A DNA stretch of 64,000 bases, taken from the NCBI RefSeq assembly GCF_004006235.1, contig NZ_CP034753.1:3410001-3474000 (forward strand), given 5' to 3'. A model generated the notes under the pieces. That model saw only the letters and a program-made list of their open reading frames with translations. It ran no database searches and was not told where the DNA came from. Positions within the stretch are counted from its first letter, which is position 1. The number at the start of each line of letters is the position of its first letter. A program made the position numbers and the translations under genes. The DNA comes from Agromyces sp. LHK192 (GTDB lineage Bacteria > Actinomycetota > Actinomycetes > Actinomycetales > Microbacteriaceae). Below, piece by piece: positions 1 through 64,000 of the stretch.

Positions 1-336
1 GTCGTCGGCCAGATGAGCCGGCGCAGTTCGTACCTCGCGATCTTCGCGATGCTCGTCATCGTCGCGATCCCGCTGACGTTCACGAGCGTGCGCACGAGCG
101 GCGAGGCGGTCCTCGAAGACAGGGTCGGCGACCTCGCCCGGCAGTGGGCCGACGACGTCGACTGGGACCTCGTGTCGGTCACGGCGACCGACGACGGGGT
201 CCTCGTGCGGGTCACCGGACCCGAACCCGTGCCCGACCCGTACGCCCTCGTCGAGGCGATCACCGACGCGGGCATCGACCCCGCCGATGTCGAGGTCGAC
301 TTCATCCCGTCGTACCGGGTGAACCTCGGCGAGTAG
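1..336 (+). CDS. C-terminal end of a membrane protein (possibly DUF389 family), cut by the window start
   Basis: The reading frame is open from base 1 and ends at TAG 334-336, so only the last 111 residues are visible. They begin with a short basic segment and one hydrophobic helix (SSYLAIFAMLVIVAIPLTFT), followed by a soluble acidic domain of about 75 residues that ends VNLGE. A terminal transmembrane helix followed by a small cytoplasmic or extracytoplasmic domain fits the end of actinobacterial DUF389/TIGR00341 hydrophobic proteins, but the diagnostic part lies outside the window, so the family call is tentative. An ATG at 13 is an internal methionine and not a convincing start, because the upstream frame is open and no ribosome site is visible. 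A 69-bp palindromic repeat begins 14 bases after the stop. Confidence 0.5.
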   Translation, partial: VVGQMSRRSSYLAIFAMLVIVAIPLTFTSVRTSGEAVLEDRVGDLARQWADDVDWDLVSVTATDDGVLVRVTGPEPVPDPYALVEAITDAGIDPADVEVDFIPSYRVNLGE

Positions 337-349
337 CCCCGCACCCACG

Positions 350-418
350 CACCTTTTCAGGATCAGCGCGGTCATGGCCGCGTATTGCACTCATGACCGA
401 TCTGGTCCTGAATTGGTG
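350..418. repeat. 69-bp nested palindromic element, copy A
   Basis: The 16-base outer arms at 350-365 (CACCTTTTCAGGATCA) and 403-418 (TGGTCCTGAATTGGTG) are inverted repeats with three mismatches, separated by exactly 37 bases. Inside, CGGTCATG (369-376) and CATGACCG (392-399) form a perfect inner dyad around GTATT. The same arms, spacing and total length recur at 17126-17194 and 49711-49779. The element follows a plus-strand stop codon by 14 bases and precedes ppk2. Confidence 0.9.
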
Positions 419-463
419 AACAGCACGACGGCGACGAACCGACGGCGACGACGAGGAGGCCGC

Positions 464-1279
464 ATGGCGAAACGGATGCCCAAGGCGCTCTACGAGCGCG
501 AACTGCTCGCACTGCAGGCGAAGCTCGTCGACATGCAGGCGTGGGTGCAGCAGTCGGGCGCGAGGGTGGTGGTCATCTTCGAGGGCCGGGATGCCGCGGG
601 CAAGGGCTCCACGATCAAGCGCGTCTCCGAGTACCTGAACCCCCGGGTCACGCGCATCGTCGCCCTGCCGACGCCGAGCGCGCGCGACAAGACTCGCTGG
701 TACTTCCAGCGCTACGTTCCGCACCTGCCCGCCGGCGGCGAGATCGTGCTGATGGACCGCTCCTGGTACAACCGGGCCGGCGTCGAGCGCGTGATGGGCT
801 ACTGCACGAACGAGGAGTACCACCGGTTCCTGCACCAGGCGCCGACGTTCGAACGCATGCTCGTCGAGGACGGCATCATCCTGCTGAAGTACTGGTTCAG
901 CGTCTCCGACGTCGTGCAGGAGGAGCGGTTCCGCTCCCGCCTCGAGGACCCGATGCGCCGGTGGAAGCTGAGCCCGAACGACGTGCTCTCGATCACGAAG
1001 TGGGAGGACTACTCGCGCGCCAAGGACATCATGTTCGAGTACACCGACATCGCCGAGGCGCCCTGGTTCGAGGTCGAGAGCGACGACAAGCGCCGGTCGC
1101 GGATCAACATGATCGCGCACCTGCTGTCGAAGATCCCGTACGAGCCGGTCGATCGCGACGAGATCGTGATCCCGCCGCGCCCGGCGTCGGGCAGCTACGA
1201 GCGCCCGCCGCGCAACTGGGCGAACGCGGTGCCTGACCACGCGGGCGACCTGATCGCGCAGGCGGACGCGAAGGATTGA
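464..1279 (+). CDS. ppk2: Polyphosphate kinase 2
   Basis: This is a cytoplasmic PPK2-family nucleotide kinase that uses polyphosphate to phosphorylate nucleotides (or the reverse reaction). The 271-residue protein has the Walker A motif GRDAAGKG at 41-48 and the second P-loop-kinase signature DRSWYNRAG at 98-106, followed by the family's conserved YWFSVSD segment. Length and order match single-domain PPK2 enzymes. The ATG at 464 is chosen because GAGGAGG lies four bases upstream and the conserved N-terminal helix starts there. An ATG at 374 would lie inside the 69-bp repeat and add an atypical basic leader. The next gene starts four bases after the stop, so the two are probably cotranscribed. 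The GDP- versus ADP-preferring subclass cannot be decided by eye. Confidence 0.93.
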   Translation: MAKRMPKALYERELLALQAKLVDMQAWVQQSGARVVVIFEGRDAAGKGSTIKRVSEYLNPRVTRIVALPTPSARDKTRWYFQRYVPHLPAGGEIVLMDRSWYNRAGVERVMGYCTNEEYHRFLHQAPTFERMLVEDGIILLKYWFSVSDVVQEERFRSRLEDPMRRWKLSPNDVLSITKWEDYSRAKDIMFEYTDIAEAPWFEVESDDKRRSRINMIAHLLSKIPYEPVDRDEIVIPPRPASGSYERPPRNWANAVPDHAGDLIAQADAKD

Positions 1280-1283
1280 GCGG

Positions 1284-2138
1284 ATGCCGCGCCCGCCGGA
1301 CCAGCCCGACGTCGTCGCCGTCACCGGTGCGTCGGGACGGATCGGCCGCGAGATCGTGCGCCTGCTCGACCGGCCCGGGCGCACCCTCCGGCTGATCGAC
1401 ACCGACCTGCCCGCGAGCACGGCCGACGGGCCGTGGGGCGACCTCTCGGATCGCGTCGAGCTGCATCGGGCCTCGATCGAGGATGCCCCGGCGATCCGCG
1501 CCGCGCTCGCCGGGGCATCCGGCGTCGTGCACTTGGCCGCCCTGTCGTCGGAACGGCCGTGGGCCGACATCCTGCGCGTGAACATCGATGGCACGCAGAA
1601 GGTGCTCGAGGCGGCGCGCCTCGGCGGAGCCCGGAACGTGCTGCTCGCGAGCAGCATCCACGCCGTCGGCTTCGTCGACGCGGCGAGCGCGGCGACGACC
1701 GAGGTGCTCGTCGCACGTCCGGACACCTACTACGGCGTCAGCAAGGCCGCGCTCGAGGCGCTCGGCAGCGTCTACGCCGACCGGTACGGCCTCGGTGTCG
1801 TGTCGGCTCGCATCTGCCAGTTCGGCGCAGAGCCCGCGACCGGACGTGCGCTCGCGCGCTGGCTGTCGCCGGGCGACCTGGCCCGGCTCATCGAGGCGAC
1901 CCTGCGGCTCGACGACGGAGCGCACCACATCGTGTGGGGCGTGTCGGCGAACGCGCCCGACGCCTTCGACCTCAGCGCCGGGCGGGCGATCGGGTACGAG
2001 CCGCAGGACGACGCGTTCGCGGTCGCCTTCGCGCGCGACGGCGCCGCATCGCCCCTCGCGCCGACATCGGCTCCGCTCGACGACCCGATCGGCGGCGAGT
2101 TCACCGACGACGAGCATCCGCTCGGATCGACGTTCTGA
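1284..2138 (+). CDS. NAD-dependent SDR/epimerase resembling uronate dehydrogenase
   Basis: This is an extended-type short-chain dehydrogenase with a Rossmann fold. The 284-residue protein has VTGASGRIG at 13-21 (dinucleotide binding) and the catalytic YYGVSK motif with Tyr150 and Lys154. The block LASSIHAVGF at 121-130 and the segment YGLGVVSARICQFG resemble bacterial uronate dehydrogenases, which oxidise galacturonate or glucuronate to aldaric acid lactones. Substrate assignment is inference from these blocks. The ATG lies four bases after the ppk2 stop. The plant-sugar loci elsewhere in the window make a uronate role plausible, but no other uronate gene is adjacent. Confidence 0.75.
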   Translation: MPRPPDQPDVVAVTGASGRIGREIVRLLDRPGRTLRLIDTDLPASTADGPWGDLSDRVELHRASIEDAPAIRAALAGASGVVHLAALSSERPWADILRVNIDGTQKVLEAARLGGARNVLLASSIHAVGFVDAASAATTEVLVARPDTYYGVSKAALEALGSVYADRYGLGVVSARICQFGAEPATGRALARWLSPGDLARLIEATLRLDDGAHHIVWGVSANAPDAFDLSAGRAIGYEPQDDAFAVAFARDGAASPLAPTSAPLDDPIGGEFTDDEHPLGSTF

Positions 2139-2182
2139 CGCGGCAACCGCGACCCGCGTCGCCGACTGCTACGTTGTGCGGC

Positions 2183-2653
2183 ATGACCGCACGGGTGCAG
2201 CAGCTGATCGAGTCGATGTTCGCCGGCGTGGAGGCACGCGACCTCGCCGCCGCGGCCGCGACGATGCACGAGGACGTCGTCTTCTGGGACCCGCACTACC
2301 CGTACCCCGAGATGGTGGGCATCGTCGCCGTGCGAGAGGGACTCGAGTGGGGGCTCTCGCAGATGACGAGCATGCGGTTCGACATCGAGCGCTGGTTCTT
2401 CACCGAAGACGGGCTGTCGGCGGTCGTCGAGACCTCGACGCACCACGTGCTGAAGGCGGGCGCACGGCGTCTGGACTTCCCGCAGGTGTTCGTGATCGAC
2501 ACCGATGGCGAACACATCACGAAGCTGCGCGCGTACGAGCCGTACGGACCGCACGGCACGACCGGGTTCGGGCTCGCGATCGTGCACGCCGTGTACCGGT
2601 GGACGCATCGCAAGCCGTCGGCGCCGTCGACGGTGCCGGTCACCGCCGACTGA
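2183..2653 (+). CDS. SnoaL/NTF2-like family protein
   Basis: The 156-residue protein has the layout of a cone-shaped SnoaL/NTF2-like fold. It has an N-terminal helix (VQQLIESMFAGVEARD), then MHEDVVFWDPHYPYPEMVG and later FVIDTDGEHITKLRAYEPYG, as in polyketide-cyclase-like and ketosteroid-isomerase-like proteins. No catalytic residue set can be assigned confidently. The ATG at 2183 is the first start in frame after the preceding gene. The longer open frame upstream overlaps the SDR gene and is a shadow. Function unknown; probably a small-molecule binding or isomerase-type protein. Confidence 0.7.
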   Translation: MTARVQQLIESMFAGVEARDLAAAAATMHEDVVFWDPHYPYPEMVGIVAVREGLEWGLSQMTSMRFDIERWFFTEDGLSAVVETSTHHVLKAGARRLDFPQVFVIDTDGEHITKLRAYEPYGPHGTTGFGLAIVHAVYRWTHRKPSAPSTVPVTAD

Positions 2654-2672
2654 TCCGGCGGCCGCGACCTCC

Positions 2673-3023
2673 TCAGGCCTTCTGGCGACGCGCGACCAGG
2701 ACCGTGGCGACGGCGAGCCCGCCGGCCAGCACCGCGAACCCACCAAGCGCCAGCCCCTCGACGGGCAGGCCGAGAACCGTGTCCGGAACCGCCGAAGGCG
2801 CAGCCGCCGGCGTGGCCTCCGGCGCGGATTCCGCTGTGGACGCCGCCGCGACCTCCTCCGGCAGTCGCGCCGCCTCCGCGGCGAGCGCGCCGGCACGCTC
2901 GATCGCGAACGGCACCGGCGGGACGGGGTCCGCGGGCTGTGCGGCACCGGCCATCGGCGAGACGACGCAGGCGACGATGACCGCGGCGAACGCGGCGGAC
3001 ACGCCGATGATCCGACGGTTCAT
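2673..3023 (-). CDS. Small secreted, membrane-anchored protein of unknown function
   Basis: The 116-residue protein has an N-terminal signal sequence (RRIIGVSAAFAAVIVACVV), an Ala/Pro/Glu-rich extracellular middle, and a C-terminal hydrophobic helix (LALGGFAVLAGGLAVATVLV) that ends in the basic tail ARRQKA. This is the plan of a surface-exposed protein retained by a C-terminal membrane anchor. There is no LPxTG sortase motif; LGLPVEG before the helix is not one. The ATG at 3023 is preceded by GAGG six bases upstream. The open frame continues upstream without a better start. It is convergent with the preceding plus-strand gene. I recognise no family. Confidence 0.6.
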   Translation of the reverse strand: MNRRIIGVSAAFAAVIVACVVSPMAGAAQPADPVPPVPFAIERAGALAAEAARLPEEVAAASTAESAPEATPAAAPSAVPDTVLGLPVEGLALGGFAVLAGGLAVATVLVARRQKA

Positions 3024-3218
3024 GATGCCTCGCAGGGGGTTGCGCGGTGGTGCGTGGGGGCGGGCCTCACGGCCCGGAAGCGGGCGGAGCAGCCGGTCGG
3101 GGTGCACCGGCGCCTCCACGCTACTGCGCTGCGCCGCCCCGGCGCGCGTCACGGGACACCCCCGTTCACGGGGCAACCGAGACTGGCCGACACCTGTCCG
3201 CACGACGAGACTGGGCGC

Positions 3219-4442
3219 ATGCCGCTCGACCTCGACATCGCCGTGCAGGCCATCCTCGACCGCGTGCTCGATCGCGCCCGGCCGGTCGGGGGCGGCGAAC
3301 TCGCCGACTACATCCCCGAGCTGGCCGCGGTCGACCCCGACCGACTGGGCATCGCGATCGCGAGCGTGCGCGGCGACGTGCACGTAGCCGGCGACGCCGA
3401 CACGGCGTTCACGATCCAGTCGGTGTCGAAGCCGTTCGTGTTCGCGCTCGCGGTCGACGCACTCGGGCTCGAGGCGGTGCTCGAACACGTCGGACTCGAG
3501 CCGAGCGGCGAGCCGTTCAACGCCATCAGCCTCGACGAGGCGACCGGGCGCCCGCTCAACCCGATGATCAACGCGGGTGCCATCGTCACCTCCTCGCTCA
3601 TCCTAGGCGGCACGGCCGAGGCGAAGGCGGCCCACATCGTCGACGGCCTCGGGCGGTTCGCCGCCCGCGACCTCGTCGTCGACGAGGAGGTGTTCTCGTC
3701 GGAGGCCGGCACCGCCGACCGCAACCTCGCGCTCGCGCACCTCGCACGGGCGACGGGCGCGCTCACCTCGAGCGTCGAGGTCGCGACGACCGCGTACTTC
3801 CGCCAGTGCTCGGTCGCCGTCACCGCCAGGGACCTCTCGATCATGGCGGCGACCCTCGCCGCGGGCGGCGTCAATCCGCTCACGGGCGACCGCGTGATCA
3901 GCGCCGATGCGGCCAGGTGGACGACCTCCGTCATGACGAGCTGCGGCATGTACGACGAGTCCGGAACGTGGCTCGTCCGGGTCGGGCTGCCCAGCAAGAG
4001 CGGCGTGGGCGGCGGCATCGTCGCCGTGCAGCCGGGCCAGTTCGGGATCGGCACGTTCAGCCCCCGCCTCGACGCGCGCGGCAACAGCGTGCGGGGCGTG
4101 GCGATCCTCGAGGCGCTCTCGGCACGGTTCGGTCTGCATGTACTCTCGCAGGGGCCGGAGATGCGGTCGCCGATCGCCGCCGTCAGCGAAGACGGCGACC
4201 ACCGGATCGCGCACCTGCGCGGCGAGCTCCACTTCGCCCAGGTCGAGGAGCTCGCGACCCGGTTGCGGCCCCTCCTCGGCGGCGACGGATGCCTCGTGCT
4301 CGACCTCGAGGGAGTGACCCGCGTCGGCGGCGCCGTGCGCGAGGTGCTCCGCGAACTGCCGTCCATCGTCGGCCCGAGGCCCGACGGCGGACCCGCCATC
4401 GCACTGCGGGATCCCGACGGCGTACTGGACCCCGAGCGCTGA
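3219..4442 (+). CDS. glsA: Glutaminase with C-terminal STAS domain
   Basis: This is a serine-dependent (beta-lactamase-fold) glutaminase that converts glutamine to glutamate and ammonia. In the 407-residue protein the active-site motif QSVSK gives Ser68 and Lys71, and NPMINAGAIVTSS, YFRQCSV and LPSKSGVGGGI are family blocks. Residues from about 315 onward (HLRGELHFAQVEELATRL and CLVLDLEGVTRVGGAVREVL) form a STAS domain, a fusion also seen in other actinobacterial glutaminases and usually read as a regulatory or protein-interaction module. The ATG at 3219 opens the first conserved helix; longer frames upstream overlap non-coding sequence. It stands alone on the plus strand. Confidence 0.9.
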   Translation: MPLDLDIAVQAILDRVLDRARPVGGGELADYIPELAAVDPDRLGIAIASVRGDVHVAGDADTAFTIQSVSKPFVFALAVDALGLEAVLEHVGLEPSGEPFNAISLDEATGRPLNPMINAGAIVTSSLILGGTAEAKAAHIVDGLGRFAARDLVVDEEVFSSEAGTADRNLALAHLARATGALTSSVEVATTAYFRQCSVAVTARDLSIMAATLAAGGVNPLTGDRVISADAARWTTSVMTSCGMYDESGTWLVRVGLPSKSGVGGGIVAVQPGQFGIGTFSPRLDARGNSVRGVAILEALSARFGLHVLSQGPEMRSPIAAVSEDGDHRIAHLRGELHFAQVEELATRLRPLLGGDGCLVLDLEGVTRVGGAVREVLRELPSIVGPRPDGGPAIALRDPDGVLDPER

Positions 4443-4509
4443 CGGAGGACGTCCGCGACCACGACGGTCATGCTCGGCACGCGGCATCCGCGTGGGTCTA
4501 TGCTCGGTC

Positions 4510-4613
4510 GGAGTGACACGGGGTGCCGCCCCGCTCCGCGCGATCGTCGTGCGGGGCATCCGCGGCTGAGATCACACCCGTCGAACCTGATCTAGTTCGG
4601 ACTAGCGAAGGGA
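4510..4613 (+). promoter_or_regulatory. TPP (THI-box) riboswitch controlling thiM operon
   Basis: The conserved aptamer blocks appear in order: ACACGGGGTGCC (4515-4526), a GC-rich extended P3 arm, CTGAGATCACACCC (4565-4578), GAACCTGATC (4583-4592) and GCGAAGGGA (4605-4613). The 3' strand GAAGGGA is also the Shine-Dalgarno sequence of thiM, seven bases before its ATG, so ligand-stabilised P1 would directly hide the ribosome site. This implies translational repression by thiamine pyrophosphate. Confidence 0.92.
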
Positions 4614-4620
4614 TGTCGCC

Positions 4621-5520
4621 ATGCGCGATCGCCTGTTCATCGACCCTGCCCGCCGATCGACCGAGGTGACGGAGACCGCGATCGCGGTGCTCCACCGTCT
4701 CAGATCGACGGGCCCGCTCATCCACTGCATCACCAACACGGTGGTGAAGAACTTCTCCGCGAACGCGCTGCTCGCCGTCGGCGCGTCGCCGGCGATGGTC
4801 GACATCCCCGAGGAGGCGGGCATGTTCGCGGGCATCGCCGGCGGCCTGCTCGTGAACCTCGGCACGCCGCAGGCCGAGCAGCGCGACGCCGCCCGCGAGG
4901 CCGTCGCCGCGGCCAGCGCCGCGGGCACGCCGTGGGTCCTCGACCCGGTCGCGATCGGCGTGCTGCCGGTGCGGACCGCGCTCGCGCACGAGTTGCTGGC
5001 GTCGCGGCCGACCGCGATCCGCGGCAACGCGTCGGAGATCCTCGCGCTGGCGGGTTCCGGCGGTGGCGGCCGGGGCGTCGATGCCGCCGACACGACGGAT
5101 GCCGCGGCCGACGCGGCCCGCCGGCTCGCGCTCGACTCGGGCGCCATCGTCGCGGTGTCGGGCCCGGTCGACCTCATCACCGACGGCGTGCAGACCGCGC
5201 GGGTCGCCAACGGCGACGCGCTGCTCACGCGCGTGACGGGCGGCGGATGCTCGCTCGGCGCGGTCACGGCGGCGTTCCTCGCCGCTGCGCGCGGCACGGA
5301 GGTCTCGGCGTTCGAGGCCGTCGTCGCGGCGAACCTCGTCTACACCGTCGCTGCTGAGCTCGCGGCGACGCCCGGCGCCGACGGCGCGCCGGTCGGCCCG
5401 GGCACCTTCGCCGTGGGGTTCCTCGACGCGCTCGCCGTCGTCGACTCGGCCGATCTGCACGACCGCGCGCACCTGACCCTGACCGGCGCCGCGACGCCGG
5501 CCGAGGAGGTGCTCGCGTGA
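4621..5520 (+). CDS. thiM: Hydroxyethylthiazole kinase
   Basis: ThiM phosphorylates the hydroxyethylthiazole moiety salvaged from thiamine breakdown. In the 299-residue protein, [20 protein letters not shown] near residue 35 is the substrate-binding block, GNASEI near 137 is conserved, and TGGGCSLGA near 200 carries the catalytic cysteine. The ATG at 4621 follows the riboswitch-embedded GAAGGGA. It is the first gene of a four-gene operon with four-base overlaps throughout. No thiC or thiG is present, so the operon serves salvage rather than de novo synthesis. Confidence 0.95.
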
Positions 5521-6182
5521 CCGGCGTGCGAACGGCCCTCGACCTCTCCCTCTACCTGGTGACCGACCCGGTGCTGTGCGGCGAACGCGGCGTGGCGGCC
5601 GTGGTCGCCGACGCGGTCGCGGGCGGGGTGCGCATCGTGCAGCTTCGCGACAAGCGCGCGACCGACGCCGAGATCGTGGAGCAGCTCGGCGAGCTCGCCG
5701 ACGCGATCGACGGGCGCGCCGTGCTCGTCGTCAACGACCGGCTCGACGCCGCGATCGCGGCGCGGGCCCGCGGCATCCGCGTCGACGGCGTGCACCTCGG
5801 ACAGGCCGACCCCGCCGTGGAACGCGCCCGGGCGGCACTCGGCGCCGACGCGATCGTCGGCCTGACCGCGAACCAGCCCGAGCACCTCGCCGCGCTGGCG
5901 CGCGTGCCCGCGGGCACGGTCGACTACCTCGGCGTCGGCGTCATCCGCCCCACCCCGACCAAGCCCGACCACCCGCCGGTGCTGGGCGTCGACGGGTTCG
6001 CCCGGTTCGCCGCCGCGACCGACCTGCCGTGCGTCGCGATCGGCGGAGTCGGGCAGTCGGATGCTCCCGCACTCCGCGCGGCCGGGGCCGCGGGCCTTGC
6101 GGTCGTCTCCGCGATCTGCGCCGCAGAGGATCCGGCCGAGGCCGCGAGATCGTTCGCCTCGGCGTGGGAGGCGGCGCGATGA
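5517..6182 (+). CDS. thiE: Thiamine-phosphate synthase
   Basis: ThiE joins hydroxymethylpyrimidine diphosphate and thiazole phosphate to give thiamine monophosphate in the cytoplasm. The 221-residue TIM-barrel protein shows QLRDKRATD (diphosphate/Mg site), [15 protein letters not shown], the phosphate loop [14 protein letters not shown] and IGGVG near the C-terminus. The start is GTG overlapping the thiM stop (GTGA), which implies translational coupling. The loop carries PTPTK where the usual form is PTxTK, so the motif is intact. Confidence 0.94.
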
Positions 6183-7765
6183 GCCGGCCGATCCCCCGCG
6201 TCCTCAGCATCGCCGGCAGCGACCCGTCGGGCGGCGCCGGCATCCAGGCCGACCTCAAGTCGATCGCCGCGGTCGGCGGCTACGGCATGGCCGCGATCAC
6301 CGCGCTCACCGCGCAGAACACGCAGGGCGTGCGCGACGTGCACGTGCCGCCGGTCGCGTTCCTCGCCGAGCAGTTGGCCGCGGTCTCCGACGACATCGCG
6401 ATCGACGCCGTGAAGATCGGCATGCTCGCGAACGCCGACGTGATCCGCACGGTCGGCGCGTGGCTGCGCCGGAGCCGTCCGCCCATCGTGGTGCTCGACC
6501 CCGTGATGGTGTCGACCAGCGGGCATCGCCTGCTCGACGCCGACGCCGAACAGGCACTGCGCGAACTGCTGCCGCTGGCCGACCTGATCACGCCGAACGT
6601 GCCCGAGCTCGCGGTGCTGGCGCGCACGGCGCCGGCGGGCGACTGGGCCGGCGTCATCGCGCAGGCCGAGGCCGTGTCGGCGAGCTTCGGCGTGCGGGTG
6701 CTCGCGAAGGGCGGACACGTCGGCGGCGCCGACGCACCCGATGCGCTGGTCGATGCGGCATCCGCGTCGATCGTCGAGTTCCCCGGCACCCGAATCGCGA
6801 CGTCGGCGACGCACGGCACCGGATGCTCGCTGTCGTCGGCGATCGCGACGCTCCGGGTCGCGCTCGGCGCATGGGAGCCCGCCATCGACGAGGCCCGGCG
6901 CTGGCTGCGCGAGTCGCTGCGCCACGGCGAGTCGCTCGCCGTCGGGGCCGGTCACGGACCCGTGCACCACTTCGCGGGGCTCTGGTCGCGCGGCGGCCTC
7001 GACACCGCGCCGACCCCCGCCGAGGTGGAGGCCGACTGGTGGGCCGGCATCGCCGACGTGCGCGCCGGCATCGACGACCTGCCGTTCATCCGGCAGCTCG
7101 CCGACGGCACGCTCGAGCGCGAACCCTTCCTGCGCTACATCGCGCAGGACGCCCTCTACCTGCGCGACTATGCGCGCGTGCTCGCGCAGGCGGCCCGCCT
7201 CGCACCCGACTCGGCGGCCCAGGGATTCTGGGCGAACTCGGCGCACGGCTGCATCGTCGGCGAGCTCGAACTCCACGAGACCCGGCTCGGCGGAGCGGAT
7301 GCCGCGGCGACCGCACGACCGGACGCCACGACCACCGCCTACCTCGACCACCTGCTGGCGTCGGCCGCCAGGGCCGAGTACCCGGTGCTGATCGCCGCCG
7401 CCCTGCCGTGCTTCTGGCTCTACACCGACCTCGGCGAGCGCCTCGCCGCGGGCGACTTCGGCGACCTCGCCCGGGATGCGGAGCACCCGTACGCCTCCTG
7501 GCTCGCGACCTACGGTGACCCCGGCTTCTCGGCGGCGACCCGGCATGCGATCGAATTCGTGACGGATGCCGCCGCGCACGCGACGCCCGAGCTGCGCGAG
7601 CGCATGCGCGACGCGTTCCGCCGGTCGTCGGAGCACGAGCTCGCGTTCTTCGCGGCGCCGATGGGGACTCGAGACGGCGCAGACCGTCGCTCCGCGCCCT
7701 CCTCGACCGCCGAGCCGTCGGATGCCTCGGGCGACGGCTCGACCGTCGAGGCGGTGCGGGCATGA
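6179..7765 (+). CDS. thiD: ThiD-TenA fusion: HMP/HMP-P kinase with thiaminase II-type domain
   Basis: This is a two-domain salvage enzyme of 528 residues. Residues 1-265 are a ThiD hydroxymethylpyrimidine (phosphate) kinase: IAGSDPSGGAGIQADLK at the N-terminus, VLDPVMVSTSG, and the C-terminal HGTGCSLSSAIA anion hole with its cysteine. Residues 290-515 are TenA: DLPFIRQLADGTL, YIAQDALYLRDYARVL, and LPCFWLYTDLGERL, which supplies the active-site cysteine near 411 of the TenA_C class, plus a late EHELAFF glutamate. TenA_C enzymes hydrolyse aminopyrimidine breakdown products to HMP, which ThiD then phosphorylates, so the fusion joins consecutive steps. The ATG overlaps the thiE stop. The last 40 residues are a low-complexity tail. 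Confidence 0.93.
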   Translation: MSRPIPRVLSIAGSDPSGGAGIQADLKSIAAVGGYGMAAITALTAQNTQGVRDVHVPPVAFLAEQLAAVSDDIAIDAVKIGMLANADVIRTVGAWLRRSRPPIVVLDPVMVSTSGHRLLDADAEQALRELLPLADLITPNVPELAVLARTAPAGDWAGVIAQAEAVSASFGVRVLAKGGHVGGADAPDALVDAASASIVEFPGTRIATSATHGTGCSLSSAIATLRVALGAWEPAIDEARRWLRESLRHGESLAVGAGHGPVHHFAGLWSRGGLDTAPTPAEVEADWWAGIADVRAGIDDLPFIRQLADGTLEREPFLRYIAQDALYLRDYARVLAQAARLAPDSAAQGFWANSAHGCIVGELELHETRLGGADAAATARPDATTTAYLDHLLASAARAEYPVLIAAALPCFWLYTDLGERLAAGDFGDLARDAEHPYASWLATYGDPGFSAATRHAIEFVTDAAAHATPELRERMRDAFRRSSEHELAFFAAPMGTRDGADRRSAPSSTAEPSDASGDGSTVEAVRA

Positions 7766-9162
7766 GCGCGGCGATCGTCGCAACCGGCCCGACCGGGTCC
7801 CCCGGCGCATCGCCGGGCACGCGGGGTCGCGCGCGCAAGGCGCTGCTCGCGGCATCCTTCGGCACGCTCCTCGAGTGGTACGACTTCTTCCTCTACGGAA
7901 CGGCCGCCGCCCTCGTGTTCCCGGTGCTGTTCTTCCCGGGCAGCGACCCGACGCTCGCGGCGATCCTGTCGTTCGCGACGTTCGCGACCGGGTTCATCGC
8001 CCGCCCGATCGGCGGCATCGCGTGGGCCTGGCTCGGCGACCGCATCGGCCGTCGGCCGACGCTCGTCGCGACCGTCGCCCTGATGGGCGCCGCGACCGTC
8101 GGCATCGGCCTGCTGCCGACCTACGCGCAGGTCGGCGCGCTCGCACCCGTGCTGCTCGTCGCGCTGCGCATGCTGCAGGGCGCGGCGACCGGCGGCGAGT
8201 GGGGCGGGGCGGCGCTGCTCGCGGTGGAGGGCTCGGGCGATCACGGCACCCGGGGGCGCAACGGCTTCCGCGGGTCGTTCATCCAGAGCGCGCTCTACCT
8301 GGGGCTCGTGCTCGGCAACCTCGCGTTCGTGATCGTCGTCGCGCTCGTCGACGAGGAGGCGCTCTTCGCATGGGGCTGGCGGGTGCCGTTCCTGGCCAGC
8401 ATCGTGCTGCTCGCCATCGGCGTGCTGCTGCGCCGCGGCGTCGACGAGACGGCCGACTTCACGACGGCCCGTGCTCGCGACCGGCTGTCGCGGCGGCCCC
8501 TGCTCGACGCGTTCCGGCAGCCGCGCGGCGTCGTCGCCGTGTTCCTCATGCGCACCGGCCAGAACGCCGTGTTCTACGTCATCTCGGTGTTCTGCCTGAG
8601 CTACGCGACGACCACCCTCGGGCTCGAGCGGTGGGTGACCCTGACCGCGCTGCTCTGCGGCGCCGGACTCGCGGCCCTGCTGTGCCCGCTGTGGGGTCGC
8701 CTCGGCGACCGGGTCGGGGCGGTGCCCGTCGTCATCGGCGGACTCGCCGGCCTCGGCGTGCTCACCGTGCCGCTGTTCCTCGCGCTCGACACGGCGTCTG
8801 CGGCGCTCATCATCGGGTCGGTGACGCTCATCCTCGGCACGATGAACGCCGCGACCGACAGCGTGCAGCCGGTGCTCTACGCGTCGCTGTTCCCGACGGA
8901 GGTGCGCTACTCGGGCATCACGCTCGGCCGCGAGGCGGCTGCGGTCGTCGGCGGGGGGCTCGCGCCCATGCTCGCCACCGCCCTGGTCGCGCTGGCCGGG
9001 CACTGGTGGCCCGTCGCGCTCATGATGGTGGTCGGCGCCGCCGTCGGCATCGCCGGCGCACTGGTCGCGCGGTCGGCGGCCGGCGCCGTCGGGGCGCTGC
9101 CCGATGCGACGCCGGCCGCCGTCGGCGGCCTCAGTCGGCCGAGCGATCGCGACGGTACGTGA
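7762..9162 (+). CDS. MHS-family MFS transporter, candidate thiamine-precursor importer
   Basis: The protein is a 466-residue, twelve-helix major facilitator of the metabolite:H+ symporter type. The signatures are FGTLLEWYDFFLYG at the start of helix 1, the GDRIGRRP loop between helices 2 and 3, and LQGAATGGEWGGAALL in helix 4. The ATG overlaps the thiD-tenA stop, so it sits in the TPP-riboswitch operon and is inferred to import a thiamine precursor such as HMP or hydroxyethylthiazole. MFS genes in thiMDE operons of other bacteria (the ThiU type) support this. Substrate cannot be read from the sequence. Its last 32 bases overlap the convergent neighbour. Confidence 0.82.
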   Translation: MSAAIVATGPTGSPGASPGTRGRARKALLAASFGTLLEWYDFFLYGTAAALVFPVLFFPGSDPTLAAILSFATFATGFIARPIGGIAWAWLGDRIGRRPTLVATVALMGAATVGIGLLPTYAQVGALAPVLLVALRMLQGAATGGEWGGAALLAVEGSGDHGTRGRNGFRGSFIQSALYLGLVLGNLAFVIVVALVDEEALFAWGWRVPFLASIVLLAIGVLLRRGVDETADFTTARARDRLSRRPLLDAFRQPRGVVAVFLMRTGQNAVFYVISVFCLSYATTTLGLERWVTLTALLCGAGLAALLCPLWGRLGDRVGAVPVVIGGLAGLGVLTVPLFLALDTASAALIIGSVTLILGTMNAATDSVQPVLYASLFPTEVRYSGITLGREAAAVVGGGLAPMLATALVALAGHWWPVALMMVVGAAVGIAGALVARSAAGAVGALPDATPAAVGGLSRPSDRDGT

Positions 9163-9748
9163 GGAAGACCGCGCCCTCCTCGCCGTGGACCTCGCGCTCG
9201 AGCTTCCAGGTCGCGGCGGGCAGCCCGTCTTCGAACAGCCGCGGGCCGCTGCCGACGATCACCGGGAAGATCCCCAGGCTGAGCACGTCGACGGCATCGG
9301 CCTCGAGCAATTCGCGGATGACGCTCGCACTCGAGAAGACGACGATGTCGCCGCCCTCGCGCTGCCGGAGCTCGCCGACGACCTCGGCCGCCGGCCGGTT
9401 CACGATCTCGGCGTTCGGCCACGGCGACTCGGTGAGCGTCCTCGACAGCACGACGGCCTCCGCGTCGCGCATCCAGGCGGCGTAGGCCCGGTCGCGCGGT
9501 TCGGCGTCGGCCTGGTCGGCGACCGGGGGCCAATAGCCGAAGAAGCCCTCGGCGTTGACCCGGCCGAGCAGCTGGGTCGTCGCGGAGCTCCACAGGTCGG
9601 TCAGGTGGTCGCGGGCCGCGTCGGTGACCGCGTACGGCACGATCCAGCTCATGTCGTGCGGCCCGGCGGGGCCGTGGTACCGGCCGTCGATCGACAGGCT
9701 CATGTTGACGACGACGTCGCGCGTGGTGGTGGTCTCGGTGGTGTTCAT
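9131..9748 (-). CDS. RibD C-terminal/dihydrofolate-reductase-like protein
   Basis: The 205-residue protein belongs to the YyaP/YwjB-type branch of the RibD_C/DHFR-like superfamily. Blocks are VVVNMSLSIDGRYHG near the N-terminus, LLGRVNAEGFFGYWPP, VVLSRTLTESPWPNAEIV and the NADPH-site-like IFPVIVGSGPRLFEDG. The true substrate of such stand-alone proteins is generally unknown. The gene lies one base after the ArsR-SRPBCC gene, as in many actinobacterial operons in which such a reductase follows an ArsR-SRPBCC pair. It is convergent with the thiamine transporter, overlapping by 32 bases. Confidence 0.85.
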   Translation of the reverse strand: MNTTETTTTRDVVVNMSLSIDGRYHGPAGPHDMSWIVPYAVTDAARDHLTDLWSSATTQLLGRVNAEGFFGYWPPVADQADAEPRDRAYAAWMRDAEAVVLSRTLTESPWPNAEIVNRPAAEVVGELRQREGGDIVVFSSASVIRELLEADAVDVLSLGIFPVIVGSGPRLFEDGLPAATWKLEREVHGEEGAVFLTYRRDRSAD

Positions 9749-9749
9749 C

Positions 9750-10610
9750 TCAATCCTCCTGGATCTCGGTGGTGGGAGTGCTGGTGCTGCCGGCCTCGGC
9801 TTCCGCGACGCGCACGAGCGCGTCGAGCGATTCCTCCATGCCGGTCCGAATGCCGGCGACGAAGTCGGCGGACTCGATCACGCTGTCCGTGATGCGGTAG
9901 TCGACCTCGAGCGTGACCGCGCCGTCGACGCCGCTCAGGGCGAGGTCGAGGTGGGCGGTGAACGCCGCGGAGCCGTCGGGGAGCAGCGGGGTCGTGTGGA
10001 AGGCGATCCGCCGGTCCGGGTCGACGGCGTCGACGCGGCCCTCGGCCCGCCCGACAACGCCGCCCGCCCCGTCGGGGTCGTCGGCATCGACGTACTCGAA
10101 GACGACCCGGCCGCCGACGGCGGGCGTGAACTCCAGCTCGGACAGCCGGAGGTCGCGTGGGGACCACCAGGCGGCGAGCAGCTCGGCCTCGGTGATCCGG
10201 CGCCACACGTCCCGGAGCGGGGCGTCGATCGACCGCGTGAAGGCGTATCGGCGGTCGTCGGCCCAGTTCGGGCGGTCGGCGGCGAGTCGTTCGGTCTCGA
10301 TCGCGGCGGCCATCTGCTCGAAGGACTCACCGCGGTCTCGGTGTTCGGCGACCCGGTCGGCCAACTCGGAAAGCGCCGCCGCGAGTTCGCGCAGCGGCTC
10401 CTCGCGGAGGCCGTAGTAGCGCCGATTCGCGGCGGGGTGGACGACCACCAGGCCGGCTCGAGCGAGGGTCTGCAGGTGCTTGGTCGTCTGCGGTTGGCGC
10501 AGTCCGGTCAGCTCAGCGAGCACGCCGACCGAGCGCGGTCGCTCGGCGAGCGCCTGCAGCATCCGCCAGCGGTTCTCGTCGCCGAGTGCGGCGAACATCA
10601 TCGAGGTCAT
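9750..10610 (-). CDS. ArsR-type winged-helix regulator fused to an SRPBCC (AHSA1) domain
   Basis: Residues 1-95 of this 286-residue protein are an ArsR winged helix (FAALGDENRWRMLQALAERP and the recognition region LTGLRQPQTTKHLQTLARAGLV). There are no metal-binding cysteines. From about residue 125 on it is an SRPBCC/AHSA1 ligand-binding fold (FTRSIDAPLRDVWRRITEAELLAAWWSP). The fused sensor domain suggests a ligand-responsive repressor. It heads an operon with the RibD-like gene. The upstream palindrome TATTCGAATA at 10628 lies 18 bases before the start and is a good autoregulatory operator candidate. Confidence 0.88.
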   Translation of the reverse strand: MTSMMFAALGDENRWRMLQALAERPRSVGVLAELTGLRQPQTTKHLQTLARAGLVVVHPAANRRYYGLREEPLRELAAALSELADRVAEHRDRGESFEQMAAAIETERLAADRPNWADDRRYAFTRSIDAPLRDVWRRITEAELLAAWWSPRDLRLSELEFTPAVGGRVVFEYVDADDPDGAGGVVGRAEGRVDAVDPDRRIAFHTTPLLPDGSAAFTAHLDLALSGVDGAVTLEVDYRITDSVIESADFVAGIRTGMEESLDALVRVAEAEAGSTSTPTTEIQED

Positions 10611-10626
10611 GGACCTCAGTATTCAC

Positions 10627-10658
10627 CTATTCGAATATTCCTGTCAACGACTATTCGA
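10627..10658 (-). promoter_or_regulatory. Candidate operator of the ArsR-SRPBCC regulator
   Basis: The perfect 10-bp palindrome TATTCGAATA spans 10628-10637, and its half CTATTCGA is repeated directly at 10627-10634 and 10651-10658 (period 24). The AT-rich block is conspicuous in this GC-rich setting and lies just upstream of the regulator start and at the 3' end of the neighbouring gene. Confidence 0.5.
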
Positions 10659-11118
10659 GGAGGACCTCGAGCCGGTGCTCGTTCTCGTCGAGGGCGTAGA
10701 GCGCCGAGGCGTGCAGCCGGTACAACCGCAGCGGCGCAGAGCCCGTGACCCGCGAACGGTCCCAGACACCCTCGCCCCGCTCGATCGACCGCTCGGCGTA
10801 GACGGCGAGGTGCCGGTCGAGGTCGTCCTCGGCGACCGGCGACACCGCACCTTCGCCGTACACGGCCTGGGCCCCGCTGGTGGACGACCCCGAGTCGAAC
10901 ACCGCGAACGCCGCGGACCCGCGCTCCGCGAGGTTCGCCGAATGCCGTGTCGCCGGCCGTGACATCCAGTACCAGTCGCGGAGGTCGTCACTCGGTGCGA
11001 ACCAGACCGGGGTCGCCCACGGGTTCCCCGAGGCGTCGGCGGTCGCGAGCGTGAGGTAGGTGTTCGCCTCGACCACGCGACGCGCACGTTCGAACGGGCT
11101 CAGGGGAGCGGCATCCAT
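10651..11118 (-). CDS. Pyridoxamine 5'-phosphate oxidase-family protein
   Basis: The 155-residue split-barrel flavin/F420-type protein has the opening block ARRVVEANTYLTLATADASG, then PWATPVWFAPSDD and YWMSRPATRHSANL, typical of the PNPOx-like general-stress branch. It is not the vitamin B6 enzyme itself, which is longer. The ATG at 11118 begins just before the conserved helix. A longer open frame upstream crosses the phzF gene in another frame and is a shadow. Cofactor (FMN or F420) cannot be decided. Confidence 0.82.
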   Translation of the reverse strand: MDAAPLSPFERARRVVEANTYLTLATADASGNPWATPVWFAPSDDLRDWYWMSRPATRHSANLAERGSAAFAVFDSGSSTSGAQAVYGEGAVSPVAEDDLDRHLAVYAERSIERGEGVWDRSRVTGSAPLRLYRLHASALYALDENEHRLEVLLE

Positions 11119-11188
11119 GTCCGACACGATACGCACGCACGTCGTCGGTGCGACCGCGCGACTCGGGTCGTCACCGGTGTGCGCGCCG

Positions 11189-12061
11189 TCACGCCGGCGT
11201 CGGCGCCTCGATCGGCACGGCGTGGCCCGAGACCGTGATCCCGCCCGCCGACGGGATGTCGACCGTGAGCAGGCCGGGCCGGCCGACGTGGGCGCCCTGC
11301 TCGATCTGGATGCGGCCCGTCGACGGCACGCGGCCGAGGCTGCGGAGGTATCCCCCGACCGCGGCGGCGGCAGATCCCGTCGCGGGATCCTCCGTGATCC
11401 GGCCGACCGGAAACAGGTTCCGTGCGACGTACCGGCCGTCGCCGGCACGGTGCAGGACCGTGATCGTGGCGGGCCAGCCCCGGGCGTCCATGAGCGCCCG
11501 CACCGCGTCGGGGTCGAACCGGAACCCGTCGAACACCGGCGCGTCGGCGAGCACGATGACCGGATGCGGGTTGCCGGCGTCGGCGATCCTGGGAGGCAGG
11601 TCCGTGTCGAGGTCGCGCGCGTCGAGGCCGAGCAGCCCGAGGATCGCGTCGAGGTCGCCTGGGGCCAACTCCGACACCGACGGCTCGATGCTCGTGAACG
11701 CGCCGCGCGCGCCCTGCTCGTCGCGCCCGACGACGATCGACACCTCCCCGACGGGCGTCGCGAAGCGGATCGCGCCGTCGGCACCCGCCCGCCCGCGCTC
11801 GGCGAGCGCGACGGCGGTCGCCACCGTCGCATGGCCGCAGAACGGCACCTCCGCGATCGGCGAGAAGTAGCGGATGCCGAGCGCGCCGTCGTCGACGGCC
11901 CCCGTGACGAAGGCCGTCTCGGCGTAGTCGACCTCGGCGGCGATGCGCTGCATGGCCTCGTCGTCGAGCCCGCCGGCATCGAGCACCACGCCGGCGGGAT
12001 TGCCGCCTTCGGGGTCGGTGCTGAAGGCGGTGTACCGCAGGACCTCGGGCGCGGACCTCAC
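11189..12061 (-). CDS. PhzF-family isomerase/epimerase-like protein
   Basis: The 290-residue protein has the twin diaminopimelate-epimerase-like fold of PhzF proteins: FSTDPEGGNPAGVV at the N-terminus, VDYAETAFV carrying the family's catalytic glutamate, FCGHATVATA, and ITEDPATGSAAAAVGGYL. The physiological reaction outside phenazine pathways is unknown, and no phenazine genes are near. The start is GTG overlapping the stop of the upstream HD-domain gene (GTGA), so the two are translationally coupled. Confidence 0.9.
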   Translation of the reverse strand: MRSAPEVLRYTAFSTDPEGGNPAGVVLDAGGLDDEAMQRIAAEVDYAETAFVTGAVDDGALGIRYFSPIAEVPFCGHATVATAVALAERGRAGADGAIRFATPVGEVSIVVGRDEQGARGAFTSIEPSVSELAPGDLDAILGLLGLDARDLDTDLPPRIADAGNPHPVIVLADAPVFDGFRFDPDAVRALMDARGWPATITVLHRAGDGRYVARNLFPVGRITEDPATGSAAAAVGGYLRSLGRVPSTGRIQIEQGAHVGRPGLLTVDIPSAGGITVSGHAVPIEAPTPA

Positions 12062-13617
12062 GCGCCGAGCGCCGCCCGGGCGTTGCGATACTTCTCGGAC
12101 AGGCGCGCCTGCGTGTCATGGTCGAGCTTGCGCACGCGCCACGGCGCCGAGTTGTCGGCGATGTCGGCGAGCTTCACCCGGCGGGCGCCCGCGTGCTGGC
12201 GGATCCGCGCGTAGTAGTCGGACTCGGACACGTCGGAGGTGCGCGTCAGCAGGCGCACGATCTCGACGACCGCGGGCTGCACGCCCGCGTCGAGCAGGTC
12301 CTTCGCCGTCATCGGGGAGTCCTCGACGACGTCGTGCAGCCAGGCCGCGGCGACGAGCTCGGGCTCGGACGCCTCGTCGAACCGCTCGGCGACCCGACCG
12401 GGGTGGTCGATGTACTCGGCGCCGACCTTGTCGACCTGCCCGCGGTGCGCGACGAACGCGATGCCCTTCGCCAGTGCGATCTGCGCGGCCGCGGCGGGTG
12501 CCGCCGGCGCCGCGGGGACCTGCGCGGCCGGGACCGCGGCCGCCGTCTGGGTCGCGAGCGACGTCTGGCCGGCTGCCCCGCCGTCGATCCGCTCGTATGA
12601 CCCCGTCGTCGTTCCGGTCATCTCTGCCTCCTGATCGGATTCCAGCGCCTGCGGCGCAACGTCGCCATGCGCGGCGACGACCTCGTGGTGCGGGGCCGCT
12701 GCGGGCTCCGCGATGAATTCTGGGGTGGGCTCGGCCCCGGGCTCCGGCTCGGCCACGGGCTCCGGCTCGGCCACGGGCTCCGGCTCGGCCACGGGCTCCG
12801 GCTCGGCCACGGGCTCGATCTCGGCCATGGGCTCCGGCTCGGACTCCGGCTCCGGCTCCAGCTCGACCACCGTCTTCGGCTCGGCCACGGGCTGGACCTC
12901 GGCCACGGGCTGGACCTCGGCCACGGGCTGGACCACAGCCACGGGCTCCGGTTCGAGCTCGGGTGCCGGCGGCGCCCACATGCTGCGAGGCACCGGGCCC
13001 GAGGCATCCGCTGCGCTCGCTGCCGGCGGCGTGCGCGCCACGGATGGCTCCGCCTCGTCGGCGTCGACGGCCGACGCCGCACCCGCTTCGGCGAGCGGAT
13101 CACGGCCTCGCACCGGTCGCACGAAGTCGAGTTCGGCCTCGAGCTCGGCCATCTCGCGCTCGTCGAGTTCGAGCAGCGACCTCGAGCCGCTCTCGACCTG
13201 ACGGTCGAAGTGCCCCTCGTCGACCTCGCGGAGCCGGTCGCCGTCGATCGTGGTGAAGTAGCGGCGGCGCCCTTCGTCGGCGACCGAGACGATCACCTCG
13301 ACGTACTCGCCGCTCGGTTCGTGGGAGCACACGTAGTAGCGCTGCGCGTCGTCGGCGCGGCGCAGGGCCGAGACCTTCGCCGCGATCGGCACCTGGGGTG
13401 CCGCGACGGCTTCCGTCGCAGCACGGCGTCGGCCGGCGCGCGTCGCGGGCGCCTCCTCGGCGACGGCCACGCGGGACTCGGCAGCCGCCGGTGCGCCGAT
13501 GATCGACTCGTCGCTCAGGGGGTCGGCGGCAAGCGCGGCACGCCCCAGCCAATCCTCGAGCTCGGCGAACGACGCGTTGAACCCCGGGATGGGCTCGTCG
13601 TGGTCAGGGGACGTCAT
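12058..13617 (-). CDS. RelA/SpoT-type HD-domain protein with long Pro/Glu repeat region
   Basis: This 519-residue protein has three parts. Residues 1-200 are an acidic N-terminal region with a compact conserved block (RYYVCSHEPSGEYVEVIVSV). Residues 200-340 are a Val-Ala-Glu-Pro-Glu-Pro tract of low complexity encoded by 18-bp tandem repeats. The C-terminal part is an HD phosphohydrolase domain resembling the ppGpp-hydrolase half of RelA/SpoT proteins and Mesh1: FVAHRGQVDKVGAEYIDHP, AAAWLHDVVEDS and VKLADIADN supply the metal-binding His, HD pair and Asp. No synthetase or TGS domain is present, so a small hydrolase-type role (ppGpp or another nucleotide) is inferred. The ATG at 13617 replaces a longer frame reading into the promoter. 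Coupled to phzF. Confidence 0.8.
   Translation of the reverse strand: MTSPDHDEPIPGFNASFAELEDWLGRAALAADPLSDESIIGAPAAAESRVAVAEEAPATRAGRRRAATEAVAAPQVPIAAKVSALRRADDAQRYYVCSHEPSGEYVEVIVSVADEGRRRYFTTIDGDRLREVDEGHFDRQVESGSRSLLELDEREMAELEAELDFVRPVRGRDPLAEAGAASAVDADEAEPSVARTPPAASAADASGPVPRSMWAPPAPELEPEPVAVVQPVAEVQPVAEVQPVAEPKTVVELEPEPESEPEPMAEIEPVAEPEPVAEPEPVAEPEPVAEPEPGAEPTPEFIAEPAAAPHHEVVAAHGDVAPQALESDQEAEMTGTTTGSYERIDGGAAGQTSLATQTAAAVPAAQVPAAPAAPAAAAQIALAKGIAFVAHRGQVDKVGAEYIDHPGRVAERFDEASEPELVAAAWLHDVVEDSPMTAKDLLDAGVQPAVVEIVRLLTRTSDVSESDYYARIRQHAGARRVKLADIADNSAPWRVRKLDHDTQARLSEKYRNARAALGA
12739..12948. repeat. 18-bp tandem repeats inside the HD-protein gene
   Basis: Four exact copies of GGGCTCCGGCTCGGCCAC run from 12739 to 12810, followed by diverged units and a second set, GGGCTGGACCTCGGCCAC, at 12889-12924 plus a variant to 12942. 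On the coding strand they encode repeated VAEPEP and VAEVQP hexapeptides. Such identical units are prone to slippage and length change between strains. Confidence 0.9.
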
Positions 13618-13804
13618 GCACGCTCCGGTTCGGGCTCGGCCGAACGCTCGGCCGCCAGGGGTCGGCGGGGGGATGCCTCCCCCGATGCTAAGCCGGGATC
13701 GCCTCGGCGTGCACCAATCCATGCACCGACAGGTCGAGCCGTGTCCTCCGCTTCCGCGTCATTCCGCCGCGCAGGGCCGCGGCAGTTGGAGGTGATCGAC
13801 AAGC

Positions 13805-14332
13805 ATGTCGCGCCGATTGTGGCGATGGGGTGAAACTCGGTGGATGCGCATCACCCCGCGCCGACTCGCCGTCGGCATGAGCCTGTGGATCCCGAACCTC
13901 TTCAGCGGCATCCGGGTCCGACGATTCGCGCCCGACTGGACCAGCGCGACCGTGGAGCTGCACGTCAACGTCTTCACCCGCAACTTCGTGAAGACCGCGT
14001 TCGGCGGGTCGATGTCGGCCATGACCGACCCCTATTACTTCATGCTCGTCATGCACCAGCTCGGTCGCGACTACGTCGTCTGGGACACGCGCGGCGAGAT
14101 CGAGTTCGTGAAGCCCGGGCGCGGCGTGCTCACCGCGCACTTCGAAGTGCCGCGTGAGCGAGCCGAGGAACTGCGTGCCCGGGCGAGCGGCGGCGCGAAG
14201 GTCCTCGAGTGGTTCGAGACCGAGATCACGGATGCCTCGGGCGACGTCGTCGCCCGCGTGCGCCGCGAGGTCTACGTGCGCGAGAAGCGCCGGGTCACCG
14301 ACGCGGCGCGGGAATCCGCCGAGGTCGGCTGA
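13805..14332 (+). CDS. DUF4442 (hotdog-fold, thioesterase-like) protein
   Basis: The 175-residue protein matches DUF4442: an N-terminal basic helix, IPNLFSGIRVRRFAPDWT, the hotdog helix block NFVKTAFGGSMSAMTDPYY and VVWDTRGEIEFVKPGRG. It is related to acyl-CoA thioesterase folds but no reaction is established. The start is certain: GGAGGTGATC at 13788-13797 is an unusually complete match to the anti-Shine-Dalgarno, seven bases before the ATG. It is divergent from the HD-domain gene, with a 187-base shared promoter region in between. Confidence 0.88.
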   Translation: MSRRLWRWGETRWMRITPRRLAVGMSLWIPNLFSGIRVRRFAPDWTSATVELHVNVFTRNFVKTAFGGSMSAMTDPYYFMLVMHQLGRDYVVWDTRGEIEFVKPGRGVLTAHFEVPRERAEELRARASGGAKVLEWFETEITDASGDVVARVRREVYVREKRRVTDAARESAEVG

Positions 14333-14363
14333 GCCGGGCCGTCGCAGGCGCCGTCCTGCCGAC

Positions 14364-14738
14364 TCACGAGAACTCCGCGAGCTCGTCGGCGGTCAGGTTC
14401 CGCGCGATCGTGACGCCGCCGACCGCGGCTTCGGGGAACCGCGTGGCGATCTCGGCCGCGCGCGCCTCCGACTCGACCTCCACCAGGTAGTACCCCGTGA
14501 TCACCTCGGTGACCTCCGGCAACGGGGCATCCGTCACGATCGGTCCGTCGGCGCCGCGCGTCACGATGCGCTGGGTGCGGTCGTCGAGCGCCTTCGAGTC
14601 GATCAGCTCGCCGGTCGCCTCGAGGTCGTCGACCGCGTCGAGATACGACCGGTAGGCGGCCTGTCGCTCGGCGTCGTCCATCTCGGCGAACATCGCCGAG
14701 ACCGATGGATTCGTGCGGATCAGGATCAGGTACTTCAC
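14364..14738 (-). CDS. YCII-related (YciI family) protein
   Basis: The 124-residue ferredoxin-like-fold protein begins VKYLILIRTNPSV and contains YLDAVDDLEATGELIDSKALDD and GYYLVEVESEARAAEIATRFPEA, as in DGPF/YCII proteins often found beside ECF sigma factors. No sigma factor gene is adjacent here. GTG at 14738 is chosen as start because GGGAGG lies six bases upstream and the protein then begins at the first beta strand. A longer frame adds only an atypical leader. Confidence 0.85.
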   Translation of the reverse strand: MKYLILIRTNPSVSAMFAEMDDAERQAAYRSYLDAVDDLEATGELIDSKALDDRTQRIVTRGADGPIVTDAPLPEVTEVITGYYLVEVESEARAAEIATRFPEAAVGGVTIARNLTADELAEFS

Positions 14739-14865
14739 GGATGCCTCCCGGTGTCGGTGGGGCCAGGCGGATGCCCCGCCAGTATGTCGAAGCCGTGACG
14801 GCGATTTCGACATCGAGTTCGACACCGACCAGGCGCGGCGAGGCGTGCTCGGCCGGGCCCCGGGG

Positions 14866-15735
14866 TCAGCCCGCCGCGAGCAGGTCGTCGATCGCCGCGC
14901 GGAACGCATCGGGTCGCTCGGCCCACGGGTAGTGACCGCAGCCCTCGAGCACGCGCAGGTCGGCGCCGAGCCGTTCGGCGTAGGCGACGACCGGGGCGAA
15001 CCCCACGAGCAGGTCGCCGTCGCCCGCGATCACCGTCGTGGGCGGCAGCGCCGCGGCACCCATCCGGTCGGCGGCGTCCTCCGGGATGTCGTGGAACCAG
15101 GCCAGGTCGGCCGCGAGCTCCCACTCGCCGACGAGCGCGTGCGCACGTTCGCGGTCGGTCCAGCGGGCGTATCCCGCCGGCCCCTCGAGCAGGCGGCGGC
15201 GGTCGAAGTCGGCCTGGTCGACCGGGTCCGGCCCGAGCAGCGACGCCATCGCCGCGTCGACCTCGGGATCGTCCCGCCGGCGCGCGATCTCGAGACCGTC
15301 GTACGCCTCGGCGCCCACGAGCCAGGTCGCCGGCGGCGTGATGAGGGTGAGGCGCCGCACCCGGTCGGGGTACCGCACCGCCGTCGCGAGCGCCAGGCGC
15401 GTGCCCGCGGAGTGCGCGACGACGTCGACGCGCTCGAGCCCGAGCGCGTCGGCGAGGTCGATCAGGTCGTCGGCGTCCGTCCACCACCCACGGGAGCGGC
15501 CGCCGGTCGACGGTTCGCCGCGCGGGTGCAGCACCGCGAGCGGGCGCACGGATGCCGCGCCCGCGAGGTCCTCGAGGTAGGCCACGCCTCGGCACGCCCC
15601 GCCGGGGACGAACAGCGCAGGTTCGGCGCCCTGAGATGCTGTGGCCTGAGCCGCCGTGCCCTGAGGGGCATCCGATTCGGTCATCAGGTGGTACGCGATG
15701 GTCCGCCCGTCGCGGGCGATGAAGTCCGGCACCAT
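14866..15735 (-). CDS. Alpha/beta-hydrolase fold protein
   Basis: The 289-residue cytoplasmic hydrolase starts MVPDFIARDGRTIAYHL. It has VPGGACRG as the oxyanion-type loop, VDVVAHSAGTRLAL carrying the nucleophile serine in an HSAG elbow, and GDGDLLVGF plus LEGCGHYPWAERPDAF as the late Asp and His elements. Substrate is unknown; the proline-iminopeptidase/epoxide-hydrolase group is the nearest impression. ATG 15735 precedes the first strand. It is divergent from the clpP operon, with 120 bases between. Confidence 0.82.
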   Translation of the reverse strand: MVPDFIARDGRTIAYHLMTESDAPQGTAAQATASQGAEPALFVPGGACRGVAYLEDLAGAASVRPLAVLHPRGEPSTGGRSRGWWTDADDLIDLADALGLERVDVVAHSAGTRLALATAVRYPDRVRRLTLITPPATWLVGAEAYDGLEIARRRDDPEVDAAMASLLGPDPVDQADFDRRRLLEGPAGYARWTDRERAHALVGEWELAADLAWFHDIPEDAADRMGAAALPPTTVIAGDGDLLVGFAPVVAYAERLGADLRVLEGCGHYPWAERPDAFRAAIDDLLAAG

Positions 15736-15774
15736 CCGACGATACCCTCGCGTTGCTCCCACGGCCGATCCGCG

Positions 15775-15792
15775 CTCGGCAGCTCTGCCGAG
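15775..15792. promoter_or_regulatory. Dyad upstream of the clpP operon, candidate operator
   Basis: CTCGGCAG and CTGCCGAG form perfect 8-base arms around a two-base centre, 63 bases before the clpP ATG and between the divergent hydrolase and clpP genes. A further perfect 10-bp palindrome, GCGGATCCGC, lies at 15809-15818. Either could be the site of the ClgR/PopR-like regulator encoded downstream. I do not see the published ClgR consensus clearly. Confidence 0.4.
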
Positions 15793-15855
15793 GGCTGCTC
15801 CGCCCACGGCGGATCCGCTCGCGGAGGGGCATCCGCTCGGCGCACGCTGGGTCCC

Positions 15856-16491
15856 ATGAGCGACGAGCAGGCAGCCCAGCTGCACCCCATCGACGTCGAG
15901 CTGCAGGCTCGACTGTTCCGCAACCGCGTCGTCGTGCTCGGCGACGCGCTCGACCAGACCCTCGGCAACCGCATCACGACCCAGCTCATGCTGCTGGCGG
16001 CCGAGGACCCGGAGCGCGACATCGCGTTCTGGATCAACTCCCCCGGCGGGTCGGTGCCGGCGATGCTGGCGATCATGGACGTGATGAAGTCGATCCCCAA
16101 CGACGTCGTCACCGTCGCGATCGGCATGGCGGCGAGTGCGGGCCAGTTCCTGCTGTCCGCCGGAACGCCCGGCAAGCGCCTCGCGCTGCCGCACGCCCGC
16201 ATCCTGATGCACCAGGGGTCGGCGGGTATCGGCGGTACCGCCGTCGACGTCGAACTGCAGGCCGACGACCTGCGGCACACGCGCGACACCGTGCTCGGCC
16301 TGCTCGCCCGCCACACCGGTCAACCGCTCGAGCGCATCACCGAGGACTCGCTGCGCGACCGCTGGGTGACGGCCGAGCAGGCGGTCGCCTACGGCTTCAT
16401 CGACCGGGTCGTGCACGACGCCGTCGAGATCAACCCCGGGTTCCACGGCCGGCCGGTCGGCACCGGGTTCCGCGCGGGGGTGTCGGCATGA
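15856..16491 (+). CDS. clpP: ATP-dependent Clp protease proteolytic subunit (catalytically complete)
   Basis: This is a 211-residue ClpP-family subunit without an obvious propeptide. The catalytic triad is intact: Ser94 in GMAASAGQFLL, His119 in ILMHQG and Asp168 in the SLRD segment. NSPGGSVPAM near 61 forms the oxyanion region. It is followed by a four-base overlap with a second, serine-less paralogue, so the two are made together and presumably assemble into a mixed tetradecamer. The ATG at 15856 opens the conserved region; the upstream frame is non-coding. Confidence 0.93.
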   Translation: MSDEQAAQLHPIDVELQARLFRNRVVVLGDALDQTLGNRITTQLMLLAAEDPERDIAFWINSPGGSVPAMLAIMDVMKSIPNDVVTVAIGMAASAGQFLLSAGTPGKRLALPHARILMHQGSAGIGGTAVDVELQADDLRHTRDTVLGLLARHTGQPLERITEDSLRDRWVTAEQAVAYGFIDRVVHDAVEINPGFHGRPVGTGFRAGVSA

Positions 16492-17105
16492 GCAGCTACT
16501 CGATCCCCTACGTCGTCGAGCGGAAGGGCAACACCGAGCGCACGCTCGACGTGTACAGCCGGCTCCTCGGCGAACGCATCGTGACCATCGGAACCGAGAT
16601 CGACGACGGCGTCGCCAACGTGCTCATCGCGCAGCTGCTGCACCTCGAGGCCGACAATGCCGACTCGCCCGTGCACCTCTACATCAACTCGCCCGGCGGA
16701 TCGCCGCACGCCACCCTCGCGGTGTACGACACGATGCAGCACATCCGGCCACCCGTCGCGACGACCTGCATCGGGCAGGCGGGCGGCCCGGCCGCGGTGC
16801 TGCTCGCGGGCGGAGCCCCCGGGATGCGCGGCATCCTCCGGCACAGCCGCGTCGTGCTGCACCAGCCGTCGACGCAGGGTCGCGGGTCGATCCCCGACCT
16901 GATCATCCACGCCGACGAGGTGCTGCGCATCCGCTCGGAACTCGAGCAGGTGCTGGCGCACGACACGGGCCGGACGCCCGAGCAGGTGCGGCTCGACACC
17001 GACCGCGACCTGATCCTGCCTGCCGCCAAGGCCGTCGAGTACGGGCTCGCCGACCGGGTCGTGGCAGTGCAGCGCACGAGTCCGGGGATGCTGCCGGCGG
17101 CGTAG
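16488..17105 (+). CDS. ClpP paralogue lacking the catalytic serine (ClpR-like)
   Basis: This 205-residue ClpP-fold subunit has YINSPGGSPHATLAVYD, VVLHQP (His125) and DTDRD (Asp174), all conserved. At the nucleophile position, however, the usual QAASMGA reads QAGGPAA: codon 100 is GGC (Gly), not Ser. The substitution is unambiguous in the DNA (gcg ggc ggc ccg gcc at 16779-16793). The rest of the fold, including the handle region, looks intact, so this is an inactive partner subunit rather than a decaying gene. Its ATG overlaps the active clpP stop by four bases. A 69-bp palindromic element follows 20 bases after its stop. Confidence 0.9.
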   Translation: MSSYSIPYVVERKGNTERTLDVYSRLLGERIVTIGTEIDDGVANVLIAQLLHLEADNADSPVHLYINSPGGSPHATLAVYDTMQHIRPPVATTCIGQAGGPAAVLLAGGAPGMRGILRHSRVVLHQPSTQGRGSIPDLIIHADEVLRIRSELEQVLAHDTGRTPEQVRLDTDRDLILPAAKAVEYGLADRVVAVQRTSPGMLPAA

Positions 17106-17125
17106 GCCGTGCCGTGGCTCAGATG

Positions 17126-17194
17126 CACCTTTTCAGGACCACAGCCTCGGTGACCGCTATTTGCGGCTCTGACCGCCCTGATCCTGAAAAGGTG
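17126..17194. repeat. 69-bp nested palindromic element, copy B
   Basis: Outer arms CACCTTTTCAGGACCA (17126-17141) and TGATCCTGAAAAGGTG (17179-17194) pair with a single mismatch that is a G-U in RNA, and the spacer is exactly 37 bases. The spacer contains CTATTTGCGGCTCTGACCG, aligning with GTATT-CTCATGACCG of the other copies. It fills most of the gap between the ClpR-like gene and the convergent regulator gene. Confidence 0.9.
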
Positions 17195-17209
17195 CCGAGG
17201 CGGGCGACG

Positions 17210-17746
17210 TCAGGCCGCGAGCAGCAGCTCCACCGAGCGGTTCGACCGGCTCACCGGATTCGACCGGCTGAGCGGCGCCGACCGGCTCACCGGAAGGGAG
17301 GTCTCATGACGGGTGATCGCGTCGACGGACGAGCGCGCGGCGCTGTGTGCGCCCTCACCGGTGAGGTCGAGTACGACCACTGGCCGGATGCCCCGGTCAC
17401 GGTCGGCATCCCTCCCGAGTTCGCCCGCGACCCGGGCGGCGACATCGAGCAGGGTGAGCCCGAGCGCCCGGGACACCGCCGCGAGGATCTCGCTCGACGG
17501 CTCCTTGCGCCCCCGCTCGATCTCGGACAGGTACTGCGTCGACACGCCCGCGTCACCGGCGACCTCGGCGAGGATGCGTCGCTGCCCGAGCCGTTCGGCA
17601 CGCAGGACCGCGCCGAGCACCTCCCGCCACAGCGGAGCTCGTCGCCTGCCCTGACCCGTGAGCCGAGGCATCCGCTCGTCGATCTGCGCCGTGCCCGACC
17701 GCGCCGTGCCCGTCCGATCCGCACCCATCCGATCTGCGCCGCTCAT
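17210..17746 (-). CDS. ClgR/PopR-like XRE-family regulator with C-terminal LAA
   Basis: The 178-residue regulator has a Cro/C1-type helix-turn-helix in the ClgR/PopR arrangement: WREVLGAVLRAERLGQRR, then GDAGVSTQYLSEIERGRKEP as recognition helix. In Streptomyces such proteins control clpP operons and are removed by Clp through two terminal alanines. This one ends VELLLAA, and its gene faces the clpP pair tail to tail. The start is uncertain: ATG 17746 gives the full frame, and ATG 17671 (MPRLTGQG) would drop a 25-residue Ala/Gly/Asp leader; neither has a strong ribosome site. The last 30 residues come from degenerate 18-bp repeats. Confidence 0.85.
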   Translation of the reverse strand: MSGADRMGADRTGTARSGTAQIDERMPRLTGQGRRRAPLWREVLGAVLRAERLGQRRILAEVAGDAGVSTQYLSEIERGRKEPSSEILAAVSRALGLTLLDVAARVAGELGRDADRDRGIRPVVVLDLTGEGAHSAARSSVDAITRHETSLPVSRSAPLSRSNPVSRSNRSVELLLAA

Positions 17747-17874
17747 GTCGCGAGGCTAATCGGAGGGGCGAGCGGATGTCTCGTGGTTCCGCTGTCGGCA
17801 GAACGCCGCGGGCAGGATCCGCGAGCCGGAACCGACGGATGCCTCCCGTCCGGCTGCGGACCCGCGGAACACGA

Positions 17875-17911
17875 CGAGCGGGGCGGATGCTCCACACATC
17901 CGCCCCGCTCG
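17875..17911 (-). terminator. Strong hairpin downstream of gap, probable terminator
   Basis: CGAGCGGGGCGGATG (17875-17889) and its exact complement (17897-17911) form a perfect 15-bp stem with a seven-base loop, 42 bases after the gap stop codon and between the two minus-strand genes. No long U tract follows, as is common in high-GC actinobacteria. Confidence 0.75.
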
Positions 17912-17952
17912 GGTCCGTTGCGGCCGGTCGCGAGGCGATCGGCCGTGGTGCG

Positions 17953-18981
17953 TCAGGCCGCTTCGGCCTCCGCGGCGGCCAGGTCGGCGCCGAGGAGCGT
18001 GAGCGAGTCGATGACGCGGTTCGAGAAGCCCCACTCGTTGTCGTACCAGGCGACGACCTTGATGTGCTTGCCGTCGACGCGGGTGAGCTCCGAGTCGAAG
18101 ATCGACGAGTGCGGGTTGCCGACGATGTCGCTCGAGACGAGCGCCTCGTCGGAGTACTCGAGCACGCCTGCCAGGGGGCCCTCGGCGGCGGCCTGGTAGG
18201 CGGCGAGCACCTCGTCGCGCGTGACGTCCTTCGAGACGAACGCGTTGAGCTCGACGATCGAGCCGACGGGGATCGGCACGCGCATCGCGTCGCCGCTGAG
18301 CTTGCCGTCGAGGTTGGGCAGCACGAGGCCGATGGCCTTCGCCGCACCGGTCGACGACGGGACGATGTTCTCCGCGGCGGCGCGCGAGCGACGCGGGTCG
18401 GAGTGCGGCGCGTCCTGCAGGTTCTGGTCCTGCGTATAGGCGTGCACCGTGGTCATGAAGCCGTGCTCGATGCCCGCGAGGTCGTCGAGGACCTTCGCGA
18501 GCGGGGCGAGGGCGTTCGTGGTGCACGACGCGTTCGAGACGATGACGTCGGTCGCGGCGTTGTACGCGTCGGTGTTCACGCCGTAGGCGAGCGTGACGTC
18601 GGCGCCCTTCGAGGGAGCGGAGACGAGCACCTTCTTGGCGCCGGCGGTGAGGTGCGCCTTGGCGGCCTCTGCATCGGTGAACCGACCGGTCGACTCGAGC
18701 ACGAGGTCGACGTCGAGGTCGCCCCAGGGCAGCTGCGCGGGGTCGCGCTCGGCGAGCACCTTGACGCGGCGACCGTCGATGACGAGGACGTCGCCGTCGA
18801 CCTCGACGGTGCGGCCGAAGCGGCCGCCCGCGGTGTCGTACTTGAGGAGGCGCGCGAGGTCGGCGGGGGAGGTCAGGTCGTTGACGGCGACGAGCTCGAG
18901 GTCGGCGTCGCGCTCGATGAGGGCGCGGACGACGTTGCGGCCGATCCGGCCGAAGCCGTTGATGGCGATGCGAGTGGTCAT
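17953..18981 (-). CDS. gap: Type I glyceraldehyde-3-phosphate dehydrogenase
   Basis: Glycolytic GAPDH, 342 residues. It has an N-terminal Rossmann motif INGFGRIGRNVVRAL, catalytic Cys in VSNASCTTNALAPLAKVL near residue 158, the His of TVHAYTQDQ, and WYDNEWGFSNRVID near the end. Asp is not conserved at the classic NAD-selecting position in an obvious way (VAVNDLTSP), but VNDL is the standard NAD-type block. It stands alone with a 286-base upstream gap towards the GH3 gene. AGGA ten bases before ATG 18981 serves as ribosome site. Confidence 0.96.
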   Translation of the reverse strand: MTTRIAINGFGRIGRNVVRALIERDADLELVAVNDLTSPADLARLLKYDTAGGRFGRTVEVDGDVLVIDGRRVKVLAERDPAQLPWGDLDVDLVLESTGRFTDAEAAKAHLTAGAKKVLVSAPSKGADVTLAYGVNTDAYNAATDVIVSNASCTTNALAPLAKVLDDLAGIEHGFMTTVHAYTQDQNLQDAPHSDPRRSRAAAENIVPSSTGAAKAIGLVLPNLDGKLSGDAMRVPIPVGSIVELNAFVSKDVTRDEVLAAYQAAAEGPLAGVLEYSDEALVSSDIVGNPHSSIFDSELTRVDGKHIKVVAWYDNEWGFSNRVIDSLTLLGADLAAAEAEAA

Positions 18982-19176
18982 TGCGAGGTGGTCCTTTCTT
19001 TCGCTCTGACAGGTTCAACGCAAACGGGGCGCGAGCGTGAGCGGCAATCCTGACAGTGTGCGCAAGGTTCTTGCCACGTTCGAGCCCGGCGTCGATCACC
19101 CTCCGAGCGGCGGTCGATCGCACTCGAGGGGTTCCCCCCGAACGTGGGACGTGGTTATATTGGAACGGTTCAATTC

Positions 19177-19190
19177 GTAGATCGATCTAC
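19177..19190. promoter_or_regulatory. Palindrome upstream of the GH3 gene, candidate operator
   Basis: GTAGATCGATCTAC is a perfect 14-bp palindrome 78 bases before the GH3 start. A -10-like TATATT lies at 19156-19161 and a weaker LacI-like dyad TTGGAACGGTTCAA at 19160-19173. The cluster sits where an operator overlapping a promoter would be expected. Confidence 0.45.
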
Positions 19191-19267
19191 ATCGATCGAG
19201 GAACCGGATGAGTGGCTTGGCGGGGCAGGCCTGTCGAGCGACCTTCAACGACGAAGGAGAGCAGATC

Positions 19268-22066
19268 GTGGACTCGAACACCCAACGACCGCGGCGGGCG
19301 ATGCATCGCCTCGCGGCAGCGGTCACGGCGGGAGCGCTGGCCGCAGCGGGCCTCGTCGCGGCCGCCACGGCACCGGCGACGGCAGCCGATTGCTCGACGT
19401 ATCCGTGGATGGACACGTCCAGCACGTCGCAGGAACGGGCAGAGGCCCTGCTGGCGGCGAGCAGCCAGCACCAGAAGTACCGCTGGCTGGTGGAGCAGCC
19501 CGCCAACAGTCCGGCGCGGACCGACTGGAACCCCGCCTTCCCCGGCGAGGACCCGGTCGTCTACCCCGCCCAGGTGCCGTGCACGCCCGAGGTGATCTAC
19601 GCCAACGGCCCCGACGGCGTCTACGGCAAGGCCGGCACGACCGCGTGGCCCGGCCCGATCGCCGTGGCCGCCACGTGGAACCTCGCCGCGGGCGAGGAGA
19701 AGGCGGCCGCGCACGGCAGCGAGTCGTTCGACAGCCGCAGCGCCGTGGTGCTCGGGCCGGGCATCGCGAGCGGACGCACCCCGCTGTCGGGCCGCGGCTC
19801 GGAGTACTTCGGCGAGGACCCGCTGCTCTCGGGCCTCATGGCCGCGGCCAACGTCCGCGGACTCGAGCAGGGCAACCCCGACAAGCCGGTGGTCGCGAAC
19901 CTCAAGCACTACGTCGCGAACGAGCAGGAGACCGATCGCGAGGAGAGCTCCTCGAACATGGACGAGCGCACCCTTCGGCAGGTCTACGACCTCCCGTACG
20001 AGATCGCGGTCAAGGAGAGCGACCCGGGCAGCCTGATGTGCTCGTACAACCAGGTCAACGGCGTCTACGCCTGCGAGAACCCGATCCTGACGACGAGCCT
20101 CGACCAGCAGATGGGCTTCGACGGCTACGTGATGAGCGACTTCGGTTCGGTGCACTCGACCGCCGCCTCGATGGACGCCGGGCTCGACCAGGAGCTCAAC
20201 CGCCCCGTCTACTACACGCCGGCCAGACTCGACGCCGCGCTGGCGGCCGGCGAGATCACGCAGGAGCAGGTCGAGCAGGCCGCGTACGACGTGGTGCACA
20301 CCTACATCGAGAAGGGCCTGTTCGACCACCTCGTTCCGGCGACGGCCATCCCGAACGTGTCGACGCCCGAGCACAAGGCGCTCGCCCGTGAGCTGGCCGA
20401 GCAGAGCACGGTGCTGCTGAAGAACGACGGAGCGCTGCCCCTCGCCGACGACGTACCGACCGTGGCGGTGATCGGCCAGACCGCATCGGCCACGCCGACC
20501 GCCGGCGTCAGCGCGAAGACGGGCTGCGCGTGGTACCTCGTCTTCATCCGCGGCACGGCGCTCAACTGCGACGCGATCGCCGATCCGCTGACCGCCATCA
20601 CCGCCCGGGTCGCCGAAGCCGGCGGATCCGTCGTCTACGACAACGGCGCGGACCCCGCGCAGGCCGCTTCGGTCGCCGCAGGGGCCGACGTCGCCATCGT
20701 CTTCGGGCACTACACGATGGGCGAGACGACCGACCTGGCCGACCTCCATCTCGACGCCAACGGCGACGCGTTGATCGCGGCGGTCGCCGAGGCATCCGAT
20801 CGGACGGTCGCGGTGCTGAACGCGGGCAGCGCGGTCGAGATGCCGTGGATCGACGAGGTCGACGCGGTGCTGCACGCGTGGCACTCGGGCGAGCAGTTCG
20901 GCCCGGCGCTCGCGGCGCTGCTCTGGGGCGACGTGAACCCGTCGGGCAAGCTGCCGATGACGTTCCCGAAGTCGCTCGCCGACGTCCCGACGAACACGCC
21001 CGAGCAGTATCCCGGCGTCTTCGCGGACGGCTCGACGACGCGGCCCGCGGGCTCGACCGAGATCCGCCAGGTGAACTACACCGAGGGCCTCGAGGTCGGA
21101 TACAAGTGGTACGACGAGCAGGGCATCGACCCCCTGTTCGAGTTCGGGTACGGCCTCTCGTACACCTCGTTCGAGTACGCCGACCTGTCGGTCGCGACGA
21201 CGACGGATGCCGCGACGGGTGCGGTCTCGACGACCGTGTCGTTCACGGTGACGAACACCGGCGAGCGCGACGGCAGCGAGATCCCGCAGGTCTACCTCGA
21301 CCTGCCGGATGCCGCGGACGAGCCCGGCAAGCGACTCGTGGGCTTCGACCGCATCGACCTCGCCGCGGGCGAGAGCCGGACGGTGGAGGTGGTCGTCGAC
21401 TCGTCGGCGAGCAACCAGCCCTACTCGATCTGGGACGTCGACGCCGACGCGTGGACGATCGTGGACGGATCGTACGGCGTCGCGGTCGGCGCGTCGTCGC
21501 GCGACCTGCGGCTCGAGGGCGAGATCGTGGTCGACCGGGCCGGCCAGGCTCCGGTCGTGACGACCGCGCTCGACCCGGCCGCCCCGACCGGGAGCAACGG
21601 CTGGTACACCGATCCGGTCGCGCTCACCGCGACCGCGACCGATGACGTCGACCCCGCCCCGCTGGTCGAGGCGAACGTCGACGGAGCCGGATGGGCGGCG
21701 GTCGTCGAGCCGATCGTGCTGGGCGACGGTGCGCACACCGTGCTCGTCCGGGCGACCGACGCGGGCGGCAACGTCTCCGCGGAGACGACCGTCGCGGTGA
21801 ACGTCGACACGACGGCGCCGACCGTCGAGCGCACGGTAGACGGGCGATGGATCAAGCGCCTCGCGCTCGCGGCCGCCGACGCGACGTCGGGCGTCGACGC
21901 GATCGAGTACCGCTACGTGCTGAAGGTCGGCAGCCGAACCTATCCGGGTCCGTGGACCGAGTACCGACAGCCGCTCGTCGTGGGCATCGGGCTCGTCGTG
22001 AAGGTGGAGTACCGGGCGACGGACGTCGCGGGCAACGTCAGCCCGTCAGGGATCTACCGAGGCTGA
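19268..22066 (+). CDS. Secreted glycoside hydrolase family 3 enzyme
   Basis: This is a 932-residue extracellular GH3 beta-glycosidase (glucosidase or xylosidase type). GTG 19268 is chosen because GAAGGAGA lies seven bases upstream and it gives a clean signal peptide (RRAMHRLAAAVTAGALAAAG, cleavage near ATAAD at about 40). The catalytic barrel carries the nucleophile Asp291 in GYVMSDFGSVHS. The GH3 C-terminal alpha/beta sandwich follows, then an fibronectin-III-like domain with FEFGYGLSYTSFEY, and finally a sandwich region with VDTTAPTV and YRATDVAGNVSPSG resembling OmpL47/Ig-like surface modules. There is no sortase motif. Start alternatives upstream lack a signal peptide. The 3' end overlaps the convergent MFS gene by 21 bases. 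Confidence 0.9.
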   Translation: MDSNTQRPRRAMHRLAAAVTAGALAAAGLVAAATAPATAADCSTYPWMDTSSTSQERAEALLAASSQHQKYRWLVEQPANSPARTDWNPAFPGEDPVVYPAQVPCTPEVIYANGPDGVYGKAGTTAWPGPIAVAATWNLAAGEEKAAAHGSESFDSRSAVVLGPGIASGRTPLSGRGSEYFGEDPLLSGLMAAANVRGLEQGNPDKPVVANLKHYVANEQETDREESSSNMDERTLRQVYDLPYEIAVKESDPGSLMCSYNQVNGVYACENPILTTSLDQQMGFDGYVMSDFGSVHSTAASMDAGLDQELNRPVYYTPARLDAALAAGEITQEQVEQAAYDVVHTYIEKGLFDHLVPATAIPNVSTPEHKALARELAEQSTVLLKNDGALPLADDVPTVAVIGQTASATPTAGVSAKTGCAWYLVFIRGTALNCDAIADPLTAITARVAEAGGSVVYDNGADPAQAASVAAGADVAIVFGHYTMGETTDLADLHLDANGDALIAAVAEASDRTVAVLNAGSAVEMPWIDEVDAVLHAWHSGEQFGPALAALLWGDVNPSGKLPMTFPKSLADVPTNTPEQYPGVFADGSTTRPAGSTEIRQVNYTEGLEVGYKWYDEQGIDPLFEFGYGLSYTSFEYADLSVATTTDAATGAVSTTVSFTVTNTGERDGSEIPQVYLDLPDAADEPGKRLVGFDRIDLAAGESRTVEVVVDSSASNQPYSIWDVDADAWTIVDGSYGVAVGASSRDLRLEGEIVVDRAGQAPVVTTALDPAAPTGSNGWYTDPVALTATATDDVDPAPLVEANVDGAGWAAVVEPIVLGDGAHTVLVRATDAGGNVSAETTVAVNVDTTAPTVERTVDGRWIKRLALAAADATSGVDAIEYRYVLKVGSRTYPGPWTEYRQPLVVGIGLVVKVEYRATDVAGNVSPSGIYRG

Positions 22067-23350
22067 GCGGCCGGTTCGCGGGGCCCTCGTCGCAGTGCGG
22101 CGGGGGCCCCGCACCGCGAACCCGAGACCCACGGCGGATGCCCCGATCACCGCGGCACCGGCGAACGGCACCGCTCCCACGCCGACGAGGCCGACGAGGC
22201 CGGCCGCGGCGCCGGCGCCGATCGCGATGCCCAGGTTGAACACGACGGGGATGAGCGCCGAGGCCAGGTCGCGACCCTCGGGTCCGGCCAGTCGCAGGAT
22301 CATCGTCTGCGCGAGCGGCGGCAGGGCACCGGATGCCACGCCCCACGCGATCACGACCGCGGTTCCGACGACGGCGTGCACGTCGACGACCGCGAGTGCG
22401 GCGACGGATGCCCCGGTCGCGATCGCGGAGACCACGAGCGCGCGCCCCGTGAGCTCGCCGTACCTGCCCGCCACGACGACGCCGGCGGCCGACGCGAGCC
22501 CGAACACGAGCAGCATCGTGCCCATGCCGCCCGGCAGGGCCGCGGCCGGATCCTCGACGAGTCGGGTGATGTAGGTGTACGCGCCGTAGTGCCCGACGAG
22601 CACCAGCGCGACGAGGGCGATGAGCGCGAGCACCGGGCGCATCGCAGGGCGCACGGCGGAGGTCTCGGGTGACGGTGCGACGCGCGACGGCGCGGCATCC
22701 GTCGACGCATCGCGGGGACCTCGCCGCACGACGGTCGCGACCAGCGCCGCGGCGACGAGCGTCAGCGCGGCGAGGGCGCCGAAGGCGGCCCGCCAGCCGA
22801 TCGCCTGCGCGACCAGGTTGGCGATCGGCGTGCCGAGCACCATGCCCAGGGTGGCTCCGCCGAGCACGACCGCGATCGCACGTGCGAGCGCGCGGTCGGC
22901 GACCAGGTCGGCCGTATGCGCGTTCGTGGTCGCCCAGAGCAGCCCCACGGCGAGCGCGCCCAGCACGCGCGCGCCGACCACGAACTCGTAGGCGGGTGCG
23001 ATCGCGGTGAGCGCCGACGAGGCGGCGAGCGCGACGAGGCTCCAGGCGATCACGGCGCGGCGCGGGAACCTGCGGGTCAGGCGCACGAGCGGGATGCTGC
23101 CGATGACGACGACGGCCGCCCAGATCGAGACCAGCAAGCCCGTGCGCACCTCGTCGACACCGAGGCCGGCGGTCATCTGTGGCAGCACGGCGGTCGGCAG
23201 CATCTCGGCGGTCACCATCGTGAAGGTCGACCCGCCGAGCACGAGCAGCGACGGCCAGGGCAGGCGCGGGGCGGTGGGGTCGACCGCGGACGGGTCGACC
23301 GCGCCTGCGGCGTGCGAGGACGTGTCTGCGGCGGCGCTGGTGTCGTTCAT
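22046..23350 (-). CDS. DHA1-type MFS efflux transporter
   Basis: The 434-residue twelve-helix transporter is of the AraJ/YdhP-like drug:H+ antiporter-1 branch: LLVLGGSTFTMVTAEMLPT in helix 1, the loop LVRLTRRFPRRAVI, and GGATLGMVLGTPIANLVAQ in the helix 5 antiporter-motif region. Substrate is unknown. It is divergent from a MerR regulator with a 69-base intergenic region holding a MerR-type spaced promoter, so the MerR protein probably controls it. Confidence 0.87.
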   Translation of the reverse strand: MNDTSAAADTSSHAAGAVDPSAVDPTAPRLPWPSLLVLGGSTFTMVTAEMLPTAVLPQMTAGLGVDEVRTGLLVSIWAAVVVIGSIPLVRLTRRFPRRAVIAWSLVALAASSALTAIAPAYEFVVGARVLGALAVGLLWATTNAHTADLVADRALARAIAVVLGGATLGMVLGTPIANLVAQAIGWRAAFGALAALTLVAAALVATVVRRGPRDASTDAAPSRVAPSPETSAVRPAMRPVLALIALVALVLVGHYGAYTYITRLVEDPAAALPGGMGTMLLVFGLASAAGVVVAGRYGELTGRALVVSAIATGASVAALAVVDVHAVVGTAVVIAWGVASGALPPLAQTMILRLAGPEGRDLASALIPVVFNLGIAIGAGAAAGLVGLVGVGAVPFAGAAVIGASAVGLGFAVRGPRRTATRAPRTGRSASVDP

Positions 23351-23359
23351 GCTTCGACG

Positions 23360-23388
23360 CTAAACTCTGACATTGGTGTCAATGTCAA
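23360..23388 (-). promoter_or_regulatory. MerR-type operator and promoter for the MFS gene
   Basis: On the minus strand TTGACA (23388-23383) is a consensus -35 element. TGACATTGGTGTCA (23368-23381) is a dyad with TGACA/TGTCA arms lying in the spacer, and a -10-like TTAGCG follows at a 19-base spacing. An over-long spacer holding a dyad is the hallmark of MerR-activated promoters. Confidence 0.6.
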
Positions 23389-23419
23389 GCTTTTCGTGCA
23401 AGCCGTCCCGGAGGTCGTG

Positions 23420-23812
23420 ATGCGCATCGGCGAACTGGCCCGCAGGGCGGGCGTCTCACCCCGTCTCGTCCGGTACTACGAGCAGCAGGGCCTCGTCGCC
23501 CCCACCCGTCAGGACAACGGCTATCGCGAGTACGACGAGGCCGACGTCGAGCGGGTCGACCGCGTCGCCGGACTCATCCGGTCGGGGCTCACCACCAAGC
23601 TCGTGAAGGAGGTCGTCGGCCTCGAGGACGCCGTGGCCCAGGCGCAGCCGAGCTGCCCGCGGTCGGTCGCCGAGAAGCTCGCCGAGGAACTCGCGGGCAT
23701 CGAGTCACGCATCGCCTGCCTGTCACGCAGCCGCGACACCATCCGCGACTACCTCGCGCGCACCGAGCACGAGGTGCTCGTGCGCGAGGCCGCGGGCGAC
23801 CGCCCCGACTGA
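23420..23812 (+). CDS. MerR-family transcriptional regulator
   Basis: The 130-residue regulator has the MerR winged helix at the N-terminus: MRIGELARRAGVSPRLVRYY, then a wing with GLVAPTRQDNGYREYDEADV, followed by a dimerisation coiled coil and a short C-terminal part. Single cysteines occur (CPR and CLS), but no paired metal site is evident, so small-molecule sensing is more likely. ATG 23420 follows GGAGG by five bases. It is divergent from the MFS efflux gene. Confidence 0.9.
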   Translation: MRIGELARRAGVSPRLVRYYEQQGLVAPTRQDNGYREYDEADVERVDRVAGLIRSGLTTKLVKEVVGLEDAVAQAQPSCPRSVAEKLAEELAGIESRIACLSRSRDTIRDYLARTEHEVLVREAAGDRPD

Positions 23813-23859
23813 GCACCCTCGCGCACCGCGCTCGCCCTCGCGCGTGAGCGAGCGCTCCC

Positions 23860-24813
23860 CTACTCCCCGCGCGCGAAGGTGTGCCGGTACTCGCTCGGCG
23901 ACGTGCCGAGGATCCGCTGGAAGTGCAGCCGCAGGTTCGCACCCGTGCCGAGCCCCACGGCGGTCGCGACCTGCTCGACGCCGAGGTCGCTGCGCTCGAG
24001 CAGTTCGCGCGCGAGGTCGACCCTGGCGCGCAGCACCCATTGCATCGGCGTGTACCCCGTGTCCTCGACGAACCGGCGCGAGAACGTGCGCGGCGACACG
24101 GTGGCGTGCCGGGCGAGGTCGGCGATCGTGAGCGGCTGCGCGAGGTGTCGCAGCGCCCACTCGCGCGTCGCGGCGAACACGTCGCCGAGGGGTTCCGGCA
24201 CGCTCCGCGGGACGTACTGCGCCTGCCCGCCGCTGCGGTACGGCGCGGCCACGAGCCGCCGCGCGACGTGGTTCGAGAGCGCGACGCCGTGGTCGCGGCG
24301 CACGAGGTGCAGGCACAGGTCGATGCCCGACGCCGCGCCGGCCGACGTGAGCAGGCTCCCCTCGTCGACGAACAGCACGTGCTCGTCGACGTCGACGAGC
24401 GGATGCCTCGCCGCGAGCGCCCTCGTGTAGTGCCAGTGCGTCGTGGCCCGATGCCCGTCGAGCAGGCCCGTCGCGGCGAGCGCGAACGCGCCGGTCGAGA
24501 TCGCCGCGAGTCGGGCACCGCGGTCGTTCGCGGCCCGCAGCGCGTCGACGACCTCGGCCGGCGGGTCCTCACGGTCGGGGTGCCGGTAGCCGGGGATGAA
24601 GATGGTGTCGGCCCAGTCGAACGCCTCGAGCCCGTCGGCCACGTGGTACGAGAGACCGTCGCCGCCGGTGACGAGCCCGGGCGCCGCGCCGCACACGCGC
24701 ACCGCGTAGGGCATCGACTGCCGGGTCGTGAAGACCTGCGCGGGGATGCCGACGTCGAGCGGCTTCGCACCCTCGAGCACGAGCACCGCGACCCGGTGGA
24801 TGCGACGGCTCAT
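23860..24813 (-). CDS. GlxA-family regulator: DJ-1/PfpI-like domain plus AraC helix-turn-helix
   Basis: This is a 317-residue transcription factor. Residues 8-170 form a class I glutamine-amidotransferase-like domain (VAVLVLEGAKPLDVGIPAQV, AAISTGAFALAATGLLDG, with Ser at the usual nucleophile-elbow Cys position). Residues 215-312 are an AraC-type double helix-turn-helix (LTIADLARHATVSPRTFSRR and VEQVATAVGLGTGANLRLHF). Typically such proteins activate amine or formaldehyde metabolism genes. Its target is not evident here; the adjacent genes are sugar catabolism on the same strand. Confidence 0.9.
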   Translation of the reverse strand: MSRRIHRVAVLVLEGAKPLDVGIPAQVFTTRQSMPYAVRVCGAAPGLVTGGDGLSYHVADGLEAFDWADTIFIPGYRHPDREDPPAEVVDALRAANDRGARLAAISTGAFALAATGLLDGHRATTHWHYTRALAARHPLVDVDEHVLFVDEGSLLTSAGAASGIDLCLHLVRRDHGVALSNHVARRLVAAPYRSGGQAQYVPRSVPEPLGDVFAATREWALRHLAQPLTIADLARHATVSPRTFSRRFVEDTGYTPMQWVLRARVDLARELLERSDLGVEQVATAVGLGTGANLRLHFQRILGTSPSEYRHTFARGE

Positions 24814-24926
24814 GCTGGCAAGCGTGCCATGGTGCGCAAGGGTCGCGCCAGCCGGTCCGCGACGCGCGGACACGAATGGTCGGTCCTCCCAGCCGGTTCC
24901 GACCATCCGCGTCCACGCGATCCGCG

Positions 24927-26951
24927 CTACACCCCCAGCACCGGCACCCAGACGCGCATGGTCGACGGGCCGCGCTCGGCCCAGGCGTGGTACGCGACGA
25001 GCGGCACCTCCGCGCGGGCGCCGGTGCGCTGGTCGACCAGCGCGACGACGGGTCGCCGGTCGCCGTCCGACGCCGCCGGCGCGACCGCCGGATCCACCCG
25101 CAGGTCGGCGAAGTCGGATACCTCGAGCGCGGTGCCCGCGAGATCGACCGACTCGAGGGCGAACACCTCTGGCCCGCGCTCGACGGCGAGGCATCCGCGC
25201 ACGGCGTCGATGCGCGCGTCGGGTGCGGTGAAGCGCGGAGCCATCGGCAGTTCGAGCGAGACCTCGTCGCCGGCGGCGAACGCCCGCTCGAACGCGAGGT
25301 ACCCGGCGCCGCCGTGCGGATCCGAGCGCGGGTCGTCCTGGAACCGCTGCTCGATCCCGCCGTCGGCGGGGCGCACCACGAGGGATGCCCCCTCGGCCCA
25401 TGCCGGCACCCGCAGCGAGAGCCGCCACGGCGCCGCAGCATCCGTCAGCACCCGGACGCGCACCGTTCCGTCGGCCGGATACGCCGTCGAGACGTCGAGC
25501 GCGACCTCCTGCCCGTCGTCGAGCCTGGTCCGGATGGTCGACGGCGCGTACTGGTGCAGCTGGATGCCCGAGGCATCCGCCGTCGCGAGGTATGCGGCGA
25601 GGCTCGCGAACGTGCGCGCCGTGTTCGGCGGGCAGCACGACACGTCGAACCACGGCGCCCGCAACGACGAGTGCGCGCGGGGCGACACCACGTCGGGGTC
25701 GGCCGGCTCCCCCGGCGTGCGCTGGTGCAGCGTGTTCGCGTAGTAGAACGCGGTGCCCGAGGCATCCGGCGACGTCTCGACGACGTTGTACAGCGTGCGC
25801 TCGATCAGGTCGGCGTATCGCGCGCCGCCCGAGGCGAGCAGCAGCCGCCAACTGAACATGACCGAGGCGATGCCGGCGCAGGTCTCGGAGTAGGCGCGGT
25901 CGGCGGGCAGCTCCCAGTCCTCGCCGAACGCCTCGTCCTGGTGGTGCGAGCCCTGCCCGCCGGTCACGTAGGTGCGCCGCTCGACCGTGCGGTCCCACTG
26001 GCCGGCGAGGGCGTGCAGCAGGTCGTCGTCGCCCGACTCGACCGCGACGTCGGCCGCCCCGGAGGCGAGGTAGTTCGCGCGCACCGAATGCCCCCGCAGC
26101 GCCTCGGCGTCGCGCAACGCGACGTCGTCCTGGTAGTACGACCGGCCCCACTCGATGTCGGCGAGGGACCCGCGCCCGTGCCGTTCGACGAAGATGCGCG
26201 CCTGCTCGAGGTAGCGCGGCTCGCCGAGCGTGCGGCCGAGCTCCGCGAGCCCGACCTCGACCTCCGCGTGTCCGCAGATGCGCTCGTCGCCGCCCTCGCC
26301 GAACACCTCGCACACGAGGTCGGCGGCGCGACGCGCGAGCTCGACGTACCCGTCGTCGGCGTCCGGCTTCGTGCGCGCCCGTGCGACCGCCGACTGGAAC
26401 AGGTGGCCCAGGCAGTAGAGCTCGTGCCCCCACTCGAGGTCGGTCCAACGAGCACCCTGACCGGGGCGGCCGAAGCGCGTGTTGAGGTATCCGTCGGGCT
26501 CCTGGGCGGCGGCGACGCGATCGACGATCGCCCGGAACCGGGCGTCGAGCGCGGCGGCGCGAGCTGCGGGGTCTCGAGACGCGTCCTCGCTGCGCTCGCC
26601 CGCTCCTCGACCACCGGCTCCAGCGGATGCCTCGAGCCGGCCGATCTCCCAGGCGACGGCCTCCAGGTACTTGTACACCTCGGAGTCGCTGAACTCCCGG
26701 CCGCGACGCCCCTCGGGCAGCGTGCCCGCGGCGGCGAGGTCGAAGTTCGCGATCCAGCCCTCTCGTTCGAGCCAGCCCTCGATGTGGTCGAGCGTCGCCG
26801 TGCCGTTGACCTGCTGGCGCGCCGCCCAGGGCCCGCCGGTGATCGCGACCTCGTCGAGGCCGAGCGGGCGCAGGGCGCTCGTCGAGGGCGCCACGGGCGC
26901 GACGGGCGCGCGCCCCGTGACCGGGCCGGGAGTGGTGAGTGACATGTTCAT
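24927..26951 (-). CDS. GH127 beta-L-arabinofuranosidase
   Basis: The 674-residue cytoplasmic enzyme (no signal peptide) releases beta-L-arabinofuranose from short oligosaccharides. The zinc-thiolate catalytic set of GH127 is present: YSETCAGIA supplies the Glu and Cys pair, and WFDVSCCPPNTAR supplies the twin cysteines including the nucleophile. WGHELYCLGHLFQ and the histidine-rich TYVTGGQGSHHQDE are further family blocks. The ATG at 26951 overlaps the permease stop by four bases; a second in-frame ATG at 26945 is possible. It is last in an operon of binding protein, two permeases and hydrolase, implying that imported arabino-oligosaccharides are cleaved inside the cell. Confidence 0.92.
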   Translation of the reverse strand: MNMSLTTPGPVTGRAPVAPVAPSTSALRPLGLDEVAITGGPWAARQQVNGTATLDHIEGWLEREGWIANFDLAAAGTLPEGRRGREFSDSEVYKYLEAVAWEIGRLEASAGAGGRGAGERSEDASRDPAARAAALDARFRAIVDRVAAAQEPDGYLNTRFGRPGQGARWTDLEWGHELYCLGHLFQSAVARARTKPDADDGYVELARRAADLVCEVFGEGGDERICGHAEVEVGLAELGRTLGEPRYLEQARIFVERHGRGSLADIEWGRSYYQDDVALRDAEALRGHSVRANYLASGAADVAVESGDDDLLHALAGQWDRTVERRTYVTGGQGSHHQDEAFGEDWELPADRAYSETCAGIASVMFSWRLLLASGGARYADLIERTLYNVVETSPDASGTAFYYANTLHQRTPGEPADPDVVSPRAHSSLRAPWFDVSCCPPNTARTFASLAAYLATADASGIQLHQYAPSTIRTRLDDGQEVALDVSTAYPADGTVRVRVLTDAAAPWRLSLRVPAWAEGASLVVRPADGGIEQRFQDDPRSDPHGGAGYLAFERAFAAGDEVSLELPMAPRFTAPDARIDAVRGCLAVERGPEVFALESVDLAGTALEVSDFADLRVDPAVAPAASDGDRRPVVALVDQRTGARAEVPLVAYHAWAERGPSTMRVWVPVLGV

Positions 26952-27904
26952 CCCTTGAAGGCGCCCGACATGAAGCCGCGCACGTAGTGACGTTGGAGGA
27001 TCAGGAACAGCACGATGCACGGCAGTGCGAGCACCACCACGCCCGCCTCGGTGGCGCCGTAGTCGACGACGCCCTGCACCTGGCCGCGGAGGTTCGAGAC
27101 CGCGAGCGGCAGCGTCATCCGATTGGAGTCGTTGATGAGGATCAGCGGGGCCATGAAGTCGTTCCAGGCGGTCAGGAACGCGAACAGGCCGACCGTGATC
27201 ATGCCCGGCTTCACCGCGGGCACCAGGACGCGCCAGAGCACGGTCCACGAGTTGCAGCCGTCGACCATCGCAGCCTCGTCCATCTCGCGCGGGATCGACT
27301 CGAACGAGATGCGCATCATGAACATCGAGAACGGCAGCTGGAACATCGTGAGCACGAGCGCGACGCCGACGAGCGAGTTCGACAGGCCGACCGCGTTCAG
27401 GAGCACGTACAGCGGGATCAGCAGCGTCGCGTACGGCACCATGAGGATCGCGAGCGTCGACAGGAACAGCACGTTCTTGCCGGGGAACGAGAACCTCGCG
27501 AACGCGTACCCGCCGAGCAGCGAGATCGCGAGCGTGAGCGCGACGGTCAGCAGCGACACGAACGCCGAGTTGAACAGGTAGACCCAGATGCCGGCCTGGT
27601 AGTTCGCCAGGGTGACGTAGTTGCCGAAGCCCCAGCCGTCGGTCTGGTTGGTGCCCGCGAGCGGCGAGACGCTGGAGATCGCGGTCCAGATCAGCGGATA
27701 CAGGAAGATGATCGCGAGCGCCGCGGTGAGCACCCAGAACGGCATCCGCAGCGCGATTCCCGCGACGGTCGTGGGACCCTTCCGGCCCGCCGAGCCGGAT
27801 CGCGCCGACGAGCGGTGGCCGGGCGCCGTGAGCGCGATCGTCGAGTCGGTCGGCGGCGCGGCGGCGAGCGGATCGCGCGAGCGGCGTGGTGCGGTCGTCG
27901 ACAT
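26948..27904 (-). CDS. Carbohydrate ABC permease (MalG/LacG type)
   Basis: This is a 318-residue inner-membrane subunit with six helices and a long basic N-terminal tail of about 45 residues. The EAA loop that contacts the ATPase is EAAMVDGCNSWTVLWRVLVP. It pairs with the preceding permease. Start ATG 27904 overlaps the upstream stop by one base. The ATPase is not encoded nearby. Confidence 0.92.
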   Translation of the reverse strand: MSTTAPRRSRDPLAAAPPTDSTIALTAPGHRSSARSGSAGRKGPTTVAGIALRMPFWVLTAALAIIFLYPLIWTAISSVSPLAGTNQTDGWGFGNYVTLANYQAGIWVYLFNSAFVSLLTVALTLAISLLGGYAFARFSFPGKNVLFLSTLAILMVPYATLLIPLYVLLNAVGLSNSLVGVALVLTMFQLPFSMFMMRISFESIPREMDEAAMVDGCNSWTVLWRVLVPAVKPGMITVGLFAFLTAWNDFMAPLILINDSNRMTLPLAVSNLRGQVQGVVDYGATEAGVVVLALPCIVLFLILQRHYVRGFMSGAFKG

Positions 27905-28806
27905 CAGTCCTCCGCCTTCCTGCTGAACGCGCGGATCTGCGCGATGTTGATCACGACGAGGGCGAGCAGCACGATCACCGAGAGCGCGCCGGCGACGCCG
28001 AGGTCGTTCTGGCCCTGGAAGGCGATGCTGTAGATGAGCTGCACGACCGTGATCGTCGAGTTGTCGGGGCCGCCCTTGGTCAGGATGTAGAACTGCTCGA
28101 ACGCGAGCAGCGAGCCCGTCACGCACAGCACCGTCGTCATCGCGAGCGTCGGACGCAGCAGCGGGATCGTGATCGACCGGAACGACTGCCAGCGGGATGC
28201 CCCGTCGATGCGCGCCGCCTCGTAGACGTCGTCGGGGATGCCCTGCAGGCCGACGAGCATGAGCAGCATGTAGAACCCGGCGTACCGCCAGACGATGAGG
28301 AAGATCGTCGACCAGAGCGCGCCGTCGGGCGTGCCGAGGAAGGTGAAGCCCCACTGCTCCATCAGGTCGGCGAAGGGCCCGGCGTACGGCGAGTAGAGCA
28401 CGTAGAACAGCAGCGAGGCGGATGCCAGGCCGAGGGCGCTCGGCACGAGGAACGACGTGCGCAGGAACCCCTTCCACCGTGTCGACTCCTGCACGAGCAG
28501 CGCGAGCCCGAGGCTCAGCACGAGCAGGATCACCGTCGTCAGCACCGTGTACTTCAGCGTGAACCAGATGGAGTCCATGAAGAACCGGTTCGAGACCGCG
28601 TCGACGTAGTTGTCGGGGAAGTTCCATCCCCGGTTGCCGCCGAGCAGCGGCCAGTCGCTCGCCGACATCTGCAGGACGAGCCCGAGCGGCACCAGGAACA
28701 GCAGCAGCACGAACAGCGCCGTCGGCAGGGCGTACAGCCAGCCGGTCAGTGCGTGGTGGCGCCGGGCGGGCGAGACCCGCCCGGCGCCACGGAGGGCGGT
28801 GCTCAC
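27904..28806 (-). CDS. Carbohydrate ABC permease (MalF type)
   Basis: The 300-residue permease has six helices and the EAA loop EAARIDGASRWQSFRSITIP. The start is GTG at 28806, overlapping the TGA of the binding-protein gene (GTGA). Codons 6-17 coincide with a perfect 15-bp hairpin at 28756-28790, which is unusual for coding sequence and probably serves the transcript. It is the first permease of the GH127 operon. Confidence 0.92.
   Translation of the reverse strand: MSTALRGAGRVSPARRHHALTGWLYALPTALFVLLLFLVPLGLVLQMSASDWPLLGGNRGWNFPDNYVDAVSNRFFMDSIWFTLKYTVLTTVILLVLSLGLALLVQESTRWKGFLRTSFLVPSALGLASASLLFYVLYSPYAGPFADLMEQWGFTFLGTPDGALWSTIFLIVWRYAGFYMLLMLVGLQGIPDDVYEAARIDGASRWQSFRSITIPLLRPTLAMTTVLCVTGSLLAFEQFYILTKGGPDNSTITVVQLIYSIAFQGQNDLGVAGALSVIVLLALVVINIAQIRAFSRKAED
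28756..28790 (-). promoter_or_regulatory. Perfect hairpin just after the binding-protein gene (GH127 operon)
   Basis: GTGGCGCCGGGCGGG (28756-28770) and its exact complement (28776-28790) form a 15-bp stem with loop CGAGA. It lies 12 bases downstream of the binding-protein stop in transcript order, inside the first codons of the overlapping permease gene. Such structures after a binding-protein gene stabilise its mRNA and reduce permease expression. Confidence 0.7.
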
Positions 28807-30101
28807 TGCGAGAGCACCGCCGTGATCTCGTCGTTGTCGGCGTCGACCGTGTCGGTGCCCTCGAGCACGGCGTTGCGCACGAGGGTCAGCCAGGGGCTGT
28901 TCGGCGCGTTGAACGCCTGCTGGAAGTTGATCGCGACCGGGGTGTCGCCCTCACCGGCGACCTCGTTGATCGTGATCAGGCGAGGGTCCTCCGCGGAGTA
29001 CTCGTTGTCGGCGAGGTCCGAGCGCGAGACGACGTCGTTGTTCTTGGCGAGCACCTGCACCTGCGCCTCCTCCGACATCATCCAGCTGAGGAAGTTCCAC
29101 GCCTGTGCGGCCTTCTTGGAGTCCTTCGAGACGCCGATCCCGTCACCGCCGACGAACGTCGAGGCGCCGCCCTCCGGGCCGACCAGGCCTGAGACGCCCA
29201 CGTCGAACGGGGTCGACGACAGCAGCGTGGCCGGGTACGGCATGATGCCGACCTTGCCCTCGGTGAACGCGGCGGTCCAGGTGGGGCCGGCCTCGTCCTT
29301 CGAGGCGGGCAGCACGGCGCCCGAGTCCCAGAGGTCCTTCCAGGTGCCGTAGATCTCCTTGGCCGTGTCGCTGTTCAGCAGCGACTCGGTGCCGTCCTCG
29401 GAGAGGACGTCCTGGCCGTCGGCCCAGCTGCTCGGGAACCACGTGAACACGAGGCATCCGCCGCAGTTCAGTCCGGTGGCCGTGCCGTAGGTGTCGGGCT
29501 TGTTCAGCGCCTGGATGGCCTTCGCCCACTCGGCGAACTCCTCGAGGTTCGCCGGCCCGGTCTCGGCGTCGAGCCCGGCCTCGGTCGCGAGCTCCTTGTT
29601 CCAGAACAGCATCGAGAGGTCGAGCACGAAGGGCAGCACGTGCTCCTTGCCCTCGTACGTTCCGGCCGAGAGGTGGCCCTGGTTGATCGAGTCCTTGAAG
29701 TCGAAGCCGTCGATGTTGGCCGTCAGGTCCTGGAACAGCCCCTGCTGGACCCAGTTCGGCACGTAGACGATGTCGGCGGCGAAGAGGTCGGGCAGGCCGT
29801 TGGAGCCGGCCGCCGCACCCACCTTGGCGACGTAGTCGTCGTTCGGCACGACGGTGAGCTCGACCTGGTTCTCGTGCGACTCGTTGTACGCGTCGACGAG
29901 GAGGTTGGCCTGCGCCTCGAGCGGTGCGCGGGTCCAGAGCGTGAGGGTCGTGCCGTCGTCGACCCCCTCGGCGCCCGCGTCGGCGAGGCTCGAGGACTCG
30001 CCCCCGCCGTCGCCGCTCGAACAGGCCGCGAGCCCGATCGCGAGCGCGCCGGCGGCGAGCAGGGCCGTGGCCCGCGTCATCCGACGGAAGTTCCTGGTCA
30101 T
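28803..30101 (-). CDS. ABC sugar-binding lipoprotein (GH127 operon)
   Basis: The 432-residue extracellular solute-binding protein of the MalE/UgpB type has a lipoprotein signal peptide: MTRNFRRMTRATALLAAGAL, then lipobox GLAAC with the modified Cys near residue 25 and a Ser/Gly linker. LWTRAPLEAQANLLVDAYNES and PDLFAADIVYVPNWV are family blocks. AAGGAG precedes ATG 30101. It is the first gene of the operon and divergent from its LacI regulator. Confidence 0.92.
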   Translation of the reverse strand: MTRNFRRMTRATALLAAGALAIGLAACSSGDGGGESSSLADAGAEGVDDGTTLTLWTRAPLEAQANLLVDAYNESHENQVELTVVPNDDYVAKVGAAAGSNGLPDLFAADIVYVPNWVQQGLFQDLTANIDGFDFKDSINQGHLSAGTYEGKEHVLPFVLDLSMLFWNKELATEAGLDAETGPANLEEFAEWAKAIQALNKPDTYGTATGLNCGGCLVFTWFPSSWADGQDVLSEDGTESLLNSDTAKEIYGTWKDLWDSGAVLPASKDEAGPTWTAAFTEGKVGIMPYPATLLSSTPFDVGVSGLVGPEGGASTFVGGDGIGVSKDSKKAAQAWNFLSWMMSEEAQVQVLAKNNDVVSRSDLADNEYSAEDPRLITINEVAGEGDTPVAINFQQAFNAPNSPWLTLVRNAVLEGTDTVDADNDEITAVLSQ

Positions 30102-30213
30102 CTGTGTCTCCTTGCTCGTCGTTGAGTGGGGGCCGTCATCGGCCCGGAATGGGGATGCAGCGACCCGTCGAACGGCGTGCCGCCGAGGTGCTCGGGCGGC
30201 TCGATCCGAAATT

Positions 30214-30229
30214 TCCGAAAGGCCTTTCG
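30214..30229. promoter_or_regulatory. LacI-type operator between the GH127 operon and its regulator
   Basis: CCGAAAGGCCTTTCGG is a perfect 16-bp palindrome with a central GC pair, in the 196-base divergent promoter region between the binding-protein gene and the lacI-family gene. Position and symmetry fit a LacI-family operator controlling both directions. Confidence 0.7.
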
Positions 30230-30297
30230 GCACGCTACTCTGTGGATGCTCCGACCGTCAAGCAACGATTCCGATACCGTTTCCGCAGGAGGTGCAC

Positions 30298-31335
30298 ATG
30301 GCGCGAACCGACGGCCCCGCGAAGGCGGCGTCCAGGGCTGCGACGCTCAGCGACGTCGCGCGCGCCGCCGGCGTCTCGCTCGCCACCGCATCGAAGGCCA
30401 TCAACGGTCGCGACCAGGTGGCGCCCGCGACGCGCGAGCGCGTCCAGCGCGCCGCGGCCGAACTCGCGTTCACCCCCAACCAGCTCGCCCGGAGCCTCAT
30501 CGCCGGACGCACGGGAACCGTGGGCCTGCTGACGAGCGACCTCGAGGGCCGATTCGTCATCCCGATCCTCATGGGCGCCGAAGACGCGTTCGGGGCCGGC
30601 CAGGTGAACGTGTTCCTCTGCGACGCGCGCGGCGACGCGATCCGCGAGCAGCACCACCTCAAGGCGCTCCTCAACCGGCGCGTGGACGGCATTATCGTCG
30701 TGGGGCGCCAGACCGACCCGCGACCCTCCCTCGGACACGACCTGCCCGTCCCCGTGGTCTACGCGTACGCCCCCTCCGACGACCCGACCGACGTCTCGGT
30801 CACCCCCGACAACGTCTCGGGCGGCAGGCTCGCCATCGAGCACCTCATCTCGTGCGGACGCACCCGCATCGCCCACATCACGGGCGACCCGACCTACGCC
30901 GCCGCGCAGGACCGCGCCGTCGGCGTGCGCGCCGCCCTCGCAGAGGCCGGCCTCGAACTCGTCGGCGACGTCAGGTACTCGACCTGGTCGGAGCAGTGGG
31001 GCCGCGACGCCTCCGCCATGCTGCTCGAACAGCACCCCGACATCGACGGCATCTTCTGCGGGTCCGACCAGATCGCCCGCGGCGTGCTCGACACCCTGCG
31101 CGACCTCGGCAAGGACGTCCCGGGCGACGTCGCCGTGATCGGCTACGACAACTGGGAGGTGCTCGCGGTCAACGCCCGTCCCGAGCTCACCAGCATCGAC
31201 GCGAACCTCCAGCAGCTCGGCCGAACCGCGGCCAGGCGCATCTTCGAGGCTATCGAGGGCACCGAGCCCGACCCGGGCGAGCACCAACTGCCCGTGCGAC
31301 TCGTGATCCGCGGGTCGACGATCGCGAGGCGCTGA
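30298..31335 (+). CDS. LacI-family regulator of the GH127/ABC operon
   Basis: The 345-residue repressor has an N-terminal LacI helix-turn-helix (TLSDVARAAGVSLATASKAI), the hinge helix NQLARSLIAGRTGTVG, and a periplasmic-binding-like sugar-sensing domain (DGIIVVGR, GYDNWEVLAVNARPELTSI). AGGAGG lies five bases before ATG 30298. It is divergent from the sugar operon and very likely controls it through the palindrome at 30214. The mobile island begins 54 bases after its stop. Confidence 0.92.
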   Translation: MARTDGPAKAASRAATLSDVARAAGVSLATASKAINGRDQVAPATRERVQRAAAELAFTPNQLARSLIAGRTGTVGLLTSDLEGRFVIPILMGAEDAFGAGQVNVFLCDARGDAIREQHHLKALLNRRVDGIIVVGRQTDPRPSLGHDLPVPVVYAYAPSDDPTDVSVTPDNVSGGRLAIEHLISCGRTRIAHITGDPTYAAAQDRAVGVRAALAEAGLELVGDVRYSTWSEQWGRDASAMLLEQHPDIDGIFCGSDQIARGVLDTLRDLGKDVPGDVAVIGYDNWEVLAVNARPELTSIDANLQQLGRTAARRIFEAIEGTEPDPGEHQLPVRLVIRGSTIARR

Positions 31336-31388
31336 GCGCGGGCGCGCAGCCGCCCCGCAGCCTCGCCTGCGTCTCCGCAGACGACGGC

Positions 31389-31413
31389 GGTCTCAACCGA
31401 TCACCGCATCATC
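31389..31413. repeat. Left terminal inverted repeat of the island
   Basis: 25-base arm beginning GGTCTCAACCGATCAC; 22 of 25 bases match the complement of 34077-34101, with the first 16 identical. Confidence 0.85.
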
Positions 31414-31475
31414 AGGAGGATGATGACCGGTTGGAGGTAGCCGATGGCGTTCTCGAGCATCTAGGAAGACGAGTT

Positions 31476-32584
31476 ATGGCGACGAAGGCGCGCTGGTGAC
31501 TCGACGCGGCTGATCGCGAGGTCGCTGGGCTGCGCGCCAAGTACGGTGCACGCGTATCTCGGCCGAACTGTTGGCGTTCGCCCACCGAAGAGACGCCGTT
31601 CCGAATCGCATCTGACTGTCCTCGAGCGCGAGGACGTCTCCCGTGGGATCGCAGCCGGCTCTCCGCGCGGGCGATCGCAGCGCGGCTGCACCGGTCAACG
31701 TCGACGATCTCTCGCGAGATCCACCGCAACGGCGGCGGAGAGGCGTACCGTGCAGTGACGGCAGATGAGGCTGCCACGCACCGCGCCCGGCCCCCAAAGA
31801 CAACGCGGCGCTGATCCCGTACTCCTCGCTGAGGTCCGCTCCAAGCTCGAGCTGATTGGTCGCCCGAGCAGATCGCAGCCTGGTGCGCCGGCAATACCCG
31901 TTAGATCCGACACGGTGGATCTCGCACGAGAGCATCTACCGCACGATCTACATCACCTCGCGCAGAGAACTCGATGGGACGGCGAGACATCTTCGGTCGG
32001 GCCGATCAGTGAGGCGGCCGCGCCCCGTCCAGTCCTCGCACTGACGCGGACGGCTCCGGAACATGACTCCGATCCATGCCCGGCCAGTCGAAGTGCACGA
32101 ACGAACCGTGCTCGGCCACTGGGAAGGCGACCTCGGCATGGGCCGTCGCCCATCGGCCGTGGCGACTCTCGTCGAACGACAGACCCGGTTCGTTCGCATC
32201 GTTCCGCTTCCGCACGGATACAAAGCCGACGCGGTACGCCGGGCCATCGTCGAGAACCTCCGCGACGTACCGCCAGCGCTGCGGTTGTCGCTGACCTGGG
32301 ACCGCGGCCGCGAGATGGCAGAGCACCAAGAGCTCGCCGCCGAGCTCGGCATGCAGGTTTACTTCTGCGACCCACGGAGCCCCTGGCAGCGTGGATCGAA
32401 CGAGAACACCAACCGGCTCCTGCGCCAGTACCTCGCGAAAGGCGAAGACCTGAACCGGTTCTCACTCCGGCAGCTCGACGACATCGCCGACCGGATCAAC
32501 ACCCGACCCCGACGCGTCCTCGGCTGGGACACAGCCGCGAACCGCTTCCGACCAGAACTCAGGACTGCTCACCATCCCACATAG
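31476..32584 (+). pseudogene. IS30-family transposase, broken by frameshifts
   Basis: Pieces of one IS30 transposase occur in order in three frames. These are HLTVLEREDVSRGIAAG (around 31610-31655), RSTSTISREIHRNGGG (to about 31740), SHESIYRTIYITSRRELDG (31930-31985), and a long intact tail from 32063. The tail keeps the catalytic DDE residues: HWEGDL, TWDRGREM and GSNENTNRLLRQY. In-frame stops and at least three frame changes make it non-functional. Homology is clear from the IS30 core; the N-terminal limit is approximate. Confidence 0.85.
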
Positions 32585-32649
32585 GGATCCCGGATCGAAC
32601 ACGGTGTGGTGCGATTGCCGCCGCACCCACGGCGTGCGACCATCCGGGT

Positions 32650-32862
32650 ATGAACCGACTGACGCGTTCTTTCGCCTTCTGGTGGGTTTTGCTTGGCATC
32701 GGAGCCGCAATCGGCCTGGTCAGTGCGATCTCAGTCCTGGTCGGCATCGCCGGTGAAGCGTTGTGGCTCACCGTATTCGCGATGGCCTGCTTGGTCTTGG
32801 CCTCGATTGGTGGCTTGCTTTCCCTACGCCGAAGCAACCGCAAGGACGGGCCCGCGTCCTAA
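32650..32862 (+). CDS. Small two-helix membrane protein, unknown
   Basis: The 70-residue protein starts MNRLTRSFAFWWVLLGIG and has two hydrophobic helices (about residues 9-33 and 38-58), ending in a basic tail (RRSNRKDGPAS). The GC content is clearly lower than that of the surrounding chromosome, consistent with arrival on the island. No ribosome site stands out. I recognise no family; it may be a small membrane peptide or a chance frame. Confidence 0.45.
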   Translation: MNRLTRSFAFWWVLLGIGAAIGLVSAISVLVGIAGEALWLTVFAMACLVLASIGGLLSLRRSNRKDGPAS

Positions 32863-32881
32863 AGGGATCCTGAACAGCCGT

Positions 32882-33409
32882 TTAATGGCCCACAAGATTT
32901 GCAAGCGTGCGTCGCGCTTCGTCTCCGACTAGCCAGCGGAAATCGACCTCGACCTCATCCTCGGCACCTGGCGTCTTCTCGCCCACCTGCGCCGCAGCCA
33001 GCCAAAACTTTCCTGTGGCAGTGCACGAGAAGGCCGACTCGGGGCCCGAAAGATCGCGGTTGTAGGTGAACGCTCCGGAGTCATCCACCATCCATTGTTC
33101 AACGTCGACCCACCCAGTTGTTTCGCGGGTGATACGCCAGGGCCGGTCGCTACTCCAGGAAAGACCGCCGCGACCCGAAACGTGGAACAGCACGTATCCC
33201 CGGACCTCACCGTCCCACGACAATTCGCCGACCGTCTCGTCGAACGTTGACGCCCCTGAGTCAGTCCTCGCGGTCGGCATGGCAACGACCATAGCCGACG
33301 CGTTCGACGCAGCCCGCGAATGCCCGCTAGCCGGTCCCTCACCGTGCATCCGAGCGGCGACGAGGATCTCAATCAGGAGCGGCGCATCGGATGTACGTAA
33401 GACCCGCAC
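32882..33409 (-). CDS. Hypothetical protein carried by the island
   Basis: The 175-residue frame opens with GTG 33409; in-frame ATGs near residues 18 and 40 are alternative starts. The likely folded core begins near residue 52 (FDETVGELSWDGEVRGYVLF) and is rich in Trp and beta-strand-like segments (WMVDDSGAFTYNRDL, EVDFRWLVGDEARRTLANL). There is no signal peptide or known motif. Codon use is less GC-rich than in flanking genes. It might be an immunity-type or cargo protein, but nothing in the sequence proves this. Confidence 0.5.
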   Translation of the reverse strand: MRVLRTSDAPLLIEILVAARMHGEGPASGHSRAASNASAMVVAMPTARTDSGASTFDETVGELSWDGEVRGYVLFHVSGRGGLSWSSDRPWRITRETTGWVDVEQWMVDDSGAFTYNRDLSGPESAFSCTATGKFWLAAAQVGEKTPGAEDEVEVDFRWLVGDEARRTLANLVGH

Positions 33410-33453
33410 GATGAAATGCCTGATGACGGCTCCCTAACTGCAACCCTGATCCC

Positions 33454-34081
33454 ATGAGCGCAATCAAGATCGGCTACGCCCGAGTCTCGACGAACGAGCA
33501 AGACCTCACCGCGCAGCGAATCGGCCTCACCACGCTCGGCGTCGACCCGGAAACATCTACGACGACCACGGCCTCACCGGCTCCAATCGTGCCCCGGCCT
33601 GCGCGAAGCGATGGCCGCCACCCGCCGCGGCGACACCCTGGTCGTGACCAAGCTCGAACGACTCGCGCGATCACTGCCGGACGCCCGCGACATCGCCGAT
33701 GAACTGACGACCAAAGGCGTGGCCCTCAGCCTTGGCGGCAGCGTCTACGACCCCGCAGATCCTGTCGGTCGGCTCCTCTTCAATGTGCTCGGAATGGTGG
33801 CCGAGTTCGAAGCCGATCTGATTCGTGCGCGCACACGCGAAGGAATGGCCGTCGCCAGAGCGAAGGGCCGACTCCGCGGCAAGCAACCAAACCTCTCGGT
33901 ATCGCAACGCAAGCATCTGCTCGAGCTCCATGACGCAGGCGCCCACACGCAGGCAGAACTTGCCGAACTCTTCCGAATCTCACGGACCACTGTGTATCGC
34001 GAGCTGCGGCGCCGAGCGGCCGCGACGCCCCCGCGGGTAGCTGCCCGGGTTGCGTCGCTACGATCGAAGCGCCCAGGGTGA
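33454..34081 (+). pseudogene. Serine recombinase (resolvase/invertase), two frameshifts
   Basis: The N-terminus KIGYARVSTNEQDLTAQ carries the catalytic Ser of the resolvase family and runs in one frame from ATG 33454. Continuity is lost near 33552 (one base missing before the expected YDDHGLTGSNRA block) and again near 33591. The remainder is intact in the third frame from about 33600: TRRGDTLVVTKLERLARSL, GRLLFNVLGMVAEFEADLI, and a C-terminal helix-turn-helix (TQAELAELFRISRTTVYREL). The stop lies within the island's right inverted repeat. Either a real pseudogene or two sequencing errors. Confidence 0.85.
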
Positions 34082-34101
34082 CGCAGTGATCGGTTGAGAC
34101 C
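34077..34101. repeat. Right terminal inverted repeat of the island
   Basis: Contains GTGATCGGTTGAGACC (34086-34101), the exact complement of the left end's first 16 bases. The TGA stop of the recombinase remnant is inside it. Confidence 0.85.
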
Positions 34102-34162
34102 ACCACCGAAACGGGCGCCCGGCAGCCGAGGCCGCCGGGCGCCCGCCCGCATCGAGGGCGAT

Positions 34163-36427
34163 TCAGGCGAACTCCGCCCCCCAGGCGTCGCCGGCCTCGC
34201 CCTCGGCGGAGACGGTCTCCCCCGACACGGAGAACCGTGCCGACCGCCCGTCGGGTGCCGTCACCGTCGTGCCCGAGGCATCCGTCGCGCCCGGGTACAC
34301 GCGCAACGTGAGCCCGTCGAAGTAGTCCGACTCCGGCGAGGTCACGTCGGCGCCGATCGCGAGCACGGCACCCTCCCGCACGTACAGCGGAACGGTGTCG
34401 AACCCGTGGCGCTCACGTCGCCATGAGCCGGGCGAGGTCACGAGCTCGCCCGTCCACCAGTTCGTCCAACGCCCGGCAGGCAGGTAGAACTCGACATCGC
34501 CAGATGCATCGAACACCGGTGCCACGAGCAACGACGGGCCGAGCATGTACTGGCGATCGAGGTACGCCGCGCCGGGGTCGTCGGCGAACTCGAGCGCCAT
34601 CGGCCGCATGACCGGCACCCCCGTTCGCGAGGCGTCGAGCCCGAGCTGGTAGAGGTACGGCATGAGCGAGATCTTCAGCCTCGTGAAGACGCGGGCCACG
34701 TCGACCGCCTCGTCGTCGAACGCCCACGGCACCCGATACGACCCCGAGCCGTGGAAGCGCGAGTGCGTACCGAGCAGGCCGAACGCCACCCACCGCTTGA
34801 ACACCCCGGCATCCGGTGTCCCCTCGAAGCCGCCGATGTCGTGACTCCAGAACGAGAACCCCGACAGCGCGAGCGAGAGCCCGCCGCGCAGCGTCTCGGC
34901 CATCGACTCGAACGTCGAGGTGGAGTCGCCGCCCCAGTGCACCGGCAGCCGCTGACCGCCGGCGGTCGCCGATCGCGCGAAGAGCACCGCCTCGCCCGCG
35001 CCGCGCTCCTGCTCGAGCACCTCGAACACGGCCTCGTTGTAGAGCTGGGTGTAGCGGTTGTGCATGCGGTCGGGCGCCGAACCGTCGAAGTACTCGACCT
35101 CGGTCGGGATCCGCTCGCCGAAGTCGGTCTTGAAGCAGTCGACGCCCTGCGCGACCAGCGCCCGGAGGTGATCCTGGTACCAGCGCGTCGCGTCCGGGTT
35201 GGTGAAGTCGACGAGACCCATGCCCGCCTGCCAGAGGTCCCACTGCCAGACCAAGCCGTCCGGGCGCCTGACGAGGTATCCGCGCTCGGCGGCCTCGGCG
35301 AAGAGCTTCGAGCGCTGGCCGATGTACGGGTTCAGCCAGACGCACACGCGCAGGCCCTTGGCGTGCAGGCGCGAGAGCATCCCGTCGGGGTCGGGGAACG
35401 TCCGCGGGTCCCATTCGAAGTCGCACCAGTTGAACTCGCGCATCCAGAAGCAGTCGAAGTGGAACACGCTCACGGGCAGGTCGCGCGCGGCCATCTCGTC
35501 GACGAAGCGGTTCACGGTCGCCTCGTCGTAGTCCGTCGTGAACGAGGTCGACAGCCACAGGCCGTACGACCAGGCGGGCACCCGAGCCGGCCTGCCGACG
35601 AGTTCGGTGTACCGCTCGAGCACCCCGGCGGGCGTGCCGCCGTAGATCACGAAGTACTCGAGCGACTCCCCGGGCACCGAGAACTGCACCCGCTCGACGG
35701 CCTCGGATCCGATCTCGTAGGACACATGCCCGGTGTCGTTCACGAGCACGCCGTAGCCCCGGTTGGTGAGGTAGAACGGCACGTTCTTGTACGCCTGCTC
35801 CGACGAAGTGCCGCCGTCGGCGTTCCAGATGTCGACGGTCTGCCCGTTCTTGACGAGCGGCCCGAACCGTTCGCCGAGCCCGTAGACGAGTTCGCCGACG
35901 CCGAGCGAGAGCTGCTGGACCGTGTACGCGGGAGCCGCGGCCCGTGGCGTGCCCTCACGAGCGTTGCCGACGGGCACGCCGTCGAGTTGCGCATCCGGGC
36001 GCACGCGCATGTTCGCGATCGACTTGTCGCCGGCCGTGACGATCGGGCGCCCGTCGACCTCGAACGCGAGCCCGAACGGGGCGCCGGGCGCGACCCGCAC
36101 CGAGAGCCGCCCCGAGGTGAGCATCCCGCCGGTGTCGTCGACCACGACGACCCCGTGCCCCTCCCGCGCACCGACGAGGTCGAAGCCCTGCGGCTTCGGC
36201 CCTCCGGCGTGATGCTCGACGCGCACCCCGATCACGTCGGGCAGGGGCGAGGAGAGCGTCACCGTGAGCAGCGGGCGGTTCAGCGTGTCGCCGCGCTTGG
36301 CGATCACCCCGGTCGTCGCAAAGACCTGCAGCCGGTGTTCGCCATCGGCCCAGATGTCGTACGCCTCCCGGCCGTAGAGGGGTTCGATGCCCGGCCTGAT
36401 CTGCCAGAACCCGTCGGTGAACTTCAT
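34163..36427 (-). CDS. yicI: GH31 alpha-xylosidase (YicI-like)
   Basis: The 754-residue cytoplasmic GH31 enzyme removes alpha-xylose from xyloglucan oligosaccharides (isoprimeverose type). It begins MKFTDGFWQIRPG like E. coli YicI. The nucleophile Asp is in CFKTDFGERIP, the acid/base Asp in PVHWGGDSTS, and FSFWSHDIGGFEG is conserved. Length (772 in YicI) and block order match. ATG 36427 is chosen over a slightly longer frame because homology starts there. It is last in an operon behind binding protein and two permeases, implying intracellular degradation of imported xylo-oligosaccharides. Confidence 0.93.
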   Translation of the reverse strand: MKFTDGFWQIRPGIEPLYGREAYDIWADGEHRLQVFATTGVIAKRGDTLNRPLLTVTLSSPLPDVIGVRVEHHAGGPKPQGFDLVGAREGHGVVVVDDTGGMLTSGRLSVRVAPGAPFGLAFEVDGRPIVTAGDKSIANMRVRPDAQLDGVPVGNAREGTPRAAAPAYTVQQLSLGVGELVYGLGERFGPLVKNGQTVDIWNADGGTSSEQAYKNVPFYLTNRGYGVLVNDTGHVSYEIGSEAVERVQFSVPGESLEYFVIYGGTPAGVLERYTELVGRPARVPAWSYGLWLSTSFTTDYDEATVNRFVDEMAARDLPVSVFHFDCFWMREFNWCDFEWDPRTFPDPDGMLSRLHAKGLRVCVWLNPYIGQRSKLFAEAAERGYLVRRPDGLVWQWDLWQAGMGLVDFTNPDATRWYQDHLRALVAQGVDCFKTDFGERIPTEVEYFDGSAPDRMHNRYTQLYNEAVFEVLEQERGAGEAVLFARSATAGGQRLPVHWGGDSTSTFESMAETLRGGLSLALSGFSFWSHDIGGFEGTPDAGVFKRWVAFGLLGTHSRFHGSGSYRVPWAFDDEAVDVARVFTRLKISLMPYLYQLGLDASRTGVPVMRPMALEFADDPGAAYLDRQYMLGPSLLVAPVFDASGDVEFYLPAGRWTNWWTGELVTSPGSWRRERHGFDTVPLYVREGAVLAIGADVTSPESDYFDGLTLRVYPGATDASGTTVTAPDGRSARFSVSGETVSAEGEAGDAWGAEFA

Positions 36428-36474
36428 GGAGGGGTGTTCCTTTCGCACGGGCCGCGGCGGGCGGCATCCGTTGT

Positions 36475-36533
36475 GTTCGTGAGGTGGGCGCGACTCGCCT
36501 GCGGTGGGGCGACGTTCGCGAGGTGGGCGCGAC
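36475..36533. repeat. 39-bp-period direct repeat between permease and alpha-xylosidase genes
   Basis: GTTCGTGAGGTGGGCGCGAC (36475-36494) recurs at 36514-36533 with one mismatch, in the 111-base gap before the GH31 start. Function unknown; likely a local duplication. Confidence 0.8.
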
Positions 36534-36538
36534 GCGCG

Positions 36539-37525
36539 CTACTTGACCGCGCCCGCAGTGATGCCGCGGGTGAGCGTGCGCTGGAAGATGAGGAAGAAGA
36601 TCAGCGTCGGGATAACGCCGAGCAGCGCCGACGCGCTCGTCGTCGTGACGTCCATGAGCCGGTCGCCCTGCAGGGTCGTGATCGCGACCGGCACCGTCTG
36701 GTTGTCGTTCGAGATCAGGAAGGTGAGGGGGATCAGGAACTCGTTCCACGTCCAGATGAAGAAGAAGATGAGGAGCACCGACAGCGTGCCCTTGCTGATC
36801 GGGAGCACCACCTTCACGAGCGTGCGCAGTCGGCCCGCGCCGTCGAGGGCGGCCGCCTCGAGCACCTCCTTCGGGAAGGTGCCGAACACGCTCGACAGCA
36901 GGTAGGTGCCGAACGCCGCCTGGATCACGGTGAAGATGATGATGATCGCGAGCTGCGTATCGTAGAGGCCCACCGACTTGAACATGTAGTACAGCGGGTA
37001 GAGCAGCGCCTCCTGCGGAATGAGGTCCGCGAGCAGGAACAGCAGCAGGATGCCCGTCCGGTACTTCACCCGCCCGATGCCGAGCGCGTACGCGTTCAGC
37101 ACCGACAGCGCCACCGCGAGCACCGCGACCGACCCCGAGATCAGGAAGCTGTTCCAGAGCTTCTGCGGGAAGTCGACCCGGTTCCAGAACGTCACGATGC
37201 CGTCGAAGTAGAGCTCCTTCGGCAGCATCAACGGCCCCGACGTGTTGTAGTCGGTCGGCGACTTGAACGAGTTGATGAGGATCAGGATGAACGGCACTGC
37301 GACGACGATGCCGAACACGATCGCCACGCCGAGCCAGATCCAGTCCTTCGCGGTCTTGCGCGCACCGGGCGTTCGATCGCGCCCGGCGCGCTTCGTGCGA
37401 CCGGTTCCGCGACCCGGGGTCATCGCGCCGTCGGCGCCGACGAGCGGAACCGTGCCCGCTCCGGCCGCCGACAGCGGCGTGACGGGCGCGACCTCGTTGA
37501 CCATGGTGCGGTCGATGTGCGACAT
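36539..37525 (-). CDS. Carbohydrate ABC permease (MalG type, GH31 operon)
   Basis: The 328-residue permease has a 60-residue basic/Gly-rich N-terminal tail, six helices and the EAA loop EAAALDGAGRLRTLVKVVLP. Its ATG overlaps the previous stop by one base. It transports, with its partner and a shared ATPase, the substrate of the GH31 operon. Confidence 0.92.
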   Translation of the reverse strand: MSHIDRTMVNEVAPVTPLSAAGAGTVPLVGADGAMTPGRGTGRTKRAGRDRTPGARKTAKDWIWLGVAIVFGIVVAVPFILILINSFKSPTDYNTSGPLMLPKELYFDGIVTFWNRVDFPQKLWNSFLISGSVAVLAVALSVLNAYALGIGRVKYRTGILLLFLLADLIPQEALLYPLYYMFKSVGLYDTQLAIIIIFTVIQAAFGTYLLSSVFGTFPKEVLEAAALDGAGRLRTLVKVVLPISKGTLSVLLIFFFIWTWNEFLIPLTFLISNDNQTVPVAITTLQGDRLMDVTTTSASALLGVIPTLIFFLIFQRTLTRGITAGAVK

Positions 37526-38487
37526 CAGCGCTCACTCTCCGATCGCTCGACGCGGGCCTGCAGGCGGATGAAGCCGATGGCGACCAGCACGACCACGACC
37601 GTCAGCGCCGTGGCGATGGTCGCGCCGTATCCGACCTGCTGGCTCTGGAAGAACTGGATGTACGAGTAGTAGGAGGGCACGATCGTCGCCGTTCCCGGCC
37701 CGCCGCCGGTGAGGGCGTAGATGGGCCCGAAGACCTTGAGCGCCGCGATCGTGCAGGTCAGGGTCACCACGAAGATCTCGGGGCGGATCGCCGAAACCGT
37801 GATGTAGCGGAACCGTTGGAACCAGCCGGCGCCGTCGAGCTCGGCCGCCTCGTACAGCTCGGGATCCACCCGCTGGAGCGCAGCCATGAAGATCACCACC
37901 GGGTAGCCGATCTGCACCCAGACCATCACGGCCATGATCGAGAGCATCGCCGTGTCGGGGCTGCCGAGCCAGTTGTGCTGCAGCGCGCCCAGGCCGACCG
38001 TCTCGAGCATCGTGTTGAGCGCGCCGTTCTCCGGGCGGAGGATCCAGCCGATGACGATCGCGGCGATCGCGACGGGCAGGATCTGCGGCAGGTAATAGGT
38101 CGCGCGGAGGAAGCTCGCGACGCGTCCGCCGAACTTCCGGCCGATGACGTCGAAGAGCAGCGCCGCGAGCACGAGGCCGAGCAGCGTCGGGATGATCACC
38201 ATCGCGACGATCATCGAGAGCGAGTTGCGGAACGACGCCCAGAACTTCTGGTCCTGGAACAGTTCGATCCAGTTCTCGAGGCCGATGAACTCGGGCGGGC
38301 GGACGCCGCGCCAGTCGGTGAAGCTGAGGTACACGTTCCAGACCAGCGGGATCAGGATGATGAACGTGAAGAGCAGCAGGCCGGGGATCAGGTAGAACCA
38401 GAATCCGCTCGATCGCACGCCCGAGATGGCGCTCATGCCGTCGGCGCGCCGTGAACCCGGCGACCGTGTGGCGAGTGTGGAGACCAC
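37525..38487 (-). CDS. Carbohydrate ABC permease (MalF type, GH31 operon)
   Basis: The 320-residue permease has six helices starting GFWFYLIPGLLLFTFIILIP and the EAA loop EAAELDGAGWFQRFRYITV. Start GTG 38487 follows AAAGGA by about five bases. A perfect 13-bp hairpin lies between the upstream binding-protein stop and this start. An internal ATG (MSAISGV) is a possible alternative. Confidence 0.9.
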   Translation of the reverse strand: MVSTLATRSPGSRRADGMSAISGVRSSGFWFYLIPGLLLFTFIILIPLVWNVYLSFTDWRGVRPPEFIGLENWIELFQDQKFWASFRNSLSMIVAMVIIPTLLGLVLAALLFDVIGRKFGGRVASFLRATYYLPQILPVAIAAIVIGWILRPENGALNTMLETVGLGALQHNWLGSPDTAMLSIMAVMVWVQIGYPVVIFMAALQRVDPELYEAAELDGAGWFQRFRYITVSAIRPEIFVVTLTCTIAALKVFGPIYALTGGGPGTATIVPSYYSYIQFFQSQQVGYGATIATALTVVVVLVAIGFIRLQARVERSESER

Positions 38488-38507
38488 TGTGGTTCCTTTC
38501 GGTGGGT

Positions 38508-38536
38508 GGCCGAGCCCGGCTGTGCCGGGCTCGGCC
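38508..38536 (-). promoter_or_regulatory. Perfect intercistronic hairpin after the binding-protein gene (GH31 operon)
   Basis: GGCCGAGCCCGGC (38508-38520) and GCCGGGCTCGGCC (38524-38536) form a perfect 13-bp stem with loop TGT. It is nine bases after the binding-protein stop and ends 21 bases before the permease start, the classic position of an mRNA-stabilising element that sets binding-protein excess. Confidence 0.75.
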
Positions 38537-38544
38537 GTACCGGG

Positions 38545-39837
38545 TCAGCCGACGATGTCGGCGACACCGTCCTCGTACTCGGTGCCGAGCTGCTCGAGCG
38601 TCTGCTCGGGCGTGAGCGTGCCGTTGACGAGCTCCTGCAACGCGGCGACGAGCTGGTCGTAGAAGTTCGGCGTGGGCCAGTCCGGGTAGAACGACAGGCC
38701 GTCCTGCTCGACCACCGTGTTGAACTCGGTGATGAGTGCGGCCGACTTCTCGTCGGTGATGTCGGCGGGGTCCGCGGCGACCGGGATCGAGCCGTTGTTG
38801 CCGATGAGGGCCTGGATCTCGGGACGCATGGTGATGTCGATGAACTCGTAGGCGAGGTCCTTGTTCGCGGCGTTCTCGGGGACGACCCAGATGTTGCCCG
38901 AGGAACCGGGAACGAGCGTCGACTCGGGGAAGGCGAAGGTGTCCCACTCGAACGTCGTGGCCTCGTTGATCACGCGTCCGGCCCACCATGAGCCCGACAC
39001 CATGATCGGGTACTCGCCGCTCATGAACCCGACGCCCATGTCCTCGGCCTTGAGGCCGGTGGAGTCCTTCGAGATCCAGCCCTTGTCGACGTACTCGGCG
39101 AGCTTCTCGGCCGCATACGTGAGCTCCGGGCCGGTCCAGTCGACCGGGTTCTCGTAGAGCTGGTAGTCGTTCACGAACTGCCGGTCGGCCTGCGAGAGCG
39201 CGAGCTGGTAGAACAGCTGGCCGAGCGGGTACTCGGCTCCGGCCTCGGCGAGCGGCGTGATGCCCTCGGACGCGAACGTGTCGAGGATCTCCTCGAACTC
39301 CGCGTAGGTCGTCGGCTCGGTGAGGCCGCGCTCGTCGAACGCGGTCTTGTTGTAGTACACGGTGACGTACTCGCCGTAGTTCGGGACCCCGTACCAGGGG
39401 CCCGAGCCCATGATGCCCTCGTCGGTGTACTTCGCCGTGGTCTGCAGCGAGGGGGCGAGCATGTCGTCCCAGCCGTACTCCTCGACCGCGTCGGTGATGT
39501 CGGCGAGCAGGCCCTGGCTCGCGAGGAGGCCAGCCGTCGCGTTGCCCTTCGGCGATTCCATGACGTCGGGAGCCTCGTTCGAGTTGAGCACCTGGCTGGC
39601 CGTCGAGCGGATCTGCTCGAAGCTCTTGTCCTCGTACTCGACCGTCGCCCCGGTCTCCTCCTCGAAGATCTCGATGGCCCGGTTCCAGGCGATGCCGACA
39701 TCGCTGTCGGTGCCCTCGAAATGCCAGAGCTTCAGGGTGTTCGGGTCGGACTCGCCGCCGCTCGTGCAGCCGGTGAGCAGTGCGGCCGTGGCGGCCAGTG
39801 CTGCGACGGCGCCGATGCCGCGCTTGGTGATTCGCAT
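38545..39837 (-). CDS. ABC sugar-binding lipoprotein (GH31 operon)
   Basis: The 430-residue solute-binding protein has a lipoprotein signal (MRITKRGIGAVAALAATAAL) with lipobox LLTGC near residue 24. LWHFEGTDSDVGIAWNRAIE, FMSGEYPIMVSGSWWAG and the terminal QTLEQLGTEYEDG are typical of the xylose/chitobiose oligosaccharide-binding group. It is the first gene of the operon. A LacI palindrome is centred about 50 bases upstream of its ATG. Confidence 0.92.
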   Translation of the reverse strand: MRITKRGIGAVAALAATAALLTGCTSGGESDPNTLKLWHFEGTDSDVGIAWNRAIEIFEEETGATVEYEDKSFEQIRSTASQVLNSNEAPDVMESPKGNATAGLLASQGLLADITDAVEEYGWDDMLAPSLQTTAKYTDEGIMGSGPWYGVPNYGEYVTVYYNKTAFDERGLTEPTTYAEFEEILDTFASEGITPLAEAGAEYPLGQLFYQLALSQADRQFVNDYQLYENPVDWTGPELTYAAEKLAEYVDKGWISKDSTGLKAEDMGVGFMSGEYPIMVSGSWWAGRVINEATTFEWDTFAFPESTLVPGSSGNIWVVPENAANKDLAYEFIDITMRPEIQALIGNNGSIPVAADPADITDEKSAALITEFNTVVEQDGLSFYPDWPTPNFYDQLVAALQELVNGTLTPEQTLEQLGTEYEDGVADIVG

Positions 39838-39880
39838 GGTGGGTTCCTCTCGGTGGTGCGGTATGGGTGGTCGTGGAGTT

Positions 39881-39896
39881 GTCGAAGCGCTTCGAC
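39881..39896. promoter_or_regulatory. LacI-family operator upstream of the GH31/ABC operon
   Basis: GTCGAAGCGCTTCGAC is a perfect 16-bp palindrome. Its core TCGAAGCGCTTCGA is repeated exactly upstream of the adjacent LacI gene at 41031-41044. A central CG in a 14-bp core is the LacI-family form. Confidence 0.85.
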
Positions 39897-39960
39897 GATG
39901 CTGCTGCGTCGACCGAGGTGCGATTCGATTCGGTGCGATGGAACGTTGCGAGCGGATGCC

Positions 39961-40983
39961 TCAGAGCCGCGGCCGCGAGACCGATCCGCGGGACTCTGTG
40001 ACGGGAGGGATGAGTTCGACGCCCGAGGCGTCCGCCCCGCGCACCTGGCGCAGGGCCGACTCGACCGCGATGCGGCACATCTGGTCGAGTGGCAGTGGGA
40101 TGCAGCTGAGCGGGACGACGAGGTGCGAGGTGTCGTAGCTCGCGCACGCGGCGAACAGCGACAGGTCGCCGGGCACCTCGAGCCCGAGCTGGCCGACCCG
40201 ACGGAGCACGGCCTCGACGACCGGCTCGTTGCAGTGGAACACGACGGCCGTCAGATCGGGGGAGCGCTCGAGCAGCACGTCGAACTGACGTTCGGCGTCG
40301 CCTCGGGCGAGGGTCGGAGTCACGACGTCGAGCCGGATGCCGCGGGCCGCGGCCTCGGCCTCGAGTCCGCGGTTGAACCGCTGCACGAAGCCCGTGCCGC
40401 GCTCCAGGTAGGTGGGCGGATGCCCCACCACACCGATCACCCGGTGGCCGGCCTCGGCGAGTGTGGACACCGCCAGCCTCCCGGCGCGCTCGAAGTCGAG
40501 GTCGACGCAGGCGACGCCGTCGCCGCCCCGGCCGTCGTCGCCGGGGATGCCGATGAACGCGGCGGGCAGCGCGGCACGACGCACGACGTCGACGCGCTCG
40601 TCATGGGCTTTGACCCCCATCGCGACGACACCGTCGACCAGCGACGACGCGGCGACGCGTCGGATGCCGGAGACGTCGTCGTCCGTGGCGAGCAGCAGCA
40701 CGTCGTAGTCGTGCCTGCGCGCCGTGTCGACGACGGCGGTGACGAATCGCATGTGCGTGGGCAGGTGCCCGTCGGTGTGGATCGGGGCCGAGAGCGCGAG
40801 GATGTTCGTCCTCGCGCCGGCCAGCATGCGTGCACCGGCGTTCGGCTGGTAATCGAGCTCGCGGATGGCGTCCGCGATGCGCGATCGTGTCGACGCGCCG
40901 ATCGCACGCTTGCCGGAGAGGGCGTAGGAGACGGTCGAGATGGAGACGCCAGCCGCCTTCGCGACATCGCTGATCGTCACCAT
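39961..40983 (-). CDS. LacI-family regulator of the GH31/ABC operon
   Basis: The 340-residue repressor starts MVTISDVAKAAGVSISTVSY (helix-turn-helix) with a hinge PNAGARMLAGARTNIL and a sugar-sensing domain (DGVVAMGVK, HPPTYLERGTGFVQRF). It lies upstream of, and on the same strand as, the operon, 123 bases from the binding-protein start. The identical operator before its own promoter suggests autoregulation. A much longer open frame upstream is non-coding. Confidence 0.92.
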   Translation of the reverse strand: MVTISDVAKAAGVSISTVSYALSGKRAIGASTRSRIADAIRELDYQPNAGARMLAGARTNILALSAPIHTDGHLPTHMRFVTAVVDTARRHDYDVLLLATDDDVSGIRRVAASSLVDGVVAMGVKAHDERVDVVRRAALPAAFIGIPGDDGRGGDGVACVDLDFERAGRLAVSTLAEAGHRVIGVVGHPPTYLERGTGFVQRFNRGLEAEAAARGIRLDVVTPTLARGDAERQFDVLLERSPDLTAVVFHCNEPVVEAVLRRVGQLGLEVPGDLSLFAACASYDTSHLVVPLSCIPLPLDQMCRIAVESALRQVRGADASGVELIPPVTESRGSVSRPRL

Positions 40984-41030
40984 CCCGGTACCCCCCTTTG
41001 GACCCCTCGGCGTCGTCGGCGCCTCGATTT

Positions 41031-41044
41031 TCGAAGCGCTTCGA
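41031..41044. promoter_or_regulatory. LacI-family operator upstream of the regulator gene
   Basis: TCGAAGCGCTTCGA, identical to the core of the site at 39881-39896, 48 bases before the regulator ATG. Two identical 14-bp palindromes in the same locus are very unlikely by chance. Confidence 0.85.
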
Positions 41045-41199
41045 TGACGTGGAAGCGAGAGTACGTCACGCCCCGGGCCGCGCGCAAGCCTTTTTGTTGG
41101 AAATAACGACAATTGGCCCGGCCAGGGTCGCGGTACCGTCGAGGTCATGACCCAGCACGCAGCGCACGGTGCCGGAGCGCCCGTCCCGGGCAGCATCCG

Positions 41200-41664
41200 A
41201 TGAGCGGCGAGCCGCCGATCTGGGGCGGGGGCGCCGTCGACGGGCCCGGATGGTCGGCGCTCATGGCGTGGACGGGCCTCGTGCTCGGCGTCGGCGCCGT
41301 CATCTTCGCGTTCACCGCACCGTTGTGGGGCCGCCCGTTCGGCCTCGTGTGGATCGCCGGCTTCGGCGCACTCGCCGTCTGGTTCGGGGGCGTCGGATGG
41401 CTCCGGCTGCGCCGCCGCGGCGGAACCGCGCAGCGTGACCACGACGGACCGCACGACGGGGAAGCGAGCGACGCCGGCTCGCCGCTCGGCGCCGGCGCGG
41501 GCCTCGCCGGCGCCGTGCTCGGCGCCGTCGCGATCGCGCTCATGGCGTACGCCTGGGCGGCCTTCGTCGCGGCCGACGCCGGCGTCGAATGGCCGATGCC
41601 GCCGGCGTGGCATCCGCAGCCGGGAGAAGGTCCGCTCACTCCCCCGGGCGACGTGTCGATCTGA
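41200..41664 (+). CDS. Small membrane protein, unknown
   Basis: The 154-residue protein starts MSGEPPIWGGGAVDG and has two hydrophobic helices in the first 70 residues (LMAWTGLVLGVGAVIFAF, FGLVWIAGFGALAVWFGGV). A basic, charged loop (RLRRRGGTAQRDHD) follows, then a third helix (AGAVLGAVAIALMAYAWAAF), and it ends Pro-rich. No family recognised. ATG 41200 is chosen over an upstream ATG whose leader is Arg-rich and atypical. It is convergent with the exonuclease gene 12 bases away. Confidence 0.65.
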   Translation: MSGEPPIWGGGAVDGPGWSALMAWTGLVLGVGAVIFAFTAPLWGRPFGLVWIAGFGALAVWFGGVGWLRLRRRGGTAQRDHDGPHDGEASDAGSPLGAGAGLAGAVLGAVAIALMAYAWAAFVAADAGVEWPMPPAWHPQPGEGPLTPPGDVSI

Positions 41665-41676
41665 GGCGCCGCGGCT

Positions 41677-42597
41677 TCAGCCGAACGCCGCGACCACCCG
41701 CGCGACCGACCCGCCCAGGTTCCACTCGGTCGCCAGCGCCTCGAGGCGTTCGAGCCGCTCGCCCTCGACGGGCCGGATCGTCGCGTCGAATCCGCCGAGG
41801 TCGAGGTCGCGCGCGACCTCGACGACCTTGGGCGCGACGTCGAGGTAGTCGGCTGCCGCCGCGACCTTCGCCCGGATGCCGGCCGACATGCCGGGCGCAC
41901 CCGACGCCGCCGCCTCGCGCACGCCGTCGAGGTCGACGAAGGTCTGCAGGAGCCCGGCCGCGGTCTTCTCCCCCACGCCGGCGACGCCGGGCAGCCCGTC
42001 GGAGGTGTCGCCGCGAAGCGCGGCGAAGTCGGCGTACTGCTGCGGCAGCACCCCGTACTTCTCGACGACGGAGCGGTCCGTGAGGACCTCGAGCTTGCTC
42101 ATGCCCCGCGCGGTGTAGATCACGCGGATCCCGGCGTCGTCGTCGACGAGCTGGAAGAGGTCGCGGTCGCCGGTCACGACGTCGACCGGCACGGATGCCC
42201 CGGTCGCGAGCGTGCCGATGACGTCGTCGGCCTCGTGCTCGGCGGCCCCGACGATGGGCACGCCGATGAGTCCGAGCACCTCGCGGATGAGCGGCACCTG
42301 CTTGACCAGCCCAGGCGGCACCTCCTCGACGTCGGGTCCGCCGTCGACCGCGCGTTCGACGCGGTGGGCCTTGTAGCTCGGGATGAGCTCGACCCGCCAG
42401 GCCGGCCGCCAGTCGTCGTCCCAGCAGGCGACGACCTGCGTCGGCTCGAAGTCGGTGACGAGCTTCGTGATGATGTCGAGCAGTCCGCGCACGGCGTTGA
42501 CCGGCGTGCCGTCGGCGCGACGGATCTTGTCGGGCACCCCGTAGAACGCACGGAAGTACAGCGAGGCGGTGTCGAGCAGCATCAGGCGATCGGGCAT
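41677..42597 (-). CDS. 5'-3' exonuclease (FEN1/PolI N-terminal type)
   Basis: This is a 306-residue stand-alone structure-specific nuclease like the N-terminal domain of DNA polymerase I. MLLDTASLYFRAFYGVPD gives the first metal-binding Asp, VVACWDDDWRPAWR and AEHEADDVIGTLA more acidic residues, VVTGDRDLFQLV the second cluster, and LRGDTSDGLPGVAGVGEKTA the helix-hairpin-helix. Acts in RNA primer or flap removal. It occurs in many actinobacteria in addition to PolI. ATG 42597 precedes the first strand. Confidence 0.93.
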   Translation of the reverse strand: MPDRLMLLDTASLYFRAFYGVPDKIRRADGTPVNAVRGLLDIITKLVTDFEPTQVVACWDDDWRPAWRVELIPSYKAHRVERAVDGGPDVEEVPPGLVKQVPLIREVLGLIGVPIVGAAEHEADDVIGTLATGASVPVDVVTGDRDLFQLVDDDAGIRVIYTARGMSKLEVLTDRSVVEKYGVLPQQYADFAALRGDTSDGLPGVAGVGEKTAAGLLQTFVDLDGVREAAASGAPGMSAGIRAKVAAAADYLDVAPKVVEVARDLDLGGFDATIRPVEGERLERLEALATEWNLGGSVARVVAAFG

Positions 42598-42701
42598 GGG
42601 GCGATCCTTCCACGCACGGCCGACGGCGTCGATCGGGCGGATGCCTCGGCCGACGCCCGCTGCACCCGTCGAGGCGGCGGGGCGAGGGCTACCGTTGGGT
42701 C

Positions 42702-43784
42702 ATGGGGATCGCGACGACGTTCCGCGCGGCGAAGCGGCAGCCGCTGCTGCAGGTCGCGAAGGCCGCCGTCGCGACGATCGCGGCCTGGCTGATCGCGGGC
42801 TGGCTGATCCCGGGGCCGCTGCCCGTGTTCGCGGCGATCGCCGCGCTGCTCGTCGTGCAGCCGAGCGTGAACCAGTCGCTCGGCAAGGCGATCGAACGCA
42901 GCGTGGGCGTGATCCTCGGCGTGCTCGTGGCGACGGGCCTCTCGTTCGTGCTTGGGGACGCCTCGTGGGTCGTGCTCGTGGCGATCATGGTTGCTCTCGT
43001 CATCGCGTGGGCGCTCCGCATGACCGCGGGCACGGCGAACCAGGTCGCGATCAGCGCCATGCTCGTGCTCGCGCTCGGCGGCACGTCGCCGCAGTACGCG
43101 CTCGACCGGGTGCTCGAGACCCTCATCGGGGCGGTGATCGGCATCATCGTGAACGTGGTGATCGTGCCGCCCGTCGCGCTGCGCCCGGCCCGCGCCGACC
43201 TCTCCCTGCTCGGCGGCGAGCTGGCGGGCTCGCTCGAGCGGCTCGCGTCGGCGCTCGAGTCGCCGCAGGGCGCCCGCGAGATGCAGCAGACGATGATCGA
43301 GGCCCGGCTGCTGCGGCCGATGCGGGATGCCGCCGACGCATCGATCTCGGCGGCCGAGGAGTCGCTCATGCTGAACCCGCGACGCTCGGCGCACCGCGGT
43401 GAGCTGGCGGAGGATCGCGCACTGCTCGACCGGATCGGTCCGATCGTGACGCAGGTGATCGGCATGACCCGAGCCGTGGTCGACCACTACGACCCGTCGC
43501 TGGCCGATGAGCCGACCGTCGCCGCCATCGCCGAACAGCTCCGGCGGGCCGCCCACGACGTGCGGCTCGCCGTGCACCTGGCGGACGTCGATCCGCAACC
43601 GCCGACCTCCGTCGTCCCGGCACTGACATCGCCGCTCGTGCTCTCGACGCCGAAGTCGGGCAACTGGATCCTCATCGGATCGCTCATGGAGGATCTCCGC
43701 CGCATCCACGAGGAGCTGCTCGACGAGGCCGGCGCCAGCGATGGCGGCGGGAACGGTGACGCCGCCGCCGGCGGCGGTCGCTGA
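42702..43784 (+). CDS. FUSC/aromatic-acid-exporter-like membrane protein
   Basis: The 360-residue protein has an N-terminal block of about six helices (VATIAAWLIAGWLIPGPLPV, AAIAALLVVQPSVNQSLGKA, VLLVAIMVALVIAWAL-like and others) and a soluble helical C-terminal half, the FUSC/ArAE arrangement. VQPSVNQSLGKAIERSVGVI is the conserved transition. Probably an efflux protein of unknown substrate. Divergent from the exonuclease gene. The last residues are Gly/Ala-rich. Confidence 0.82.
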   Translation: MGIATTFRAAKRQPLLQVAKAAVATIAAWLIAGWLIPGPLPVFAAIAALLVVQPSVNQSLGKAIERSVGVILGVLVATGLSFVLGDASWVVLVAIMVALVIAWALRMTAGTANQVAISAMLVLALGGTSPQYALDRVLETLIGAVIGIIVNVVIVPPVALRPARADLSLLGGELAGSLERLASALESPQGAREMQQTMIEARLLRPMRDAADASISAAEESLMLNPRRSAHRGELAEDRALLDRIGPIVTQVIGMTRAVVDHYDPSLADEPTVAAIAEQLRRAAHDVRLAVHLADVDPQPPTSVVPALTSPLVLSTPKSGNWILIGSLMEDLRRIHEELLDEAGASDGGGNGDAAAGGGR

Positions 43785-43791
43785 GCCCCGG

Positions 43792-44037
43792 CTACCCGAG
43801 CAGCTCGCGCACCGCGAGGCCCCACTCGAAGCCGCAGTCGCGGCAGTCGAAGATGGGCGCATCCGCGATGAATGCACCGAGGTCGACCTCGCCCTGCGAG
43901 ACCTCCACCTCGAAGTCGAGCGGGCCGTAGACGATCGCACGGACCGTCTGGGAGCCGCAGCGGGGGCACGGGTCGTCGAGCACCTCGGGCGCGAAGCGCG
44001 CCTGCGGCTCGAGGTTCAGCTGCATCCGGTCGGTCAT
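43792..44037 (-). CDS. Small zinc-ribbon protein
   Basis: The 81-residue protein has two CxxC pairs, CPRCG at about 26-30 and CRDCG at about 67-71, that would form one zinc ribbon separated by a beta-rich insert (AIVYGPLDFEVEVSQGEVDL). No further domain. ATG 44037 is the first that keeps the knuckle; the frame upstream is shadow. It is convergent with the FUSC gene, seven bases apart. Function unknown, possibly a nucleic-acid- or protein-binding adaptor. Confidence 0.72.
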   Translation of the reverse strand: MTDRMQLNLEPQARFAPEVLDDPCPRCGSQTVRAIVYGPLDFEVEVSQGEVDLGAFIADAPIFDCRDCGFEWGLAVRELLG

Positions 44038-44188
44038 GGCTGACACGGTACGCGCGCCCGCCGACATCCCCCGGACCGGCACGCGTAACCGAACGTCCCG
44101 GGCGGACGATAGGGGCTTGACACCCTCCGACGGCCCGCTCAGGCTCGAATCACGGCGCGGGAGTCGAACCACCGCCGGAGGGGGAGCC

Positions 44189-45301
44189 ATGCACGCGACG
44201 TTCGGCGTCGAAGAGGAGTTCATCTTCCTCGATCCGCAGAGCCTTCGCGGTGCCGACATCGCCGAGGCGTTCTACGACCGGCTCGCGACGGATCCGACGT
44301 GGGCGCCGTACACGCATCGCGAGTTCCTCGCCTCCCAGATCGAGCACGCGTCACCCGTGTTCGACACGCTCGCCGGGGCGCTGCCGGTGCTGGCGGGGTT
44401 CCGCCGGCTCGTCGCCGAGGAGGCCGAGCGCGCCGGCGTGATCGCGGCGAGCGTCGGCACCTCCCCCGACGCCCTGCCGTTCCCGGCCATCACCCACAAC
44501 GACCGCTACCAGCGCATCGTCCGCGACATGGCCGGTCTCATCGCCGACCACCAGATGAGCGGCCTGCACGTGCACGTCGGCATCCCCGACCGCGACGCCG
44601 GGATCCTCGCGATGAACACCGTGCGGCCGTGGCTGCCGCTGCTCACCGCGATCACCGGCAATTCGCCGTTCTGGCGCGGGTACGACACCGGGTACGAGAG
44701 CTGGCGCACCGTGCAGTTGCGCCGCTGGCCGACCGCCGGGTCGCCGCCGCGGTTCCGCAGCGCGAAGGAGTACGACCGGAGGATCCGCAGCCTGATCGGC
44801 CTGGGCGGCATGACCGACCTCGCCCTCATCGCGTGGAACGTGCGTCTCTCCGAGCACCTGCCGACGATCGAGTTCCGCATGGGCGACGCGCAGTTGAGTG
44901 CCGAGGACACCCTGCTGGTCGCGGCACTGTGCCGCGGCATCGTGAACCACGCGATCGAGACCGGCGGACGAGACCTGGACCGGACCGACATCCAGCCCGA
45001 GCTGCTGTCGGCCGCCGTGATGCACTCGGCCCACGTCGGCATGCGCGCGCAGTTGTACGACCCCGTGCTCCGCGAGCTGGCCGACGCGAGGAGCGTGCTC
45101 GACCGGTTCGTCGCGCTCATCGGCCCGCAGCTCGACGCGGAGGGCGACACCGGGGTCGCCGCCGAACTGCTCGCGCGGCTGACCCAGCTCGGCACCGGGG
45201 CGGCGCGCCAGCGGCGCGCCTTCCAGCGGGGCGGGCTGGAAGGCCTCGGGTCGCTGCTCGCCGGTGCGATCGACAGCAGCCCGACGGAATGGGCGGCATG
45301 A
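44189..45301 (+). CDS. GCS2-family carboxylate-amine ligase (YbdK type)
   Basis: The 370-residue ATP-dependent ligase of the glutamate-cysteine-ligase 2 family begins TFGVEEEFIFLDP, the metal/nucleotide-binding strand. SQIEHASPVFDTL, GLHVHVGIPDRD and PTIEFRMGDAQLSAED are family blocks. It could make gamma-glutamyl peptides, but the YbdK group has weak glutamate-cysteine activity and unknown true substrates. GGAGGGGGAG just precedes ATG 44189. The next gene overlaps its stop by four bases. Confidence 0.88.
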   Translation: MHATFGVEEEFIFLDPQSLRGADIAEAFYDRLATDPTWAPYTHREFLASQIEHASPVFDTLAGALPVLAGFRRLVAEEAERAGVIAASVGTSPDALPFPAITHNDRYQRIVRDMAGLIADHQMSGLHVHVGIPDRDAGILAMNTVRPWLPLLTAITGNSPFWRGYDTGYESWRTVQLRRWPTAGSPPRFRSAKEYDRRIRSLIGLGGMTDLALIAWNVRLSEHLPTIEFRMGDAQLSAEDTLLVAALCRGIVNHAIETGGRDLDRTDIQPELLSAAVMHSAHVGMRAQLYDPVLRELADARSVLDRFVALIGPQLDAEGDTGVAAELLARLTQLGTGAARQRRAFQRGGLEGLGSLLAGAIDSSPTEWAA

Positions 45302-46167
45302 CCGAGGCGCCGAGCGGATCGGGTCCGGCCGCCGAGTCCACCGGGGCCGCTGCTCACCGGTCCGGGACCAGGTCCGATCTGGTTCGGCAGCTCGTCGTCG
45401 TCGTGGCGGCCGTCGTCGCGATCGCGGGCGCATTCCTCGGGTCCGGCGCGGCCGGCGGGCAGCGCATCCAGGACGCGGCTGGCGGATGGCTCGACGACGA
45501 CTCGACGCTCATCGCCCCGGCCGGTCCGGCGTTCTCGATCTGGACCCTGATCTACCTCGGCCTCGCCGCGTACGCGGTCTGGCAGCTCCTCCCGTCGCAA
45601 CGCGCCTCGGAGCGCCACCGCCTGCTCGGGTATCCGGTCGCGGCGTCGATGCTGTTGAACGCCGTCTGGATCCTCGTCGTGCAGGCCGGCCTGCTCTGGG
45701 TGAGCGTCCTGGTGATCGCCGTGCTGCTGGCGCTCCTCGGCTGGATGTACCGGGCCTGCGTCCGGCATCCGCCGCACCGGTTCACCGATGCCCTGCTCAC
45801 CGACGGCACGATCGGGCTCTACCTCGGCTGGGTGACGGTCGCGACCGCGGCGAACGTCACCGCCGCCCTCCAGTCCACCGGGTTCGACGGGTGGGGCATC
45901 GCGCCAGAGGTCTGGGCGATCGTCGTGATCGCCGTCGCGGTCGCGGCCATCGGCGCGACGGGGGTCGCGAGCCACGGTGGCCTGGCACCGATGCTGTCGT
46001 CGTGCTGGGGCCTCGCCTGGCTCGCGGTCGGACGCCTCACGGGCGAGCCCGCCTCGGTAGCCGTCGGCGTCGCGGCGATCGTGGGCATCGTGGTGATCGT
46101 CGCCGTCACGCTCGTCGCGCGGTTCGCCGACGGCCGCAACCGCCGCCTGGGCGGGCGACCCGCCTGA
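45298..46167 (+). CDS. TspO/MBR-related membrane protein
   Basis: The 289-residue protein has about eight hydrophobic segments. APAGPAFSIWTLIYLGLAAY and later LLNAVWILVVQAGLLW resemble TspO/MBR proteins, which bind tetrapyrroles and tryptophan-rich ligands. It is nearly twice the length of classical five-helix TspO, with additional C-terminal helices, so it belongs to the larger actinobacterial branch. Start ATG overlaps the GCS2 stop (ATGA). Role unknown. Confidence 0.75.
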   Translation: MTEAPSGSGPAAESTGAAAHRSGTRSDLVRQLVVVVAAVVAIAGAFLGSGAAGGQRIQDAAGGWLDDDSTLIAPAGPAFSIWTLIYLGLAAYAVWQLLPSQRASERHRLLGYPVAASMLLNAVWILVVQAGLLWVSVLVIAVLLALLGWMYRACVRHPPHRFTDALLTDGTIGLYLGWVTVATAANVTAALQSTGFDGWGIAPEVWAIVVIAVAVAAIGATGVASHGGLAPMLSSCWGLAWLAVGRLTGEPASVAVGVAAIVGIVVIVAVTLVARFADGRNRRLGGRPA

Positions 46168-46257
46168 GGCGATCGCCACGCTGGCGACGGATGCAACGGG
46201 CGACAGTTGCAACGGGCGACGGATGCCGCGATCCGGCGGATGCGCGACCATGGGGTC

Positions 46258-46998
46258 ATGAACGCAGCACCCGGGGATGCCGATCACGTCGACGATGCCG
46301 CAGCCGCACACGTCGAGGAGACCGCGCTCGCGATCGACGTCGAGGGCATTCCGGTCTCGGCCGTCGCGACGCGGCCGGCCGACCCGATCGCGACGATCGC
46401 CGTGGCGCACGGCGCCGGCACCGGCATGGAGCACCCCGGCGTGAGCGGCTTCACCCGTGCGATGCACCGGATCGGCTTCGCGACGATCCGCTTCAACTTC
46501 CCCTACCGCGAGCAGGGCCGACGGATGCCCGGCCGCCCGGCCTCGGCGATCGCCGCGTGGCGTGCGGTGGTCGAGCAGGTGCGCGAGTCGAACGCCGCGG
46601 CCGGGGCATCCGACCTGCCGATCTGGGCGGCCGGCCGTTCGTACGGCGGGCGCATGGCGTCGATGGCGGCGGCCGAGCCCGATGGGCTCGCGGTCGCCGG
46701 CCTCGTGTTCCTCGGGTACCCGCTGCACGCACCGGGCAAGGCCGACAGCCCGCGCGACGCGCACCTGTACGGGCTCGACCTGCCGATGCTGTTCCTCCAG
46801 GGCACGAACGACCCCTTCGCGACCCCCAACTCGCAGCTCGACGACGTGGTCGCCCGGATCGGGCCGAACGCCGTACTCGACTGGCTCGACGGCGCCGGGC
46901 ACTCCTTCGAGGTGAAGGGCCGCAAGCGGCCCGCCGACGAGATCGCGGCGGATCTCGCGCCGCGCGCCTCGGCGTTCATCCGCTCGCGGTTCGGCTGA
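46258..46998 (+). CDS. Alpha/beta-hydrolase, TEX30/KANSL3-like
   Basis: The 246-residue hydrolase has AVAHGAGTGMEHPG as oxyanion loop, the nucleophile elbow AAGRSYGGRMASM (Ser in RSYGG), LFLQGTNDPFATP with the acid Asp, and DGAGHSFEVKGRK with the catalytic His. This order fits the TEX30/dienelactone-like group. ATG 46258 is preferred; an ATG at 46207 adds a basic leader overlapping short direct repeats (TGCAACGGGCGAC). Substrate unknown. Confidence 0.82.
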   Translation: MNAAPGDADHVDDAAAAHVEETALAIDVEGIPVSAVATRPADPIATIAVAHGAGTGMEHPGVSGFTRAMHRIGFATIRFNFPYREQGRRMPGRPASAIAAWRAVVEQVRESNAAAGASDLPIWAAGRSYGGRMASMAAAEPDGLAVAGLVFLGYPLHAPGKADSPRDAHLYGLDLPMLFLQGTNDPFATPNSQLDDVVARIGPNAVLDWLDGAGHSFEVKGRKRPADEIAADLAPRASAFIRSRFG

Positions 46999-47019
46999 GG
47001 CGGCGCAGGCATCCGTCGC

Positions 47020-47964
47020 CTACGGCAGCAGGATGATCTTGCCGCGCACCTGCTTCGTCTCGCTCTGCCGGTGCGCCTCGGCGGCGTCGGCGAGCGGGTA
47101 GCGGTGCGCGATCTCGAGCCGGAGCTCGCCGTTCGCGACGAGCTCGGCGATCACCGGGATCGCCTCGTCGCGCAGCGCCTGCTCCTCGTCGGTGAGCGGA
47201 TGGGGGCTGCCGGCGCGCCACGCCCGGATACCGAGATCGGCGGCATCGGCGCCGAGCACGATCGTGCCGATGCGCGACGGATCGGCGACGAGTGCCTTCG
47301 AGACCTCGATCGCCTCCTGGGTGCCGATCGCGTCGACCGCGACGGTCACACCCTCGGGTGCCGCAGCGCGCACCCGCTCGAGCAGGCCATCGCCGTACGC
47401 GACCGGGATCGCGCCGAGGTCGCGCAGGTGGTCGTGGTTGCGCTCGCTGGCGGTCGCGATGACGGTCGCGCCCGCGCGGCGCGCGAGCTGGATCGCGATC
47501 TGCCCGACCGCGCCCGCGCCCGCGTGCCAGAGGAGCGTGTCGCCCTCGCCGACGCCGAGTGACGCGAGCACCTGGTACGCGGTGCTCCCCGGGATCGGGA
47601 TGGCCGCCGCCTCCTCCCAACTGAGCGATGCGGGCTTGGGCGTGAGCTTCGACACCGGCACCGCGAGCTCCGTCGCGTACGTACCAGGCCCCTCAGCGAC
47701 GATGACCTCGTCGCCCACCGCGACGCCCTCGACGTCGTCGGCCACCGCGGTCACGACCCCGGCGCCGTCGGCGCCGACCGTGCGCCAGCCGTCGAGCGGG
47801 GCGCTCTTGCGCGCACCCGACCGCAGCTTCGTGTCGAGCGGGTTGACGCCCGCGGCACGGATCTCGACGACCGCCTCGCCCGGCCCCGGCAGGGCGTACG
47901 GGATCTCGTTGAACTCGAGGACCTCGGGTCCTCCGTGTCGGTCGTACTGGATCGCGTGCGGCAT
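47020..47964 (-). CDS. Zinc-independent quinone oxidoreductase-like MDR protein
   Basis: The 314-residue medium-chain dehydrogenase/reductase of the QOR type starts with a GroES-like domain (MPHAIQYDRHGGPEVLEFNE, VNPLDTKLRSG) and has a Rossmann domain (LLWHAGAGAVGQIAIQLARR) for NADPH. Structural-zinc cysteines are absent. It would reduce quinones or enals. It is convergent with the hydrolase gene and divergent from the molybdopterin protein gene. Confidence 0.9.
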   Translation of the reverse strand: MPHAIQYDRHGGPEVLEFNEIPYALPGPGEAVVEIRAAGVNPLDTKLRSGARKSAPLDGWRTVGADGAGVVTAVADDVEGVAVGDEVIVAEGPGTYATELAVPVSKLTPKPASLSWEEAAAIPIPGSTAYQVLASLGVGEGDTLLWHAGAGAVGQIAIQLARRAGATVIATASERNHDHLRDLGAIPVAYGDGLLERVRAAAPEGVTVAVDAIGTQEAIEVSKALVADPSRIGTIVLGADAADLGIRAWRAGSPHPLTDEEQALRDEAIPVIAELVANGELRLEIAHRYPLADAAEAHRQSETKQVRGKIILLP

Positions 47965-48058
47965 GCCCGCCCCTCTCGTCGCCGGGGCGCCGTGCCCCCG
48001 CAGGCCAGCCTACGTGCGCGACGCCGCCCGCACAGCGGTGCGGCGTACGCTGGAGCGC

Positions 48059-49708
48059 ATGCGCGACGCGCGAACCCGGACCCGCGGCCGCCTGCTGTTC
48101 CCGGCACTGGCCGGCATCGCGGCGGCAATCGTCGCCGTGGGCGTCGGCGAACTCGTCGCAGCGGTCGTCGCCCCGGAATCCGCGCCGATCACGGTCGTGG
48201 GCGCCGCCCTCATCGACCTCGCGCCCACATGGGCGAAGGACGCCGCGATCGCGCTCTTCGGCACAGCCGACAAGGTCGCGCTCGTGGTCGGGATCCTGCT
48301 GTTGCTCGTCGTGGTCGCCGGGCTCGCCGGGGTGCTCCAGGTGCGGCGACCGCCGTGGGGCTCGGTCGTCTTCCTCGCACTCGGCGTCGTCGGCGCGATC
48401 GCCGCGGCGACCCGCGCGGGCGCCGGCATGCTCGCCATCGTGCCCGCCGCAGCGGCCGGCATCGTCGGCGCCGTCGCGGTCATGGTGCTCGCGCGACGAT
48501 GGCCGGAGGCCGCAGCGGGATCCGGATCGCCCGAGGCATCCGTCGCTCCCGCCGCATCGGTTGCATCCGGGGCATCCGTCGCTCCCGTCGTTCCTGTTGC
48601 ATCCGGGGCATCCGCCGGATCCGGAGCATCCGCGCCCGTGCCCGACCGGCGCCGCTTCCTCGCCTGGGCCGGCGGCGCCGCCGCGATCGGCGTGCTCGCG
48701 GCCCTCGCCGGTTCTGCACTGCAGACCGGGCGACGCGCGGTGCAGGCCGTGCGCGACCTGGTGCAGCTGCCGAGTCCGACGGCGACCGCGACGATCCCGG
48801 CCGGCGCCGAGCTCGACCTCGACGGCCTGGCCCCCGTGGTCACGCCGAACGCCGAGTTCTACCGCATCGACACCGCACTGCGCGTGCCCGAGATCGACCC
48901 GGCCGACTGGAGCCTGCGCATCCACGGCATGGTCGCCCGCGAGGTCACGGTCACCTGGGACGAACTGCTCGAGCTGCCCTTCGCCGAGAGCGTCACGACC
49001 CTCGCCTGCGTGTCGAACGAGGTCGGCGGCGGACTGATCGGCAACGCGGTGTGGCTGGGGTATCCGATCCGCGAGCTCCTCGCGCGCGCCGGGCCCGACC
49101 CGTCGGCCGACATGGTGCTGTCGCGGTCGATCGACGGCTTCACCGCGTCGACGCCGCTCGAGGTGCTGCAGGACGACCGCGCCGCCGTGCTCGCGATCGG
49201 CATGAACGGCGAACCGCTGCCGCTCGAGCACGGATTCCCCGCGCGCCTCGTCGTGCCGGGTCTGTACGGCTACGTCTCCGCGACGAAGTGGGTCACCGAG
49301 CTCGAGGTCACGCGGTTCGACGAGGCATCCGCGTACTGGACCGATCGCGGGTGGAGCGAACGCGGGCCGATCAAGCTGCAGAGCCGCATCGACGTGCCTC
49401 GGCAGGGCCAGCGGCCCGCGGCGGGCACCGTGGTCGTCGCGGGCGTCGCGTGGCACCAGCACGTCGGCATCTCGGCCGTCGAGGTCCGCGTCGACGAGGG
49501 TCCGTGGCGCGAGGCCGAGCTGGCGACCGCGATCTCCGCCGACACGTGGGTGCAGTGGCGGTTCGAATGGGCGGATGCCTCGGCCGGAAGCCACACGCTC
49601 CAGGTGCGCGCGACCGGCGCCGACGGAGCGGTGCAGACCGGCGAGCAGCAAGGCGTCATCCCCGACGGCGCGACGGGATGGCACACCGTGCGCGTCGACG
49701 TGGCGTGA
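48059..49708 (+). CDS. Membrane-anchored molybdopterin-dependent oxidoreductase
   Basis: The 549-residue protein has four to five N-terminal helices (residues 12-150) and an Ala/Ser/Pro/Val linker with repeated ASVA/ASGAS units. A helix with RRRFLAWAGG follows at about 200, resembling a degenerate twin-arginine motif. After that comes a sulfite-oxidase-type domain with VTTLACVSNEVGGGLIG, where Cys317 is the molybdenum ligand, and a C-terminal dimerisation Ig-like domain (HVGISAVEVRVDEGPWREAEL). The catalytic part faces outward. The electron acceptor is unknown. ATG 48059 has GGAG only three bases upstream. A 69-bp palindromic element starts two bases after the stop. Confidence 0.9.
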   Translation: MRDARTRTRGRLLFPALAGIAAAIVAVGVGELVAAVVAPESAPITVVGAALIDLAPTWAKDAAIALFGTADKVALVVGILLLLVVVAGLAGVLQVRRPPWGSVVFLALGVVGAIAAATRAGAGMLAIVPAAAAGIVGAVAVMVLARRWPEAAAGSGSPEASVAPAASVASGASVAPVVPVASGASAGSGASAPVPDRRRFLAWAGGAAAIGVLAALAGSALQTGRRAVQAVRDLVQLPSPTATATIPAGAELDLDGLAPVVTPNAEFYRIDTALRVPEIDPADWSLRIHGMVAREVTVTWDELLELPFAESVTTLACVSNEVGGGLIGNAVWLGYPIRELLARAGPDPSADMVLSRSIDGFTASTPLEVLQDDRAAVLAIGMNGEPLPLEHGFPARLVVPGLYGYVSATKWVTELEVTRFDEASAYWTDRGWSERGPIKLQSRIDVPRQGQRPAAGTVVVAGVAWHQHVGISAVEVRVDEGPWREAELATAISADTWVQWRFEWADASAGSHTLQVRATGADGAVQTGEQQGVIPDGATGWHTVRVDVA

Positions 49709-49710
49709 GC

Positions 49711-49779
49711 CACGTTTTCAGGACCACGGCCTCGTTGGCCGTGTATCCGGCTCATGACCGCTGTGGTCCTGAAAAGGTG
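49711..49779. repeat. 69-bp nested palindromic element, copy C
   Basis: Outer arms CACGTTTTCAGGACCA (49711-49726) and TGGTCCTGAAAAGGTG (49764-49779) differ from perfect by one base; spacer exactly 37 bases, containing GTATCCGGCTCATGACCG. It begins two bases after a plus-strand stop and lies between convergent genes. Confidence 0.9.
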
Positions 49780-49814
49780 ACAGGGCCGGGACAGGTCACG
49801 GGGAGCCGGCGGGC

Positions 49815-51743
49815 TCAGACCCCGCCGCCACCTCCGCCGCCTCCGCCGCCGCCGGCGGAAGCGCCGCCGCCCGATCCGCCGCTCGACGCCGAGTAGGTCG
49901 AGGTCACGCTCGAACTCATCCCCCCGATGGCCGACGAGAACACCGCCGCGTTGAACAGGTGCGAACCCGAGTACCAGTCGGGCTGGCGGCCCATGCGCTC
50001 GTACGACCGCCCGAGCTCAGCGGTCCACGCCTTCTCCTGGCCGAGCAGCACCGCCCACGGCAGCAGCCGCTCGTCCAGCTGCAACACCTGCTCGGGGTCG
50101 TCGGCGGCGACCGGCGTGCGCAGCGCGCCCGCCGGGGATTGCAGGTACGCGAGGCGGTCGGCCTCGGCCATGCGGATGTACAGCTCGAGCCCGGCGAGAT
50201 GATCGCGCACCTCCGCGCCCTTCGTGCGCAGCGGATGCTTGACGAGCAGCAGGACTGCGGCCACCACGGCGATCCCGCCGACGAGCATCGGCACGAGCGG
50301 CCAGATGCCGCCGTAGACCTGGTCGAACGAGACCACCGCGAAGACGAAGGCGACCAACCCGCCGACCAGCGCGACGAGCCCGGCGCCCACCATCGCGCCA
50401 ACCGGGAGCTTGCCCCGGTACCCCTCGCTGGTCGCTCGACGGCCGACGTCCTGCTGGAGCGTCGTCAACTGCTTGACCGCCTTCGCGTCGGCCTTGCCGA
50501 GCTCGCGGCGCTCGCCCGGCGTCAGCGTCGCACCGAACAGGGCGTGCAGGGCCTGCACGTCATCGGCGGTGGGCTCGATCCGCCGGAGGCGCCGTTGCCG
50601 TTCCCGCAGCTCATCGGCGGGACCCGGCTCCTGGTACTGGAGCTCGAACGAGGGCTTCGACGCGAACCATCCCTTCGCGGGCACCTCGACGACCTGGAGC
50701 CTGCCGAGGACCGCGAGCTGCAGGATCTGCGCGGGGATCGCGTGCGTGGTGCCCTTGGCGATCACGGAGCCGAGCAGCACGCCGACGCCCTCGGGCGGCA
50801 GGTACTCGGGCACGATCACCGGCCGCCCCGGTTCGTCGCGGAGCCGCGTCGCCCGGAGCACGCCCGCCCACACGGCGGCGAGCACCGCCACCAGTGCACC
50901 GAGCACCGAGATCAGCGGCCAGGGCGCCGCGAGGAACCCGTCGTCGCGCGCGATGAACGTGCCGGCCTCGAATCCGATCGCGAAGGTCAGCGTCTGATGC
51001 GGGCCGAGTTCGCGTGCCTCGAATGTCCAGCCGTCGGCGGTCGGCGCCGCGGTCGCGGCGCCGGTGCTTCCCTGCGTGCCGGCCGCCGTGTCGACGCCGC
51101 CGGTCGCGGCTTCGGCGAGCCCGGGCCCGAGGTGCACGTTCGCCGTCACGACGCCGAACGGCTGCGCCCAGTCGGTGCCGTTCACGTCCCAGTAGAACTC
51201 GTCGGCGTCGGTGTCCGCGTAGTACCTCGTGACATCCCGTTGGGTGTAGGTGATGACGTAGGTCTGGGTGCCGTGCACGTAGTCGTCGGCCGCGATCGTG
51301 AGCGTCACGATGCCGCCGTCGCGTTCCTCCTCGTAGGGCCGCGCGGCGCCGGCCTCGTCGGTGACCGACTCGACCTGCAGCCCGGTCGGATGCCCGTCGT
51401 ACTCGTCGACGAGATTGCGCCGGATGCCCCGGTTCTGGTCGATCTCGGGGAACTGCGCGACGAGCGTCTCAGTCGTCGTCAGCGTCGACCGGCCCTCGGC
51501 GTCGCGGTCGAGCGCGTAGTCGCCCGTGAACGACGCGAACGTGAAGTCGTCGACCCCGGCGGCGACTGCGGCGACCGGGGCGGAGGCCGCGGCGCCCGGG
51601 CCGTAGGCCGCGGCGACCGGGGCGGGAGCTGCGGCCGCAACTGCGGGAGCGGACACGGCCGCGACGGCGAGCGCGACGGCTCCCGCGGCGACGGCGAGCC
51701 CCGCCGCGACTCGGGTCGACATGGATCGGGCGCGGCCGGGCAT
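49815..51743 (-). CDS. DUF2207 membrane protein with polyglycine tail
   Basis: The 642-residue protein matches DUF2207. It has a signal peptide (STRVAAGLAVAAGAVALAVA) and an extracytoplasmic beta-rich domain to about 270 (ETLVAQFPEIDQNRGIRRNL, YYADTDADEFYWDVNGTDW). A helix follows, then a cytoplasmic part with PEYLPPEGVGVLLGSVIAKG and a winged-helix-like stretch, and two further helices around 450-510. The C-terminus is a Ser/Gly-rich stretch ending in a ten-glycine run plus Val. The role of the family is unknown. The start could be ATG 51743 or ATG 51722; the latter gives a cleaner signal peptide. Confidence 0.88.
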   Translation of the reverse strand: MPGRARSMSTRVAAGLAVAAGAVALAVAAVSAPAVAAAAPAPVAAAYGPGAAASAPVAAVAAGVDDFTFASFTGDYALDRDAEGRSTLTTTETLVAQFPEIDQNRGIRRNLVDEYDGHPTGLQVESVTDEAGAARPYEEERDGGIVTLTIAADDYVHGTQTYVITYTQRDVTRYYADTDADEFYWDVNGTDWAQPFGVVTANVHLGPGLAEAATGGVDTAAGTQGSTGAATAAPTADGWTFEARELGPHQTLTFAIGFEAGTFIARDDGFLAAPWPLISVLGALVAVLAAVWAGVLRATRLRDEPGRPVIVPEYLPPEGVGVLLGSVIAKGTTHAIPAQILQLAVLGRLQVVEVPAKGWFASKPSFELQYQEPGPADELRERQRRLRRIEPTADDVQALHALFGATLTPGERRELGKADAKAVKQLTTLQQDVGRRATSEGYRGKLPVGAMVGAGLVALVGGLVAFVFAVVSFDQVYGGIWPLVPMLVGGIAVVAAVLLLVKHPLRTKGAEVRDHLAGLELYIRMAEADRLAYLQSPAGALRTPVAADDPEQVLQLDERLLPWAVLLGQEKAWTAELGRSYERMGRQPDWYSGSHLFNAAVFSSAIGGMSSSVTSTYSASSGGSGGGASAGGGGGGGGGGGV

Positions 51744-51752
51744 GCGCCAAGC

Positions 51753-52193
51753 CTAGGTGGTGTCGTCCGGCCGGTTGCCGTCCGGCCGGGCGTCGGCCGG
51801 CCGGACGTCGTCCGCCGGATCGCCGTCCGCGGGAGCATCCGCCGTCGGATACCTCGCCCGGAGCACCACGACGACCTCGCGCTGCCGCAGCAGGAACGAG
51901 CGTTCGTCGAGCCGCTTCCGCCGCATCCACGAGGTGACCTCGCCGTTGCCCTTGCTGGCGTTGCACGACGCGCACGCCGGCACCACGTTCTCGAAGGTGT
52001 ACCGCCCACCGCGGGAGATCGGTTGCACGCAGTCGCGCTGGAGCGGCCGGTCGGCGGCGCCGCAGTACGCGCACCCACCCCACTCGGCGGCCATGACGAG
52101 CCACTGCTCGTCGGTGAGGTCGTGGGTGCGGGCCGCCATCCGCCGCTTCCGACGGCGCGAGTACACCGCCGACCTGCTGCGCGACACGGCCAT
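51753..52193 (-). CDS. HNH endonuclease-domain protein
   Basis: The 146-residue protein carries an HNH-type zinc motif: CAYCGAADRPLQRDCVQPIS, then FENVVPACASCNASKGNGEV, giving two CxxC pairs around the betabeta-alpha-Me core. The usual first His is a Cys/Val position (RDCVQP), so nuclease activity is doubtful, although YTFENVVPACASCNASKG is canonical. The C-terminus is Asp/Pro/Ala-rich from short repeats. ATG 52193 is preferred to ATG 52223. Confidence 0.8.
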   Translation of the reverse strand: MAVSRSRSAVYSRRRKRRMAARTHDLTDEQWLVMAAEWGGCAYCGAADRPLQRDCVQPISRGGRYTFENVVPACASCNASKGNGEVTSWMRRKRLDERSFLLRQREVVVVLRARYPTADAPADGDPADDVRPADARPDGNRPDDTT

Positions 52194-52230
52194 GCGGCCG
52201 AGGATACGCCCCGCGCCGGCCACCGGCGGT

Positions 52231-52986
52231 TCACACCGCCGCGTAGCCGCCGTCGATCACGTGGTAGCTGCCGGTGACGAAGCTCGCCGCGTCGCTCGCG
52301 AGGAACGCGACGAGCGCGGCGACCTCGTCGGCCTCGCCGAGGCGGCCCATCGGGTGCTTGGTCACGAGGAACTCGACGAGCGCGTCGTCGGCGTGCGCCG
52401 TGAGCATCGGGGTCTTGATGAACGCCGGCCCGACGGCGTTGACGCGCACGCCTGCCGGCGCGTACTCGGCGGCCGCGGTCTTCGCGAGGCCGATGAGCGC
52501 GTGCTTCGACGTGACGTAGGCCGATTGCGCTGGGAACGCGACGGTGCCGAAGACCGAGCTCATGATCACGATCGAGCCGCCGCCGTTCGCGGCGATCGCG
52601 GGCAGCTGCGCCTTGAGGTTGCGGAAGGTCGCGTTCACGTTGAGTTCGATGACCTGGTTCCAGCTGTCGTCGGGGTAGTCGCCGATGGGCGCGGCCGCGC
52701 CGCCGATGCCGGCGTTGTCGACGGCGATGCGAAGCGGCGCGAGCGCGTTCGCCTGGTCGATCGAGGCCGCGATCCACGCGGCATCAGATGCGTCGCCGGG
52801 GGATGCCTCGGCGACGCCGCCCGCCGCCCGGATCTCCTCGACGACCGCGTTCGCCTTCTCGGCGTCGACGTCGTTCACGAGCACGGATGCCCCGTTCGCC
52901 GCGAGCAGGAGCGCGGTCGCGCGGCCGAGGCCGCTTCCTGCTCCGGTCACGATCGCCGATCGGTCGGCCACGTCGTACTGCGCCAT
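52231..52986 (-). CDS. Classical short-chain dehydrogenase/reductase
   Basis: The 251-residue SDR has the cofactor motif TGAGSGLGRATALLL, VDNAGIGG, the catalytic Ser in IVIMSSVFG and the YVTSKHAL motif with Tyr and Lys, and ends HVIDGGYAAV. LVNDVDAE after strand 2 suggests NAD(H). GGAGGG sits about nine bases before ATG 52986. Substrate unknown; single gene. Confidence 0.92.
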   Translation of the reverse strand: MAQYDVADRSAIVTGAGSGLGRATALLLAANGASVLVNDVDAEKANAVVEEIRAAGGVAEASPGDASDAAWIAASIDQANALAPLRIAVDNAGIGGAAAPIGDYPDDSWNQVIELNVNATFRNLKAQLPAIAANGGGSIVIMSSVFGTVAFPAQSAYVTSKHALIGLAKTAAAEYAPAGVRVNAVGPAFIKTPMLTAHADDALVEFLVTKHPMGRLGEADEVAALVAFLASDAASFVTGSYHVIDGGYAAV

Positions 52987-53129
52987 TGCAGCGTTCCCTC
53001 CGGGGCGGCGTCGGGTTCCGCGAGCCCTTCGCGGGCGTACCGCCCGGGCACCATCTAATAAGTGAATGACGGTTCCGGTCAAGGGTGACTGTTTATCGTC
53101 GGATCCGCCGCGCCGGAAACAGGCACCCC

Positions 53130-53357
53130 TCACGGCCGAACGCGGCGGCGATGCCCTTCGAACTCGACGACGTCGCCGTCGTGCAGTTGGCGACCGCGGC
53201 GCAGGTCGACCTCGCCGTTCACGCTCACCATGCCCTCGGCGATGACTTCCTTCACCTCACCGCCGGAGTCGAGGAGCCCGGCGAACTTCAGGAACTGCCC
53301 GAGGCGGATCATCTCGCCGCCGATCGGGACGTCTTCGATCGGAGCCTGCTTCGTCAT
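53130..53357 (-). CDS. Small S4-domain RNA-binding protein (YbcJ-like)
   Basis: The 75-residue protein is essentially one S4 domain: IRLGQFLKFAGLLDSGGEVK, then GMVSVNGEVDLRRGRQLHDGDVVEF. This is the YbcJ/YaaA-like group of stand-alone S4 proteins that bind structured RNA or ribosomal particles. It begins nine bases after the amidase stop, so it is third in the aguA-amidase operon. Confidence 0.88.
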   Translation of the reverse strand: MTKQAPIEDVPIGGEMIRLGQFLKFAGLLDSGGEVKEVIAEGMVSVNGEVDLRRGRQLHDGDVVEFEGHRRRVRP

Positions 53358-53366
53358 CCCCGCAGG

Positions 53367-55127
53367 CTAGCCGAGCCGCGGCGTGCGCGACGGCTCGGTG
53401 CGCCGCGCACCGGTCGCCTCGAACGCGGCCGCGAGCCGCAGCAGCCCGGTGTCGTCGTAGGCGCGCCCGGCGAAGGTGAGCCCGACGGGCATCCCGATGT
53501 CGGCCATCGTGCCCATCGGCACCGTCACCGTCGGGATACCGAGGTGCCTCGGCACGAGGTTGCCGTTCGCGACCCAGACGCCGTTGCGCCAGCCGAGATC
53601 GGCGGATGCCTCGTCCACGTCCATGTCGGCCGGCCCGACGTCGGCGACCGCGGGGAAGAGCACCGCGTCGAGCCCGAGGTCGTCCATCCACTGCTCGAGG
53701 TCGAGGCGACGGGTCTCCTCGAGGCCGCGCAGGCCCCCCTCGAGTTCGGGCATGTCGGCCCACGTGGCATCCGGATGCGCGCGCACCCAGTCCGGGTACT
53801 CGGCGATGTCGTCGTCGAATCCGGTGTACCGGTCGGGTAGCGCGCCCTCCGGATGCGGGAAGATCCTCGCGCCGTCGACGTCGACCAGCGACGAGAGCGC
53901 CGGGTCGCCGTTCGCCTGCAGGAAGTCCTCCCAGCCCCAGGCCGACAGGTCGACGATCTCGCGGCGGAGGTACGCCGGCGAGACGAGCCCGCGGGTCGCG
54001 ATGGTCGGGGCGCCGGGCCGGTCGCCCTCGTAGTTCGAGACGACCGGGAAGTCGACGAGCACGACCTCGGCGCCCGCGGCCTCGAGGTCGAGCCGCGCCG
54101 CCTCCCACAGTTCGACGACCGACGCGCGGGTCTCGATGCGCTGTCCGGTCGGTCCGCCGATGCCGGGCTCACGGCCCGCCTCGGCCGTGCCCGCCTCGGC
54201 GTCGTCGTTCACGTACATGCGGGGCACGCCGAATCGCCGGCCCTCGAGTTCGGCCCTGGCCGACGGGGCATCCGACGGGGCGAGCGCCGAGTACGACGCG
54301 GGCCGCACCTCGGATGCCGCGGGGAGGGCGATCCACGGCTGCGCGCGCCAGAAGTCGCCGCGCGTCTCGGCGTCATCGGCGACGATGACGTCGAGCACCT
54401 CCAGCAGGTCGGCCATGGTGCGGGTGTGCGGCACGACGACGTCCATCGTCGGCACGAGCGGCCAGTTGCCGCGGGTCGAGATGACGCCGCGCGAGGGCGT
54501 GTAGGCGCAGAGCGCGTTGTTCGACGCGGGCGCGCGGCCCGACGACCAGGTCTCCTCGCCGAGCCCGAACGCCGCGAACGACGCCGCGGTGGCGGTGCCC
54601 GAGCCGTTCGACGAGCCCGAGCCGAACGCGGCGGTCAGGAACTCCGCGTTGTAGGGCGACTCGGCGCGGCCGTACACGCCGCGCTGCATGCCGCCGTTGG
54701 CCATCGGCGGCATGTTCGTGAGCCCGAGGCAGATGGCGCCCGACCCGCGCAGCCGCTCGATCGTGAACGCGTCGCGCTGCGCGACGAGGTCGGCGAACGC
54801 CGGGCTGCCCGCTGCGGCGGTGAGGCCGCGCACGAGGTAGCTGTCCTTCGCGGTGTACGGGATGCCGTCGAGCGGCCCGAGCAGCTCGCCGCGGGCGCGA
54901 CGGGCGTCGGATGCCTCGGCCTCGACGAGCGCGTCGGGGTTGCGCACGACGACGGCGTTGAGCGCCGTCGCGGTTCCGGGCACGTCGTAGGCGTCGATCC
55001 GGTCGAGGTAGGCGCGCAAGAGGTCGACGCTCGTGGCGGCGCCGCGCTCGAGCGCTCCGCGCAGCTCGGCGATGGTCGCCTCGACGACGTCGAAGGTCGG
55101 TGACGCGCCGGTCGGCCCACCGCTCAT
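53367..55127 (-). CDS. Amidase signature-family protein
   Basis: The 586-residue amidase has the catalytic Lys in DGIPYTAKDSYLVRG, cis-Ser in GSGSSNGSGTATAASF and a nucleophile-region SSGRAPASNN, where most family members have GGSIR. The triad positions are present but the loop is unusual. A 60-residue insertion with Ala/Glu-rich sequence follows residue 300. The ATG overlaps the agmatine deiminase stop by four bases, so it may hydrolyse the N-carbamoylputrescine made by AguA, replacing the usual nitrilase-type AguB. That function is inference from position. Confidence 0.88.
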   Translation of the reverse strand: MSGGPTGASPTFDVVEATIAELRGALERGAATSVDLLRAYLDRIDAYDVPGTATALNAVVVRNPDALVEAEASDARRARGELLGPLDGIPYTAKDSYLVRGLTAAAGSPAFADLVAQRDAFTIERLRGSGAICLGLTNMPPMANGGMQRGVYGRAESPYNAEFLTAAFGSGSSNGSGTATAASFAAFGLGEETWSSGRAPASNNALCAYTPSRGVISTRGNWPLVPTMDVVVPHTRTMADLLEVLDVIVADDAETRGDFWRAQPWIALPAASEVRPASYSALAPSDAPSARAELEGRRFGVPRMYVNDDAEAGTAEAGREPGIGGPTGQRIETRASVVELWEAARLDLEAAGAEVVLVDFPVVSNYEGDRPGAPTIATRGLVSPAYLRREIVDLSAWGWEDFLQANGDPALSSLVDVDGARIFPHPEGALPDRYTGFDDDIAEYPDWVRAHPDATWADMPELEGGLRGLEETRRLDLEQWMDDLGLDAVLFPAVADVGPADMDVDEASADLGWRNGVWVANGNLVPRHLGIPTVTVPMGTMADIGMPVGLTFAGRAYDDTGLLRLAAAFEATGARRTEPSRTPRLG

Positions 55128-56158
55128 CGGGCCACCGCCGGCTGCTGCTGCGTGATGCAGTGGATGCCGCCGCCGCGGGCGAACAACGGGCGGGCGTCGA
55201 CCGTGACCGCGCGGCGGCCGGGGTAGGCCGCCTCGAGGATCTCGCGCGCCGCGGCATCCGCCCGCTCGTCGCCGAAGCCGCAGGCGATCACGCCGCCGTT
55301 GACGACCAGGTGGTTGACGTAGCTCCAGTCGACGAAGCCCTCGTCGTCGCGCAGCGTCGCCGGGGCGGGCAGGTCGATGAGGTCGAACGTGCGGCCCGAG
55401 GCATCCGTCTCGGTGGCGAGCTGGGCACGCAGGTCGCGCGTGACCTCGAAGTCGGGGTGGGCGGGGTCGCGCTGGTCGTGCAGCAGGATGCGGCCGGGCG
55501 ACGGCATGGTCGCGACGATGTCGACGTGCCCGTTGGTGCCGAAGTCGTCGTAGTCGCGCGTGAGGCCGCGGGGCAGCCAGATCGCCTTCGTGGTGCCGAG
55601 CGTGCGGGCGAGCTCGGCCTCGACCCGGGCGCGGTCGGCGTACGGGTTGCGGCGCGGATCGAGCTGCACGGTGTCGGTCAGCAGGATCGTGCCCTCGCCG
55701 TCGACGTGGATGCCGCCGCCCTCGTTGACGAGCACGGAGCTCACGAGCTCGGCGCCGACCAGTTCGGCGATGATCCGGGCGTGCTCGGCGGACTTGCGCC
55801 ACTCCGACCACGCCGGCGCGCCCCAGCCGTTGAAGATCCAGTCCACCGCGCCCAGCAGGCCGGGGTGCTCGTCGTCGACGACGAACGTCGGGCCGTGGTC
55901 GCGCATCCAGAACTCGTCGACCGGCGCCTCGACCTGCGCGACGCCGTCGCCGAGCATCGCGCGGGCGCGGGCGCGCTCCGACGGGTCGATGAGCATCGTG
56001 ACGGGCTCGAACTCGGCGACCGCGTGGGCGACGGCGGTCCAGGCGGCGTACCCCTCCTCGCGCTCGGCGGCCGATTCGCCGAGGGTGGGCCCCTCGGCGG
56101 GGAACGCCATCCAGGTGCGCTCGTGCGGTGCGGTCTCTGCGGGCATGCGCCAGGTCAT
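55124..56158 (-). CDS. aguA: Agmatine deiminase
   Basis: The 344-residue guanidino-group-modifying enzyme converts agmatine to N-carbamoylputrescine and ammonia. It starts RMPAETAPHERTWMAFPAEG, has EFWMRDHGPTFVVDD, VLVNEGGGIHVDGEG and GTNGHVDIVATM, and ends with the nucleophile Cys near 334 in GGGIHCITQQQP. It is first in an operon with an amidase and an S4 protein, and divergent from a TetR regulator with a shared palindromic operator. Confidence 0.94.
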   Translation of the reverse strand: MTWRMPAETAPHERTWMAFPAEGPTLGESAAEREEGYAAWTAVAHAVAEFEPVTMLIDPSERARARAMLGDGVAQVEAPVDEFWMRDHGPTFVVDDEHPGLLGAVDWIFNGWGAPAWSEWRKSAEHARIIAELVGAELVSSVLVNEGGGIHVDGEGTILLTDTVQLDPRRNPYADRARVEAELARTLGTTKAIWLPRGLTRDYDDFGTNGHVDIVATMPSPGRILLHDQRDPAHPDFEVTRDLRAQLATETDASGRTFDLIDLPAPATLRDDEGFVDWSYVNHLVVNGGVIACGFGDERADAAAREILEAAYPGRRAVTVDARPLFARGGGIHCITQQQPAVAR

Positions 56159-56251
56159 GCGTGGCCTCCGGTGTTCCGTGCTTCGTGCTTGGTGCTTGGT
56201 GCGTCCGTGCGTCGGTGCGTCCGTTCTTCCGCGAACGGTTCGCCTCGCGTA

Positions 56252-56271
56252 TATTGATCACACGATCAATA
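56252..56271. promoter_or_regulatory. TetR-type operator between aguA and tetR
   Basis: TATTGATC and GATCAATA (56252-56259 and 56264-56271) are perfect 8-base arms spaced by four bases, in the 131-base divergent region. The palindrome is strikingly AT-rich for this DNA and lies 18 bases before the regulator ATG. Confidence 0.85.
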
Positions 56272-56289
56272 CCGAGAAGGTACGAGAGG

Positions 56290-56934
56290 ATGCCCCGGAT
56301 GTCAAGGTCGCCCCGCACCCGAGCCCCTCGCACGGCACCGGGCGAGCGGCGCGCCCAACTCGCCGAGGCCGCCCGCTCGCTGGCGCTCGACGAGGGCCTC
56401 GCCGCGGTCACGATGCGTGCCGTCGCGGCCCGCGCCGGCGTGACACCCGCCCTCGTCGCGCACTACGCCGACGGCATGGACGAGCTCGTCGCCGAGACGT
56501 TCGGCACCGTCGTCCGCGCGGAGATCGACGAGGTCGTCACGATGCTCGCCGCACAACCGACGCCCGTCGCGCGCCTCGGCACGCTGCTGCGAACCCTCCT
56601 CGACGGCGGCCGCGACGACGTCACCGTCGTGTGGGTCGAGGCGTGGGCGCTCGGCCGCCGCAACGAACCCCTCGGCGAGCGCGTGCGCACCGAGATGGAC
56701 GCGTGGCAGGCGGTCATCCACGACGTGGTCGACGAGGGGATCGCCGAGGGCTCGTTCCACGCCGACGATGCGGCATCCGTCGCCTGGCAGTTGCTCGGCA
56801 TGATCGACGGACTCAATGCGCAGGCGCTCGTGCGCTGGCGCGACGCCGGAGCGCGGGGCTCGCTCATCGCCCACGCCGTCGAGGGCATGCTCGGCCTGCC
56901 GCGCGGCGCGCTCGCGGAGGCATCCGCCGCGTAG
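56290..56934 (+). CDS. TetR-family regulator divergent from the aguA operon
   Basis: The 214-residue repressor has an N-terminal TetR helix-turn-helix (RRAQLAEAARSLALDEGL, then VAARAGVTPALVAHYADGMD) and a helical ligand domain (WVEAWALGRRNEPLGERV). ATG 56290 has AAGG nine bases upstream; ATG 56299 is also possible. Divergent orientation and the 20-bp operator point to polyamine- or agmatine-responsive control of aguA-amidase, as for other AguR-type systems. Confidence 0.88.
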   Translation: MPRMSRSPRTRAPRTAPGERRAQLAEAARSLALDEGLAAVTMRAVAARAGVTPALVAHYADGMDELVAETFGTVVRAEIDEVVTMLAAQPTPVARLGTLLRTLLDGGRDDVTVVWVEAWALGRRNEPLGERVRTEMDAWQAVIHDVVDEGIAEGSFHADDAASVAWQLLGMIDGLNAQALVRWRDAGARGSLIAHAVEGMLGLPRGALAEASAA

Positions 56935-56953
56935 GGGCCGCTCCGGAACGTCC

Positions 56954-57343
56954 TCAGTCGGGATGCTCCGCCAACCACGCCTTGGCGAGCTTCACGGGCG
57001 CGGCGGCGAGGAACGCCTCCTCGACGAGCTCCTCGAGGCGCCGGTCGCTGATCGCGTCCAGGTGGACGAGGATCGCCGGGAATCCGTCGAAGTGCGGCGT
57101 CGTGAAGAAGATCGCCGGGTCCTCCTCGGCGAGCGCGAACTTCACCGCCTCGTCCTCGACGCGCGCACCGAGCACCGGACCGGACTGCTCGGCGATCCCG
57201 AGGTGCTCGAGATCGCCCTTGCGCAGGGGCCGCTCCCACACGAACCCCTTGCCGTGCACTCGCCAGTGCGCCGACCCCCAGCTGACGTGCTCGCTCGTGT
57301 CGGGATACGACAGAGCGAGACGGCGGATGCCCTCCCAGTCCAT
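56954..57343 (-). CDS. MmcQ/YjbR-family protein
   Basis: The 129-residue protein has the YjbR layout: MDWEGIRRLALSYPDTSEHV, SWGSAHWRVHGKGFVWERPL, FFTTPHFDGFPAILVHLDAI and the C-terminal EEAFLAAAPVKLAKAWLAEH. It is a DNA-binding-like double-wing fold of unknown function. ATG 57343 is chosen because homology starts at that Met; the longer frame is shadow. Convergent with the TetR gene. Confidence 0.9.
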   Translation of the reverse strand: MDWEGIRRLALSYPDTSEHVSWGSAHWRVHGKGFVWERPLRKGDLEHLGIAEQSGPVLGARVEDEAVKFALAEEDPAIFFTTPHFDGFPAILVHLDAISDRRLEELVEEAFLAAAPVKLAKAWLAEHPD

Positions 57344-57464
57344 GCGCGCGAGAGTACGCGCACTCGGGTCGCGCGTCGAGCACCTCGTCGGCGCGCTCGG
57401 TGTCGGCGGCACGCGTTAGCGTGGCAGCACCCGGAACCCGCCGGGGCATCCGCGAAGGAGTCGC

Positions 57465-60400
57465 ATGCGCGTCCTCGACGGCTCCGTCATCACCAGCGCG
57501 AGCGACCTGAAGAAGGCGTCCGACTGCGAATTCGCGTTCCTCCGCGAGCTCGACGTGAAGCTCGGACGTGACACGGTCTTCGAGCAGACGAGCGACGCCA
57601 TGCTCGAACGCGCCGGCACCCTCGGCACCGAGCACGAGCTGCGGGTGCTCGAGCGCTACCGCGCCGAGTTCGGCGACGGTGTGGTCGAGATCGAGCAACC
57701 CGACTCGCGTGACCGCGACGCGGTCGAGGCCGCCGTCGCGACGACCATCGCGGCGCTCGAGGGCGGCGCGCCCGTCGTCTACCAGGCGGCGTTCGCCGAT
57801 GTCGGATTCGTCGGATTCGCCGACTTCCTCGTGCGCCGCCCCGACGGTCGCTACCGGGTGCAGGACTCGAAGCTCGCGCGCAGCGCCCGGGTGACCGCAC
57901 TGTTGCAGCTCGCGGCCTACTCCGAGCAGCTCGACCGGCTCGGCATCCAGCGCGACGACACCGTCGAACTCCTCCTCGGCGACGGCACGACCAGCGAGCA
58001 CCGGCTCGACGACATCGCCCCGGTCTACGTGCAGCGCGTCGAGCGGCTCCACCAGATCATCGACGAGCGCCTCGCGGCCGACGGCCCGGTCGAGTGGGGC
58101 GACCCGCGCTACCACCACGACGGCCGCTGCGCGACGTGCGAGCTCGAGGTGCAGGCCCACCGCGACGTGCTCATGGTCGGCGGACTGCGCGTGTCCCACC
58201 GCGAACCGCTCGCCGCGGCGGGCATCACCACGATCGACGAGCTCGCCGCCTCGACCGGGTCGATCGACCACCTCGTCGACTCGACGATCGACGGACTCCG
58301 TGCGCAGGCCCGGCTCCAGCTCGCCGCCGAGCGCGCCGCCGCTGCCGCGGAGGCATCCGGCACCCGCGCACCCGACGACCCGCCGCTCCCCCCGCCCGTC
58401 GAGGTGCGCGACGCGGGCGCCATCGCGGCGATCCCCCGCCCGTCGCACGGCGACCTGTTCTTCGACTTCGAGGGCGACCCGCTCTACACCGAGGGCGCCG
58501 CGACCAGCTGGAACCTCGACTACCTCTGGGGCATGACCGACGAGCACGACACGTACACCGCGTTCTGGGCGCACTCGTTCGCCGAGGAGCGCGAGGCGCT
58601 CGTGCGGTTCCTCGAACTCGTGAAGCTGCGCCGGCAGGCGCACCCCGACCTGCACATCTACCACTACGCGGCGTACGAGCGGACGCACCTGACCTCGATC
58701 GCCGCACGCCACGGCGTCGGCGAGGCCGAGGTCGACCAGTTGCTGCGCGACAACGTGCTGGTCGACCTCTACCCGATCGTCAAGCGCGCGGTGCGCGTCG
58801 GCAGCCGGTCGTACTCGATCAAGAAGCTCGAGCCGCTCTACATGGGCACCGAACTTCGCGAGGCCGACGTGAAGTCCGGCGGCGACTCGATCACCGAATA
58901 CGTGCGTGCCCGCGCCCTCGTCGACTCGCCCTCCGGCGCCGACCGTGCCGAGGGGCAGGCCGTGCTCGACGACCTCGCCGACTACAACCGCTACGACTGC
59001 GTCTCGACGCGGCGCCTCCGCGACTGGCTGATCGGCATCGCACGCCGTGAGGGCGTCGTGCCCGTCTCGCCGGAGGAACTCGTGGAGCGCGTGGGGGGCA
59101 AGGTGTACCAGGCGTCCCCGCTCGCGTGGTCGCTGCGCGAACTGGCTGCGCCCGACGAGCCCGGTGGCCCGCGCGACCCCGACCGCACCGCGCTCGCGCT
59201 CGCGTCGGCCGCGATCGACTACCACGAGCGCGAGGCGAAGAGCTTCTGGTGGGCGCACTTCCTGCGGGCCGACCAGCCGATCGACTCGTGGGAGAACGAC
59301 CGCGACGTGCTGGTCGTCGACCCCGCGGCATCGGGCATCGACGTCGCCTGGCACGAAGAGGACGGCCGCAATCCGCGCCGCTCGATCCGGCTCGCGGGCC
59401 GCATCGCCCCCGGGTCGAAGTTCTCACCCGGGTCCGACGTGTTCCTCTTGTACGACGCCGACTCCGGCGTCCCCTCGCGCACGCGACGACCTGGGCAGCG
59501 CCGCACGACCTACGCCACGATCACCGAGGTCTTCGACGGCGGCATCGTCGTCGACGAGTCGGGCAGCCCGGATGCCACGTGGGCCGCCCTGCCCGTCGCC
59601 GTCGGTCCCGGCGCTCCGCCGAACAACGGCGCGCTGATCGGCGCCATCGGCGAGTGGGCGGGAGGCATCCCCGCGACGCTGCCCGCGCTGCCGCAGAACC
59701 CGGCGATGGACGTGCTGCGACGGCTTCCGCCACGGGTGCGCGGTGGCCTCGCGCCGGTCGAGCCCCTCGCGCCGGTCGCACCCGTCGCGTCGGGCGACGC
59801 CGCGCTCGATGCCGAGTCCACTGCCCGCTCCGATGCCGAGCCCGACTACGTCGGAGCCGTCGTCGACTCCGTGCAGCGGCTCGAGCAGTCGTACCTCGCC
59901 GTGCAGGGCCCGCCCGGCACGGGCAAGACCTACGTCGCCTCGCACGTCATCGCACGGCTCGTCGCCGAGCGCGGCTGGAAGATCGGCGTGGTCGCGCAGT
60001 CCCACGCGGTGATCGAGCACGTGCTCGAGGCCGTCGTCGACGCCGGACTCGACCCGGATCTCGTCGGCAAGGCCGTGAAGGATCCGGGCGAGGTCGGCGG
60101 GCGCGCGTTCACCGCACTTGCCAAGAAGGACCACCTCGCCGGGTTCACGGCAGAGCGGCCGGGCGGCTTCGTCATCGGCGGCACCGCCTGGGACTTCTGC
60201 AACGTCAAGCGGGTTCCGCGCGGGTCGCTCGACCTGCTCGTGATCGACGAGGCCGGGCAGTTCTCGCTCGCATCGACGATCGCCGTCTCGGTCGCGGCCC
60301 GCAACCTGCTCCTGCTCGGCGACCCGCAACAGCTGCCGCAGGTGAGCCAGGCCCTCCACCCGGAGCCCGTCGACACCTCCGCTCTCGGCTGGGTCGCCGA

Positions 60401-61304
60401 CGGTCACGAGGTGCTGCCCGACGAGTTCGGCTACTTCCTCGCCGAGAGCCGGCGCATGCATCCGGCGGTCGCCGCCCCCGTCTCGCGCCTCGCGTATCGC
60501 GGCGAGCTGCGCTCCCATCCGTCGGCCGCCGCCCGGCGGCTCGAGGGCGTCGAGCCGGGCCTGCACCCCATCCCCGTGCTCCACGAGGACAACACGACCT
60601 ACTCCCCGGAGGAGGCGGAACGCGTCGTCGAACTCGTCGCATCGCTGCTCGGGCGCACCTGGCACGACGCGGGCGGCACAACCGGGAGCCCGAAGCCGCT
60701 CACTGAGACCGACCTCATCGTCGTCACCCCCTACAACGCCCAGCTCACGACCGTGCGCGAGGCGCTCGACGCAGCGGGCCATCACGAGGTGCCGGTCGGC
60801 ACCGTCGACAAGTTCCAGGGCCAGGAGGCGGTCGTCGCGATCGTCTCGCTCGCGGCATCCGACGCCTCTGCGGCACCGCGCGGGCTCGAGTTCGTGATCA
60901 ACCGGAACCGGCTGAACGTCGCGATCTCGCGGGCGAAGTGGGCGGCGTACCTGGTCTACTCGCCCGGTCTGCTCGACGCGCTGCCGTGGCGGCCCGACGG
61001 CGTGGCGCAGCTCAGCGCGTTCATCCGGCTCGTCGGCGCCGATCGGCGCGGCAGCTCGGCGGGAGGCGGCGACCCGCGCGAGGGCGCCGGCTCGATTGGC
61101 GGCGCCGGCTCGAGCGAGGGCGCCGGCCCGAGTGGGGGCACCGATCCGGATGCCGTCGCCGCCCCGGATGCCGTCGCCGCCCCGGATGCCGTCGCCGCGA
61201 GGAGCGGCGACGCACCGGCTCAGCCGCCGAGCGCCGACACGACCTTGGCGATGCGCCGCGACCGGGTCTCGGGAGCCTTGGCGCCCTCGACGTTCACGAC
61301 GTAG
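57465..61304 (+). CDS. TM0106-family RecB-like nuclease fused to exonuclease-like and superfamily 1 helicase domains
   Basis: The 1279-residue protein has four parts. Residues 1-300 are a TM0106-type RecB nuclease (VQDSKLARSARVTALLQLAAY core; Cys21 and CATC near 220 are an incomplete version of the usual four-cysteine cluster). Residues 320-520 are a YprB/RNase H-like exonuclease domain (GDLFFDFEGDPLY, then IYHYAAYERTHL and DYNRYDCVST). Residues 800-1190 are a Dna2/Upf1-like helicase with Walker A GPPGTGKT at 815-822, VIDEAGQFS with Asp928, GDPQQLPQV, and the C-terminal VGTVDKFQGQEAVVAIVSLA. A low-complexity tail closes it, containing three copies of an 18-bp unit. The last 85 bases overlap the convergent gene. 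A role in DNA or RNA processing is inferred. Confidence 0.88.
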   Translation: MRVLDGSVITSASDLKKASDCEFAFLRELDVKLGRDTVFEQTSDAMLERAGTLGTEHELRVLERYRAEFGDGVVEIEQPDSRDRDAVEAAVATTIAALEGGAPVVYQAAFADVGFVGFADFLVRRPDGRYRVQDSKLARSARVTALLQLAAYSEQLDRLGIQRDDTVELLLGDGTTSEHRLDDIAPVYVQRVERLHQIIDERLAADGPVEWGDPRYHHDGRCATCELEVQAHRDVLMVGGLRVSHREPLAAAGITTIDELAASTGSIDHLVDSTIDGLRAQARLQLAAERAAAAAEASGTRAPDDPPLPPPVEVRDAGAIAAIPRPSHGDLFFDFEGDPLYTEGAATSWNLDYLWGMTDEHDTYTAFWAHSFAEEREALVRFLELVKLRRQAHPDLHIYHYAAYERTHLTSIAARHGVGEAEVDQLLRDNVLVDLYPIVKRAVRVGSRSYSIKKLEPLYMGTELREADVKSGGDSITEYVRARALVDSPSGADRAEGQAVLDDLADYNRYDCVSTRRLRDWLIGIARREGVVPVSPEELVERVGGKVYQASPLAWSLRELAAPDEPGGPRDPDRTALALASAAIDYHEREAKSFWWAHFLRADQPIDSWENDRDVLVVDPAASGIDVAWHEEDGRNPRRSIRLAGRIAPGSKFSPGSDVFLLYDADSGVPSRTRRPGQRRTTYATITEVFDGGIVVDESGSPDATWAALPVAVGPGAPPNNGALIGAIGEWAGGIPATLPALPQNPAMDVLRRLPPRVRGGLAPVEPLAPVAPVASGDAALDAESTARSDAEPDYVGAVVDSVQRLEQSYLAVQGPPGTGKTYVASHVIARLVAERGWKIGVVAQSHAVIEHVLEAVVDAGLDPDLVGKAVKDPGEVGGRAFTALAKKDHLAGFTAERPGGFVIGGTAWDFCNVKRVPRGSLDLLVIDEAGQFSLASTIAVSVAARNLLLLGDPQQLPQVSQALHPEPVDTSALGWVADGHEVLPDEFGYFLAESRRMHPAVAAPVSRLAYRGELRSHPSAAARRLEGVEPGLHPIPVLHEDNTTYSPEEAERVVELVASLLGRTWHDAGGTTGSPKPLTETDLIVVTPYNAQLTTVREALDAAGHHEVPVGTVDKFQGQEAVVAIVSLAASDASAAPRGLEFVINRNRLNVAISRAKWAAYLVYSPGLLDALPWRPDGVAQLSAFIRLVGADRRGSSAGGGDPREGAGSIGGAGSSEGAGPSGGTDPDAVAAPDAVAAPDAVAARSGDAPAQPPSADTTLAMRRDRVSGALAPSTFTT
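61148..61198. repeat. 18-bp tandem repeats in the nuclease-helicase tail
   Basis: GGATGCCGTCGCCGCCCC occurs at 61148-61165 and 61166-61183 exactly and partially at 61184-61198, encoding repeated DAVAAP. It sits in the C-terminal tail, just before the overlap with the convergent gene. Confidence 0.9.
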
Positions 61305-61654
61305 GCCTTCTGACGGCTCGGCGCGAGCCGGTCGAACGCCTCGCGCAGTCCGGCCTCGGCGAGCGCGTCCGCGAGGTCGGCAGGCGGGTCGACGGTGCGT
61401 GGATCGGTATCGAGTTCGAGGTCCACGACGATCGCGTCGCCGCCACCGAGACCCGTGGCGGCTCGCTTGTCGGAGCTGAACGGGATCAGGTACGTCCCGC
61501 CCATCGGCGCGATCGTGCTGCGGTACGTGAACCCGTTCACGACGACCACGACGGGCGGACGCTTGCCCGCACCGAGGGACTCGACGACATCGGGTGGAAC
61601 CTCGATGCCCGTGTTCCGTTCGTCGACCAGCAGCAGTTCCGTCTCGAAGCGCAT
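61220..61654 (-). CDS. DUF1905/YdeI-associated protein
   Basis: The 144-residue protein consists of an N-terminal DUF1905 beta-barrel-like domain (MRFETELLLVDERNTGIEVP, VVVNGFTYRSTIAPMGGTYL) and a C-terminal YdeI/OmpD-associated helical segment (AFDRLAPSRQKAYVVNVEGA, ETRSRRIAKVVSAL). No enzymatic motif. Its 3' 85 bases lie antisense to the helicase tail. ATG 61654 is the start of the conserved strand. Confidence 0.87.
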   Translation of the reverse strand: MRFETELLLVDERNTGIEVPPDVVESLGAGKRPPVVVVVNGFTYRSTIAPMGGTYLIPFSSDKRAATGLGGGDAIVVDLELDTDPRTVDPPADLADALAEAGLREAFDRLAPSRQKAYVVNVEGAKAPETRSRRIAKVVSALGG

Positions 61655-61723
61655 GCGGGCATGCTGTCACGTGTCGGCGCCGGGCCACCAGCCCCGGGTC
61701 ACGGCCCGGCTCGCGCAGCTGGG

Positions 61724-61754
61724 AATACCCCACAGGGTTCCTACGTAGGGTATT
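61724..61754. promoter_or_regulatory. Inverted repeat upstream of mycoredoxin
   Basis: AATACCC (61724-61730) and GGGTATT (61748-61754) are perfect arms 17 bases apart, ending three bases before the ATG. The arms resemble half-sites of CsoR/CstR-type repressors, which respond to copper or persulfide stress. That match is by memory of the form only. Confidence 0.45.
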
Positions 61755-61757
61755 GAC

Positions 61758-62036
61758 ATGACTTCCCCCACCGATCTCAACCCTGCCCGGATCACGATGT
61801 ACGGCGCCGAGTGGTGCGGCGACTGCCGCCGCTCGAAGCGACTGCTCGACGGTCGCGGCGTCGACTACGAGTACGTCGACCTCGAGGTCGTCGCCGACGG
61901 TGCCGACCGCGCGAAGGCCATCTCGGGTCGCACGAACATCCCCGTGGTCGTGTTCCCCGACGGCACCCACTTCACCGAGCCGACCGACGCCGAGCTCGGC
62001 GCGAAGCTCGACGAGGTCGACGCCGAAGCGGCGTAG
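61758..62036 (+). CDS. Mycoredoxin/glutaredoxin-like protein
   Basis: The 92-residue thioredoxin-fold protein has the active-site WCGDC at about residues 19-23 (mycoredoxins usually have CGYC), the cis-Pro of TNIPVVVF and FTEPTDAELGAKL at the end. It would reduce mycothiol-mixed disulfides with electrons from mycothione reductase. The two cysteines make both mono- and dithiol chemistry possible. AGGG seven bases before ATG 61758 overlaps an inverted repeat, so expression may be regulated there. Confidence 0.88.
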   Translation: MTSPTDLNPARITMYGAEWCGDCRRSKRLLDGRGVDYEYVDLEVVADGADRAKAISGRTNIPVVVFPDGTHFTEPTDAELGAKLDEVDAEAA

Positions 62037-62076
62037 CCCCTTCGCTCCCGGGGACCCCGACACCAGTCGGCCGAGC

Positions 62077-62143
62077 CTCGGACGATCGCGCGAACTCCGG
62101 AGGATTTCGGGCGAGAACTCCGAGGTTCGTTCGATCCTCCGAG
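62077..62143. repeat. 67-bp nested dyad between convergent genes
   Basis: Outer arms CTCGGACGATCG (62077-62088) and CGATCCTCCGAG (62132-62143) pair with one mismatch. An inner pair, CGAACTCCGG (62091-62100) and CCGAGGTTCG (62120-62129), pairs in 8 of 10 positions. It fills the gap between the mycoredoxin gene and the convergent unknown gene and could act as a bidirectional terminator. Confidence 0.65.
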
Positions 62144-62164
62144 CTTGCGGAACATCGACCCTGA

Positions 62165-63040
62165 TCACCCGTTGATCAGGTCGCCGTCCCAGGTCAGGTC
62201 GGCGTCCGCGGGGATCCGCACCGCCTCGAGCCCGGCGGTTCCGACGAGCTCCTCGACGAGCGCGCTCGACCCGCCCACCACGGTCGAGTCGAAGTCGATC
62301 TCGGTCGCGAGCACCCACGCGCGGTCTTCGGGCCAGACGAGGTTCGGCGACGGCGCGTTCCAGACCGTGCGAGCCCACGGTGCACGCGCCGGCCAGTCGG
62401 ATGCCTCGAACTCCGCGATGCCCGCCTCGAACAGCACGTGCTCGCGGTCGGGCAGGGAGAACCGAGGTCCGGCGTCGACCTCGGGGCCGAGCGGCGGGCG
62501 GATGCCCGAGGCATCCGTTGCCGAGGCATCCGTCTCGCCGAGCGCGGAGAACGTCAGCACGGCGAACCCCGCGTCCGACAGCATGCCGCCGTGCCCCTCC
62601 CACACGGCCGCACATCCGGCGCCGGGCGTCGAGGTGTGCCGAGCGAGCGCGCGCGCGATGATCGCGAACGTCTCGGCGTCGAGGTCTCCCATGCTCGGCG
62701 GCGCGAAGCGCCAGCCGTCGCGGCCCGGAATGCCGTTCCAGCTCCCGTTCGCCGGGTCGGTCGCGGCGATGCGGTTCCACTGCACGAGCGGATGCCACGT
62801 CACCCCGACGTGCTCGGCGGCCTCCGCCCAGGTGGTGTCGCGGTACTCCCAGTCCTCGGGCGAGGCCCCGCTTCGGACCTCCTCCCAGGTCGCCCCCACC
62901 GGCCGTTGTGCGGACACCGGATGGAGGATGCGCGCGAACGCCTCGAACCCGCCGGGCACGATCGCACGCAGGTCGCCGAACCGCGCGACCATGCGGTCGC
63001 GGACCCAGTCGCCGCGCGAGACATCCGGTTCCCAGCGCAT
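62165..63040 (-). CDS. Conserved actinobacterial protein of unknown function
   Basis: The 291-residue soluble protein has no signal peptide or helix. Recurrent Trp blocks stand out: VGATWEEVRSGASPEDWEYR, PGRDGWRFAPPSMGDLDAE, CAAVWEGHGG and VWPEDRAWVLATEIDFDST. No catalytic pattern is evident. It resembles hypothetical proteins that are common in actinobacteria, but I cannot assign a domain. ATG 63040 is the natural start (MRWEPDVSRGDW). It sits upstream of the mycoredoxin gene in convergent orientation. Confidence 0.75.
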   Translation of the reverse strand: MRWEPDVSRGDWVRDRMVARFGDLRAIVPGGFEAFARILHPVSAQRPVGATWEEVRSGASPEDWEYRDTTWAEAAEHVGVTWHPLVQWNRIAATDPANGSWNGIPGRDGWRFAPPSMGDLDAETFAIIARALARHTSTPGAGCAAVWEGHGGMLSDAGFAVLTFSALGETDASATDASGIRPPLGPEVDAGPRFSLPDREHVLFEAGIAEFEASDWPARAPWARTVWNAPSPNLVWPEDRAWVLATEIDFDSTVVGGSSALVEELVGTAGLEAVRIPADADLTWDGDLING

Positions 63041-63092
63041 CCGCTCACGCTACCGGGACGCTCGGTTCGTGCCACCACCCGCCGCCTCCTGC

Positions 63093-63173
63093 GCGTGCGG
63101 GTTCGGCTCACGAGTGCGGCTTGTTCCCACACGTGCGGGATGCATGTCGCACTCGTGGACCGAACCCGCACGC
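63093..63173. repeat. 81-bp nested palindromic element
   Basis: Arms of 28 bases (63093-63120 and 63146-63173, beginning GCGTGCGGGTTCGG) pair with only three mismatches. The 25-base loop contains a second dyad centred on CACGTG (CCCACACGTGCGGG). It fills the region between two minus-strand genes and is unrelated in sequence to the 69-bp family. Confidence 0.85.
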
Positions 63174-63227
63174 GAACGACGACGCGTGGGTGAATCGGTC
63201 GGGACCGAAGCCTGCCGCGAGAAACAT

Positions 63228-64000
63228 CTACCACAGCGCCGGGATGACCTCGCGCTCGTACAGTTCGACACCTGACAGGTCGTAGGCGGTCTCCGGGAAG
63301 TACGAGATCGCATAGGCGAGGCCGCGGTCGCGCGCGTCCGACAGTTTCGCGACGACCTCGTCGACGGTGCCGACGAGGGCTGCCGGCGAGCGGAATCCCT
63401 CGAGGTAGCGCGCGGTTCCGGCGGGGCCCAGGTACGGCGCGATCCGCGCCTCGATCGCGGCGAGCCGGCGCTCGACGTCGGCGGCATCCTCGCCGACGAC
63501 CGTGTTGAAGTTCGACGACCGCGTGATCGACGAGAAGTCGCGGCCGATGCGCTCGCAGTGCCCGCGAAGCACCTCGGACTTGCGACTGAACGCCTCGGGG
63601 CTGTCGAAGAAGTTGGTGTACGACGCGTACTCGGCCGCGATCTTCAGCGTCACCTGCTCGCCGCCGCCGGCGACCCACATCGGGATGCCGCCCGGCTGCA
63701 CCGGCTGCGGCTGGAAGATCGCACCGTCGAAGTCGTAGAACTCACCGTGGAAGGTCGCCGTGCCGGTCGTCCACGCCTGCCGGAACACCTCGACGCCCTC
63801 GCGGAGCATCCGCAGCCGTTCCGGGGCATCCGGGAATCCGTACCCGTACGCGCGCCACTCGTGCTCGTACCAACCCGCGCCGATGCCCATCTCGAGGCGC
63901 CCGCCCGAGACGTGATCGACGGTCGCGGCGACCTTCGCGAGGTATCCGGGGTTGCGGTACGCCATGCAGGTGCACATCTGGCCGATGCGCACGCGCTCCG
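63228..64000 (-). CDS. F420-dependent LLM-class oxidoreductase, N-terminus cut by window end
   Basis: The frame is open to base 64000, so the N-terminus (about 60-70 residues expected) is missing. The visible part reads ERVRIGQMCTCMAYRNPGYL at the upstream end, then VDHVSGGRLEMGIGAGWYEH, PMWVAGGGEQVTLKIAAEYA and a C-terminal VGTVDEVVAKLSDARDRGL. This is the luciferase-like monooxygenase fold of actinobacterial F420-dependent TIGR03560-type enzymes. Cofactor preference (F420 rather than FMN) is inferred from the group. No neighbouring gene defines the substrate. Confidence 0.9.
   Translation of the reverse strand, partial: ERVRIGQMCTCMAYRNPGYLAKVAATVDHVSGGRLEMGIGAGWYEHEWRAYGYGFPDAPERLRMLREGVEVFRQAWTTGTATFHGEFYDFDGAIFQPQPVQPGGIPMWVAGGGEQVTLKIAAEYASYTNFFDSPEAFSRKSEVLRGHCERIGRDFSSITRSSNFNTVVGEDAADVERRLAAIEARIAPYLGPAGTARYLEGFRSPAALVGTVDEVVAKLSDARDRGLAYAISYFPETAYDLSGVELYEREVIPALW

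What the first reader, a model, noticed from the sequence alone, without database searches (positions are those of the whole stretch)
350..418. Family of three fixed-length 69-bp nested palindromes placed after genes
The elements at 350-418, 17126-17194 and 49711-49779 each consist of 16-base arms close to CACCTTTTCAGGACCA and its complement, separated by exactly 37 bases. All three sit 2-20 bases after a plus-strand stop codon, two of them between convergent genes. Inner arms (CGGTCATG/CATGACCG in copy A) give a second stem and a conserved GTATT core with CTCATGACCG. Mismatches between arms tend to be compensated or G-U, which suggests RNA structure or a transposable miniature element. It does not resemble a REP, Chi or standard terminator that I know; a U-tract is missing.
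Basis: seen in the sequence. Interest (0 to 1): 0.75.

Follow-up and report, generated by a model that had tools for sequence, protein, structure and literature searches.

The report
Palindromic DNA repeats with partner nuclease
Three 69-base palindromes in this soil bacterium belong to a scattered repeat family, and in related bacteria such palindromes bracket genes for a homing-type DNA-cutting enzyme on both sides, which points to a kind of mobile repeat that does not seem to have been described.

Summary
The three window copies belong to a 9-copy family of 69 bp in this genome; among 60 genus genomes only one other carries it. Other species have dialects sharing a CAGG motif; this genome has 34 TTCAGGA...TCCTGAA pairs of several families. 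RAYT fails: no Y1 transposase in 30 of 30 genomes. Instead, such palindromes bracket genes for a two-domain protein, an AbiEi-like part plus a Vsr-like nuclease resembling homing endonuclease I-Bth0305I. Of 61 such genes, 41 share a repeat between both flanks, against 0 of 147 and 4 of 234 control genes. Arm motif follows the protein tree. A sequence-only profile of the window's family matches both palindromes flanking one such gene in Leifsonia. The window's own family has no partner gene here: an orphan set. Best reading: a REP/RAYT-like system built on an unrelated enzyme. Mobility and cleavage are inferred, not shown.

The parts
350..418 (+). Copy A of the 69-bp palindrome (family F1). Arms 350-365 and 403-418; inner arms CGGTCATG/CATGACCG; core GCGTATTGC. 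Tandem genes on both sides.
17126..17194 (-). Copy B (family F1), best oriented on the minus strand, between convergent genes (the upstream protein looks like ClpP, recognised from memory). The only one of 9 copies at an orthologous site among the sister species' copies (G044:C2:158547).
49711..49779 (+). Copy C (family F1), between convergent genes, 2 bases after a stop codon. Absent from the orthologous spacer of G001, where both flanking genes are conserved.

Best explanation
The three elements are copies of a mobile, or formerly mobile, palindromic repeat (F1) that belongs to a class of roughly 57-95 bp near-palindromes paired with an AbiEi-like/Vsr-like (DUF559, EDxHD type) nuclease. SHOWN: the nuclease gene often carries the same palindrome on both sides; close paralogues of it are absent from the same genome; palindromes of the same or a near dialect are scattered through several of these genomes; arm motif and protein tree go together; F1 matches, by sequence alone, the palindromes that flank such genes in Leifsonia and Glaciibacter. 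INFERRED: the N-terminal AbiEi-like domain reads the arm motif (here TTCAGGA), two molecules sit on the two-fold symmetric site, the Vsr-like domain nicks or cuts it, perhaps as an extruded hairpin, and repair or reinsertion copies the palindrome to new intergenic places. In this genome F1 has no partner gene and its copies have diverged (mean pairwise identity 0.69); the sister species' copies are more alike (0.86).
Against: No cleavage, binding or movement has been shown. F1 has no partner gene in either species that carries it (three genes each), and no remnant was found (tblastn E 0.01) in 24 loci around F1 copies. 20 of 61 nuclease genes lack a detectable flank pair. Flank duplications of 3-8 bp are not in excess at 25 F1 copies (0-2 of 25), and no strain-level insertion polymorphism could be examined. 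Pairwise, the F1 consensus aligns with nuclease flanks no better than with reversed flanks; only the profile does. Copy B is shared by descent. Several of the weakest passing loci (scores 40-45) look GC-rich and non-palindromic. Motif labels were set by me, four corrected by hand. In the first neighbour clustering ABC ATPases lay near elements in more genomes (9 of 23 members) than the nuclease (5 of 6).
Confidence: 0.72

Rival explanations
1. Cis-acting RNA hairpins: terminators or 3'-end protectors that lack a U-tract.
For: Strong folds, some covariation, 7 of 9 copies in this genome within 21 bp of a stop codon on either strand, 5 of 9 between convergent genes.
Against: Three of 26 copies lie between divergent genes; in G157 three copies sit between divergent genes and one inside an open reading frame. 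By the pattern used, 58 of 60 genus genomes lack the family. RNA pairing alone does not explain invariant arm sequence or both-side pairing with nuclease genes.
Confidence: 0.1
2. Binding sites of the nuclease as a regulator or as a restriction-like self mark: AbiEi-like proteins bind inverted repeats (recalled), so flanking copies could be operators and scattered ones a regulon.
For: The N-terminal part resembles an AbiEi antitoxin (Pfam AbiEi_4 in 2 of 6, below cut-off); in 34 of 41 cases the left-hand repeat ends within 130 bp of the gene match.
Against: They lie on both sides of the gene, not only at the promoter; the family is absent from most congeners; F1 persists without a partner gene.
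Confidence: 0.1
3. Ordinary MITEs of an unseen insertion sequence, the nuclease genes being passengers.
For: Palindromic inverted repeats, scattered, non-coding, patchy.
Against: Eight TTCAGGACCA sites outside the known F1 copies of the two genomes were read: three are paired elements, five are single; at four of the five the genes on either side are not transposases by Pfam, the fifth lies inside a 1033-residue frame. TTCAGGATCA single sites were not read. The motif tracks the nuclease tree.
Confidence: 0.06

Closest known systems
REP elements and RAYT/TnpAREP transposases (REPtrons, TIRtrons)
   Same: Scattered palindromes; enzyme gene flanked by them; several repeat types in one genome; co-evolution of enzyme and repeat (PMC3733652, abstract and one section read; PMC8266576, abstract read).
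   Different: The enzyme is a Vsr-like nuclease, not a HUH tyrosine enzyme; palindromes are about 57-95 bp, have no GTAG or CGTC tag that I saw, and are near-symmetric throughout.
EDxHD homing endonuclease I-Bth0305I
   Different: Here an AbiEi-like domain is in front and multicopy palindromes bracket the gene. I did not test whether any member lies in an intron.
AbiEi antitoxin of type IV toxin-antitoxin systems (6y8q)
   Different: Joined to a nuclease. A toxin partner was not looked for.
Mobile hairpin or palindromic repeats of mitochondria
   Same: Short mobile palindromes (search listing and abstract starts only).
   Different: Organellar; nothing in that listing speaks of a Vsr-type enzyme bracketed by its own palindrome.

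Membership tests
REP/RAYT REPtron | HUH Y1 transposase (PF01797) | tested here: not met
   0 of 30 genomes, 20 of them with elements or 44 or the F1 searches; the same search rings in 5 of 14 control genomes
REP/RAYT REPtron | 20-40 bp repeat with an unpaired GTAG or CGTC tag | tested here: not met
   69 bp, no such tag seen at the ends of the aligned copies
REP/RAYT REPtron | Enzyme gene flanked by the scattered repeat, without close paralogues in the genome | tested here: met
   with a different enzyme; not for F1 in its own genome
MITE | Target-site duplication | tested here: inconclusive
   No excess of 3-8 bp duplications at three offsets, 25 copies; ends uncertain and no exact empty site
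MITE | Autonomous relative with the same terminal repeats | tested here: inconclusive
   None for F1 at the sites read in G000 or G044; nuclease units for other dialects
Intrinsic terminator | U-tract after the stem | tested here: not met
   Absent by eye in the three copies; scan around C finds none
EDxHD homing endonuclease (partner protein) | Vsr-like fold with conserved acidic and His residues | tested here: met
   34 of 34 aligned sequences keep E216, D218, H223 and D231; fold. That these are the EDxHD residues is my reading of the motif name
EDxHD homing endonuclease (partner protein) | Cuts a defined site and spreads by repair | not testable with these tools
   Needs biochemistry
AbiE type IV toxin-antitoxin | Adjacent AbiEii toxin gene | not tested
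   Neighbours were not scanned for it

The most novel reading that the evidence does not exclude
A new class of bacterial mobile repeat: an AbiEi-Vsr fusion nuclease, unrelated to HUH, DDE or site-specific recombinases, drives the spread of its own palindromes of about 57-95 bp, each lineage with a co-evolved arm dialect. It is spread over several Actinomycetota families and leaves orphan repeat families, such as the one in this window, when the enzyme gene is lost, perhaps by recombination between its flanking copies, which are direct in 20, inverted in 6 and undecided in 15 of 41 cases.
Probability: 0.55. Interest if true: 0.92.

Novelty: categorically new. Interest (0 to 1): 0.85.

Why it matters
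If true, palindromic repeats have been made mobile at least twice by unrelated enzymes, and a family of 'unknown function' (DUF559 with an AbiEi-like front) gains a substrate that can be tested at once. It also gives a candidate enzyme type for palindrome families without a known transposase, such as the CGTC REPs, which a 2013 survey found without a dedicated one (PMC3733652, abstract and one section read).

Tried and rejected
RAYT/Y1 transposase: searched and absent. Rfam: only a TPP riboswitch in the window at gathering scores. F1 in viral contigs (exact pattern), plasmids and phages (blastn): no match. Genome-collection scan with the strict F1 pattern: no locus; records near the window's genome may be left out there. 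A transposase between close copy pairs in G044: none noticed reading the open reading frames, no domain search. Exact insertion junctions: the coding insertion in G157 lies in a variable linker, the G198/G367 pair gave no clean empty site, copy C's empty spacer is too diverged. One search used a wrong strand or frame and says nothing. The first tree had proteins read in a wrong frame and was replaced. Pairwise alignment of the F1 consensus with nuclease flanks: no better than reversed control. Uptake sequences: TTCAGGAYCA outside pairs is not abundant. Integron attC sites: considered from memory only, not tested. The 22 of 398 genomes include three (G109, G280, G321) whose hit is an unrelated palindrome; the hits of the other genomes were read only in part. 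The largest neighbour cluster (12 genomes, 9 of 23 members near elements; 174 of 649 proteins are near) is ABC ATPases in the four members scanned and was set aside as a common superfamily. Families absent from the VIA-align list were not taken as excluded.

Papers: nothing on topic for DUF559 with palindrom, Vsr, AbiEi or mobile/repeat/transpos, nor for the other term sets; these are listings, and the library holds open-licence PubMed Central papers only, so this is weak evidence of absence. The I-Bth0305I primary paper is not held; what is said of it comes from passages of PMC3943268 and search results. For PMC12907096 I saw one passage.

Full report
1. The observation. The arm motif is far beyond chance (7 matches against 0.07 expected) and the folds are strong (z -6.45 to -8.19). 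The genome (4.09 Mb, one contig) has nine copies, all 69 bp: seven with perfect arm cores and two with one mismatch. Four further matches with three mismatches are not elements, two of them the same sequence, which looks like 16S rRNA. A covariance model finds the same nine places and one weak extra (E 0.06). I call this family F1.

2. Where it occurs. Of 60 genomes of the genus searched with the arm pattern (up to two mismatches), the window's has 9 copies and G044 has 16; a single two-mismatch hit in G054 looks like chance. G044 has one more, shortened copy. The genus is Agromyces: the G004 protein is identical to one of Agromyces allii on a contig of the same length (the G004 contig length as printed equals that of G004:C1 in the fetch). 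Mean pairwise identity is 0.86 among the 16 G044 copies and 0.69 among the nine G000 copies; arms 0.96 and 0.92, interior 0.81 and 0.53. Length is 69 in all 25 aligned copies, but these were found with a fixed-gap pattern; the model search without that limit agrees for G000. In G044, columns 41-43, opposite a nearly constant triplet, vary freely.

3. Sites. Flanks of the nine G000 copies were compared with those of the G044 copies: only copy B (window 17126) is at an orthologous place. One other pair is curious: the G000 copy at 610691 and the G044 copy at C4:150399 lie at opposite ends of the same conserved 3-kb block. Copy C is absent from the orthologous spacer of G001, whose two flanking genes are both conserved; in G044, G054 and G008 the upstream gene is conserved and no element follows. 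For copy B, six relatives (L090-L095) align on both sides but not across the element, and the F1 model has no hit in L090-L117. Over 26 copies, 10 lie between convergent, 13 between tandem and 3 between divergent genes; none is wholly inside a predicted gene. No flank duplication of 3-8 bp is in excess.

4. A larger class. A model of the 25 copies finds matches in 22 of 398 genomes of the family, in 9 of 85 genera. Three of these (G109, G280, G321) are an unrelated palindrome. The others that I read are near-palindromes, mostly matched over 54-71 bp, with their own arm dialect, e.g. TTTTCAGGGACAG, GTTTGCAGGATGAG, AATTCAGGAGGAG. The pattern TTCAGGA-N40..68-TCCTGAA gives 34 pairs in the window's genome, 22 in G036, 20 in G044, 17 in G198, and none in G040, G054 and G421; the reversed control gives none in 15 of 16 genomes and one in G116. 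The 34 pairs of the window's genome are F1 (9), F2 (20, 69 bp between the outer TTCAGGA tips, with flanks that extend the palindrome), four of 58 bp (two of them a clear family, F3) and one of 71 bp, which lies inside a predicted gene.

6. Both-side pairing. Of 20 genomes 19 yielded 63 such genes (66 matches, three genes in two pieces). Sixty-one had enough flank. For 41 of them left and right flank share a repeat scoring 40 or more (25 score 60 or more); of 147 control genes, all from Agromyces, none does, the highest being 35. A second control, 234 genes from loci of these and other genera, gave 4: a nuclease gene I failed to exclude, a gene lying between two scattered copies, and two unexplained. 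The shared repeats are in many cases near-palindromes of 58-95 bp, in others the palindrome score is poor. Of the 41, 20 are direct, 6 inverted, 15 undecided because of the symmetry. In 75 of 76 named loci (one flank too short) 38 pass; six loci, four of the 38, repeat the first set, and some of the weakest look like GC-rich sequence. Passing loci include Dermabacteraceae, Propionibacteriaceae and Actinomycetaceae. The closest paralogues within a genome are 30-59% identical (three of these values over short stretches), and the unit is collinear over 5.5 kb between G198 and G367.

7. Partner and dialect. G198, G367, G008, G157 and G268 have scattered copies of the dialect that brackets or adjoins a nuclease gene; G421 nearly so (one base differs in the arm); of G184 I read one scattered copy. 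In G000 family F2 brackets the gene at 2950617 and F3 lies beside the one at 273269. Arm motif (CAGG in both arms or not) on the protein tree of 54 labelled proteins: 9 changes against 16.8 in shuffles, none of 1000 as low; after thinning at 60% identity (46) 7 against 12.8, again none. I set the labels; three were relabelled and one dropped by hand.

8. F1's link to this class. No nuclease gene in G000 (3) or G044 (3) is flanked by F1, and no remnant was found in 24 loci around F1 copies. A sequence-only F1 profile, without base pairs, over 79 nuclease loci (at least seven of them fetched twice) hits both flanks of the Leifsonia sp. Leaf264 gene (E 1.4e-4 and 1.5e-3; the gene lies between) and the upstream palindrome of Glaciibacter flavus (0.003); in G157 it hits a scattered copy 1 kb away (0.006) and the flanking one weakly (0.022). 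Over 402,242 bases of controls it finds the three window copies only. It also finds scattered copies in relatives (best 5.4e-8). A plain pairwise alignment does not show the link. F1 is thus best seen as an orphan set of this class.

9. Mechanism. Shown: architecture, association, motif-protein linkage, fold. Inferred: an AbiEi-like domain reads the arms, a dimer occupies the two-fold symmetric site, the Vsr-like domain cuts, and repair or reinsertion copies the repeat. I-Bth0305I is reported to dimerise on a target of nearly 60 bp (PMC3943268, passages), which fits the size and symmetry here. Covariation in F1 (33 double-change cells against 19.9, none of 500 shuffles; two of the five measures not significant) suggests that self-pairing matters too, as extruded DNA or as a repair artefact of palindromes.

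10. Not resolved: cleavage site, target-site duplication, live mobility, and why 20 of 61 nuclease genes lack a visible flank pair.

Noticed in passing
window 63092-63174: An 83-bp near-palindrome between two minus-strand genes (CGCGTGCGGGTTCGG...CCGAACCCGCACGCG), unlike F1; possibly another family. A 12-base piece of its arm occurs in 3 of 363 fetched loci.
   Followed up: partly
window 4509-4630: TPP riboswitch above its gathering score, overlapping the predicted start of a gene at 4621.
   Followed up: no
L268 (G044:C1:451550-452432), L269 (G008:C1:262111-262993), L263 (G421:C60:9959-10842): Three nuclease genes bracketed on both sides by palindromes are matched in two pieces: decayed genes, sequencing errors or frameshifting. 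Described only.
   Followed up: no
L157 2825-2903 (G157): A palindrome lies inside the open reading frame of an ABC-type ATPase gene, translated as an extra linker; the relative G077 lacks it, but the linker is too variable for an exact junction.
   Followed up: partly
L121, L156 (G157 proteins): The peptide GSLSERSES(K/R)G recurs in unrelated proteins, which looks like another in-frame repeat.
   Followed up: no
G000:C1, e.g. 2950437, 3197839, 423694: Family F2: TTCAGGA pairs of 69 bp with a nested inner TCAGGA pair; in many copies the flanks (GTGCCGGA...TCCGGCAC) extend the palindrome.
   Followed up: partly
L129 1538-1588 (G198): A nearly perfect 51-bp palindrome GCCCTTCGACAGGCTCAGGG..., unlike the elements here.
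   Followed up: no
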